NCBI GenBank assembly: GCA_009869945.1
Contig: WIXG01000010.1
Location: forward strand, 186,001 to 250,000
Source: Mesaphorura yosii
Lineage: Eukaryota; Arthropoda; Collembola; Poduromorpha; Tullbergiidae
Direction of reading: 5' to 3'
DNA: 64,000 nt
Under the pieces are notes generated by a model. That model made no database searches. It saw only the letters and a list, made by a program, of their open reading frames with translations, and was not told the DNA's origin. The position numbers and the translations under genes are program-made. Positions 1 to 64,000 of this stretch are shown piece by piece (the first letter of the stretch is position 1; every line of letters begins with the position of its first letter).

Positions 1-3000
1 TGTGATCGACTAAATGATCAAAGCATTAAACTCTTGTTTGTAAAGACTAGCTAATTGTGACTGATATTTCTAAAATTATCTCTTTCACTAAATTGCCTGA
101 GAATCGATTACCTTTAAGATGTTTCCTTACTTTCTGAGAAATGTGCACTAGATGACTGAATTACTAAAGTCCAATTTTTATACCTGAAGGCCGGTTCTGA
201 TTTCTCAGAACTCGACCAGTCCAGGAATAAGGTAGAAAACATTTCCAAAGAATTCTTTTCTGGAGTGCTTTCTTTCGCTTGAAGAATATCAGATGTGAAA
301 ATCCAACAAGAGACAGAATATCTTTCATGCTCTTGCCCGAAGAAGCGTAATATAGCAACATAATTTCCTTATCCGCCGTCATAAGTGAACTTTCACCACG
401 ACCTATGAGTATTCTCGGACTAATTTTGAGCGAATCATTTGCTTGGCTTCAATTAGTAAATGAATGGCAGGCGAAAGTTTGTGGGTTGCGCTCAAGGTTA
501 TTAATTCTGCAAGCGTTTATACATCCTGAAGAGGAGAAAACAGGCACATAAATACGAGAAGCTACTTTCCTCAATTAATTAAACTATCAAATCTGCTGTT
601 GCTGCTCATTCATGCATTCACTTCAAATTCCAAGAGTCTCACCGGATAATTAAACATGATTGACTATCGCATCAGCGACTCAATTAATGAATGCCTATTA
701 ATTCATTAAATATGAAACCTTACATCAACGTAGCCCAACTTATTAAATGCTTCTGGGTCTGGCTTTGTGCAAACTTACAAATGCCAAGGGGAATGAAACA
801 AGAAACAAGATTAAATTAACAGGAAATAATGCTTTCACGGGTTTTTGCATTATCTCACCTCCTCCTTTTCATTAGAGCAGGCTCTTAGTAGTGAGAGTGC
901 CAGACGATGCAAGAAAACAATAGTAATAATAATTTATGAGAGAAGAGGCTATATTTTATTAGCTTTTCAGCTGTATTCTCTTCTCGGTTCATTATTTCGA
1001 CTCTAAATCAGAGAGAATCCCGGCCCGTGCCTATTCCCTCGTACTTTTAGTTTAGAGTATCTCATCCAGAACCAGAACACCGAATACTTTTAAAGTTTTG
1101 TTCGAATGCAGGAATTGTTCTTCCCAAGATTTATGGCATGGTGCAACGCGCAAGCGAAGGTCTCCATAGACCAATACATTTGTGGCTTCATTAACTTCAG
1201 ACACCAGATAGACTGAATTCAGGCAGAAACGCGTGACACAAAATTCGGAGTATTACTGGTTGATTATCGACGCCTTAAGACATGAGGCAATTATCTTGTT
1301 TTAGTTCCGATCTTGCGAATCTGTAACGACAACGCTCCACAAGGAATTGAAAACTTGAAAGTAAACAGGTATAATTTGCTCTCTCTGCAATATTTATTGG
1401 CGTTTGAGCGTTACTGCATTACAATCACATAAGAGAGAGAACATGCGTTCGGTTCATATCTTAGAATGTTTAACATTGTTCAAATTTGTTTACGCTCTAT
1501 CAAGTGAAATAATGAAGTTGAGACTTGTTCGACGGTTGCTGCTGCAACTTGCTTGCAAGTACGGCACAGTTAAAGTAAAGGGTTACGAGTGACAGCAAGG
1601 CAATTCCAGTCGAGTGATGTAGCATCGCCGTCGCCTGGCAATGGCAGCTGGACAGCGGATGTGATTTTAGATTTTCCCCTACATTGTTACAAGTTCCAGT
1701 GTGTATGAGTCCATGACCCATGACGCTGTGAAATGAATCCGAAATAAAGGTTATCGTTATAGTCATTGGTTTCAAAGATCGGGTGGTTGTAGGTTCCTGG
1801 TAAATCGTCTGGCAACACATCTGGTTTAAAATACGTAGAAGTACAATGCGCCAGGTGGTCGAGACAGGCACAGGACCGAGGATACGACAAAACCCTGGAG
1901 AAATGCAAAGCAAAGCAAAAAGTTTCCATTCCTTCTACTTGGTTTGGTTGTGGTAATGGCAAAGTGAGTGCCCTCGGGTTTTTGCTTTCACCGTCTCCAG
2001 AGCCCAAGCCTTGAGCTCTCGCGTCGCGACCGGCCGCCGTCTTGAAGTCGTGATCTCTTGTGAACGAAAGAACAAAAAGATTTCAGCCAGATTGTGGAGT
2101 GTTCTCAACGCTGAACCCTGCAACCCTGCTTTGCTTTGATTTGGCTCGCTCGCGTATAAAAATCTAAACAACTCTCATTTTGAAATCACGAATGCACTAA
2201 AAGGCTGGTGGTAAGCCTGTGGCGGCGGCAGCTCGCATCGATTCGCCCGCCTGCCCTGTTGTGATTGTGGCAAATTCAATTTAAGTAATCAAAGACAAAG
2301 TTAAAAGTAAAAACGTGGGCACAATTACGCTCTTGAAGTTGAGTTCTCCAGCTTTCTCCTCCACACAAAGCGAAAGAAACTTTTCACTCGAGTTCCTTCT
2401 TATTTACTCTTTGCACATTTGCACTCGACAATGAAAGATGCTCAGGGTCTTCGCTCATTTTATGATGACAAATTTGTTGAAAGCGTATTTCGACTTTGCG
2501 TTTCGTATAATCGTTTCTGTGTTTGCACTTGCTCTTAAAAGAACAAAACCTAGAACAAATTCATCAATCTTTCATCCGATTAATTAGTTTCCTGCTGCTC
2601 CCGCTGCGGCTTGTTTGTATGAGGTTACATATCTGGGCTAAAATAGCTTCCATTCACATCACGTGCAGGCGGCCTTCATTGTTGGCACTCCGCGTGCTGG
2701 AGGCCGGTCGTATTTTTGCTTCTTGCATCACATTTATTCTCGGCTCCTGTGAACTTCTGAACTGAAGAGCCGCCGCTGTTATTAGCTATTGTTCTTGCAC
2801 TTCTAGGATAAAGACTTAATAGACATCAATTAGTGACTGTTTATGGCGTGTTCTTTATTTGTGTACCAAATTACTTCAATTTATATGCAATAATCCCTCG
2901 TAATGATGATACATTGACGTAATAAACAACAACTCAACTTACGACTTACTGGCCCTTGTTTCTTGCAATTTTTACACCTACTGGACCTGACCTTATTTTT

Positions 3001-6000
3001 ACAGACCGCAAGCAATGTTTAAGTTCCCAAATGAATGGTAAATCATTATTTTGAGATTTCTAGAGCAATTTGCAAGTGTACGATTGCACGCACGTCCGCG
3101 TGCAAATGCAAGAAGATGCACCTGATAATTTACTCGCTTGGATGATCGCGAAAAATCTCACCTCGTCTCGAAAATAGTGGAGTACTTGGCATGGCACTTG
3201 CCATATTCTCACTGCAACTGCAACCGCAACGTATTATTACCGCATTTATGAGCATCCTCATTTGCGTGTACAAACTTTGAAGTACTAAACGAACCGCAAT
3301 CGAGAGGAATTGGAGCGCGCACACGCTGTGCTGCGTCTGCCAAATGAAAGATGCGATTGGTTGCATTACTTTTATTTCCATGTTTATAGATTTATGCTTC
3401 AGCTTATTAAAACTGAGTATTCATTTCTGACGTGCAGGCAGGCACTCGCAACGAAATTCGATAAGCGGCGAACAAAACTTCATGTGCTAGCATGCATTTC
3501 ATGTTTCGCCCATTCTTTTACTGGTTTACTCGTGGAGATGGGAAACAAAGCCTTAACTTGATTAGTGCATGGTTCAGGGAGCCTAACAACGTTTTAATCA
3601 TGATTATGGTGAGAATAATGAAGAGATGAAATGAGAATCAACGTTGGGCGGCCTGTACCAGTGCTCTTGATATGTTGATTAAAATAATTGGAATGTGATG
3701 AGAATTTAAATATGCCTTTCTTCCCAAATTATGCGGTCATTCTCTTCTCTTCTTTCAGAGTTTGATATTTGCAGGCCCTCCAAAAGCAAAGGCATTCCAG
3801 CAGGCCACACATCGAAATATAAACATGTGGCTGTGGCTCGACTCGAGTATTTCATTGCCATTGTACTTTTGTACTCCCTCCGAAAGAATGCACAACTACA
3901 AACGAATTCAGAGCTCTTGTGTTAATTTTCCGGCACAAGTTCATCAAATTACAGTTTTAATTCTATAAAATCTTTTATTACAAAATCCTATCGAATTTAA
4001 ATTAGAAACGTCTGCCTACGATTCACATTTCAATTGTGCACGCGTAAAAGAAGTACAATACGCGAAATGATGCGAGGATGGAAGAATAAAAAGCGAACCG
4101 ACTCGACACGTGCGGGCGGCTTAAATTTGGAGATCGATGTTTTGTAACAACACTCGAAAGTTGAAAGGGAATTTTCTGAAATTTTTATTGAGTGCGGCGT
4201 ATTCTATTCTAGTACTTCGGCTCCTGCTGATTTGTTCGGTTCGGTTCCTTGGATTTTATTCTATAAAAGTTCCATGATCCGTTGTTTTCGTATTTCGTGT
4301 TCCGGGGATACTTTGGCGCAGAAGGCAGAATTCCGTAGTCCGTATTCTGTATTCATGGCACTGTATTCCTGTCTCCTGTAATCTTGAGTCCGCTGCCGAT
4401 GTTCGGTGCTTGTCTGCAGAATTTCTACCTCCTGGGCTGCCGAAGCCTGTCGTTTAAGTCAGGCTCAAAGAAACATCGTTTGGCACATTGTTTTCCACAT
4501 TTGTTATGTATCGTAGCACAAAATCCTCTCGACTAGAACCCCAAACGTCCAAACACGAAGCTTGGCGTAAGCAAAAGCAAACGCGAAACCCAAATGCGTT
4601 TGTTAAGGCCGCGCACGCGATACGTCTTTTGCAGGAGCAGCGCTCTTTTCTGCACAGAAAAGCACTCACATCACTATCATTTATTATGACTCGGTTAAAC
4701 CTTTTATATGCTCGTTCTCCGCATCTCAATTCATTCAGTTGTGTCTTGAGCCGCTGGCAAGAAAGGTACGTGCAACGTTTGTTCGTAGAGTTGTGTTCTG
4801 TGAATGAAGTCGGCATTCTCAAAGTCAAAGTTCCGCAGAGGCAGAAGGCGGTAGGTTCGTGGACTTCGCTGTCAGCTCACACTCAACTTCTCCAACTTCT
4901 CAAATCGTTTATTATCAATTAGCGGTGACACTTGCTAGTCGCTTCCGGACCTTGCTCCAATTTCTATTTGTGCAGTGCAGAAACTCTGGCAGTGGCAGTG
5001 GCGTGTGCTGTCAAATAGAAGGCGGCTGCGTGAAATGTGAAAGCAAAGTACCTGAACTAACGATCTTTGAAGCTGATAAACGTGATAATGATGTCGTACG
5101 GTGAATCGTAAACTTCCAGCTCGCACGTGCTCAGTTCCCTGAAGACTTAGAGAAAAAACGTGTTGTCTGGTTGCCTGTGACTGAAAATATCAAGCAGGAT
5201 GTGAGAAAGTGGAAATCCTTCGATTTTGATAGTTGTATTTGACAAACCTTCAGTGTAAAATAAGTCTGGCTATCTTTCAAACTAAAATCTACTTTGCATT
5301 GGAAGTCAAAAGATAAAAGCATTCAATGGTATTCACCTTGTGCTGATCAATCGAATCGAAGGTGAAACAATTGGAGCTAATTTACACGCGATCGGCACTA
5401 ATTACGAGTGAATTGGATTTTGCGTGTTCTTTTCTGCTTCGTGCAACCACGCCAGACGCAAAATGAACGCTTTTATCTGGAAATTGAATCATAGTGTGGC
5501 AGAGACAATAGAATAAACTCACGAGATCAGCACGTGTCACATGACAAAACTGAGACACTTGGAATCCGAAATTTGACCCGATCCTGGATACAAGGGAAAA
5601 ACCACTCGAGACTCGACCGACTCCAAATTGAAATCGAAGACTCAACTCGGTATAACACAGCTCGTTCTCTTCTCTTCTCGGAGCTTACTGTTCGCTTGAT
5701 TCGATACAAGATAAAGTTTCTCACGTCAAAGTGATATCGTGATCCAGATCTTTGTTCGAAGCAGTCAAGCAGTCTCAGCGTTTTGGAATTTGAAGTTTCT
5801 GTTTCCCTGTCACAACTTAATGTAATTTATTGTGTATCGAGAAAACCATTGATTGACAAGTCACGCTCGCAGTCGGTCGGGTAAATCAACAGAAATTTCG
5901 TGGCGCCTGTGAACGAGAACGGCCCGAGCCAAACACACACGTTGTTACACGGTGATCTAATAATAATACAATTGGTTTAGAGTTGACGTGAATAAGTAAT

Positions 6001-6551
6001 ACATTTAATGTACTTCTCATGTCTTGAGCGCTGAATTGGATTGAGCAAACATACGCCGCATTTGTTCCCTGTCGTGTCGCGCGTCTCGACTCGAGCACGG
6101 CCAAGCCGAACACTTCTTGATTCTTGACTCCGCGCCTTCGCTAGTCGCTTGTTCTCAATTTTCAATTCTTCATTCTTTCCACTTGAAAAAGTTGTATAAG
6201 AAATAGCTCAAGAATCAAGGCAAGAAACGAACCGAACAGCGGAGCGTAGCACTCCAGACGCGGCGAGACGTATTGTGCGCCGTACAACCGAAAATTCTTC
6301 TTCGCGTCTTGTCACGAGTCCAAAAATTTATATTGACTTGAGCGTGCACTGACGAGACGAGCCAGCGAGCCAGCAGACAATCGGTTTCCAAACTCAAAAT
6401 TCACTTGTTCAATCTTCTCGCACGTCCACGTGACACTTAAAAGGGTGAAGCAGCTGGGATTTTTCCTCACCTTGATACTTAGGATTCGACTTCGACCGCA
6501 ACGCTTTTAAACTTCTCAAAGATTTCAAGCAACCGGATCAAGATTTTCAAA
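1..6551. other. Intergenic / 5' flank, no gene recognised
   Basis: All reading frames here are short, mutually overlapping on both strands and low in recognisable protein character; I found no splice-linked coding exons, tRNA or rRNA. The longest open frames (for example 4488-4922 + and its antisense partner 4454-4828) look like chance. The last few hundred bases must hold the promoter and 5' UTR of the gene that starts at 6552; that stretch is visibly richer in CG dinucleotides than the flank before it. A GTATAAG word lies near 6192 but nothing ties it to a start site. Confidence 0.6.
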
Positions 6552-6959
6552 ATGCAAGCCCCGTGGTTGTTTTTCACGCAAGGAATTCCTACCGCCCAGC
6601 AGCATCACGGAACCCTCCCAAACAACAAACTTGGCTCGGTGAACAATCCCTGTCTGATTCCGCTGAATGTTGGCACAGCTGGCGGACCGGCCCCGCCACC
6701 GCCGTTAATGACAGCTCCACCAAACCCGTTTGCCACGTGCACATATCCATCGTCAGCTGCAGCTGTCGCGGCGGCGGCGGCAGCAGCAGCGGCGGCTCAA
6801 CATCCACACCACCATCATCATCCTCATCACTCGTCGCAAATTCTGCTCGCCGCCGCAGCTGCAGCAGCGGCGTACGGTCAACAATGCGCGGCGGCAGCCT
6901 CGCTCCTCCACAACACTCAACGTCCACAGCAAATTTCAAACTCAAACTATCATCTTAAG
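6552..6959 (+). CDS. RPUSD2: RPUSD2 coding exon 1 (Ala/His-rich head)
   Basis: Encodes residues 1-136. The start ATG is in a good animal context (tcaaaATG). The peptide has PAPPPP, an Ala run of about 14 interrupted once by Val, HPHHHHHPHH, and a second Ala run. It ends AAG/GTTGGT in phase 0, matching the phase-0 acceptor of exon 2, and the open frame stops soon after the donor. The link to exon 2 across 11.4 kb rests only on phase and the lack of another candidate. Exon 2 has an in-frame Met (residue 142) that could serve a shorter form made from another promoter. Confidence 0.68.
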
Positions 6960-9900
6960 GTTGGTGGTTGGAAACTAATTTTGACTTTACGCGTTTTTCT
7001 TTAGTACAATGGAAAGTAACTGTTAAATTACAATTCCCCTTCCAATATTGTCAAGTGTGACAATGTGAGAAAGGGCAGAGTGAGTTTTTGAACTCGAGTG
7101 CGGGTCCTTGTGAAATAATTACTTTCAAATATAAAATTTTGTCGTGTCATGCTAGCATGGCACTTCAGATATAAACAAAGCACTGCATTGCAATGCGCTG
7201 CGCGCTTTCTATTATGAAATCCTGCCTGCCTGCCAGACAGCCGCATTCCCACTGCAATTCTCAGCCGTGCATAATGAATTATGTAATCTTTCTTCTGATA
7301 CCAAGTCGAGAATCGAGTTACGCGTACATTCTGATTAATTTTCTTCTGAAAAGGTGCAGGCTTCAACTTTCAAGATGAATTTCTCGCATATTCTTAGAAA
7401 CTTGATTCATATACTATTTTGGGCTCAAACTGAAAACTGTCAAAACTCTTTGGACATCTCTTTCGCTCTCATTTAACGAGCTATTTCTTGCTCGCATATT
7501 CTCGCCCAGCCTAATTAAATTTTTGAAACTGTTCTCTCCGCTCTGCGTCTGCCTTCGCCTTGCTGAATAGCGCAGGAAGCAAGTATGACGTGCTCGCATT
7601 AATTTTGTGGTCAACTCTTTTTACACTCTGAAAAGATTTAAGCCTCAAATCTGCCATAATTTTTGAACGATCTCACACAACGGATTACTGCTTATTTGAA
7701 ACAACTTATTTTCTCTCATACTTTAAGTTTTATGTGATTTTTTGCTGCTCTGTGTTATCGCTATTCGTTGCCATAAATTACACGTTGCGCGCTAATATCA
7801 GTTAACTCATTGAGCACAGTCGTTGACAAAAAAGAGCAATTTGAGGAAAGCGAGAAATTTAAGTGCATTTCTGCCTGCACTCACGTGCTCAGTCTCATTA
7901 CCTTGTGTTGATAGATACAATCGAGAAAACCCATTATCAGAATGCGGTTTATGAATGTAGGTGCATGGCTGTGTATATTTGGATTAAAGTGTGTGACGTC
8001 TCTATCAGCCACAAACCCAACACATAATTGCATGACACGGACACACAAAAAAGAAAACAGTAAGATGTGAGAGCAGGTAATGGTTCAATTACTTAACAGA
8101 CAGGAGCTTCTTTACAGAGAAATCTTGCATAATTTGTAAATTATTTCCATCACCTCATCTTAAATTGCATGTTGCAGGCAATCTACCTGCTTCTTGGAAA
8201 TAAATTGAGTAATAATTTAAATTGGATCTGGCGCATTTGCATTTAGCGTAAAATGAGTTGGCACGTTTGCAGGAAATTACACTTTTCACACAAAATGCAA
8301 TGTGAATGCGAATCCTAATTTTGTGTATTCCACGTTGATCAGAATCCTACGTTCTGCGTAGAGAATGATGCGATCCTCTTTTAATTAGCAGCGGATATAA
8401 ATTATGCCCGTCTTCCTATAGAGTCTCCATTACAGCAAAGTTTGTTTGAGGTTATGCTAAAAGCCATTATAATAACATTTACAGCCTTGCATACATGGTA
8501 TGGATGATTAAAAATGGATCACGTAATTCAGTGCTTCATGCATAATGAGATTCAGCATTGGATAAATGCGAAAGGCATGGTTAGGATTTGCATTTGGCAC
8601 GTTCTGGGGCCAGGGTTTGGATTCGAGAGTGACATAAAATATTCTTTCGCCCCAGCTAACACGTAATTCAAATGTGGCGTATAGAATCGTGCCATTCTTA
8701 TGTACATAACATCATAAATCATTCAAAACTTTCTAAACGCACACGAAACGAAACCGAAACCCTGTCCGTGTCAGTGTCTCTTTCTCTTAACTTTTACCCG
8801 AACTTTCTGTAGATCTGCTCTGATACTGGGTACGTTTCTCTTCACCGGCATGGGAGGTTTCGTTTACATGTAAAAGGATAACCTTGCATTTTAGCGTAGT
8901 TTAGTTTAGCCAGCTTGACGATGTGACATGACAAATGTAAAGAGAGACTTGATGTTGACTGAACTGAACCGAAACTTGACTGGCGACAGTTTGGTCGGTT
9001 AATTTATATAAATTATTGATGGGCTCGGGAGAAGAGTAAGAGAAGAGGTTGCATGAATAATTCCTTTTTATGCCAGCCCAAGCCAGAAATTTTGTACATA
9101 AGTTCTCCACTTTCATTCAAGATGGTTTTGTTTTGAGCCGGGCTGACAGAAACTGACTGCCTTCAGTCAACATGCTCGTACTCAAAACTTTTGCGAATAC
9201 ACAAGCGCACAAATATTTCGACTGTGAATGATATGTTTCGTCAGCGCTGCAGAAAAGCTTAAAAGCTTAATGCAAAATGTGTTCCTCTGAACTCAAACAC
9301 GAATGCCAATCTGGATTAAGAACTTTTGCATCGGCATTGAGCTGAGCCTCTTTGACAGGTTGAAGAGTTCAGGTAGTTAAATACACTCCGCTATTGCCCA
9401 TCTAAATAAGTCCAGAAATTAAGTTGAGGTTGAAATTTTTGTTGCCCAATAAGCGCCACTTCGCTATTTCGTAATTTGGTATTGCGTATTAGTATTTGGC
9501 CAGCTTCCTAAACTTTTCGGGCATAAACTTATTCACTATGGTACACCACGCCTTTGAACTAGCAACTCAATTACGATGAACTTTTATCAAAGTTTTCCGC
9601 ATGTTTGAATTCTTCAGAGCTAATTACCAATTGCAGAACTTTTACTCGTTATGATGCCATCACGGGCAAAAGAGAGAGCACTTATAACGTGGATGTTCTG
9701 TTCTGTTCTGAGATGGCGAATTGCGATATTGCGAACAAAGTTCCTTATTGGAATTGGAATCAGGATAAGTTTAACGTGCAATAAAAGTTTAAAATTTATA
9801 ATCAGTTTCTTCAATTTCACTTTATACTTTTAACATGCAAGTTTTCTCTCGTATCAACGTTTCCTTCTAAGCGGATGGGAAATTGTCCAGCTTGAACTGT

Positions 9901-12900
9901 GCAGTCTTCAAAGGGACAAATTTGCAAGCAAACTTGTAATAGTAAAAATAATTGTTCGACAATTTCTTGCTATGCATTTGTACTTCTTCTTTTCATGAAA
10001 ATTGTTGGAGACTGTTTCGTACTTGAAGAACTTTCTCTTTCTCATCTTCGCCGTCTTTCAATTGTATCTGTCGTCTGCTTCAGGTCCATGTTCGCGTATG
10101 CAAGCGAATTGTGAATTTTCATCTCTTTTATAAAAATTCTCAAAAGCCCTGCGTTCGCATACACATACGCAATGCGAGGTTTCCATTTCAATTTAAAAAT
10201 AAAAGGACCGACGAGTCGTCGACAGGAACATGAAATAGATTTCTCATTTTTTACACATAAAGAAAGAAATGAAATATTGATGAGATTTTAAAGACTTCTT
10301 CCATTCCTTGTGCCTCGCAGTTCGCAGACCAGACTTTACCACACCGTCGAGCCGACCGATCAATGTATTTCGATTTTAGTTCCTTTCTTTTTCTCCTTTC
10401 GTCTACCCCGAAGTTGAATTTCTTGCACCTCATCGCACTTAACCGTTTTGAAATACGTACGCAAAATATCATGTCTGGGCCATTGGATTCGAATAAGATT
10501 TCGATTCAGAATTCCGGTTCTCTGCGTGAGCTCCTGAAATGCCATGCCAAAATGAGTTACAACAAAATGTGACATGCAGTTCACGAATTGCGGCAGCATC
10601 ATGCTCGGCTCGGCCTTGCTTTTATCCAGTAACTGAAAACAGCAAATCAGCAAACAACGAATTGCGTGGGGACTAACAAGCAAATAGCAGCCTCAGAAAT
10701 ATCCGGTCTCATATTGACTTCACTTCCACATACATATTGCTTTCCGCCTTTTCCACGAAGATACGACCATAGTACGGTGGTTTTGAACTCGTTGATGAGA
10801 ACAAATTAACTTTTTAATTACAAGCTCACAATTCGCAATTTGCAAACCAATAAACCCGAAATTCTTGCGATGTCGAGCCACATTTTGCCTTGGGTCTCAT
10901 TACACTACCCATTTCATTTGTTTATGATGTGTGCCGCTTTTGCTTCATGTTTTATTGTGTCAGACGCATAATTCTGGATTAAGTGTAGCACATTCAGAAA
11001 TCCAATTTGAACAATCCACGCCACGCCACAATAAATGATTCCGGTGTGCTGCAAAATTGTATCGCGTTTTGTTTTAATTAAAGGAATAATGTGGTTTGAT
11101 GGATTTTGCCTTGTTTCACTATTTCATTGTGTAGTTTATTGTGATATGGAAATGTTGCATGATTAGCGCGTATTATCACGAAGTAGATTAAATTACATTA
11201 GCATTGCGAGAGACAAAGCGACAGCCGGCAATGCGTGTTAGCCTAATGTTAACTTGCACTGCACTACAAAGTGAATGATTGAGCTACACGAAATGGGCAG
11301 AAAGCAGAATTTCTTGCACCATAAAACTGCGGTTTGATTTATTAAAATCTGACGATAGTTCAAGTTTAAGTTAAAAGAATCCGAACTCGGGTTGGTTGGT
11401 TGGCGTATTAAAAGTCCGCATCAATTGAGTTAAGTTCCGACAAGAGTTCTCGGTGTTTTCATTAATGGAAATTTGCCTTGCTTTGCTGCTCCCAGATCCA
11501 TTTTCGAGCATGATACGAGCATTATTGAGCCGTTAATGTCACTTTATTACACTAGGATGACACTGCACGACATGCAGCGCGAAAAATGGAAGTATCAATA
11601 TTAAAATTCCATAAAAATAAGCAATAAGCTGACTGTGTGGAAAAGGTAATTTATTTCCATAAATAAATATTAGAAAGTAGAGCAAAGGCAAATAGTAAGG
11701 CTCAAGCAAGACACAGTGTGGCTTGGCGTGGCATGGCGTTATTTGAGCAAAGTATGAAATTGTGCCTTTTAGTTGTTGCTCCTGTCTGTCATATTTAATA
11801 CGCCCGTTTGTACGTGTTGTGTTCCTCCTCGTGCCTGGTTCCTGTATGCCGGCTTTCACCAGGTCGGGTCGTACTTTACTTTCTCCAGTGAAGACACGCC
11901 ACGCGCTAAGAAAGCGACACGTACGAAGCCGTACAAAGTGCGCTCCTATCGCATTTTATTTATCAACGATGCCATTCCGAATATTTAATGTGATACGTGC
12001 TCACACGAAACAGCAACAGCCTGACACGCCTTTGCCGTTTTCTCAAGCTCAAGCGCTCTCGCTTGTCTCACAAAATGGCAGAATTGCACTAGATCAGACT
12101 AGATTTCGTTCGAAATGATCAGATCAAGGGTGGAAGCTCGAAATTGAAACATGTCCAGCCAATTTGAGCTTGGCAGGCTAGCAAATATTGAAAAACAACA
12201 TACGGGAATGGAACGTATGTGATCAAATGCTATTATTGTGACAGCTGATCAAATGTGACCAAACAAGAACAAGGTCATATTATCTCTTATTTTATACGTG
12301 TAGCTGCAAAGAAATTGTGAAACAAAAATTTCTCCGCGCACTTGCTCTTGATTGCACTCTCGTGCACTGATTTTAGATCAACAGGTTGCACAACAGAGGA
12401 AGAGTTCGAAGTTTATAGCTGTAATTATTATTTCATCTTTTTCTTCATGTAGTTCGGACTGTGGAATTTTTACTTTGTTGTATGAGCAGTACAAGTTATT
12501 ATGACGGAAGATTCTTAAGCCAGAGATCTTCTGCTGACGGCAAGGAGCAACGAGCAAATACACACACATTGGCCAATGTTATTACAAGAAATGTAAATTA
12601 AGATGTGAGAACTAACGAAGAACCGTGAGTCGAGCAGTGAATATTCGAATATATTCGAAGTGGGGAAAACTTAATCAAATTAAACGGTTAATATTCCGCC
12701 ATTTTGGTAGCAGTTTTGAGTTGATGGGTTTGCAAATTCGCAGCCATGCACGGCGAAAGCTAAAGTTTCTCAAGCGAAAGCCTTTGCAGTGTATGAGAAG
12801 AACATGTAAGAAAAATATTTATTTAATGAAAATAGAATTCCTTTGATGTAAGAACACAGTGTAGAACCCAACTTATTGAAGACTGAAGGCAGGATCGGTA

Positions 12901-15900
12901 AAAATCAAGCCTCGATGGCCTCCATTGCGTAAGACACAGGCATGGGCGTAGAGTAGCAGCGAAGTGGGCAGTGAACAGCGAACAAGCGAAAAACTCACAT
13001 GACTTACGAGCAGCAGAAAATCCGGGAGTAATTTATTATTTAACCTTTACTTCGTTAATAAGTTGTGAGATCTTAAGTTTGGAGTCAAAACTTCGTAACA
13101 CAAAACGTTTGCGCAAACCATTCACTGTTCGTTGGAGAAAGTTTAATTGTAATGGCAAAATTATTGAGCCCACGCACATTTTGCTCGTTTGGCTTTAATT
13201 TATTATTTTGCTACATTTGTCAGATGTAATCAGGAAAAGTATCTAAATCTTAATCTTTTGTTGTGAAAGATTACAGGAAAGATTTCAGAGACACGTGACA
13301 ACAATTCAACAACACTGTTTTTCATTAACAAATCGATTTTAGTAATGCATGCTTTCTCGTGTCTAATCAATACCGAAGAATTGTGTTCTGCTTTGTTGTG
13401 TACTCACGTGAATTGGCTTTGACTTCTTTCATCACGCAAACGAGCTGCGATGGCGAAATGATTCATGGTTCAATGTTCACGTCCACGTTAATGCATCAAG
13501 AGCTTGTCTCAGAGCATTATCTCTTTGGACGACTGGAATTACACACAACATTGCATTATTATATTGGTTGATTGAATTTCGCGTTTCTTATTTGTTATTG
13601 ACTGCGCCGTGCCGCTGCTGCGTTATTATTATCCACGTATCCAGGGAACAGAAACAACGCGTTTCGCGAGCGCAAATTCGCACGAACTCAAGTGCTGCTC
13701 CGAGTCGTCGAGCATTACTTTGGGTAATGAAAAAACTACTTTCCCATTACTTCGGTACTGTGCTGGTAGTTTAGGATGTTATTTTTCTGTCGTTGTTCTC
13801 AGTACGGCGTGGCATGGGCTGGATTACAATCACATACGGAGAAGATTAAGGGTGAAGTTTATCCTTTTCTTTCAAAGACTTTCTATTCTGATTCCGAGTA
13901 CTAACTGACACCGCATCTCACCGCCAGCGCTAGCACGGGCACTGGTTTCCATGCTCCACTTGATCAGGCCGACAGGAAAAGGACGACAGGTGTTGTGTTC
14001 AAGTGTAGGCAGGGACAGAAGTTTGAAGTACAGGACAACAGGCATGAAACATTGACAATACCGAGAAAATTGAGGAATGGAGAATAATCTTAAGTGGGCT
14101 TGATTCCAGTGAAAAGCTGAGAACGAGAACTTCGTTGCCTACTGCAGTGGCCGGTGTCAGGCATGGCACGTTGGCTTTTAATATCAAGGAAATTAATCTA
14201 TGAATACCCACCGGCGAATCGGAACTTTAAGAGGATGTGTAAGATATGATGAAAAATGTTGCACTTTTCAATTGGCGTCAGAAAAATCAGAATTTTGCTG
14301 AAATCGAAATCTGACTTCTTGGCACTTGCAAGTTATTATCAAAGTTCACTGATTTGGAAATCATGAATCTGTTTGCGTTGTAGGCAGGCAACGATGCAAT
14401 GACGATAATTTATGATATCATTAAGTGAGCAAGCCTAAGAGCTAACTTATTTTGACAACTTTTTAGACTGTAATTCATAACTCACAGTAATATTCAAAGC
14501 GAAAGAAATCATCAAAGTGTAAATGTCAATGCTAAAAATGAGAGTGTCCCATCGTCAAAAAATCGTCCGCGTTGCGTATTGCCTGTGAACCTATACGTTA
14601 ACGAAAGAAATGTGATATTTTTAGTATGCACACAAAAAGAATTAAAGATCCGAGCCGAAAGGTGTGCTCGTGTGGGCTGGACTTTGCTTTGTAAGAATTC
14701 TTTTTATAGAATAGTCGGGAAGTAATGCCTACGATTTCAGAATTCACACTTGTTGCACTTTGGACATTCACAATCATGACACGGCTCAAACTCAGGTAGC
14801 ATGCAATTACAATAGTTGGTGACTGCGGCCGTGATTTACTCAATGTATGGGCAAACGAAATGGACGTGGCACACGGCGCACGCAATCACAAATCACGCAA
14901 CCTGACCTCAGAAGTCCGAGACCATGTTAATCAACTGGACTTTCATTTAACTTTGGTTCGTCGGCACCGGGAACGAGAGCATGAACTTGTTGCTTGTGGC
15001 TTGTCATTGTCAAGGTCTAAATTGATTGCTAGTTGCTGACGAAAGAAAGTCTTCTATGCGACGTGCACCAGATTTGGCTTTTTTCGCATTTCGAATCGAC
15101 CAACAACAAACGCAAGATACGTAAAAGCTTCGTATTGTCGGTAGTTGTACGTCAGGAGAAATTGATTCTTCCGTCTCTCTTGTAAAAGTATTATCGCGTT
15201 TGTCTAATATCGGAAATGGAAGTGTCGGCTTTTATTAGCCGGAAAGTATTTTACGACAAAGGTTGAGTGGGCCGTAAAAAGCATAATGGAGCAAGTTTCT
15301 CCGCGTTACTTGAGAGGCCTGGCGGTGCAGAGGCTGTTTCAACAGACGCTCGTGTGAAATGATTTACGAGAACTCGCAAAAGGTGCACAGTACAGCACAC
15401 TCTTCTCGAATAATGCAAACGCAAAAATACGTGTAAAAATCTTGCCTCTTGGCTTTGCAGTGCGGTATGGCAACGAAAATGTACTCATAAGTCATAAAAT
15501 GTTGGTACTCATTACTTTCGACTTCGGGGCATCTTCTGGCGATACGGTGTCTGTTCCATAGGCACTACTGATCTTGTGTTCTATCTTCTATTATTATTGC
15601 CTCCCATTTCATGTTGCTGTTGCTTTCCTGTCACTTGGAGAGTGTATAAAATAATATTTATGAAATCTTCTTTCGGGCCGGACCCAGTCTTGCCGTGGCC
15701 GTGTGATGATGATCCACAATCCAGATCCAAGCACAGCACTGCAAAAACACGAAACATGGCACCGCTACTGACTTTTCCTGGCCTCTCGCAGCTAATAATG
15801 TGGCCATCATACTCATAATAATCATATATGTGGTCATAAATCCAGGCTCAGGCCTGGTTGCCCTGGAAGTTGGAAGCCGAAGCCGCGCTTTATCTATTAT

Positions 15901-18900
15901 GCAAGACAAGACGGCAAGATGTTGCAATACATATTATTATTATTATTTACGATCTTCGGCTTCTGTTATGCAGAATTTGCAAGCAAGGCGAACGAGCAGA
16001 TAATGTGCGGTGCGACAAGATAAAAAATAATAAACAGATGTTCATTTCGCCATTGTTATTGTACCTTAACTCTGATCGAGCATCGGATACTCATTACTCA
16101 GGGTTCATTACTCAGATAACTCAGATTTAATTCAGGGTTGCTCATTGCAGATGAAGATCGCTGGGAAATTGCTCATAAATCCACCTTGCACTAACCACGA
16201 CTGTAGCCGTAACCTAATAAGGACCACGTTTTATGCAATTTGATCTCGTCCCTGCTACTGTTACTTTCTTGTGTGGTGCAGTAGTGCAATGAAGCTGACA
16301 AAGAATAGTTATAATTAACGTTCTCGTTGCCGTTGGCGAGTCTGGCTCATTTATAACAGTCACGCGATAATGGGTTGTTGGCTGGTAGCCCTCGTGGCTT
16401 GGCCTGAATATAGAATTGGAAGTCTTGTACACGTACACTGCCTCGCATGCATATTGGAATTGATGTGTTTTTAATTAATGAATCCTTTGTTTGTTTTACG
16501 TTTTAAGATTAAGCGATGAAACCCATGCCTAAAAGAATCCACCGACAGAGTTGTGTGGCACGCCAGCCACGTCAGACGGGCATGAATAATGTACGCTCTC
16601 GAAACCAAAACGAACGCGACATAAATTCTAAAACTCTGCACTGCACTGCACACCACTGCGCTGTACAAAGTTTTCAAGAATCGAGTTTTCTTCCATTATT
16701 AGTCTATTTTGACAAGCACGTGAACTTTTCGCTTCATTTTCAAATGTTAATGACTTGTTTCTCCGCTTACATTGCGCGGATCAAATTAACTACGCCATCG
16801 CTGCTGTCGCGTACGTTCATGCTTCATTATAGGAAAATAATGAAGACAACGAGTCGATACGATGGGTTGTGTGATGTGTGTGAGGAGGAATCTATTTCCA
16901 AAGATTGAAAGATTGTTGTACGTTTCCGCGTGCTTGCCGTGATCCGGATTCTGGGTGCTTGGCTTCATCTCGTTCGTTTCTGTGCACAATTTCGGCTCTG
17001 TTCACCGTCCCGACTGATAGACAATAGCCAAAGAGAAGCATTATCGTCAGATTCTCCTTCTTTCATCTTGAGAATGTGCTCGAAGCCTTTCTAGCAGAAC
17101 TTTCTTCCGAGGCAGAAATCTCCTCATCACTTCGTGTTCAAATCTCAATTCATTTCGACATTGTGTCACTTTCGGAAGCATTTCGCTTGCATTTGGTTCG
17201 GGTTCGCATTAGATAAGCTCGACTGCAAAAATTAACGAGTCTCCAAAAACAATACGTGTCAGCAGAGATGTAATGGGAGTAGGACGCTAACTCTAATGCA
17301 CTGCATTAGTGAAACAGAGTAAAGTAAAATGAAGTTGATTCCGTTGAGCTTCTTCCCTGAATTTTTAGCCTGGCACGAAGTCTTCCGTTCCAACTTCCAA
17401 CTTAATGAAGAACTAGACGGTTATATGAGGTTATAGTGTCTGACTTAGCTATTATTATGAGCCGAGCAAAGAATAATGTTAGTCTGCAAACATTGTTCGC
17501 TTGCACCGCACCGCCCTGCGAAGAACAAGACAAGAAGATTTCTAAAAATAAATAACAAGTCATCTCCGAAATGCATTATAAGCTTAAGCACGTGATCAGG
17601 GCGCACAGACAAACGGGCAAGCAGCAGCAGCAGCAGACAGACAGGGACACAGAGGCATAATAATAGAAATCAATGCAGTTTGCGAGTCAAGTCAGTCGCT
17701 GGGCTTGGGTTTGTACCAAATTAAAGAGGATTTCAAAGCGATTCAGATCCAGAAAGATTCAGAATCGGTATAGTTCAGATTCGAATCTGCTTCAGAGCCG
17801 GCTAAGAGTCTTTGTCAATGAATTTGACCCTGACAGCAATAACCTCACAATTGGCAGAATTGGCAGTTGCATGAAGCTGATGAAGCAATGTCCATGCCAT
17901 GCTTAACACTTTGGAGAGTACAGAGATTTTGTTCCTACATATTTGCATAATACAAAGTGCAACGTGAACGACAAGAATCTTATGAATTGAAAGGACGAAC
18001 CCCTGCAGGCCATTCTCGTGTCGTGTTAATAAGCATACAACTAAATGGTTGACGTTGAGCGCTATTTTTGTGAATACGCCCAGCCAAGCCAAGCCAGAAA
18101 CGTAACACGCACGTACTCGCACTCAGCTGAGTTCACAGCTGCGTGTATTGCGGATTAAAAAGATGAAAGTTTAAGATTGACAACAAATTAACCTTTATTC
18201 TCATTCTTTAAAACTGATACTCAATCACTGTTCTGCCTGCGCGTGCGTGTAAATAAAATGTGTTGCGCATGCAAGCTGCAAAGTGGTACAAGTCATAACT
18301 GATTCATGACCGCGTTCGCATTCGGCATGAATGATCGTAAAACACTTACCAACTCACGTACTCATGCCTTCTTGTATTTGTTTCTTTGTGTATGTAGGTT
18401 GAGGAGTCATCGATGGTCTGCCCTCTCACCAATAAAAGGAAGTCTGCTCCTGAAGATCCGGAAAACGTTGTTAGCAGAGAGATCAAAAAGGTTAGTCGGC
18501 AATATTATGTCATATGTGAACATTCTCACTAAATACTATTGCCTGGCCTAAATGCCGCAGAGCCTCGTAGCTCGTATCCTGTTGGTCTTAAGGCCTAAAG
18601 CTGTCAAAATTCGTACTTACTTTCGTTCTTGTGCGCGAAGATGCAAGACGACTGACTTCCTGTGTTAAGCACAAGTACTGGCTTTACTAATTATGAGCCT
18701 GAGCCATTTATGTCCCTAATGACCATATCAGCAGTTAAACAGCGTTCGGCACTGCATTTTCATTTCCCCTGTTCTTAAATTGTCAGTGTCAATATTTTAC
18801 CATTTTACGTGCCAGTACATATTTAAACGAGGAGTAGCACGTAGGCGTGAGTTTCACATTCGTACGTTGACGGCGAGAGAAAATATAAATAAAATGACAG

Positions 18901-21900
18901 GATCACTTCAACAGGGATTTGCATTCATGACAGCCGAACTACTCGAACTCTTCTATTTCAAGCCATCCTAGTTTGAGAATGAAACACAGAAACTATGATT
19001 TGCCAGTCTGCATTTGACAGGTCGCATGCGAAATTAAAAAAACGGGCAGAGGAAAGGTTGCTGGTGGCTACATCGGAAATTGATTTCGGAGCAGGAACTC
19101 AGCCATGCCATTGTGTGGGTTCCTCCGGGCAGAGATTTCTTTATACTCTGGATCTGAATATATATAACTTTAAATGTTATTTACCTCTCCTGAGCTGTCC
19201 GTGTTCTGTCTGTTCCCAGTATTTTATTCGCTACACTGTGTGCGATTGGCTCAAACCACGGATATGGTATCCTGGCAATTCCTCGCCAATCTCTGTTGAT
19301 CTTTTTGGTCTTCTTGTTGTAGCCGTCTTTGAGTCTGATGAACAAAGTACTGTCTCGGGGCTAAACGGTTCAAAAATTCGTGGATGCGTTATTAAATTTA
19401 CAAAAATATGAGATGAATCTCGGAAATGGAGAGAATAAGGCCGGCCGGGCAAATGCATTCTGAGCGAAATGAGAGTGGAACATTTCTTTGTTGGGTTGCA
19501 AAAACAAAGAGCTTTAGCCGGAGGGGAAGAAACGAGAAGAACTGCTCAACTTTAAAGAAAGGAAACATCTTTAAAGTTAATGGTGATTTGTATTTGAGGG
19601 AAATTCAGGCTTTATTTTCTGGGTTTTCGTCGTTCAATAGCCAAATGGCTTGAAAGCAGAATTTTGCGGATGTTGAGTTAAAAAATTTCAGCACAGGTAA
19701 ATTTTCCAACAAATTGAATAATGATTCAATAACGCAATCGTGTTATTTGCAACTCCTAATTTACCACATGAAATGCCACAAATCACAAAAGAATCGGGTT
19801 AATGGCTCCACAATGGATTGAATGCAGGTAAAGTACTGGCAAGGGCTGTGGCTGTAGAGAAGAAATGCACGCCACGACAGTACAATGTCATATCATACAA
19901 TTTATTGTATTATGATCCTGTAATTAAATGAACAGAATGCAAGGTTTAATGTCAATTCTATTTTTATACGGTACACAATTAAAACTGGTCTGCTTATTGC
20001 CTATTACGTCTACATACCGTACCGTGCCTTCAGTTCCTTCAGTTCACTTTCTTGTGATCTGGTTTCAGAGAATCAGAATGGGAACGCCGAATGCAACAAA
20101 AGGAAATGCCTAATCGTTACATTTAGGAGTAATTGCAATTCCTTTGTGTGTCTTTTGCGAGCACTGCCACGACGAGTGTTATTTATGCCATGCAGAGCCA
20201 TTCTGATTCTGTCTCTGGTATTCTCTCTCCATTCTATCTTTGTCTTTGTCAAGAGTAACGATAAAGTAGCTGCATAAAGGAGATGTAAGTCGAAAGATTG
20301 ATAGATACGGCTAATTTAATCTTTTCTTGTTCTTGCAACATTATCTTTCATGTCTTTCTCATGTCTTCTCATGTCTTTACTTAAATGAGTATGAGGTTAC
20401 GAGGTTTATTAAGACTACGGCTGTGGCTGTAATTATGGCTTGGCTGCTGTATAGAACAGTTTTCTTTGCAGAGTATTAAATACAATTTTATTGTATGCTA
20501 ACGCTAAGTGCAAGGAAGCATGGATCAGCAGCAACAGCAGAGGCCGGCATTTGCATAGCTTCAGCTATTTTAAGCATTTCCATTCTTTTCTTGTGCCTAT
20601 TCTTATCTGCATGCGATTATCTTAAGACCCGTCCCCGGACGTAGAATAATTACGAGACAGAATTCCTGTTTGAAGATCGAAGTTCCTATAAATAACGGAG
20701 AAGGAATGCCCGTGCCTTTGAAATGCAAAGTTTCTCGCTGTGAAACAATCGAAACACTTCATTTACAGATACGGTTCATGTTTATGGCAATGGCACGACA
20801 AGTCAAAGACAAGAAAGGCTTCATGGCCGAAACGCAGGATGTATCGGAATGCGAGCGTGTCTTCACAATTATTATTTTTATTACGTTTGACACTTTGGTC
20901 GCACTCTGCAGAATGAAAAGAGGCTTTATGGTATTAGTCTTTTCTGCGCTGCGCCGCGCCGGGTTCCCCTTGCGATTTGCGACTGAACAATAACATTAAA
21001 AAGGCATGAGTCCGCGTTGTCGTTTGTCCTAATTGCAGCCACGCTGTTTCCCATTGTATTATTGAATTGAATACACTGACTCTGAATACTCCGCCCAGTA
21101 AATAAGTGTCAGTGTCAATCCGTCTGCCCGAATTACGAAACTGAAACTGAATATCGCCATCGCCAGTGCCTTTCGCTTTTGAGTTCGACGTTCGCCGTTC
21201 GTTCAATGTTCAAGTAATTCGATAGAAATTGAGACAAGGCAAAGCAGTTGCGAGTAACATGGAATTATGTTTCATTATTTTTCCCTTTTATTTATTCAAA
21301 AGCACGCCTCCTCTCATTTTTCAACAGCTCAATCGGATAGCACGAGACAAGAACTGCAAGCAGAAAGGCACGTATTAATATTTATAATTATGGCACAAAG
21401 GACGAGACACAAATGCGAAAAATATGAAGCAATTTAGCAGAAGAATGAAGTAGCAAATCGCAAACTGGAGTATAAAGAAACCAAGTTGCCAAGAAATATT
21501 TCAGGCTGGGTTTCTATTGAATATTTACAATATCGATCAAGATCTTCTTCTGAGTGACTTTGACTCGTCTTTTGTGCTTGCATTATGTTTATGGCATCGC
21601 GTCCGTCTTTCATTTTGTCTAATGAGCCCATTCTCTGAACGAACGAACGCGAGTGCTTGTATTTTGGACTCTGGACTGAGCAGCCAATAAATTACAGCAA
21701 ATAAATAATGCAATGCAATGTTTTGTATCACATCGACTTTGGCTCGATCCATTCCTTGCCTTCTCCGAAATCCTTGAATACATTAACTGCGTTGATGTAA
21801 AGAACCACACAAGGCAAAACAATGGCACAAAATTTTGGGAACCCGAATAAACTGATCGCGATCGCATCCAATAATACTGTAGAAAATGTAAACAGCGAAT

Positions 21901-24900
21901 CTGCGCGCTCGCTTAAATCTCAACTAATGGCTTTTACCTTCGGTCAGTCGGTGTACCCGGCTATCGACTTTATGGGAACGGCAAATCGCAAATTTAACCC
22001 GTCGTTCGGTAGAGCGGTTTGCCCAATCTATTCCGAAACGAGACCTTTATCTTTAGTACTAGTGAAGTTTACATCAGTGCTAGCCTCTGCTGCACCATTA
22101 TAAGGGAAAGGAAGGCGAAACCCGAAAAAGACAGAAGAATAAATTGGTTTCACATTGCCTGAGACTTGCGCCCATGTACTCGCTGTGCTGACTATGACAT
22201 TGGTTCATTGCTTATTGCGTCTAGCGACTTGTACCTCGGCTGAGCGCGAACTGGAAGTTTACTGCAACTCAATAATGTAATGTATTCCCAGATACTTTCC
22301 AATTGAAAAATATTGAAGGTTACGTCCTGGCAGGTCGTAAGGGACAATTTTTCTCGTACAAGCAGCAGAAGCAAAAGTTGTACACGATTTTGTATTAACT
22401 CAATCAATGGAAAAACGAAGGCGATTCGAGGTTCGAGTAATAACAACCCAAAGTTAATATCATTGGAAAAAGAAGAAAAGTTGAGATTTCATATTTTCTT
22501 CCGCCTGTTGTTATTGCACGGTAACTTTCCCTTGCAGTACGCCACGTGTAGTTTAGCTTTGGCTCCAAATCCAATTATAGAAGCGGAGGTAGACACGATT
22601 AATCTTCCGCGTTCCTTTTCCAGTTTATTTCAATGTGTGTAGCGTTGGTGTAATTTGATGGCCAGCCTGCTCACTGCAAGTCTTTCTCATATCATATAGG
22701 AAATCACTGCAGCAGAAATTTACGTGTATTAATGTTAATGATGTTGACAATGACTTTGGAACATTACTTGCAGCCTGTGCTGGTGCTCCGGTGCTCATTT
22801 CAAGGCGGGCGCAAGAGAAATTCGAATTCGAGCTTCAAGAAGTTAAGATGTAAAGTTATGAGCAACTGTACACGAAGGACACAGGGGCTGCAAGAAATTT
22901 GTTCAGGATTTTAATGCGGAGCTCAAGCAACGATTGGCAGGCAGGAAAGTCGATGGCGAAAATGTGACCATGAGTCACGAGTCGCGACATTTCCTTGTCG
23001 CACCAGGCGTGGAGCAGGCATCTGATGGACTGAAATTCATGTCCACGGCTTGCCATTAACGGGTGCGAATTTATTTACATTAACGTTTAATAAAAGCAAT
23101 CTTTCTAATAGCAGCTGAGCGAGCATCGTGCCACGACGTGAGAGCTTGTGAAAGTCTGAATTGTGAATACATGGCCATAAATAAATTCACTGCGGAAAGT
23201 TTGACACCGACACCAGTCAGGCCACCAGGCCGAGACAAGTGTTTATTATGCGTGATAGCATTATTCGATTTGACTTGACAGCCAAATGCGCCAAATGCTC
23301 GGGCTCGCTATCGCTTTCAGGTCATGATCAACTAAGCTGAGCATCCAAATGGCTCGGCGCAAAATGACGATGCGATATTTATATTTCATGAATTATAGCA
23401 TGCATGTCACGATTCCGGACAATTGATCACGCTCCCACTGCACACTTTCTTGGAACATGAGAACAGGCGATCCACGAACCACGACGCTCAGGGCCATGTG
23501 GCAATTTCATTAATGTGTAATGTCAAACCAGCAATTTTCAATTCAATCGATACAGCCCGCCTTACAAAATACTAATACGTACCCGATGTGTAAATGATTT
23601 TGATTGCTGTTCAAACTTGGTTTGGTCTTCGGTTTACCAAAGATCAATAAATTGCTTCACTGGAAAATCGCGAGCTGTGTGAATTAGAGTTCGAGGAAAA
23701 TTTTGATTTCGGTCGTGATAACTGATAATGGAGTAGGGAAGCAATTCGATACATCAGTGTTAGAAGACGCCTTTGCTATCCTTCCTTCTAGAAAATCTTG
23801 TTCTCGGGATAACTTCATTCTTGGTGCAAATCCATTCATTTGCATTTCAATAAAGAGTTCGAATAACTAAAGCTTGCATTGTATTGCGTATTGTACACGA
23901 CACTTCCTGCACTCGAATAGTATTTTGAGAAAGAGATCTGTGTAATGCGCCCGTGCATGACCGAATGAATGAAAAGGCTCCTGGTTCGAGATGAAGATGA
24001 AGGGAGGACCAGAGTGTCTGTCTGCCTGCATGATCGAATTTCAATGAGATTATTTCTTCATTTTGCGCAATATTCCAAAATGCAAGCATGACAAACATTC
24101 AAATGTATCGCTTTCGTGATTCGGAGCGAATTCCGAATAATATGAAATGAAATTGATACTGGCGCGGCACAACACAATTGAAAATTTGTTTTTGGCTTCA
24201 TGATGCCATTTATTTTTAATTTGAGATGAAGTTCCACGAACCTTGGCTGTAATTTGTTTCTTTGGTTGAATATTTGAATAGGCGGGTGAAAGACTGTAAA
24301 ATGCATGCCGTACAATAATAATGAACCTGCTTGGCTTGTCAAAATGTGAGGAGTTGGAGATTTGTTTTTCTACGCTACTCTGGAGAAAGTTCGCTCTTAA
24401 TCTCGTGCAAATCGAAGAAGATGATTGACCGATTGACCACGGCATACGTCTGGTTTCCAGTTGGCCGTGGCAACTGCCCGCTGGTCATTTAACTTCATTT
24501 AATCAATTTCATATGAGAATTAGGCCTCTTAAAGGAGCCAGCGTCTCCTTTTACGTCGTCTCTGAGGGGAGAAATCCATTCCTTAATAACAGTAATCCTA
24601 CACCAAATGGCGCATGAGAGCTAATCAAGTGATCACTCCTAATTAGTCTCAATTGACAATGTACGATGTACGGCTTCAGCAAACTATAAACAAGCATCAG
24701 GCAAGGACGAAGGGTCAGAGATGAACGAAAGGCCAGTCCGGCTTTTGTTGCATGATACTTTGACTGGAGAGGATCCAGTTGCTTTTTGCCTTAAGAAAGA
24801 ATTTTATTTTGTTTTATTATTACGAGATCAAATACATCTCTAGGCTGTAATAAAAGCTTATAATGTTATCCTTACGACTGTGAGTACGACTACGAGCAGG

Positions 24901-27900
24901 CTTCAACATTTGTGAAGCTCATCTAGTTTCAGTTACAGTCGAACGGGCTGGTTAATGTTCCTCTTGGACCGTAGGTTCACATTCAAGGCAACACCGTACC
25001 AATTTCCAATGCAGCGCCACGCAATGACTGTCTGTATGAAAAGTAAGAGAAAGAGAAGATAAACCGTAGAAAAATACATTTGTTCTACGCGAGAGCGTAA
25101 AGGAAACGCTATGCTATGCTTTTACCTCACTTTATTACTTGGACTCTGCCATAGCCGTACATCAAAACCTGGCTGAAACTTTTTTGTGAAACTTGAGTCC
25201 ATCCATACGCTGTGCCAATGCAGTGCAGTGCGTCACAGTCATAGTCGAAGTCGTAGATAGATGATGTACATTTTCCTAAAGCACTTTCACAAACTTCACT
25301 TATAAAGCCCTCCGCCGTAAAGTAAAGGATTATTATCCCAAAGGAGCACACAGAAGAAACATGACTCGATTTTTAATCAGCGCAGCGCCCGAGTCAATGC
25401 AACGCTGCCATAAAAATACTCTCCTTACAGAAATACTGCTTCGTGAAATGCTGTGAATTTTTGAATATGGAAATCTCCAAACTGTAATCAGATTAATTCC
25501 TACGCAAAGTTAGAGCTCTGGTTCCAGCGGGTTTCTCGATGTGAGAACGAGAACCTGGAAATTTTCATTAAAGCTAAATTATTTAATGAAATGAAGTCGT
25601 TTTCATATTTTGCACATACTCGCAAGATTCGAGACACGAAATAACGATTTATTAGAGACAAGAAGCGTCCCATTTATCAGGACGGACGACTCAATTTACG
25701 TATATGAGCCAGATTTGTATTCGCGTTTGCCTGGTTTCTCGTCTCGATAGAAATTCTCCGATTTTGCTGGATCTCGACTGTAGTCCTTGACTTTCAAGTC
25801 GTACCCACGCTTGTGCTCGGTTCATTGCACTTGTCCGTTTCTAAGAAACCGAAATTAGAAGTTATTACTTATGAGCCGAGCTGCGAAAGCTTTCAACTTT
25901 TCCTAATAATAATTTATGCCCTAACTTCATAACCTTATGCTTATGCTTCCGTATGCCGTGACCAACTTCAAAAAATCTACCTCTTCATTCAAATCCCTTG
26001 CCAGTTCCTTGAAGTTCCCTACCGAAGCGAAGTTCGTGAACGAATTCATGTTCCCAGCTTCAATTTCGTTGAAGATGATGAAGGCCAAGTATGCTCGGTT
26101 GTAAATTAAGACATAATTTGCTTTGGGAATGATGATGAGGATCTTATTACAATTATTGCCGGTTCACTAAACTCCGTCATGCTGGATTAAAACGAAACAT
26201 ACGGGCATCTGGATTCTGGATTGTTAGAATGCGCAGTTGATGAAAATGAAAGCAGTCTTTATCAACGTTCAGGAAAGAACATCAAAGCGCCGAGCGCCTA
26301 ATTTATTTACGTCCTTCCGGATCCGTTCATTTGCATTAGCATTAGCATTGGCACTAAGCACAGGATTCACGAAAGAGCAAAGATTTGCTCAAAGTCCATA
26401 AAATGGACGAGGGTCTGCTTCTGTATTAAAGAAAAATTCCACTTTTTAATGGACAAAGTAAAACTTCGTACAGAAACTGTGCTCGTGCTGTGCCTTATTT
26501 ACATTTATTCATTGCCCTTTCGTTGTTAATAAATATTTAATTCCGCTCTCGAGCCCAGCAGCATTTGCATTCTATTTTTATTTACCTTTTGCCTGCTGCT
26601 CATTAAGGACTTTTAGTCCAGGGCGTTGCGTTGTTAGTATTAAAACAATCTGGAAACTTTCCTGCTTTATATAATTTATTTTCTTTGAACATTTTATCAA
26701 CTTTTGCTCAGTTCCTGTGCACGGTGCTCGTCTCCGGCCTGGCGTGGCGACTGATAAATGGGACGCAGTGGCGGAAATACGCTGTGCGCCTTCCTTCCCG
26801 AAGATACCTTGCATTCCTTGGCCTCGCCGGAGAAAGTTTCGGAGACTGAAAGAGAAAGCACCAATGACAATTCACTTACCGGCTGGGGCATTCAGTCACA
26901 GTCAGTCTCCATTAAAACTTTTGCATTTTTATTTCTATTAAAGTACATTTTGTACTGATAGGGAAAAAAAAGTCAGGTAAAGACGCACGAGCTTTTTCTC
27001 ATGAACGCACCTGACTTGACGTTAATCCGTATACGGACATTCTGTTCTGAATTTCTTTTACCGCATCCATTAGTTTTCATTTTAGGGAGACAGCTTTCTT
27101 CAGAATTTCCATTCTTCATATTACACACATGACGCATGCGGCATGCCAAAACTGAAACTACGAAATAGTAGAAAGGCTGCCGCTAAGAAACTTTTACATA
27201 AAAGATGATTGTTAAAATATGCCCCAAAAGTGATAGGCTTCTCCAGCCTTTAATTGTGTTGTAAGTCTAGCTGACCGTGAGATGAGTTTTTTGTTTCCAC
27301 ACTTTCCTGCGAGCAAATTGCACCAACTATTAACAAGGCCCATTTCAGAAAGGAAGGAAATTGCCATCGTCTGTGGTTGACTTGACCTGAAATGAATGAT
27401 GGTTCGTTCGAGGCCATTGCTGCCTGGACCAGGCAACTCTCGTTAATGTTAATAGACAATGCCCCGAGAGGGACGGGGAAAGCAAGACAGGCCAGACCAG
27501 ATCAAGTCAAGGAGAGCGCGAGCTTAAGCGCATGCCAAAATTGATGAATGCTGACAACCCTGACTTGACTACTGACTACCAAACCATCAAGCCATACAAA
27601 ACGAACGGTTCTTGCAGTGTTATGTTTTTCCGGTCTAGTTTAAATTGCGCACGCTCGCTCTTCAACTCATCACTAACAAGTACCAAGGCAATCATGCCCT
27701 GTCTTGTCTCAAGTCTCGGTGCTGAGTTGCTTCGACTCACGCTCACAGGTATTGATTAGAATTCACTTACAGGCAGTTTGTTACACTGTGCCGTATTGTA
27801 TTGTGTCAAAAGTACTCTCGACCTGGGTCTGGTGGGTAAAAATCGATGGGAAACCTTTCAGAAATTTTAAGCCCTCTTGACGTCTTGACACTTGCGGGAG

Positions 27901-30900
27901 GTTTCTTGGCTGGGCTTGGCGTTGTCTGTCTCCATGCAGAGTCACCTGATTTGAGCCATGAACCTTTTAGGCTGAACGAGGAAGAGGTCAAGTGTAATGT
28001 TTCAAGCATGGTCGCATGGTTTTCTTTTCCCATGCCATAGATTCGTAATTCATTCGGTTGTGGATGCGGATCCACGAATCGCGTCATGCTGTAATTATTC
28101 CGTGGACAAACGACAAGTCGCGAATGATAATGGGTTTTGGTTTGTGTAATTCATTAATATAAATCGAAAGCTTTTATCTCAACCCGTGCACCGTGCTGTA
28201 TGGAAATGGAATACAGAAACTTTCTCCAGTTACGATTAGATTAGAGCGTGTGCTCTTATCACTTAATGATGAAAGTATATCATACCGTGCTGTACGTAGC
28301 GTGGTATGGCGTGTGGCGGTGGCGGGTCGACAAGATTATTAATCCGTTTGTCAACAAAGGAGCGTAAGCGCTATCCTCCTGGTCGTAATCATGAATATTT
28401 ATTTCAGATTTCTTTTATGTATAATGCATATGGCAAGTCAATAAGCAACTTTTGTCTGTCTCTTAGGTTCTTCTGTCTCATTGCGTTTCCCATTCCGCCA
28501 AATTTTTCATCCATTTCCCATTCCACTTACACGCGTGACGTCCGTACAGTCCAGTCTATGGCTTGGCGGCGATAATAATGACAACGACGACGGAGACGAC
28601 GACGTGTGAATTCGTGTTCACGTAATGCAATGCGGGCAGAATACCTTGCATTGCAGTGTAATGGCAAAAAAGTGGAACACAGAACACTGAGCAAACGAAG
28701 TTCGCAATTCGCAACTTGTGTGGCTTCAAGTCATCTGTAACTCTTTTTTTCCTGCTGCTTAACTTTCTTTCTTCTTCCTTTGACTATCTCCGTCGGCCTG
28801 AAGTCAGTCCTTGGAGTTTGCTCTTCACATGAATTATATTGCTTGCTGCTATCTCATTGCCTTCCTGTTTCTCATCCGGTCTCTTGTCAACCAGGCCGGT
28901 AGGTAGCGGAAACTACTGCTGCTGTGCGGCAGTGGCAGTGATGGCACTCGCATCGGTAGTTGTTCAAATATTAAGGACTTGAGCCTGTTTAGGGGAACAT
29001 AAATATTGGATTCGTCTCCACATCCTCATGTAATGGGGTATTAACTCACAATGGGCCTACATTATGCAAAAGCACTGACATGGCACTGAACTTTGAGGCC
29101 CTGACTTCGGTGTTCTGACTTTCTTTACCTGTTCTGGTTTGGCTTGGCTTGTAGTTGAATGAGAAAATTCAATTTATTGTCTGCTACTCCTGAATGAATG
29201 ATGGACGCATGGTTCATCATTGCGTTGAGTAAACTAAGATGTTTCCTGCTGCTTTCGCGATGCGTTGGCCTTGAGACTCTCACTGCCCTATTTAGAGACT
29301 TTTACTCGTCAGGCCGCCTGAATCACGAATCATGGAGATTAAGTGCTGTAGTAGGAAAGTTTATTCATTTGGTGTAGCAAAGCAACTTCCTTCCGGATTT
29401 GAAAATGGAATTGAGATTAGAAATTAATTAGGCTAACATGAGTCCAAGAAATTCGAAGTGAAAGCAAGTGCGATGAAATGGCAATGGTAATTTTTTTCTG
29501 TTGGCTCAAATTTCCTTACATTACTGTACTACTTACACTGCTAATTGGTTTTCTGGCTCAAGAGTATAGAATTTCTGTCTTCCCTTTGATAAATGTAACA
29601 TGTTCCGTACTCGTTATCTAACGATTTTTATCTCTACTTTCACAGGCGAAATTGGAAACCAAAGCGCTAAAAGCTAAGCGCCCTGGGTTTACGGATGATC
29701 GGTACAATGAAACATCATACTACGTGGAGAACGGTAAGTGTTTTTATCTGTACCTTTGTAATTGAATGCAATGTGAAAGCAACACGCACATTCGGCATCC
29801 CGCGAGCAAACTCACGTGTCGTGTGAAATCCAACCCGGACAAGTTAACATTCTTTTGGGAACTCAAACACGTGGACATCGGATACAATTTTATGTACATA
29901 TTGTACGGTAGTGTTGCCTTGCGCGTAGTGATCCAGTTACGGTGATGGAATTGATGATGAATGAATTACAAGCGCGTACAAAATCTTCCTGGTCGTGAGC
30001 CTCATAATGCAATTCGCACACCATTTCACTTGCTCAGTGTAATTAGTCAAGGCTTGGTTTTGGGTTTTGTGCTCGTTCGTAGCGTGCATCCGTGCCGACA
30101 GGTGTGAATGAAATCTTACAGCGTGGACGTGATAATGATAAAGAGTGAAGACGAACAGCACAAAAGTAGCGGGTACGAGTTCTTGGAAACCTTGAGATTA
30201 ATGTGGCGTCCTGCATGGAAATGATTTATTGCACATGGTGAAGGCCAAAGGCCCGACCGACTTGCGAATTTCTAAAGATTTCATGAGTTATGGGTTGTAG
30301 AATAAGTTATCAGTAAGGAGACAAGATTTTGGTTGATTAAAGGAAAATTTCTGTATTAGTTTCTTAATTAATTATACACAATCACGTACATCTGCGTCTG
30401 TGGATAGTCGAGTCAAAGATAATGAAATCACGATTCACGACTATCTTTTGGCTTAGCAGAGTGCACGAGTTTAGTTGTAGTTAGACTCATTAAAAGCAAT
30501 CGAGTCCATTACGCGAACGCACAACATGGAAGATGCGACGCGAGGTTTGTGACAATACCAGAAGCGACGACATGAAGCATATTTATGAGGCCGGTGCGGT
30601 TGAAAGGAAAAGTTTGCTCGCTCTTGCTCCTTCGCAGGTCCAAGCCAGAGCCATTATTATCGTCGTCAATTTGTATGATTAGGAAATCCTTTCTACTCTA
30701 TTTACTTCGTTTCACGTTGGCCAAAAGTTTGTGAATTGGCGCTTCCCGTTTTTCATGACGCATAGCAGAAATGCAGAAACCGTCTCCGCATTCATTAGTA
30801 CGAGGAGGTCTTGGTCTTTGCTTTTGCTTGCTGATGTTACGCGTATGCGCCCTCGCAAGAGGATTTGGATCACTTCACTTAAAACCAGAGGTAAACCGCT

Positions 30901-33900
30901 CTGCTGTTTCTTGAGCTCATTTGCTATAATGATGGGAGACAAAAATGTACATTTGCCGTCAGAATTAAAAACTCCGAGTACCCGCGCCTGCTCTTTTAGA
31001 GAAGCGATTTTAAGTGAAGTTGTAACTCAAATGAATCACGCAGCAAGATTTCGCTTCATCTTGACTCAATGTCAACGCTGGCGTAACACAGCGGCGAAGG
31101 ATTTTATATGGCTCAAGGCTGAGTAAAGTGCGCCGAGGAGCCGATGCGTTTTATTTCTTTTCTCTAGAAATTGTCCGAATGATTATCTTCAAGTAAGCGG
31201 TCTCATTAGGGCAAGATTCCTACGAAACGAAGTGGTACTGAAGATTAAACGAATTTTCTTAGACGAGACAACGTGTGACTCGCCTCGTCTGGTTGCGCCC
31301 ATATAGTGCTCCATGAGTACATTTTAGCATAATGATCTTCTCAGTATTTCAGCAATCTGCATTACGCTGCACTGACTGCATTTAGCATTTGGGTCCGAAT
31401 CACTGAATCGCCGAATAGCAGCAGGCGCACAAGTATGGGATGTTTTCCCCTAATTTCCATGTGCAATTTCGTGTGTTATCAACCCGCTTTCCACGTCGTA
31501 AGAACAATTTCACTCTGCCATACTTTTACGTGATTACTTGTACTTGTAAGCATGAAGGCGAGTTTTTCTTAATGAACCTTCAAACCTGACTCTTTTGGAG
31601 CCACTCCAGTTTCGTGCATACTTTTGAGAGGTTGCATTTCATAATTAAAGAACGAACGTCGCAATTCTCGCAATTTGTGCTCGCATATCACAGTTACCTG
31701 ACTTGAAATGAAGAATGAGACGACGTTTGTCGCTGCCTTTGAAGTGTTGTACCGTAAATATAAGTGTCATAAGTCAGGCGCTCGACTGAGACGTCGGAAG
31801 TTTGGAAGATGGAACTGGAACCCATTTGCAATGATTTGACCTGGGAATGAAATGAAAGAATCTCAACAGAAATCGCGGCGACGCAACGACGACGCGATGT
31901 CTTACTCTAAAGACACTCGCAAAATATTAAAGGCGAAATATTGCGATTCGCGAGTGCTTCCTTATCTACACATTTCCTTTAAAAGACTCTACACGGCGCT
32001 ACGCAGAAATGTCCATTACATCAAGATGACTATGATGACAGTTCGCGTTATCTCATAAATACGTACAATGATTGCTGCACGGGGAAAGCAACGGCACTGA
32101 AAGAGATATGGCTTCCCTTCCCTCGCCGTTTTGCTCGTGCTCGTGTCCGTAACGATGATGATTGAAAATGTGAGCCGAATGGCGAATTTTCTCCTTCCGT
32201 TCCCATTTCTTGGAACTGCGCTTTTCATAACAAATTGGCCCAGCCATGTTGAAAGAATGAATTGACATCGCCGAGATGGGCATCATATCTGACACATCTT
32301 TTGAAAAACGGAAATGTGAAGGCCGTGACCATCGCACTGCGCTATGATCGCGGTGAAAGGTGAAGACTTGAGAGGCTTCTTCTTATTGTCCAAATCCGAG
32401 AAGCGATTGCAATGACGATTCGGAGAAATGATACGCATTTGAATAGTGGGTTTTTCTTGGCCTGACCTGCCTGGCTTGATCGCTACTCGGAAACACGTGC
32501 GCCCAGAGTCCAGAATTGAAACTTTCAATCTCGCTGAAGAACGAAGAAATCCGTTCTTCCATCGTTTGCAAGCAGAGTTTAAGCCCTAAGCCCCTCGGGT
32601 TTGGATATTGAAATCTTGGGCGAAATTTTTATTAAAATCGTCTTTTGTTGTCTTCTTTCTTCCTTTTCATGAATTGAAACTGACACCTCACCTTCAGGCT
32701 TGGATCTTGGATAGGAGTAAGCAATTCAGTAAACATAATTCGTACCCTTGTGAACGGTTCCTTACAAACGTGTGTGGACAGACTTTCTTTTCCGCCTCAG
32801 CCTTTAAAAATTGAGATTGCGGAAAAGTAAACACGTACGGCGAATAACACAAAAAACGATTTGCTATTGTTATGTATCTTTGCAAGAAATGTCAGCCCAT
32901 CGTCCTTCTACGTCGACATCAATGAAATCACCACGTCGCAATTGCATTTTAGTTGGGTTAACAGCTCAAAGTGCAGGCTCCGTACATTTACAGAAGGCAA
33001 AGAATAAAGTTGATACAGTTTCTTACGAGTGTAATAAATTTTGTGCAAAATCAATGTAACGAATCAACGAATCCTACGTACATTTTTTACTTCTGTTACA
33101 CTCAGTCGACGAAAAGATTTATAATAATTATTTTCGTATGTCTGACTTCGGTTTTTGCCAGACGAGAATGCATGAGCTGACATCGTGCAAGTGGAAATTT
33201 GGCTGCGAATAGCGAATGTGACGGTGGCTGAGGCCGAGGATGTGGAGCATGTTACGGTTATTATTCTCTGGCTGCAGCAGGCTACGTTGGCGTTGAGTTG
33301 CATCGTAACAAAGTACAAAGGTTGGCGATATCAGAGAGGAGAGCGTAGCTTTGATCACGTCTTGTTTCTTGTATTCACGTTCCATGCTATGCCACGAGTG
33401 TGGAGCGCGCCCAATTAATTTTTTGGCAGCTTTGCATAAGAGTGGCAGCAGAAAAGCAGCAGCAACGGCAACAGACGAGACTGTCAGTGAACGGTTTGAA
33501 TGAAGTTAAGATTTCCATCCACGTGCGCCCGCACTTAATTTTCTTGCAATGCCTTGGCCGAAGTTTGACGTAGACAACGACAATGGCCTGGCCTGACTGA
33601 GAGTGCAAGGCTTCTTGTCCTACGCCAACGCTGCACAGGAGCCAGTCTACTTAGATTCGCTTGTCATCTGGTTTTCCTTTTCCTCATTTCGAACTTAATT
33701 TCGCAAGCACTTTGATGAGCAAAACCATTTTTACAAGCGCTGCCAAAGTAAGCAAAATTGGCATTTACTTGGCATAGCATGGCACGACGTGGTTAAGAAA
33801 TAACCATCGTTCCAATAACTTTCCTTTGCGTCCTGTCTGCGAGATGATTATTGGATTTGGGTTGGTGTGAATTTTTCTGTTGAACGTTGAGCCCGACATG

Positions 33901-36900
33901 AAAGAAATGCAGATGTTCGCGCATTCAGCGGCGGCAGCGAGAAATGAGTAAGTGGAAAGCACGAGTCACAGCTTTGAAATATGAAACCACATTTATTATC
34001 ATATTTATTTATGTTGCGCTGCGCGCTCTACGTTGCAAAAGAGTAGAAAAAGCCGACTAGACTGCGACTGTGAATACCGGCATTTGAATTTGTTGCCTGG
34101 CAGGCTGTGATGCGAAGCGGATCACGAGTAAATGGAGAAGAGAAGCTGTAGACCGAGACTTTATTAGATATTCGTTTTTCGCTTTAGGATGTTGTTTTTC
34201 CATCGCAAGATCCGAAAGACAAGAAAACGACTCAATTTTTCTCATTTTCTTGTCATTTAGCTCGTAACGACATTTTAATTTATTACATTACTTAGGCCGG
34301 TTATGCAAACCTAATTTGACAACTGTTACCTACAAATGCAAACACTCTCCGTCTTCTTATCTTGGAGTTGGAGTCTAAAGTAAGGCGAAGCAGAATCGAA
34401 ATGCCGTCTCCTTCGCTATTTAAATTAGAATTTGCAATTTGCCAGTTCGTAAACTGCAAATTGCCGTTGCTATCTTCGTGTCGCTTTGTTTCGTCTTGCA
34501 AAAATGTTCCATTCCCCGCTCCTCGTTCATGCGCAAACATTCCAGTCGTGCTTCACACGCCTGCAATGAGATTATAGCTTGCTGCTGTCGCCGACACCGA
34601 AGCCGTTAAAAATTCAGACTTTTACGACTTCTTGTGATACGAGGAGCGGAATGCGCACTAAATTAGATATGACATTACAAATTTATGACGAATTCTACTC
34701 CCATCGTATTAGCCGGGTTGTATGAGCTGCTGCATGAGTTTTATGATGATGACATGTCGTAGTCGCAATAAAAGTGATCATAAAAATTGTTTCTTTACGA
34801 TTATTTATACATCAAAGTTCACCGTTCGCTTCCCGCTAATGTGTTTCCCCATAATTCATTTATCGGCCCATACTTCACTGCACATCTTTCGATCTTTCGT
34901 TGGCTTCTTTTGTTTGTCGGGCTTGAGTTTGCTGCTGGTACGAAGTCTTAAACTAAGTCTTGGTCCCGGTAGGCGACGGAATGAAGATCAGGAGAAAAGA
35001 AGAGTAACTAAGGCTTCGGTAGGATTTAATCTTCTTTTTCTTCACAGTCTCTTAAATATTTTATTTCATGTTTACTGCTTTCACGACGTGCACTCTCATC
35101 ACGTCATGAAATTCTGCTGCATGTTCCCAACCTGCCTCCTGAGTCGTATTAGCTGGGCTGGCAGACGGACATCTCACATACGTCTACTGACTTTCTATTT
35201 CATATTTTTTGTAAATACAAAATATGAATAGTAGAGAAAGTCCCGGCCGAGTGAAATGAAAGTGAACACTGAGAAAGTGAATCAAATGTAATCTTCCTCT
35301 TGTGCCCGTGCTGTACGAGAACGTAAGTCCTACAAGATGTAGTCTGGGTAAAAATACCTGTGCTAATATTTTTACTAATACGAGCATTTTTCTATGCGAT
35401 ATGAAAGTAGTACAAAGTAGAAGTAGAGGTAATCTAGCATCCTTTGTTGTAGAAAATGAAAACTAAATAAGATTACCGAGCGGGTTTTGATGGAGTACCG
35501 AAATTGAGAGTATTTTCAATGTGGCTTATATTTTCGAGATGGAAAATGGCAATGGCAAAGTGGTTCCGTGCGGGATTTATTTCCATACGTCCAGGTAATC
35601 CAATTCATTACTCAGAGTACGTTGTGAAATTTAGAGTTAGGAATGGAAGCGTACCGAATAGAACAAGAAAGAATAATATTTTAGTATGCGAATATACAGA
35701 AACAAACATGTCCATTATTATGAAAGCCATGTGGTCGTACCTCGGAGCTATTTGGTTGTAATCGCATTATTTCCGTCAACTCTCGTGTTCACAGTTAATG
35801 ACGCTTGATTAACAGTGAGAACAAGTGCATGTTGATTATGTGACTGGCTGTTTATTATTAACCATGCACTTTTTCAATACACACCCAAATTACACTCTGA
35901 AGGACGTGAATTTTTAAAACCCGAGGTGTGTAATTATTACAGCGATAATTCTTGATGATTTCTTTGATATTAATGACTGCTTTCGCGTCCCACATAATTG
36001 TTAATTCAATGCTCGATCTCTGTGCGCAGCATTAGAATTTATTCACTGTTTGCGATTTTTGGTGTGAAGAAAGCGAAGCCTAAGCCAGTAATATTGCATT
36101 GTTAGAGCATCGAACGCGACGCATTCAAACGAGATGATGTAGAAAATCGAGATACGATTTCCTCCGCTATTTCGCTATTCATTCCACGATCCATCGATTC
36201 CTATTCGTATTCGCCTGACTGCAGTTGAGTTGAAAATGATTGAAGGTTTTCATTTCCTTCATGTCAGTTCTATGCTGCTCATTCGCTTTCATTCATCTTC
36301 GTCAATTCGGAATCGCCCTGACTCAGAAGTCAGAATTCATGATTTCTCGCTTTAGACTCATTCGAACTCACAGCGCAGCACTGCTATTAAAAACAGCATC
36401 GGACGGCCATTGTGTATTTATTTTGCCGAAAAGTTTGCGAATTAGCGAATTTGTTCTTCCGAGCCTCGCCTGGTGTCTTTTTGTTATTCAAATCATCCAA
36501 AATATTTATGCACTATCACATTTCGGGAACTGAAATAGGTTTTGCGCTGCGCCAAAGTTTATTTACTCTACCACTTCACCTTCGATGCGCTAAAATTACT
36601 CATGGATTTATTCCAATAAAAGTCTGTACTCTCCGAAATACCGAGCTATTTGACATTGTTTAGACTCGTCATGCGTCCGCTCTGCTTGAACTCTTCGTAA
36701 AATCTCGATGATAATTCCACCAACACCACCGGAAACTGAGGGAAACTAAACCATGACTTTTATTTTGTCACAGGCTTGCGAAAAGTGTACCCGTACTACT
36801 TCACTTTCACAACATTCACAAAAGGACGATGGGTCGGTGAAAAGATACTGGACGTCTTTGCCCGTGAATTTCGTGCGCATCCCGTCGAAGAATACGTAAG

Positions 36901-39900
36901 TCGAGTTTCTACAAGATTTCGTGATTACGTCTCATGCCTGCGATATTGCATGTTTTGATTTTATTTCTTCATTGTGCTGGTTTTAGTGGCATGTTTTTTC
37001 GCATTTGACGTAAATTAATGTTTAAAATAGAAATTATGAAGTTATATAAATGAGGGCGGCAGCGAACATAATGAAATATTAAAAATTGAATTGAGCATTT
37101 TTATGGCCGCACTTTTGCTACGCTTTACTCCCCGCTTTTTATGACTTCTCCGTAGTTTCTGGCCATTTTATCTTTAATGCTTCGACCAAGTTTATTGCTT
37201 TCGTATTCAATAAAATTTTTAGTATGTGTTTTATTCTTTTCCCCATTATTCTCGTAAAGTAGGAAATGTATCATCCCCACAGTTTATTACATTGTTCTTT
37301 TGCTTTCTCGTCTTGGCTTGTTTAGTATTCTTATTTCATCATCACCAAGTTTTAAAAACTTTGATACTAAGCACATGATTCATTTTTGTTATTATTGCCT
37401 TTATGACACTCAACATGATCCCAATTCATGTACGTACGGGTACTCAATGTTTTCTTTAATGTGTTTTCTCTCCGCAGGAACGTTGCATCAAAAGTGGAAC
37501 ATTGACTGTCAACTACACAAAAGTCGACACGGACTATCGACTCAAACATAATGATTTACTAGCTAATATTGTTCATAGGTAAATTACGTACACGGTTACC
37601 ATTCTAATAGCCTCTTGCGTGTGTGAGTAACTGAGCTTTCAATTTCAACTTTGATTACTAATTCCGAATTCTGCTTTCATGCGGTATGGGTTCAAATAAT
37701 GAAGTGATTAATTCAAGTCCTTCAGTTTGCACTCGCACCCATTTGATGTTTGTTGTATCGAGAGAAGCAAACACCACTCGAATTCTCATTTAACGTCACA
37801 CCAGTAAATTCAGTATGGTGTGAATGAATTGGAGCTTTCCACTTCAAGCCTTTGAGCACTTTTATCCACCTACGCTCAATTTTCTCACTTCTGACTACTT
37901 TGTCGTTATCAATTCCTTCTAGCCTTAGAAATTGTCGTTGGTAGTATGGTATTTAACCTGTAATATAATTAACAACCACCTTTTGTTGACTAAACGTATG
38001 TGCAGGCACGAAGTACCCGTGACCTCTGACGCAATTGAAATTGTACACCAAGACGAAGACTTGGTGGTGGTCAATAAAGCGGCGTCTATACCCGTAAGTA
38101 CACCTTTTACTCTTACAATCCATAGAATTCTGTAGCAATTTAGCAACAATGTCCTTTACCAATGTATCAACATCATGCTCGCCATGTGTATTGTGAAATT
38201 GTGCCGTAATTCCGTACTGCGTTGAACAAAAGGCGACAAAACTCTGTCCATTCCAAGCCTTGCCTTGCCATGATTAGCTTCAATTGAACAAAGCTTAATC
38301 AAATCCTGACACGTCACGTCAATCATAAAACCTTACAGAAGTGCATTTAATTGACTTGCAGAATGCAAATTCACAAGGCTTCTAATTGCGAAGCAAGGCA
38401 AAGTGCATAGTTCCTAGTTAACACATTTGCACGTTTTGGAACTTGAATTTTGGAAAACTTGTGTGCTGTTTGGTGATTCCGGTTTATCCAATGAAGATGT
38501 GGATGGGTCGAGTCTGAGTGATATGATCAATGTTCGGGCCAGTGGAACTTTGACTTGTTGAATTTTGAATTTCTATACTTCAAAAATTAGTGAAGAGTGA
38601 AACTTTTGAATTAACAAGTACTTTAAACACTAGGTTCTGAAATTAAATTCTCAATCTCCTCAAGTGTTTACGAATTTCTTAATTATGCGAATGTAAACAG
38701 GCATGAGACTCCGGTACTTTCCAATGACATTGTAATTCTCCATCTCGATGACGAGCTGGTTGTGCTGGACAAGCCAGGTTCCATTCCGGTACATACATAA
38801 TTACGTTATTTTGTTTGCCAAGCCTTTTATTAGTCTATTGTTTTAGTTTGAAGAATTTGAAGCTATTTCGCACTCAATAGCACCTAATTTCATATTATTT
38901 AATGAGTTTGACATTCTAGCGACAAGTAACAAGACTTAAATTATGATGAAAGGGCATTAATTAATCATTTCACTGGAGACTTGTTCTGGTGGGAGAGAAA
39001 GGCCAAAAGGTCACAACTGTGTCTAGGAACTGGGACACGGTTATCCTGGTTAGGTGCCTTTTATGTTCGTAACGACGTGAACGAAGTTGAAATCGACTCA
39101 ACTTCACTGGATATTTTGACTGTGAGACTTAATTGCGTTATGCTCTGCCTTTTCCATCCTCTTTTCACCACTTTAAATTAAACCACATGAGCTTGGCTGT
39201 TGAAAATAGAAGTTAACGGTCGGAGTTTTTATGTGACGTGGCGAATTGGAATTCGACTTCCCTTGTTTTGAGATAGTAAACTTTATTCATGCGTACAGTC
39301 ACAGCCAAAGTCAAGTCTAAAGCGACGAGATTTAGATTTAAACTTTATTGTTCAAGGCTATTTATAAATTGAGTATGCCTTCTCCCGTACGATAAACGTA
39401 GCATAAATGGGTTAGACACTCTTATTTGTCTTCCTCGTTGCTCTTAGTCGGAAATTTATCACTCCCTTAAACCCAAACTCGATACAATTTGTTACTTTTT
39501 ATTTGGCAGCGTTTACTTCATTATTTTGAGGCGTCGTTCAGCTTTTAACATTTAAAATGAATTTTGTTTTGTTCTTTTACGTATTTTGGATTTCCACCAG
39601 TTTTCGGGCACTGACAAGGACTAAATTCACTAAATGGTGACGTGCGTCATAAATTAGCTTCTGAAACTCACGTGTCGTTGTCCTGCCTCAAAAATTTAAG
39701 TGCCTCGTTTCTGGCTGTTAATTTGAATTTGTACCGAAAGCAGAAAGAATGTTGGACTCTTAGCCTGATACTTACTGGATTGGACGAAGAAGCCTTGCAT
39801 TATTAATAGGCCTTGTCAAATCTGGTTTTAATTAATGGAAGGCTGACTCCTTTCGCTCGTTATTCATTTCACGACATTAATGTCTCGATGAGAGAAGATA

Positions 39901-42900
39901 TCGCGTTTGGAAGAACCAAGTTAGAAATTGAGGGGGCTCAATATTTTCCGGGCTTTTGCAGCCACAAAATGTCAACATATTTACGAATCTATGACATGTC
40001 CAGTGGGTCCTTATATCTTGGTGTGTTGGGCGCTGAAATGGGCCCTCGAGCGCGAGCAAGCCTTCGTGACTAACTGACTGCGACCGTGGCCGTGTCACGT
40101 GCATAATACATGATGGAGGTTGGCTTGCTTTTAGGGAGTAATTAAATTGTGACATAACTTTTCTGGTCGGTCCATGACATGTCACCGAAACGAAATGTAT
40201 TTTACTTTTACCTTCAAGCGACGATTCAGGCCAGGCTAATAACTGTAAATAGGCAAAAATTTCGTCTCGCTTTGAGTGTCTTTCTTATTAGCCACTTTCT
40301 CTGTTCTCGTCTTGGTTGCCGTTGTCAAGTTACGCTCACGCAGCTACGCTGAAGCTGAACGACGACGACATGGACGTAGACATGTTGTCAATGAGAATTT
40401 TCATAACCTCTTCAGCTCGGCTAGGCTTCATAATAAATTCAGGAGCAAGTAAGCGAGCAATGAGCCACACGGCACACATGTGAACATGACGCATTACGCC
40501 AGACAGGTTGATTATGACTTCAAAAGGATTCTCAGTCTGGCTAACACAATGAATGACGAGAATCTTGGAATGATGAAACGGCGGAACTCCGAGGGCAGAA
40601 TCGCAGTAAGAAAGCTGGCGAAGAAAGTACCAGAGGAAAAAGTAGATTTGTGATATGAAATTAACAGAAGCAGAATTATTCGAATTCTTATTATAAATTG
40701 TATATTATTAAAAACGAGATGAAAGAAGGCGGTCAAGGCATGTCTTGGAGGAAGTGAAAGCGCGCTGCTATGCGTCTGCTTTGATGCTGAGACGAATTAT
40801 AAATGGTACAAATATTTCATGGCAAACGGCAGGGATCTTAGGAAGTGTCTTTGTTCTTTCTACGTCTAGGATCGATCGTAGCTCGGGCGGCTGGTCATTT
40901 TACCCTCGTCCTGTTCACTGTTCATTATCCTTCACCTGAAACTGAAACTGATTTACGTGACGTGTTTTGATGTGACGTGTGTCTCTGTTTAGGTGCACCC
41001 CTGCGGTCGGTACCGACACAACACTGTCGTCTTTATTCTCGCCAAGGAACACCAGCTGAAAAATTTGCGAACAATCCATCGTCTTGATCGCCTGACATCG
41101 GGACTCCTTCTATTTGGTCGAAGTCCAAAGAAAGCACGCGAAATGGAGCAGCAGATAAGAAATCGCCTCGTCTCCAAAGAGTACGTGTGCCGCGTGGAAG
41201 GCGAGTTTCCAGAGTAAGTCTTTCTTATTTTTCGACTCATTTTGTGTGATATCAAGTATGGTCAATTTTGCAATGTAGTGTAGTGTTTTCTGCAGCTGCA
41301 GCACGTAGGCTTTCATTTTTTTTTATAAATCATGCCCACGTCGGGCGCACTTCATAATTTCTGTCACTGTCAGTGTCTTTGCTTTCGCGTTTTCCTTTCG
41401 TCTTCCTTTCACCTACAGCTTCAAGTATTTTTCAAAAGATACGCTCACACATATCCAGCTCGAACTCATCGGCAGTGGCAGTTGCTTGCCCTCCTGTTGC
41501 GTTTGAATGATTATGAGCTGATAATGATGACATGTTTCCTTGCACGAGCTCGTAGCATGGCGCATGGAGTTTGAGGGCCTTTGTTTTGTGCGAGCAAGCT
41601 GTATACATAATTCATAGACAGCTCGCTCGGTTGTTGGTCTGAAGAGCATTGAGCATTGCAAGAACAAGACTGCAGGACAGAAAGAATTCTTCAGACTAGA
41701 CTAGACTCGAGGCTGGTTTTTGATGTATTTCCAAACACTATCATCGCCTTGAGCTTGTCTTTTAACTGCTTTCTCTGTACCGTGGCATAGCATGTGTGTT
41801 GGTGAGATGATTGTAATTTCTCTCGCATTCATTTTACATCCACACTCCACGCTGCCACGCATTTAGGCCCGGTTTCTTTCACTGCTTTCTTTTTCGATGC
41901 TCTACATTCTTTTCAAACAAAGGCTGCGGCGGTGGCACAACAAACAAAAGATGAAAAATCAATTACTCATTCATGCCGTGTACGAATTCTCTTTATGTTC
42001 ACTGCACTACAAAACTACAATCTACGACAATGTGAGCGAGTTGTGAATTGGATGAGATTTGTATTGAGGTATTCTTCTGCATTCTGTAGTTTCTGCTCGT
42101 GTCCCGGAAGGAAGCTTTTGTTTCCTCGCCGCTTGCTCCTCTCATTGTGCTTAATTCCTTCCACAGCCACGCGATGAGTCAGCGTGGCGGCGTGGATCCA
42201 CCGGTCTATTTTCGTGGCCTCTCGTCATGAATCCCATTGTGTTTTGTTTTGATTGCAGGGAAGAGATTGAATGCTCAGAGCCTATTGAAGTCGTGAGCTA
42301 CAAAATTGGCGTGTGCAAAGTATCAAAGGACGGGAAAGACTGCCGCACAACATTTAAAAAGTTGAGCTATAATGGAAAAACAAGCGTTGTGCTCGCTCGG
42401 CCGAGAACAGGCAGAATGCATCAAATCCGTGTTCATCTTCAATATCTCGGTAAGTCTCTGCATGCAACAAAAGCTTTGGTAACCAGTTCCTACTGATTCA
42501 TCTCGACGATCCCGAACAAATTTTAATCCGTGTCTCATTCGCGGAATGAGGGACTTAACTTGATGCTTGATTTATCGATAGTGCAGAGATAAAGATTACT
42601 GCGTACTTTCTCCATTATTACTGTCCATGTTCATAAATCCTTCTTGCTTCCGTATGAATGTTAGAGATACGAAGAAGCACCAATGAGATCCTTTTAGGCT
42701 TTCCTGAATGATACATTTGTTTTAGCTCTGTGAAAGCCTATCAACTCGATTCAAATGAAATTCTGATTTATTTTGTGGAGGCTTATCAGACTCATATCCA
42801 GCTCTTGCTCTTTGCATTTCGTGTGTTGAATAAAGTCTAAGCTCTTGTGAAAATTCTACCCTACTCTAATCTTCATTTCTATCCACATATGCGCTTGCAA

Positions 42901-44777
42901 TTTAATTGAGTAAGATACGAGTGAAAGTTCGGGTTTTGTTTCAATTTAAGTAATCCTCAGCGCGTGTTCTAGTTTCGAGTATTTAATATTAAATTCTTGT
43001 GAAGACAAGATTAAGGGCAAAGTCAGAACGGTTCCCAGAACCTTCGATATCGAGCGGATTTTATTTCTCCGCAAATTCTACCAGGGTCAGAAGTTCTGAA
43101 AAATATGTATACTGCTTGAACAGGTTATCCGATTGTGAATGATCCGCTCTACAATCACCCGGTGTTTGGACCGGAGAAAGGCAAAGGAGGCGTACTCGGG
43201 AAGACGGATGAAGAGCTCATTGCTGAACTCATTTCAATTCACAATGCAGAGAACTGGCTGGGCATTGAAGAGGAAGGCGGGGGCGGGGGCGGAAATGATA
43301 TTTTTGGGCCGCCACTTCCAGCAATTCCAATTCCAGCATCCTGCCCTGCAGAGATTAATTCACATGATAACAGCCCGAAGGAACATGTTGCATTAACTAA
43401 TAGCATTGATAAGAAGCAAGGGATCACAGCAGCAATGTGCAATGGAGACTTGCACCACGGCATCAAAAAAGAAGAGCTCGAATCAACTGAGAACAGCAAA
43501 GGCGCCGCGGCAGGCGAAGGCAAAGCGAATTATGCAAACTCGACCGGAGAAAGCGTGCCCGTCGTAGTCGGAAACAAAGTAACTTTTGAAGTTGGGACTC
43601 AAACTTCCGACGAAGAATCTCAACAACTCTGCACCTCGTCCTCGTCCTGCAGCAGTTCAGCCTCGAAGTATATTCAGGCTGGGTCATCTTCTGCTCCCAG
43701 CACAAGTTCGGCCGCATCGACATCGAGCACTGCGACCACAGCATCAACAAGTCCCAGCAGTCCAAATATGATGTCGGCTTGCTCTCCTTCGTCGAGCATT
43801 GCGTCGATCGGTGCTGGAGAAAGTCTTTCGTTCAGATCCGAGTTGATGACATATGACCCACACTGCTATGAATGCAAAGTGCGGTACCGTGACCCGAAAC
43901 CGAAGGATCTGGTCATGTATTTGCACGCACTCACCTACCAAGTAAGTTTAATCCCTCGACGAGAACGAGGCAATATCGTAGGCAGGACCATGAAACCTCG
44001 TACCGAATCTCGGATAAATTAAAATGAAGTGACAGGCACTTTACTTTAGATTCAGCTTCCGTGCTCGGTGACGGTTTCGCATCTCGATTCTTGCGTGCCG
44101 TAGCCGTAACGAAAGTTTGCGAAAAACGTCGGCAAAATGCTTAACAAACTATTGTGAGTAAAATACCCGTTGCAATAATTAATTAGAACAAGACCCGGTT
44201 AGAATTCTTTGGTAGTTTTCCTGGCTTATTGCCACCACGCCATAGTCGGAATTTTTCTTCTGTCTGTATCGCAGATTGCAGATCCAAATCTCAAACGTCA
44301 AATATGGCCTGAGACTAATGCGCAACAAGCACGTCTGTCTCGAGCACCATGTCTTCATTTTTCTTCTTGCGTCCCGTGCCATAACATAACTTTCAATCTC
44401 CGAGTTTCGAGATGGCAGATAGCAACAGGAGCTCTGATGAGAATGCATTATCATTTGGGACGGAGTTTAGTTTCGGTTTCGGTTCCACTCTCCGTAACTA
44501 AATGAGAACTATTCGGTTTCTCGTTTCGAGTTTGTATCTCCGTGATGCGTAAAGAGTTCAGAGTTGCAAAGTTTGCGTCTTGCCTTGTCTGTCGTCTTCG
44601 AAAAGTTTGTGCACTAGCACTATCACGGAGTTAATATCTTCGAAATGCCGAAATCACTACGAGCATGTTTTCTAATTGGATGTGTGCTCTTCTTATCCAC
44701 AGGGACCAGGCTGGTGCTTCAAGACAAGAATGCCCGCATGGGCATCAGAAGACTGGGTCGAGCCTGCAGATGACTAA
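6552..44777 (+). CDS. RPUSD2: RNA pseudouridine synthase, RPUSD2/RluA-2 type (10 coding exons, one mutually exclusive pair)
   Basis: Predicted to isomerise uridine to pseudouridine in RNA. Coding exons: 6552-6959, 18398-18490, 29646-29733, 36774-36895, 37478-37578, then 38006-38093 or 38701-38788, 40993-41213, 42259-42449, 43124-43941, 44703-44777. They total 2205 nt, 734 aa, with every junction in phase and GT-AG. Domains in order: a low-complexity Ala/His head (1-136), the RPUSD2-type entry region with ETSYY (about 190), an S4-like part (about 219-265), RluA motif I from exon 6 (271-300), the catalytic HRLDRLTSG with Asp332, RTGRMHQIRVHL (motif III), a long Ser/Thr-rich insert, and the conserved tail ending GPGW...MPAWA. 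It is longer than the human protein, from memory about 545 aa, because of the head and the insert. Target RNA is unknown. The first exon is the least certain. Poly(A) signal is at 44955. Confidence 0.93.
15931..15947. repeat. Short ATT microsatellite
   Basis: About five ATT units in a row within intron 1 of RPUSD2, followed by ordinary sequence. Confidence 0.7.
17621..17636. repeat. Short GCA microsatellite
   Basis: Roughly five GCA units followed directly by GACAGACAG, inside intron 1 of RPUSD2. One of very few true simple repeats in the window. Confidence 0.7.
18398..18490 (+). CDS. RPUSD2: RPUSD2 coding exon 2
   Basis: 93 nt, phase 0 to 0, residues 137-167. Flanked by TATGTAG and AAG/GTTAGT. 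Lys/Arg/Glu-rich peptide with NKRKSAPEDPE and no known fold, resembling the basic N-terminal extension seen before the conserved core in RPUSD2 proteins. Confidence 0.82.
18491..29645 (+). other. RPUSD2 intron 2, 11.2 kb
   Basis: No gene or mobile-element coding sequence recognised. Open frames here (up to about 138 aa near 18995) lack family features and have no partner exons. Confidence 0.6.
29646..29733 (+). CDS. RPUSD2: RPUSD2 coding exon 3
   Basis: 88 nt, phase 0 to 1, residues 168-196. Contains KRPGFTDDRY and ETSYY, the start of the conserved RPUSD2 region. Acceptor ttcacag; donor G/GTAAGT. Confidence 0.95.
29734..36773 (+). other. RPUSD2 intron 3, 7.0 kb
   Basis: No coding exon supported. 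A hydrophobic 169-aa open frame at 34722-35231 has no recognisable motif. An AT-rich imperfect hairpin lies at 35189-35242. Confidence 0.6.
35189..35242. repeat. Imperfect inverted repeat (hairpin) in intron 3
   Basis: Outer arms gactttct and agaaagtc, and inner arms ttcatatttt and aaaatatgaa, pair around a short loop with a few unpaired bases between the inner and outer stems. The RNA would fold into a hairpin of about 54 nt. Confidence 0.6.
36774..36895 (+). CDS. RPUSD2: RPUSD2 coding exon 4
   Basis: 122 nt, phase 1 to 0, residues 197-237. Contains RKVYPYYFTFTTF and KGRWVGEKILDVF, the N-terminal signature of RPUSD2-like enzymes and the start of an S4-like segment. Donor TAC/GTAAGT. Confidence 0.97.
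37478..37578 (+). CDS. RPUSD2: RPUSD2 coding exon 5
   Basis: 101 nt, phase 0 to 2, residues 238-270. Contains RCIKSGTLTVNYTKVDTDY, the strand-turn part of the S4-like segment. It ends AG/GTAAAT, so the next exon must supply the third base of an Arg codon. Both versions of exon 6 start with G and do so. Confidence 0.96.
38006..38093 (+). CDS. RPUSD2: RPUSD2 coding exon 6a (alternative to 6b)
   Basis: 88 nt, phase 2 to 0, residues 271-300 in the A form. Acceptor tatgtgcag, donor CCC/GTAAGT. Encodes RHEVPV...DEDLVVVNKAASIP, RluA motif I. It has Ala-Ala after the motif Lys (K295) where the family usually has Pro followed by a small residue. It is homologous to 6b (17 of 30 residues identical) and has the same length and phases. 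Confidence 0.93.
38701..38788 (+). CDS. RPUSD2: RPUSD2 coding exon 6b (alternative to 6a)
   Basis: 88 nt, phase 2 to 0. Acceptor gtaaacag, donor CCG/GTACAT. Encodes RHETPV...DDELVVLDKPGSIP, a canonical RluA motif I. Either copy joins in frame to exons 5 and 7. If 6a and 6b are both spliced in, 6b is read as GCA TGA, an immediate stop. If both are skipped, exon 7 shifts frame and reaches TGA after about 20 codons. Confidence 0.93.
38789..40992 (+). other. RPUSD2 intron before exon 7, 2.2 kb
   Basis: No third copy of exon 6 and no other coding sequence seen. The introns 36896-37477, 37579-38005, 38094-38700, 41214-42258, 42450-43123 and 43942-44702 also show no coding content. Confidence 0.6.
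40993..41213 (+). CDS. RPUSD2: RPUSD2 coding exon 7 (catalytic motif)
   Basis: 221 nt, phase 0 to 2, residues 301-373. Starts VHPCGRYRHNT, completing motif I, and carries HRLDRLTSGLLLFG, RluA motif II. Asp332 is the expected nucleophile. KEYVCRVEGEFP follows. Donor GA/GTAAGT. Confidence 0.98.
42259..42449 (+). CDS. RPUSD2: RPUSD2 coding exon 8
   Basis: 191 nt, phase 2 to 1, residues 374-437. Contains SYKIGVCKVSKDGKDC and RPRTGRMHQIRVHLQYLG, the conserved Arg/His motif III at the active site. Acceptor gattgcag, donor G/GTAAGT. Confidence 0.98.
43124..43941 (+). CDS. RPUSD2: RPUSD2 coding exon 9 (core end plus disordered insert)
   Basis: 818 nt, phase 1 to 0, residues 438-710. Begins GYPIVNDPLYNHPVFGP (end of the catalytic fold), continues through a Gly/Ser/Thr-rich low-complexity stretch of about 200 residues, and ends with CYECKVRYRDPKPKDLVMY, the conserved C-terminal element of RPUSD2. 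Donor CAA/GTAAGT. Confidence 0.96.
44703..44777 (+). CDS. RPUSD2: RPUSD2 coding exon 10
   Basis: 75 nt including the TAA stop, residues 711-734. GPGWCFKTRMPAWASEDW matches the family's C terminus. Acceptor cttatccacag. Confidence 0.95.
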   Translation, partial: GPGWCFKTRMPAWASEDWVEPADD

Positions 44778-44954
44778 AGTTTATCACTTCTTAACTTGAA
44801 CGTTTGGAGATTGGAATCCTGCGTTAGGCGTTGTGGAAATTAAAGCATGATCATGGACCCAACGGATCAAATTAAACTCAGACCACATTTCTTTAAGAGG
44901 ACAGCGCGCAGTACAGAACTCTATTAATTCCTACTGATTACTGATTACTTTGTT

Positions 44955-44960
44955 AATAAA
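44955..44960 (+). terminator. Poly(A) signal for RPUSD2
   Basis: AATAAA about 180 bases after the stop codon; the first canonical hexamer downstream. Confidence 0.6.
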
Positions 44961-45929
44961 CTTATCATTCGCTGCTGCTGGCTGCTGAACCAAGGCCCAA
45001 ATCTTGTATACGTAGGGAATCAATTAATCTGTGGTAAGTTAAAAAGATACTGTAGAATACATTAAGAGCAAGAATCACGCAATGTTCTGATGTGATATTT
45101 CGGAAAAATATCTCTGGTTTTAATGTAACTAAACTCTTAAGATCAACAGAATTTATCATGCTGTTATGAAAATGACCACATATCATAACGACGATAACAA
45201 GTAAGAATTAAAGACCCAGCTTCAACTCTTATCTTGGTCTCTTTCTTGTGTAGACAGAAAAAGGCCAGTCATCAAGCAGAGCCTATACGATTATTGTGCG
45301 TACTAATTAAGCAGCCTTACGCTCCATTGCTCTTAAGGACACAATCTAGACGCATTACTTTGAAATATTCTTGGGCGTTAAGCGTTTTCGAATAAATTTC
45401 AAATAGAAAGAGGAATTATCGAATGAGTAAGTTGAAATTAATGTAAATATAAATAATTATGATAATTAGCAAATTAGAGTAATTCTATTAGTTTGAAGGA
45501 TTGTTCGGTTGCTCCTTATGAATGCTTTCTTTCTTCTTTCATTTTAAATGTAAAAATTTATTCGCGAATCCTTTATTTTGGGTTTTACATCTTCTAATTT
45601 ACTGATTCAAATGTACATTCGATGTTCTGTTGATGAAAGTTGCTTATTTTATAGTTTCTTGACTCTTCTTGATGCTGATGTTGATGCGTTTGATCTTTCA
45701 AATAAAAAGACATTTACTACCTTATGTTAAGAATTCTTTATTGTGATCACTTTCGTGTTTGAAGTGTTGTTCTTGTTTCTCCCTTTGCTGTTCTGTTAAA
45801 ATAAATGTAATTCAATCTTAAAACTACTTAGACATACTTAAGCATTTTCATGTTGATGATGAAAAAGACAATAAGAATAAAAGAAACTTTCTGCTCGTTT
45901 TCTAGAATTCGGTGTTTGATCTTGGAACA
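44961..45929. other. Convergent intergenic spacer
   Basis: AT-rich spacer between the 3' ends of RPUSD2 (+) and CTU2 (-). Short open frames only. Confidence 0.6.
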
Positions 45930-45935
45930 TTTATT
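45930..45935 (-). terminator. Poly(A) signal for CTU2
   Basis: TTTATT on the given strand reads AATAAA on the minus strand, about 145 bases past the CTU2 stop. Confidence 0.5.
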
Positions 45936-46077
45936 CAATACTTTCATTAAAACAGCTTTGATTAGAATTCTGGTCACACAGCATAAAAGAAAGATCGACA
46001 CCGCTGAAATTAAGAATTTAATCACATGTTCAGGCTGCCTCAGCAATTCGCTCCGGCCAGGTCATTTTACTTCGTGA

Positions 46078-47930
46078 TTAATGGTGAGGCTGCTCCTTTA
46101 GCATTTCTAGAAGGAGGGTCGGAGTTTTCTGTAAACATCATTGGCATTTTATAGCAAACAACTAAGCAGAGATAAATATAGTAGAAATCACCTACCATCT
46201 CCTGAATGATACGAGAACAAGCATAGCATAAAGATTTCGCTTCGATTGGTTGAGACTTGTCATAATCTAGTGCATTCTATGAAGCATAGTAAAACAATGT
46301 CAATCAGAAGTTGACAAACATGAGAGCAAGATAAACTTAAGCGTAATGGGAAGGTGCAACTCCAACTAACCTTACAAAGACGACAGGACTTTGTTTCTGC
46401 ATGTTCCGCATCTGAATCTCGAGGCCCTCCACATGAAGTTCGCTCGAGCTTGCCTCCTATTCTCGTCAAAGTTGGCACAGTCGCAGGATAATCTTTTTGC
46501 AGACCTTTGACGAAATCTTCGCACTGTGACTTGATATTGTCAATATTCCTTACATCCGGCTGTAAAATTAGAGACAACTAGTTGTCAGTAATAAGATGCT
46601 GCACCCACTTGAGAAGGGTATTTAAGCTGCAGCATTTGCTAACCTCTACATGTGACATTTCGATCAGCTGCATGCATCTCATGTAGTCTCTCAAGTCGTC
46701 AGAAGATAAGTCCATCAGTGGCTTTGCAAATACAGCATGGTCCCCATCAGTCACAAAGTCCTGAATCAAAAATGGAGGATGTAATCCGCACATCAATCGT
46801 AACTGTTTGGTTCATATAAGAAATCAAATCTTGCCATTTGGTCAGCAAGTTGAGCACCACGACCAATGGACATCAGAGCAAACATTTTCACGGCAAGATT
46901 AGTTTGGTCTTCCACAAGCAGCACTTTCGTTGAACCTATTCGTGCAGCAATCGCTTCCATCAGATTGTGCCTAAAATTAATGCATTATTTTACTAGTGTT
47001 GAAATGTTCCGGTTGAATTAAACATTATCTCAGTCCATCTACCTTAGTATCTGGAGTAAATCAATTCTAGATGTCTTGGTCCTAAGATCTTCTATCACTG
47101 AAACCAATTTCTCATGCTGGTGTGCATTTAAAGGAAACGACAGCTGTGCGTCAACCTGATTGCTTAAGTCAATAAGATTGAATTCAGATGTAATATCCTT
47201 CGCAATTGTTAAACTTTCTTCAATGCTGGACACAAGAAAGGATGGAAAGTAGTCTGTCACACGAGGAAGGGTCTTCGTTTCCTTATACATAGATTTTAGT
47301 CTTTCAAAATTCTTCACTCGAATATTTTCTTTCTTGTTGAGATTGATTTCCCCGTTCTCGTGAACACCGGCTGAAAATAGAACCATTGAATGAAGAGAAA
47401 TTGGAGATTGGAGAAGACCATTACCTGGTGTACTTACCTGAGATAAATAAAATTGTAAAAGTAAACGGAAATGGCAGTGTCTTCGGACGATCGGTGGTTG
47501 AAAGAACTTCTAAGTTATCCACAATAGCGTCACGTATTAAATAAAGGAGGGCGATGGAGTGCTCGGAGGCAGCGTCATAATCAACTATCACATTTTCCAG
47601 ACGAAAACTCGATCGTCCTGAGATAGTAGCGCCAGAATCCACTGATTGCATTGATGAACCTACCGAAGATGTGGCCACCAGACCTTTTTGAGGCTTTCCT
47701 AGTTCATAAAGTCGTTTCCGGAAACGAAAGTTGCAATGATGGATCCAGCATTTGCTGCACAAAATCGAATCACACAATTAATACGAGATTTTATTTGTTC
47801 AAAATTAGCCTGGGTGTTACCTGCAGAAGAACTTCTTTAATCTACGAATTTCTCCTGGTCCAGGAAGCTCCTCACATTCAGTACAGAGATTTGCTTCCTG
47901 GGGTTCGTCGAGCTCCATTGCTTGAGCCAT
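46078..47930 (-). CDS. CTU2: Cytoplasmic tRNA 2-thiolation protein 2 (CTU2/NCS2)
   Basis: Partner of CTU1 in the cytosolic complex that puts the 2-thio group on wobble uridine of tRNA Lys, Glu and Gln. Exons in order of transcription: 47930-47821, 47754-47438, 47370-47043, 46970-46835, 46760-46644, 46559-46371, 46276-46196, 46128-46078. They total 1329 nt, 442 aa, all in phase. Visible family features: N-terminal Cys pairs (CTEC, FFCSKC), RFRKRLYELGK, LLQILRHNLM, STKVLLVEDQTNLAVKM, SIGRGAQLA, GDHAVFAKPL, DYPATVPTLTRIGGKLER, and a C-terminal CRLC...LCYAC cluster. The PP-loop is degenerate (SSVGSS instead of SGGxxS), in line with CTU2 not being the catalytic subunit. Intron 4 starts with GC. 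Start chosen at the first in-frame ATG (47930); a second ATG lies four codons on. Confidence 0.92.
46761..46834 (-). other. GC-AG intron in CTU2
   Basis: Exon 4 must end ...LADQ-M in phase 0 and exon 5 begins DFVTDGDH. The only donor that fits reads ATG/GCAAGA, and the acceptor is ttgattcag. No GT donor before the downstream TGA keeps the frame. Confidence 0.75.
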
Positions 47931-48515
47931 TCAGACCGCACTTGTTACTCTTAAAAACAAAACAAAAGTTCTGTTAGTTCTGTATTCTGTCCTGCGTCAG
48001 CCGAGAACGTCGACGTTCTCGGCTGACGGACGCAAGGAGTGCATGGGAGAGTACTGCACGCGCCGCACGTCTTCGGGTGACGGCTCCTAATATTTCAGAA
48101 ATGCCTGCTGACTTACCTCAAGCTAAACTTCGGCGTTGATAGCGCTTCTCTAATTCATCCCGATGGATTAGTGTTCTGATTAAATGAATTAAAATTCAAT
48201 GCTACTAAACTACAGTGGTTGTTGTGGCCTGGTACACTGACACAGTCTACATTCAATTGTCAAATTCAACAACCACCTGCACCTGCAATTTATTTGTGTA
48301 TTGCTTCATACAGTTCAGCGGCCGAATTCTTGCAAAAGTGCACATGCTACACTTGCGAAATCAAACCGGTTTGAAACCATATGCTTTTGGTTTCATTGCG
48401 GGTTTTTATATTTTCACAAATGCTTCGTTCTAAAATAAGCCTTTGTTCAATTACATGCATTTTTTGCGAGAACACGATGTCTTCGTTTTTTAGTTTGAAC
48501 AGTTAAGATAAAGAA
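47931..48515. other. CTU2 upstream region
   Basis: Holds the CTU2 promoter and 5' UTR on the minus strand and the 3' end region of the next minus-strand gene. Its one clear structure is the 34-bp palindrome described separately. Confidence 0.55.
47995..48028. repeat. Perfect 34-bp palindrome upstream of CTU2
   Basis: Arms cgtcagccgagaacgtc and gacgttctcggctgacg with no spacer; after a 2-base interruption the pairing continues for a few more bases (tg / ca). It lies 65-98 bases upstream of the CTU2 start codon. As RNA it would be a strong GC-rich hairpin; as DNA it offers two inverted copies of any factor site. Confidence 0.9.
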
Positions 48516-48521
48516 TTTATT
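48516..48521 (-). terminator. Poly(A) signal for the 1059-aa gene
   Basis: AATAAA on the minus strand, 47 bases past the stop codon at 48568. Confidence 0.6.
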
Positions 48522-48567
48522 GGGAGAGTTTCAGAGTCAGCTCAGTAAAATGATCAATAAGTCATGG

Positions 48568-51500
48568 TCATGGTGAGTGCGAGCGCCTTTTACAAATGAG
48601 AAATCTTAAAATTTTGACGTAGAAGGGTCTCTGCCTCCTTCTTTCCGTGGCTTGCGCCACAATTCGTCTCCGGGAGAGCTCAATGGAATCGACCGATGGC
48701 GAAAGAGATCTCCCCACCCGACGAGGGAGCACAAGTTGAGTTGTTCGGCTTCCATCTCCTTGTAAGACTTCACTCCAAATTCGATGCAGGCTGATCGTTT
48801 GGGGCTCGTCATCATTGTTGTTTGCATCGGGCTGTACGTGTAGTTCCAGGCAGCTCGTTTGCTTCTGAACAAGAGGAGATTCAGACACTGGTCTAGGTGA
48901 AATTGGACGCGACGGTGAAGAATCTGGAAGAGGATGCTGATGTTGGACTACATTGGCGTTACTGCCTGTTGTGAGTCTCGTGATCGCGGCGTTTTGAGAA
49001 ATTCCTGAAATTCGCCGTCTTCTGACAACTCTGCCCCTTCGCCAAAAATGAGCCCGCCGAATTATGTTGAATGGATGCTTGAACGTGGCCTTTTTCCTCT
49101 TCTTTCTCCACCGTGGCTCAGAGTCAGACGAGTCCGAGCTGGAAGAGCTCGTTGAAGTGCTCGAGGTCGATTCTTCAGGACAAGGAGCAAAAACTGAAAA
49201 GGTGGAGTCAGGTGTGAATCCAGCCGTTTCCCTTCGAGCGATGTATTGGGACAAGATAAAACTAAGTCGATGGGCGTATTTTGGCATCCAGGCTGGTTGT
49301 GACATGAGTGCCATTCTTCGCCCTTTCAGTCCGAACTCTGAAACAGTGTAGCGATGGCCGTTTGGCGGGCGAGGTCGAAGGGTGAACGAGTTGTCTGCTG
49401 CTGCTGCACTGGCAGCGGCAGCAGCATCGAAATAGGCACTCGTATTTGCGTTCTCGGCCGTGGGCTGATCCTCAGTTTCAGTGCTTTCATTTTCGGACGA
49501 GCTGGTTGAAGTTGATGATTCGGGTTCCGTGGCCGAACTTTCGGACGACGTGCCCGACGAAATGTCAGCGTCACCGCCGGCTGTAGACGTAGAGTTATCA
49601 CTGCTGCTGCCCGCGCTGTAATTGCTAACAAAAGCTAAGAGCCTTTGACGTAACAGATTTAGTTGACTCATTTGTGTCATTAAACTTCGTTGAATTGCAG
49701 ATAAAGTTATCGTTGAGGTGGGTGGGGTTGGGGATGCTGTCTCAACGATAAAATTGCCTGGTAGTCCTTCATTTGAAGGGCCTGCCACTGGCACTGCAAC
49801 TTCCACTGAAGACTGCCCCTGTTCCTCGCCCATCCGATGTTCAGTTTCGCTTGAACTTGAAGATGGCCCTTGTATCAATCTTAAACGCTGCATTGCCGAG
49901 TCCAGACGGCTCATAAGTTGGTGCATGTGACGAATTCTGTCTTCCAGCAGCTCATTTGTCGGTTCGAATTCATGTTCATTTTCTGAATTATTCTTTTGGT
50001 TATCAGTGCCTCCATAACTCTGGCGCGTTTCTCTGCCCGATGCGCTGGCTTGAAGCGGTTCAGTTAGAACGTTGAGGAAGATTTGATTGCGAATTTCAGA
50101 AAGCGACTGCAGATCCAGTTGATTGTCGTCGCTTTTGTATCGCATTGCGATGTAACCGACAACTGGAAATTCACTGCTTTCAGCGTCCTCGTTTTCATGA
50201 AGCACTTCAACATCTGTGAGCCAGTCGTTTTCAGGGTCAACTTCGCGTTGGCCAGCAGGTAGAATTAGTTCAAGTTCTGGAAACTTCCCTGCGTTTTGAT
50301 TCACAAGCGTCCCACATTCGTCGATACCAGCGTTATCCAACGTGGTGGTTTCATTTCCAAACCCTGTGGCCAAAGCCGAAGAAATCTCTTGACAATTTTG
50401 CACATTCTTCATGTGCATCGTGTCGTGGCCATAAAAGGTGAGTAGATCGCCATAATGATAAACCAACTCTGGAAGTCTCATTTGATACCGACGTGGGCTG
50501 ACTCCGACTCTGCGTGTAATGTTCGGCTCTGGATCAGTTGGAGCAGTTCCATACTCGTACTCGTCAAATGTGGCTTCGGTTCCAATTCCAACCTCTCTGG
50601 TCGCGGCGGATTCAGTCTGAGGTTGGTAGTCTTCATAAGTTGTTGTTGGAGTTTCAGGCATTGAACCAGCAACTGCCTCTATCGACAGCCCTCGTTCGGG
50701 ACTCGCAGTTGCAGCCGCCTCGCCATTTCCGCAATGATCGTGGTCGTGATCGTGCTCAGGTACGTAGTACTGTGGATGTAGTACTGATTCTTCAGCTGGC
50801 TGCTCGTCAGTGTGATGCCGCTCCCTGTCATTGTACCTTTCTTCTACCAGATCAAATTCGTCGTTCTCATCACCAGCGAAAGAAACTTCCAGCAAACTGG
50901 TTGATGGGAAATGGTAAACTATGGCCAACGCGAAATCCGGAATTTCGCCCACGTATGGGTACGAATTTGAATGTTTTGCAGCATTGTTCTCGGCCACAAA
51001 ACCACAGAATTCATCTTCGCTGCTGCTGCTTCGAGCTGCCGCCTGCTGCTGCTCCTCTGCGAAACTTCCCACAAACTGCAAGCTGGATGACTGGCTCAAA
51101 TTCCAAATTGGAAACGCATTTTGTTGTTGGATCCTCAAATCCAGGTCATTGCTCGTAAAAGTGGAGGCCAGATCATGTGATGTCTCGACCTCGGGAGCGT
51201 CGTGAGCCGGAAGTTCGTATTCTGAGATGTAGGCGGAGGAGGTAGTCGAACGATAGAGTTCGCACAGGGTTTCTTCAGATGGATTTCTACTAATACTGGC
51301 TGGATATGCAGTCTGGTACCAAACCGTTGAAGCAAGGCTGATCCCACCTCTGCAACCTGGCCAAGATTGAATGGTGTAAATTTTGGGATCGGTCAAGTCT
51401 TCGGGGTGAGTCAAATAATTTGGCTCATTTGTAGTGGTTGAGTATTGGCCGCCTCCGCCTTCATAGCCAGTTTCGGGTTCGACTTCAGGAGTAAATGTCT

Positions 51501-51811
51501 AGAATCACATTGAAAGAATCCGTTTGGGTCGCATTTCGTAAGAAGCTTCTTTTTTCATGTACCTCAGACAATCGCAATTCGGAGTTGCTGCCGTCATGTT
51601 GATCTTTCAGCGAGGTGTCAGATCCCAAAACAAGTGCTCCAGCCCCAGGTTCAATGATATTCTGATTAGTATCAACAGCATGCAGTAGATCTGAAGCATC
51701 AGAAATGGCGGCTGCGGGAAGCTTTCCGGTTGGAGCATCATCAGTGTAGACATCAGAGTGTGGTCGCATTGACGTAGTGCTTTCGTCGTCGTTTTCCATA
51801 CCGGTAGCCAT
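48568..51811 (-). CDS. Unrecognised 1059-aa acidic/Ser-rich protein
   Basis: Two exons: 51811-51563 (83 aa, ATG start, ends SE with donor GAG/GTACAT) and 51498-48568 (976 aa plus stop), separated by a 64-nt intron ending gattctag; both phases are 0. I do not recognise the family. The first two thirds are Glu/Asp/Ser/Thr-rich with HDHDHDH and Tyr-rich patches. Two short heptad-like helices are visible, RIRHMHQLMSRLDSAMQRL (about 600-630) and SLMTQMSQLNLLRQRLL (about 685-710). The C-terminal fifth is strongly basic (WRKKRKK and RRGRVVRRRR, about 880-915), which could be a nuclear signal or RNA/DNA contact. Long Ser runs (SSSSS, STSTSSSSSDSSDS) indicate disorder. No signal peptide or membrane segment. 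It is head to head with PIH1D1, with 696 bases between start codons. Confidence 0.85.
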
Positions 51812-52507
51812 TATCGATTCATACTAGCGTGCTGAAGCTCCCTGCTTGAATTTTGACAAGATGGTGAGATAGACAATGTGCAAAGTCTAGAATTTTGTGT
51901 AAAACGTCGTGGACAGGTGCAAGACCCAATTTTGGGCTGCTGCTGTGAACTCGTGCCCAGCAGAAGACAAATGACGAGTGACTTCATTTGATGGTGGCGA
52001 GTTTGGAGGGCCCGGCCTGTGCTGATGCAGTGCCTGAAATTCCCCTTAGTAACTACTACTAGTGGACATGAAGATGATCACGAAGATCCTGACATGGGAC
52101 GGGGGATACACGTCTCCAAGGCGGCGGTGCCGAGGAGCTCGATCCAAGAACCCATCTAGAAATGATTCATCTCCTGGTCGAATGTGTGGGAATTTGAGAC
52201 ATGCGTATTTTTTCATAGCAGGCCGTGGTTTGTGGTTCTTTCAGTTCAGATTCGCAGAGGACGAGAATTCGAATGAGCTCCTGGCAAAATCAACAAAAGA
52301 AATACGCACAGGTCATTTGTTAAACTCGGGAATTTTCGATAAACTCCATTAGTCTCTCATCGTACTGTCACAGTCTGTCCTTCTGATTCTCCACCAGTGA
52401 TAAATTTTGACTGATTTGCTACCTATTCATAATTTCGCTTATGCATAAGATTCTTAATCGAGTAATTTTTGCGCGTGGTGATCTGATCTGACCATAAAAG
52501 CGTACAA
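51812..52507. promoter_or_regulatory. Divergent promoter region (1059-aa gene / PIH1D1)
   Basis: The 696 bases between two divergent start codons must contain both promoters. No TATA box or initiator stands out. The open frame at 52062-52352 on the plus strand shows no family features and is not called. Confidence 0.5.
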
Positions 52508-53888
52508 ATGGACAACTTCCTCGACGTCGACGAATCCAAGTTTCATAGCAAGTTTCTCATTAATGGGCTCTCGCTGGACGCTGCTGGTAGCGGAGGTGGT
52601 GAAGAAGAAAGTGAGGTAGGCGCCCGACTGGGAGAATATTTAATACTAGAAATTACATTTAACATTTGTTCGCAGGGTCTCGGGTGGCTCAAACCACGAA
52701 GTCAGGCAGACACAATTCCAATCATCACGCCAAGTCAAAAGAAGGAAGCTTCACAATGCAAATTTATCATCCCAAAGCCTGGTAGGGAAGAATTCGAGAA
52801 GGAATCCTACACAAATCCCTGTTTGAAACTGTTCGAACTTCATTTTAATCTTCATTTTCAGGAAGTTGTGTAAAAACGAAAGATACAAGTACTGGCAAGA
52901 AGTTCTTTATTAACTTCTGCCACTCTGATGATGTCCCAGAGCCACAGCTTTACTACTCGGACGAAGAATTACGACAGATACTAACTTCGGGCTCAGATAA
53001 TGAAATTGACGACATCAGAATTCCAATCAGTATTGGAGAGAAGAGTGTCGTAACAGATTCAGGTACCTTGGACTCGATTTGAGTACTGATATCATTTCCA
53101 TCTATTAATTTCTTTCTAAGTGGATTTTATTTATCTCAGGCGGTTCAGCTGGTTTCGCCGTCGATGTAATTATGAATGCTTCATTTTACACTCGCAAATT
53201 CCTTACCTCGGATATTCATCGAGAGTTTTTCATCGTAGTTGCAATTGAGGGTGTTGAGGCCAAGCATAAAGTTACACTCGATCGTGATTATAAAGTTCTG
53301 CGGAACAAGAAGGTGATGGGAAAGCTACAACCACAGTTTGTCAGATCAAAGGCTGGGATACTTGAAGTTCATGAGAGAGGTGATTCGACGAAGGCGGCGG
53401 CAGGCAGTGGTGCTAGTCCATTCCCGAAGAAACTACCATCCACTACGAGCAACTCTGTATTACTTGGTGATAGTACTGCAATGGCAATGGAGGTCGACGA
53501 GACCGATGAGAAGCCCTTGCTCGAGCCAGTGACAACAAAACGACTTGTGCAAGAAGTGATCGCAACGAAGGATTCTCACCTCAACTGTGTCGTCACACAG
53601 CATTCTGAGGAACTGGCCACGGCTGTCGTCAATATCCCAAACCTGGTAAGGTGCACGGTTAATTTAACTGTTTAAACTGCTAAAGGAACACTTTATATCA
53701 TTTTCTTGCAGCGCAACCCAAAGAAACTCTCCTTCACAATTGGAGCTGACAGACTCATAGTCGAAAGTCCAGTTGGTTCGCTTGATATCTTCTTACCGTT
53801 GGACTTTCATCAGGAAAAGTGTCGTGCTGAATATGATCCTGCCACAGGAATTCTCTCTCTTCATTTACCACTTGTAGTTAAGCCGTAG
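52508..53888 (+). CDS. PIH1D1: PIH1 domain-containing protein 1 (R2TP subunit)
   Basis: Adaptor of the R2TP co-chaperone (RUVBL1/2, RPAP3, HSP90), which helps assemble PIKK kinases, box C/D snoRNPs and RNA polymerases. Exons 52508-52615, 52676-52781, 52862-53062, 53140-53645, 53712-53888: 1098 nt, 365 aa, all GT-AG and in phase. The PIH1-N domain starts at PKPGSCVKTKD...GKKFFINFCHS; the lysines in VKTK and TGKK correspond to those that bind phosphorylated DSDD/E clients in the human protein. RIPISIGE and DVIMNASFYTRKFLTSDIHREF follow. The C-terminal CS-like domain (about 305-365) includes KKLSFTIGADRLIVESP and ends HLPLVVKP. At 365 aa it is longer than the human protein, from memory about 290 aa, mainly because of a Ser/Thr-rich linker of about 80 residues between the two domains. 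Confidence 0.94.
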
Positions 53889-53977
53889 TCAGTCAACCAT
53901 TGAAATTTTAGACGCTGCCCGCGCCGCGCGTGAATTTGTACACTTGTAATTAGAAGTTTCACGATAATACGCACATG

Positions 53978-53983
53978 AATAAA
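53978..53983 (+). terminator. Poly(A) signal for PIH1D1
   Basis: AATAAA 90 bases past the PIH1D1 stop. Confidence 0.65.
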
Positions 53984-54980
53984 TCATATCATGTGAATTA
54001 TCTCTAATTTACGCTGGTATTGTTCTTCGTACTTTTATTAACACAGGACATGGGAGAGTAAAGAGCACAGAAGTGATATTTTAAAAATACTTCCTTGTAC
54101 CGATTGTTTAGAAACAAAAATAGTAGTCCAAGAACACAGTTCCAAGTTCCAAGATTGCTAAAAGTAAATTCCTCTCAGAATTTCCTAGTTGGATTGGACA
54201 AGAATGAGTAATCTCATCAGGTCGCACAATTGAAAATCATAATACTATCTAACTTGACGGTATTCCCTCAAATGAAAAGACCGAGCACACATTTTTCAGT
54301 TTAGTTAAATTTTAAAGCATTTGCAAAGGTACACGGTTGAGATTCCAAAATGACAATTTGTGGTAACTTCATAAACTGTTTTTAGGCAATAACCGGATGC
54401 TCTGCGTCGGTTAGAGTTATTAGAAAAGTGCCCAGCGCTGGAGAGACTAAGTTGCTGAGCATTTTATAAAGTGTAAACCACCAGGGTTCTCGCTATCGAA
54501 ACGAAATACGAAACGTGACGTGTTAGAAACGTGGATTTAAAGAAAGTTCGATTTGTAAAAAGGAAACCAGCTCCTCTCTTAACAATGATTCTTAAGCTCC
54601 CTATAAACAAAATAGAACCAAGACTATATTGATCAACAATACATTCTTGGAACGTTCAGCGTTCACAAGGTTAAAACTTAGCTTGAAACACGTATAGTTA
54701 GGCGTGACAGATACTAGTTCATTTTTGATTCGTACGTGAAAGTGTAGACAACATTGCCACACGCCTACTTCTACGTTTCAAAGTGTGATACATTCTAATC
54801 ACGTGAATACGCCTAATCACAACATTAACATTGAGAATATTAAAAGACAAACATGATAAAGGAATCACCAAATGAATATAATTTCTACGTCTCTAAAGTT
54901 AAGGAAATGACAAGACAAAAAGGGAAATACTCACAACACTTTTAGACCACAAGCCAACTTGGTCAACGCACAACAATAAA
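53984..54980. other. 3' region between PIH1D1 and the next minus-strand gene
   Basis: No coding content. Probably the 3' UTR of the minus-strand gene ending at 54981. The clearest minus-strand AATAAA is at 54034-54039, only about 50 bases from the PIH1D1 signal, so the two transcripts may nearly meet. Confidence 0.4.
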
Positions 54981-56996
54981 TTAAGAGCCAAAATGTCCCC
55001 CAGGTCCTGACTGCCCGGATGACGGTCCAAATAATGAGTATTCTCCAGGAAGTGGATGATGGCTTGACGAAACAGTCCCACTTCCAAATGAATGTGGGCC
55101 CAGTTGGCTTGGGTTCGTTGGAGCGACAGGCTGATCAACGCCCTCAAGTGGCACTCGTAGAGTCTGTTGATCTGCCGCCTCTTGAATATCTTCCATCCTT
55201 AGAAATGAGTCTGACTCGGTCCCACACGTTGTAAGCACAACTCCTGTTTGGCATGAGCACGAACATTGAAGTTACAGCTTTAATCTCGTAAGTTAATAAA
55301 CACAATACAAGAAAATCACCTGGCATGGTCTCAGATGGTGGCCACAGTGCGGTTGATTGTTCAGTTATAAACTCTTCCGATTCTTCAATGCAAATGGCTG
55401 CCGGAGATGGTGGCTTCAGAGACAGTAAATTTATTGCGTCCAGTAAGCCGTAGTCGTAGCCTTCACCCGCGGCGTCCGTCCTCCGGCTTGAATCTATTAC
55501 ATACTCTAATACTAGGTAAAGTATTTAAAAATTAACTAAGAGAGGCAAAACAAATCATATTCAGCGGAGTCAAAAAAGGTAAAAACAAAATATCCCACCT
55601 CCTGAGCTAGTCCCCTGATTGTGGCAGGCTGCAGGTACTGACCATCTTCGATTAAACCCAATCGGATTGAATCCGATGTTGCTTCCACTTCCACTGCTCC
55701 CACCAGACCCACCACTTGAATAGGCAGAAATGTTGCCACTTGTGCTTTGTCCAGTTACTACGCTTCCAGGATTGCTACTATAATTATGAGTATGAGCTGA
55801 CCACCTACGGAACAAGTACGGATATATCGATGAGCCTTCCCCACTAGGGAGATACATAGGAGATGGTGGCTGGGATTGGGATGGCGTGAATTGTACGGAA
55901 GGGCTGTAAAATAACAAAAAAAAGCCCAAAATGAACGCCTTTAGAAAATCGTGAAAATCAGTCTTTGCCATGTTCAGCTCACCTTGACCTTCTTGTCCTT
56001 GAATGCCCAAAATGACTGTGATGAGAGCCCGGGGAAGGTGAAGTGCTCCGGGAAGATAACGCTGATAAACCGGAAATACTGCTTCGAGGTAAACTAAAGC
56101 TACTCATACAGCTCTCCGTGCTTTCTCTCCTGTCTCCGGAAGAGCCGGAACTAAAAGAAGCTCCAGTTGGTGAACGAGCAAGATGAGTATCAGGAGGGCT
56201 TCTGGAAAAATATCCGCCGCCGCTATGACTGTGTCCTGACCCTCCTTGAGATGATGTGCATTGAATGTACAAAGAGCAAAATCTCCATTGAATTTGAAAG
56301 AACGCTGAGAAGCACGACCGGAACACCTTCAAATCGACAAGAGAAATGAAAGTTTAACTCCAAATTCGAGTTGGCACGAGATTCAATTCCAAGAATTTAC
56401 CTCATATGTGCCCGTGGAGTGAAAGGAAGTGGGATCACTCATGCAATTTTCAACTGTGCTTTGTAGCAAAGGTAGGAGCTCGGAGATCAGTGCATTCGCA
56501 TCCGCAGTGGCAATTTTGTGCGCTAACTCCCACGTTGCTACTGACTGCGTCAATACATCACTGTCCAGGTGATGCTGTGCTTGAGCCTGTGCTGACGTCC
56601 CTGACGCCACGCCACCGCTGATTACGACTGGTCCCGGGGACAGCAAACGTTCGAAGTTTTTCGCTAATCTCACACCACTTTCACACAACACTTCTAAACT
56701 CTGAAAATCAAAAGCGAAAGGCAAATGTAGATGACTCAACTAAAGAACTCACCCAACACCAAAACGACTGGATGTCCGACGTACCTTAATATAGGAAGAT
56801 AGATTTCTTATCATCTCATGTAGATTTTGGAGCGCCATGGCTCCAAGTGTTTGTGGTCCCTTGTTGGCTGCCAAGTTTGCCTCCTTTGGCGTCGAAATTT
56901 TGATATTTGCAGGAGTGCTCAGATCAGATGAATGTTGTAATGCATTCACATTCGGGACTCTCCATTTCTTGGCTACATTTCCTTCGTTGAGAGGAG
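54981..56996 (-). CDS. Unrecognised multi-exon protein, helical N-terminus, Ser-rich, RRWS motifs (5' end unresolved)
   Basis: Exons read with consistent phases: up to about 56996-56785 (first coding part uncertain), 56700-56401, about 56244-55983, 55903-55599, 55493-55320, 55243-54981 (stop). The family is not recognised. The first two exons encode amphipathic helices (LQNLHEMIRNLSSYIK, SLEVLCESGVRLAKNFERLL, WELAHKIATADANALISEL), possibly a BAR-like or other helical bundle; that is only an inference. The rest is Ser/Pro/Gly-rich with two basic sites, FRRWSAHTH and FNRRWSVPAACH, of the kind phosphorylated by basophilic kinases and bound by 14-3-3. It ends in an acidic segment and a Gly/Ser tail. 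The join between exons ending 56401 (phase 0) and beginning 56244 (phase 1) does not fit; a small exon or another donor is missing. An in-frame ATG in good context (gccATGg, 56836-56838) is a possible start. Confidence 0.72.
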
Positions 56997-57002
56997 CTGA
57001 GG

Positions 57003-60000
57003 GGACCTTGTCCGAAGTTCAAAACTTGGCTACCTAAAGTACAAGAAAAAAATCATACAATTGGCGAGACAGTCGATGAGCAACTTTCATCGCGCCAACT
57101 GGAATCCTGGAACTAATACTTAACAAGGAGCAGTCTTCTCATTCTTTCCTCCAGAAGCCAACGAAAACGGTAGCTTCTTTTGCCCGTTCCATGGCGAACG
57201 GAAATTAAAACTTAAGGTTATGTTAGCGTTCAAAGTACAATTTCTGGTAGAATGGTAATGCTGGGAATAAAAGGATAAAAATCTCCTCAAAGGAGGAAAA
57301 CATTCACCTGCTCTTATTATGATTTAATGATATTACGTAAAAGACTCTATAAATAATAGGAGTAAGATGAAATGTCAAGTTCAAATTACGTCATTGCGGA
57401 GTACACAAAGGAAAGGCGAAAAGTTTTTGAAAACAATTGACGCGTGTGTGATCCGGAAACATTGTCAGAGCTAATAGGATGAATCAACGACAAAATTAAA
57501 AAGTTTTGTGTTGTGCTCACAGTTGGCTGCTGTTCCAATGTCGTCGTTCGCATTCAATTCACATCAGAGATGATTACGACTGTCTGTGTCTATTATTATT
57601 GCATTAGCTGTTTACGTACGAACTTTTCCCTTGGCACACGCGTGTCGTACGCGACGATGCTATTTATTCCCAGCCTAACGCCTGAGCAAGCGCCTACTAG
57701 ACAGCAGTGTACGTTTAAAATGTCAAAGTTGAGCATCTCAGCTACCTGCGCTTTTAAACAGGCATAGGCAGCACACTTCTAGCTCGTAACCCACGACGAA
57801 CGGACGTAACCAACACATGTTCGTAGGAACTCAGAGCCACGAGCCACCTTCGTCTTCGTCTGCGTATGTCCTCACATCTTTCCTATTGTCATAGTTCGCG
57901 CCTGCTGCGAGGAATGCACGGCACGAGTAAGACGTACGAAGGCTATTTGTGCACCTGACCTATTATCCGTAGTCCGTCAGTGCCGCGCGCGTGCGAAGGA
58001 AAGCCAACCAGGAAAATTCTTCCATAATTCCTCGAATTGTTTGCTCTATTTTTTGCCTGTGTTCATCAATGATTTATAAAGATATGTTATGATGTACCAC
58101 ACCCACAATCGAGACAAACATACGAATAGCGAATGGTGAGCCAACGAGATGCCTGATGATGATTGAGTCTCGATATTTGTTGACTACGACTACTCGCAAG
58201 TTGCCATGTGCTGACTGATCTCATTAGCAATTCTGACGCAATTTCGCCAGCTCTCTACTGAAAGTTTTAAATTTTAATCCTGCTTGCTGTCTTTACTTTT
58301 ACGACTCTTCGGACTGAACTTCAACTCTCGACTATCTAAACAGAATGACGAAGCGAAACATTATTCCGAATTCTGGACTCGTGTCAGCGTTCGTAAACAA
58401 CGTAACTTTAAATTATCAAGTTCAAGCTTGCTATGTTTTGGAACTTCAGAAATTCTGAATTACCGTATTCCTTTCGAATGCTGAATGTTCATCCCAACTT
58501 GGCCAACTCCAACCCACACGTCTCGCCAACGAACGCGTACGATTCACGAAACATAGATTAAAATTGGACTTAGCAGGTCAGAATGGTACTTTCAGCCAGA
58601 CTAAAATGCCAAATCGTTCACTGTCAAAATAGCGACGACTGTCACTTACACAACGTATCAACTCATAACATGACTCGCCAACGTGGAACTGACGCCTGAG
58701 AGCAGCAGCAGTAAAGTGTAAACAGTACATGCTTTCCGTCCTGACTAGAGTATTCACTATTCTCATCTTTGGAAATTCCGACGGTCTGATTATTACAGTT
58801 ACGGCCCTCCCCGTGTACTGTACGGGTATTGTACTGTAGTGTAAATGCAATGCAACAAGAGCCCTAACATTATTCGTTATTACATAGCGTAATAAATTGA
58901 ATTCTTGGCATTGACACTATACTACTGCAATAAGTTCCTAGTGTAGTGTAAACTTTCACACCTTACCAGAACTTTCCCCGTGAGTTCCCTGATAACACAC
59001 ATGATCACAGCCAAAAATTCCCTGCGCCTGGATGACGCTTGTAATGTGCAGCTGGAACGGAACTAGAAGAACTGCGCCCCGTGCCGTCTCCTTCCTCTCT
59101 CGATGCTCACTTGTTCACAATCTGAAGTTCCTGTTTAAAGTGTTACACAATATTAATACTCTCCTCAACACTTATGACTGCTGTGTCCCTGAGTCCGAGT
59201 CCTGGCAGCCTGGCTCTTGAGAGCTCCTACCTAGACTAATGCGAAAAATTCGGATCCCAGACTCGAAATGCACAAGGTTAACTGCAAATGCGTACATTTC
59301 AGTACTGCTCGGTGCAAATAAACTAACATCAGATGCAGGCTTTGAAGTGCCCGAGCGAGCAAACTTGGAACATGTTGGTACTGCTAATAAATTTTTACTT
59401 TACTCTTATCTTTTCACTTTCTGTTATGCTATTTCAACAGACGAACGTACCTATCAAGTCTTGAGTTCGCAATAGAACAGTCAAAAGAGTTGCTATGATG
59501 GGAAAACGTGAACTCGCCCGTTCGTTTCTGTCCTAGTTTTCTAGAAAGAAGACTCACGGGTTATGGCAGAAGAAACCAAAACATCGTCCAAAAGACTCTA
59601 ACGCCAAAGTGAGATTTGCCAGAGCCCGATCACGGGAAAGGGAAACAGAACTTCGACTTTATGTGCACCTTGGCTCTGACTCTCATCTCAACATGTGCTT
59701 GCCTGTTGTTACTGTTCCGAACCCGTGTCGGGTTGTTTCCGGAAAATGTACGATCTTTGTAGTATTTGCGTCATTTGTAGTAGAAAGTACAATAACAAAG
59801 ATAAATGCACGGAGTTACTTAAACAAACAGACGGGAAAACTGTCAGAGATGGTACTAGTCACTTGGGTCGAACTTATCAGCCCAGTCATCAGCAAAAATA
59901 TGAAGATTTAACCACACACGAATGAAGTCCCTAATGCAATGTAATAGAGACAAACACACTCACTGTTAATGGTGTCCTAAGATGTCGTTTCACGGGGTGC

Positions 60001-60751
60001 CTTTCCTATGCCCCGTCCAATGCAACAAATCTTAAGATCGTTAAGGCTGCAATGAGAAAATGAACATGTACGTGCAATTCAATTAGCATTTAGTAAGTTC
60101 AGTTGGAGCCAATGGCCAATAAATTTTAAGACGACTTACTTTTACCGGTGAGCGTGCACTTTTCCCCCTCGAATTGTAATCTCTCTGACGTCCAAGATTC
60201 TAGATTTAACCCCGTTTAACACTGCTCTGCCTAGAATCTAAAATTACTTTGCTTTCGTAAATTGTGTTGTGTTCATCACATGTTGGTTGCAACGTGCATT
60301 GAGTACGAGCTGCTGGCTGTTGGTTCCCGCGAGGTACGATGTACGGTACACCATCATATCATAAGGGAGGAGTATCAGCTACATGTATACGTCGTTCTAT
60401 TGTGTGGGAATCTCAGACGGAGAAAGCAGATACAGAAAGTGAAAGTACCACCCTAACCCATTCTTGACTTTGTGTGTGGGCTCGCACTCATAAGTTCAGC
60501 GAAGATGCAGAGTTTCTGCTGAAGCACAATTGTATAATAGAATAGTACAGCAATCGAAATCAGTTTCTAAAAATATACTACTAGTAATTAGAATTGAGTA
60601 ATAACTCTCGTTTGTACAATAGGAATTTATTAGTACTCATGGTTTGATCAGGCGGATTGTGATTACTGATTACCAGACTATCACGGTTGCGATAGTGGTA
60701 CTTCCCGACATTCTCGAGTTCAGTTCTTGCGCCAGTTAACTTAACTGAAGC
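57003..60751. other. Intergenic region before gamma-SNAP
   Basis: The first few hundred bases must contain the 5' exon(s) and promoter of the minus-strand gene; ATGs at 57193 and about 57092 (minus) are candidates, but neither joins cleanly. The rest shows no gene. Confidence 0.5.
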
Positions 60752-62221
60752 ATGACTTCGAAAAGTGAAGAAGCTCTGGAACATATTCGCCAGGCAGAGA
60801 AAAGGTAATCAATAACCAGCCCATGTCTAATATCTTACAAGGGTTAACTTATCCTTTGAATTGTAGCCTAAAGACATCACTGCTGAAATGGAAACCTGAC
60901 TACGAAATTGCAGCAGATGAGTATAACAAAGCAGGTTCGTATTGGCATTATCTTTCAAAATCAAACTAATTTTAGACTCACCTTTCTCTAAAAGTAGTAA
61001 ACCTCTCTGTGCCATTTCAGCAACCTGCTATAAAACAGTAAAGGCATATCAAGAATGCAAGCAGTGTCTTTTGAAGGCAGTTGATTGTCACAAACAGAGC
61101 CATTCGTAAGATTTACAGAAACTTTGGCTTTCCGTTTTTGGTTGTGCTATTCATGACGCATTTTATTCTGTAGGCTATTCCAAGCGGCAAAGTTGTTAGA
61201 ACAGGGAACGCTGATATGCAAGGAATTGGGCGACCCGATGGAGCTTGCAAATTTTGCTGAACAGGCATGCCATTTATACCAAAGCAATGGAAACTCAGAT
61301 TCTGCAGCACTTTGCTTGGACAAAGCAGCGAAAATGATCGAAACAGAACACCCTAAACGAGCTGTGGATCTGTACCGACGGGGCGTAGATGTTGTAATGG
61401 TGCGCATCATTGCCAAATTACCGTAGGCTTTAGTTGACAACATTCACAAGAATTAAGAACGCATTGTTTGACTTTCAAATAGATTGAAGACAGGCCGAGG
61501 CAAGCGGCTGAATTTTGCAGTAAGGTTGCAAGATTGCTCGTACGATTGCGGCAGTAAGTTTTCAGCTCAACTTTATTAAGGAAAAATACTGAGGGAGATA
61601 ATTTTCATTTAGGTTCGACGAAGCAACGGATGCAATAAGGCGAGAGATCGGCCTACATCAACAAGGAGAGAATTTGCCAGCGGTTGGAAGACTGGCAGTT
61701 GCACTTGTACTAGTCCAATTAGCTCGTGAAGACTATGTTGCAGCAGAAAAAGCCTTTAAAGAATGGGGAAATTGTTGTGAACTTGAGGAAATCCAAACAC
61801 TAGAAATGCTTCTGCGAGGCTATGGTGAGTTTATTGTTACTGCAGAATTTTAACTCCGGTTTGGTAGAGATCACCTGAGTCTAATCCTCTTCGTGTGATT
61901 TAGATGAGGAGGATCCAGACGTAGCTAGGAGAGCTCTGAACAGCGGCTTCATCAAGCACATGGATGTAGAATATGCAAAGTGAGTTATTGACAAATGACA
62001 ATGACACAGTGTTTATTTACATGATGGCAGGAGGTCCGCTAAAACATTTCATTGTGATTTTTAGATTAGCCAGAGATCTCCCTCTTCCTGCTGGAATTGC
62101 CCAGCCTCCGAAGCCACAAGTTCGCGAGAATGCAGCGGCCAGCTACAAATCAGTATCACAGAATAAACCATCAGAAAATAATGCGAGCGCCAACGATGAC
62201 GAGGGCGAAGACTTGTGTTAA
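60752..62221 (+). CDS. NAPG: Gamma-soluble NSF attachment protein (gamma-SNAP)
   Basis: Cytosolic adaptor that links NSF to SNARE complexes for disassembly after membrane fusion. Exons 60752-60804, 60867-60934, 61021-61105, 61174-61399, 61483-61553, 61613-61824, 61904-61979, 62065-62221: 948 nt, 315 aa, close to the usual length of about 312. All introns are short (60-90 bases) and GT-AG. The protein is a run of TPR-like helical hairpins: WKPDYEIAADEYNKAATCYK, YQECKQCLLKAVDCHK, ALCLDKAAKMIE...RAVDLYRRGVDV, then REDYVAAEKAFKEWG and LEMLLRGYDEEDPD, with an acidic C terminus (NDDEGEDLC). The start is the only in-frame ATG before the first donor. The compact introns contrast with RPUSD2. Confidence 0.97.
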
Positions 62222-63743
62222 AACCTTGTGCCGCCATTCCCATTTCCAACATTAGCATTCAAAATTAACTTCAAAATTACTCAGATTTGATGCACTCGTG
62301 ATTCATTGTGGCAGACCTTCCAGTGCTTGTAACGAATATCTATTAATCTATCATCATCGAAAATATGGCGCACGATCTGCTGCACGAGAGACTCGAATTT
62401 TGTCGTGATCCGGAGCGAGCTCAGCCAGCCAGCTCAGCAGGCTTCCGACTTCCGTAGATTTTTATACTGCTTCACACGGAGTGAAATGCGGCCCTGTTTC
62501 CCTTCCAAACATCCAAACAAGCTGGAATTCAGATTTGAAGCGATTTTGCGAAAAACTTGAAGACATTTCACACGGATTTACGCATTCCCATTTAACCTCC
62601 TTTGTAAGCTCCGTAACGATCAAATTAAATTATGTTTTCTTTGACTTTCATTTCTGATGTCTCCTTGTTATGGGTTAATTTGGCGCCTGGTGCGCTTTCA
62701 GCCTTAATTTCTGCCACTTTCCCCGCGCATGAAACGTGAACGATGCATTCTAAAACGAGGATAACACAGAAGTCCTCAAGGTGCTGGTTTCTCCATTTAA
62801 TTCGATTTCTGATTTCAAATAACAATAATTTAATTGTTAAGAAATAAATGTTAATAGTATGTAAAATAACTACACCAATAAATGTTGAACGTAGTCAATA
62901 CATGTAAATTTTAATTCATTATCCAACTAAAATGCTGATAATGGTGATGCCATTTTAAACACATTATAGCTACAAAAAGTTGGCTTAAAAACGTTTGACA
63001 AAACATCTACACACAAAGTCAACAGAAAATAAATTATGCAATAGAATTAATTACTACATTGTTAATTAGTTAAATTATTTGTGATCATTGTGATTAAATA
63101 GTTAATACATTTCACCCTTTAATCCATTAATCCTTCTTAATTCTATTTATCCTCATAAACAACATGTAATATAAGAATAATAGTAAATATAACAGTTTCA
63201 CTCTTTGCTTTGCCTTATTTATTTGCTATTTGCTATTCAACGACGATATTCTAATTACAGCAGCCGTCGCAATTTAGCATAGCACTGAGCAGAGCAGTGC
63301 AGCAGCGATACAATCTTTAGAGAGAACTTCATGGAATACGAAACCTAGCGTTTAAAAACGAAAAATCTTAAAGGCACAACGAGAGGTCAATTTCTCTAAA
63401 ACGAAATAATATCTTTGCACGCAGCTTAATAGCAGCAGGTCAACTCTCTTGTTAAACATGTCAAACGTCATTGATAGCATAGAGCACAAACTCCAACAAT
63501 GAAATTTTAAAAAAATAGATCTCTTAGCTAAGCTTTAGCCAAATAAGTGCAGAGCAGAGCACACAACAAACCTGCCAATGCCATTTGCACTGATTCCTGA
63601 ATTTGGAAGGGAGAGCAATTCCTTAACTATTTCACGTATCACATGAAGCGTACACTAGAACCCTTGGGATCATCGACAGCACAGAAAAAGCTCATGGTCA
63701 AAAGCGACAACTTCGAGAGTCCAAACGGGCAAAATTAGGGAAA
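62222..63743. other. Intergenic region after gamma-SNAP
   Basis: AT-rich. AATAAA words at 62843 and 62876 could end the gamma-SNAP transcript. No coding sequence and no clear terminal inverted repeat of a transposon. Confidence 0.5.
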
Positions 63744-64000
63744 TTACATTGAGCTGGGTTTCGGTAGAATATTTCGCTTGACTTTCTTCTTGTCTGCTTT
63801 CTCGTGATATTCTTGGAAGCACGGCACTATACAGAGGTTAATGTTACAGTCAATGCATCTGAATTTTGTCTTCCGCCTGAGAATCCTGCCACACTTGTCT
63901 ATACTGTTCCAACAATAGTTGCAGCCCAATGCTGGACCTGGTCGCAGAGTTGGACAGTGGCCCGACCTTTGAACTCCGCTGCTTGATGATGCAGTGTCGA
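63744..64000 (-). mobile_element. C-terminal end of a piggyBac-type transposase or derived gene (partial)
   Basis: Open frame from the window edge down to a stop at 63744. After a Ser-rich linker it encodes the Cys/His-rich RING-like domain that ends piggyBac transposases: GCNYCWNS, CGRILRRKTKFRC, IDCNINLCIVPCFQEYHEK. Cys and His spacing is intact, with no frameshift or stop in the visible part. The catalytic DDD domain would lie beyond 64000, so I cannot tell an active element from a fossil or a domesticated PGBD gene. No TTAA-flanked terminal repeat was found downstream, which gives slight weight to a domesticated or decayed copy. Confidence 0.75.

Follow-up and report, generated by a model that had tools for sequence, protein, structure and literature searches.

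Two homologous 88-nt exons in an RluA-family pseudouridine synthase gene of Mesaphorura yosii suggest mutually exclusive splicing

Can a single gene for an RNA-modifying enzyme offer a choice between two forms of the stretch that runs into its synthase domain? This question is raised by a locus of the collembolan Mesaphorura yosii, which lies in a stretch of 64,000 nt from contig WIXG01000010.1 (the window; 42% GC) of an assembly of 93.0 Mb in 1127 contigs. The telomere repeat TTAGG has 26 forward and 14 reverse matches, many of which overlap, and its reversed control has 0, in keeping with an arthropod; a search with COX1 yielded no match. At this locus, two neighboring exons of equal length encode similar versions of the same protein segment, and either one can join the common exons on its two sides. 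Judged from the genomic sequence, the arrangement most probably represents an old tandem exon duplication that is spliced mutually exclusively and is policed by the reading frame and by nonsense-mediated decay (NMD); we place the probability of this reading at about 0.85.

The gene and its two alternative exons

The synthase gene spans positions 36774-44777 on the + strand of the window, and its placed coding exons, all of which have AG and GT borders, comprise six common and two alternative exons. The first exon that could be located (36774-36895; 122 nt, LRKVYPYYF...VEEY) is called exon 4, a name that follows the earlier numbering of exons 5 to 7. Exon 5, the common upstream exon (37478-37578; 101 nt), ends with two bases of a codon. 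It is followed by the alternative exons 6a (38006-38093; 88 nt, HEVPVTSDAIEIVHQDEDLVVVNKAASIP, donor gtaagt) and 6b (38701-38788; 88 nt, HETPVLSNDIVILHLDDELVVLDKPGSIP, donor gtacat), and then by the common exon 7 (40993-41213; 221 nt), which carries HRLDRLTSG. Exons 8 (42259-42449; 191 nt) and 9 (43124-43941; 818 nt) lie downstream. The last coding exon, exon 10 (44703-44777; GPGWCFKTRMPAWASEDWVEPADD and a stop codon), was placed by eye and has phase 0, as exon 9 needs; it was left out of the spliced translations used for the frame checks.

Motif scans for N-terminal exons 5' of 36774 returned 1, 4, and 8 candidates, which were unconvincing by eye. A possible first coding exon, belonging either to the synthase gene or to another gene, runs from 6552 to ~6959 on the + strand and encodes Ala/His/Gln-rich runs (MQAPWLFFTQGIPTAQQHH...); this candidate has no Pfam match and is separated from exon 4 by ~30 kb. 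On the 3' side of the synthase gene there is a PIH1-domain gene (~52500-53890, + strand), with a PF08190 match in the ORF at 53109-53675. Upstream of the window, the + strand (C10:176001-186000) carries consecutive ORFs that resemble virilizer/VIRMA, a component of the m6A writer complex.

Exons 6a and 6b share their length and phase, with AG before and GT after each of them. Either exon restores the frame from exon 5 into exon 7 at 40993, and the spliced translations 4-5-6a-7-8-9 and 4-5-6b-7-8-9 are both open along their entire length. Since 88 nt do not make up a whole number of codons, the frame shifts when both exons are included or both are omitted, and an early stop follows: the joining 5-6a-6b yields ...SIPA and then a stop as the second 6b codon, and the joining 5-7, in which both are skipped, yields ...FSPRNTS followed by a stop 21 residues into exon 7. 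A preliminary description of this stretch had claimed two exons of exactly 88 nt and equal phase, and these are found exactly where it placed them. Its further claims, that either exon fits the frame between 5 and 7, that double inclusion stops at the second 6b codon, and that skipping both gives a stop after about 20 codons, are likewise confirmed by the spliced translations.

By its profile matches and motifs, the gene is an RluA-family synthase. Both isoforms pass the curated cut-offs of PF00849 and TIGR00005, which bears out the earlier identification as an RNA pseudouridine synthase; of the relatives with solved structures, bacterial RluC and RluA match best; and IHRLDRLTSG is present in exon 7, where the Asp of HRLD is presumably the catalytic Asp. 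The gene is provisionally classed as RPUSD2-type by the flanking motifs LRKVYPYYF, HPCGRYRHNT, and the C-terminal PAWA, which are RPUSD2 words. The swapped exon corresponds to residues 75-103 of a 263-residue query in which PF00849 starts at residue 92 or 93, so that the exon lies across the N-terminal boundary of this domain; it presumably carries motif I, whereas HRLD is in exon 7. This refines the earlier placement of the exon inside the catalytic core.

When the 93 Mb assembly was searched with the 6a isoform, by a method that scores only the best candidates, 11 matches were listed. They comprise the gene's own exons, two sites in a single, presumably RPUSD4-like gene on contig C475, and two weak matches with E values of 0.3 and 2. 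Among these 11 there was no second RPUSD2-type gene, no intronless copy or retrocopy, and no further copy of the swapped segment beyond 6a, 6b, and the distant RluA-family places. Pattern matches numbered 4 in the viral collection, with no relative among them, and 53 in the prokaryote genome collection, one of which is a distant homologue. Three homologues from prokaryote genomes (L021, L022, and L023) match the RPUSD2-type protein at ~120 bits over nearly the whole query, the next match scoring 85 bits; these three may mark a transfer or a bacterial source of RPUSD2.

Homology and constraint

Exons 6a and 6b are identical at 50 of 88 nucleotides and, over full codons, at 16 of 29 residues; the 17 of 30 residues of the preliminary description is recovered when the junction Arg is counted. 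This likeness is not due to chance. The two strands of the window contain 410 segments of 88 nt between AG and GT, 99 of which are open in the matching phase. Aligned to 6a, exon 6b has a BLOSUM62 score of 82, and the runner-up among the 99 open segments has a score of 4. When 2209 ORF fragments were compared with one another under a low-complexity filter, the pair is the best non-overlapping self-match (E 6e-9), followed by the pair's own antisense (2.5e-5) and then by a match at 0.001.

Of the 38 differences between the two exons, 8 fall at first, 6 at second, and 24 at third codon positions, a third-position excess with a binomial p of 0.00016. The NG86 method returns a dN of 0.29 and no finite dS, i.e., dS is saturated. 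Neutral evolution was simulated at five branch lengths, with 6a as a fixed ancestor (a simplification), and at each length 0 of 20000 runs reproduced the pair, success being defined as an open frame together with 16/29 or more identities and 38 or more nt differences. Because of the third-position bias and the outcome of these simulations, both copies appear to have been kept as coding sequence; there are signs of purifying selection in 6a as well as in 6b, and neither exon looks dead.

The family models give a similar picture. TIGR00005 scores the 6a isoform at 240.3 bits and the 6b isoform at 236.4 (cut-off 192.7), PF00849 scores them at 115.6 and 115.3 (cut-off 26.8), and of the solved relatives some are matched better by 6a and others by 6b. 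Motif I was aligned with 32 homologues, 31 prokaryotic and one from the organism's own genome, after 4 of 36 loci had been dropped. Lys98 of motif I is present in both exons and in 32/32 of these homologues. The residue after it, Pro in 24/32, is Pro in 6b and Ala in 6a, and homologue L016 shares Lys-Ala with 6a. Position 89 (Glu in 28/32) is Gln in 6a and Leu in 6b, and position 97 (Asn in 25/32) is Asn in 6a and Asp in 6b. Thus, each exon strays from the family consensus somewhere. The conserved residues of motif I are called non-catalytic in one paper [PMC7718762].

The early stops in both wrong products would also suit an unproductive-splicing switch, in which there is one main exon and inclusion of both exons or of neither leads deliberately to NMD, thereby setting the level of the enzyme. 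However, nothing obliges a poison exon to stay similar as coding sequence, and here both 6a and 6b are constrained as protein and the two isoforms score alike on the family models. We consider such a switch unlikely as the explanation of the pair, and it could coexist with a choice between isoforms. It is decidedly improbable that one of the two exons is a relic, or has died recently, and never enters the mRNA. The donor of 6b looks weaker by eye (gtacat vs gtaagt) and the motif I Pro is replaced in 6a, but both copies are open, have AG/GT borders at exactly 88 nt, and show the third-position bias, and the pair was reproduced by no neutral simulation; the constraint would nevertheless be compatible with a very recent death of one copy. 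An assembly or haplotype artefact, in which two alleles have been set in tandem, is hardly credible: nothing was found in its favor, the exons are 43% divergent in nucleotides, and introns 5 and 6 share only one short direct match at the settings used (16 nt, 81%, at 37967 and 38609). A tandem duplication with mutually exclusive logic, as the preliminary description proposed, is supported by the equal length, phase, and splice-site type of the exons and by their homology, constraint, and frame incompatibility.

How one exon could be chosen

Under mutually exclusive splicing, an old tandem duplication would have affected one exon of the only RPUSD2-type gene among the assembly matches listed, so that the linker, the first strand, and motif I, which lead into the synthase domain, would now exist in two forms. 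Each pre-mRNA would use exactly one of 6a and 6b. Products with both exons or neither would meet an early stop that precedes several exon junctions, and would consequently be removed by NMD, while the choice of splice site would set the ratio of isoforms by cell type or stage.

Several means of enforcing exclusivity, whose shares among human clusters are given in one paper [PMC5740500], can be compared with the locus. Frame and NMD are consistent with it in that both wrong products meet early stops and would be expected to decay; by our analysis, this route punishes splicing errors and does not prevent them. In human, 377 clusters (60%) of mutually exclusive exons (MXEs) include exons whose length is not divisible by three, and for 83 (22%) of these 377 frame-breaking clusters there are reads joining both exons [PMC5740500]. 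A steric block is associated in the same text with an exon spacing under 50 bp [PMC5740500]; because the intron between 6a and 6b, at 607 nt, is far above this spacing, such a block would not apply here. Nor is there a U2/U12 mismatch among the donors gtaaat, gtaagt, and gtacat, none of which is U12-like. A scan for splice-regulator motifs, made without a control, gave nothing striking.

Docking and selector sequences were sought with the common dock placed in intron 7, intron 5, or intron 6, and here 53, 42, and 50 of 60 shuffles, respectively, were equal or better. Whole-intron duplex energies, computed by a method that forced global hybrids, were matched by 20/40 shuffles for introns 5 and 7, by 34/40 for introns 6 and 7, and by 1/40 for introns 5 and 6. 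The last signal is unsupported, because 108/200 shuffles were as good for this pair when single local helices were considered. The same local test gave 4/200 for introns 6 and 7 and 8/200 for introns 5 and 7, the three tests being uncorrected.

In the local helix between introns 6 and 7, an arm of 27 nt in intron 6 (38299-38325, + strand) is 81% complementary to a partner arm in intron 7 (40949-40975, + strand), which lies 18-44 nt 5' of exon 7; the predicted energy is -28.6 kcal/mol. This pairing would place 6b in a loop, and the helix between introns 5 and 7 would loop out both 6a and 6b. Because the three tests were made without correction, the helix formed by 38299-38325 and 40949-40975 is a candidate regulator as a lead only; the branch point would be expected in the same place as its arm in intron 7. 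Words similar to TGTGACGTG recur in intron 7 (39225-39241 and 40952-40980), where two of them form a tandem immediately 5' of the exon 7 acceptor; ACACGTCACGTCAA, to which they are complementary, lies in intron 6 (38309-38322). In MXE clusters generally, the outer introns tend to pair with the inner ones, as reported in one study [PMC6071210].

Known exon pairs and the meaning of the swap

Adjacent homologous exons of similar length and the same phase occur likewise in Mhc, Dscam, cacophony, OGDH (4a/4b), and U2AF1 (3/Ab). Combined inclusion in known MXE sets is often frame-breaking, as it is for 6a and 6b [PMC5740500], and the cacophony pair keeps 16/39 residues [PMC9741552], compared with 16/29 here. 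The known sets belong to ion channel, muscle, adhesion, metabolic, and splicing proteins, whereas the present candidate pair belongs to a stand-alone RNA-modifying enzyme. The preliminary description was aware of no such exons in RPUSD2-type enzymes, and in the main texts of openly licensed papers we likewise found no report of MXEs in the RPUSD2/RluA/pseudouridine synthase family. "Pseudouridine" and the RluA and RPUSD names tried are absent from the main texts of PMC3228551, PMC3303723, PMC9013439, PMC5740500, and PMC9741552; supplements or subscription papers may possibly list such exons. MXEs are a known kind of gene switch, and what appears to be new here is the gene family that carries them.

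Drosophila has two RPUSD2 homologues of the same family that differ in expression: RluA-1 is present in sensory neurons and in part of the brain cells, whereas RluA-2 is ubiquitous [PMC7718762]. In the fly, however, the versions are separate genes, while here one gene contains two versions of one exon. Human RPUSD2, also of this family, forms pseudouridine at positions 31-32 of tRNAs, both cytosolic and mitochondrial, and at position 34 of cytosolic tRNA [PMC12716993]; within the openly licensed literature, no mention of a duplicated exon in it was found.

The invariant Lys is retained in both isoforms, which should fold into active enzymes. We infer that they differ in function, probably in how they bind RNA or in the substrates they prefer, and not in the chemistry they perform. 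A more specific proposal, which is tentative, is that by swapping motif I and the linker one gene supplies two RPUSD2 enzymes of differing substrate preference, so that a single splicing choice sets tissue- or stage-specific pseudouridine in tRNA (perhaps in mRNA); the locus would then be an exon-level counterpart of fly RluA-1 and RluA-2. The usual view of RNA-modifying enzymes assigns to each gene a single enzyme with a single set of sites. If the choice between 6a and 6b is regulated, the pattern of pseudouridine would be tunable by splicing, through the segment leading into the catalytic domain, and the locus would offer, with fly RluA-1 and RluA-2, a clean comparison of exon duplication and gene duplication as routes to specialized enzymes.
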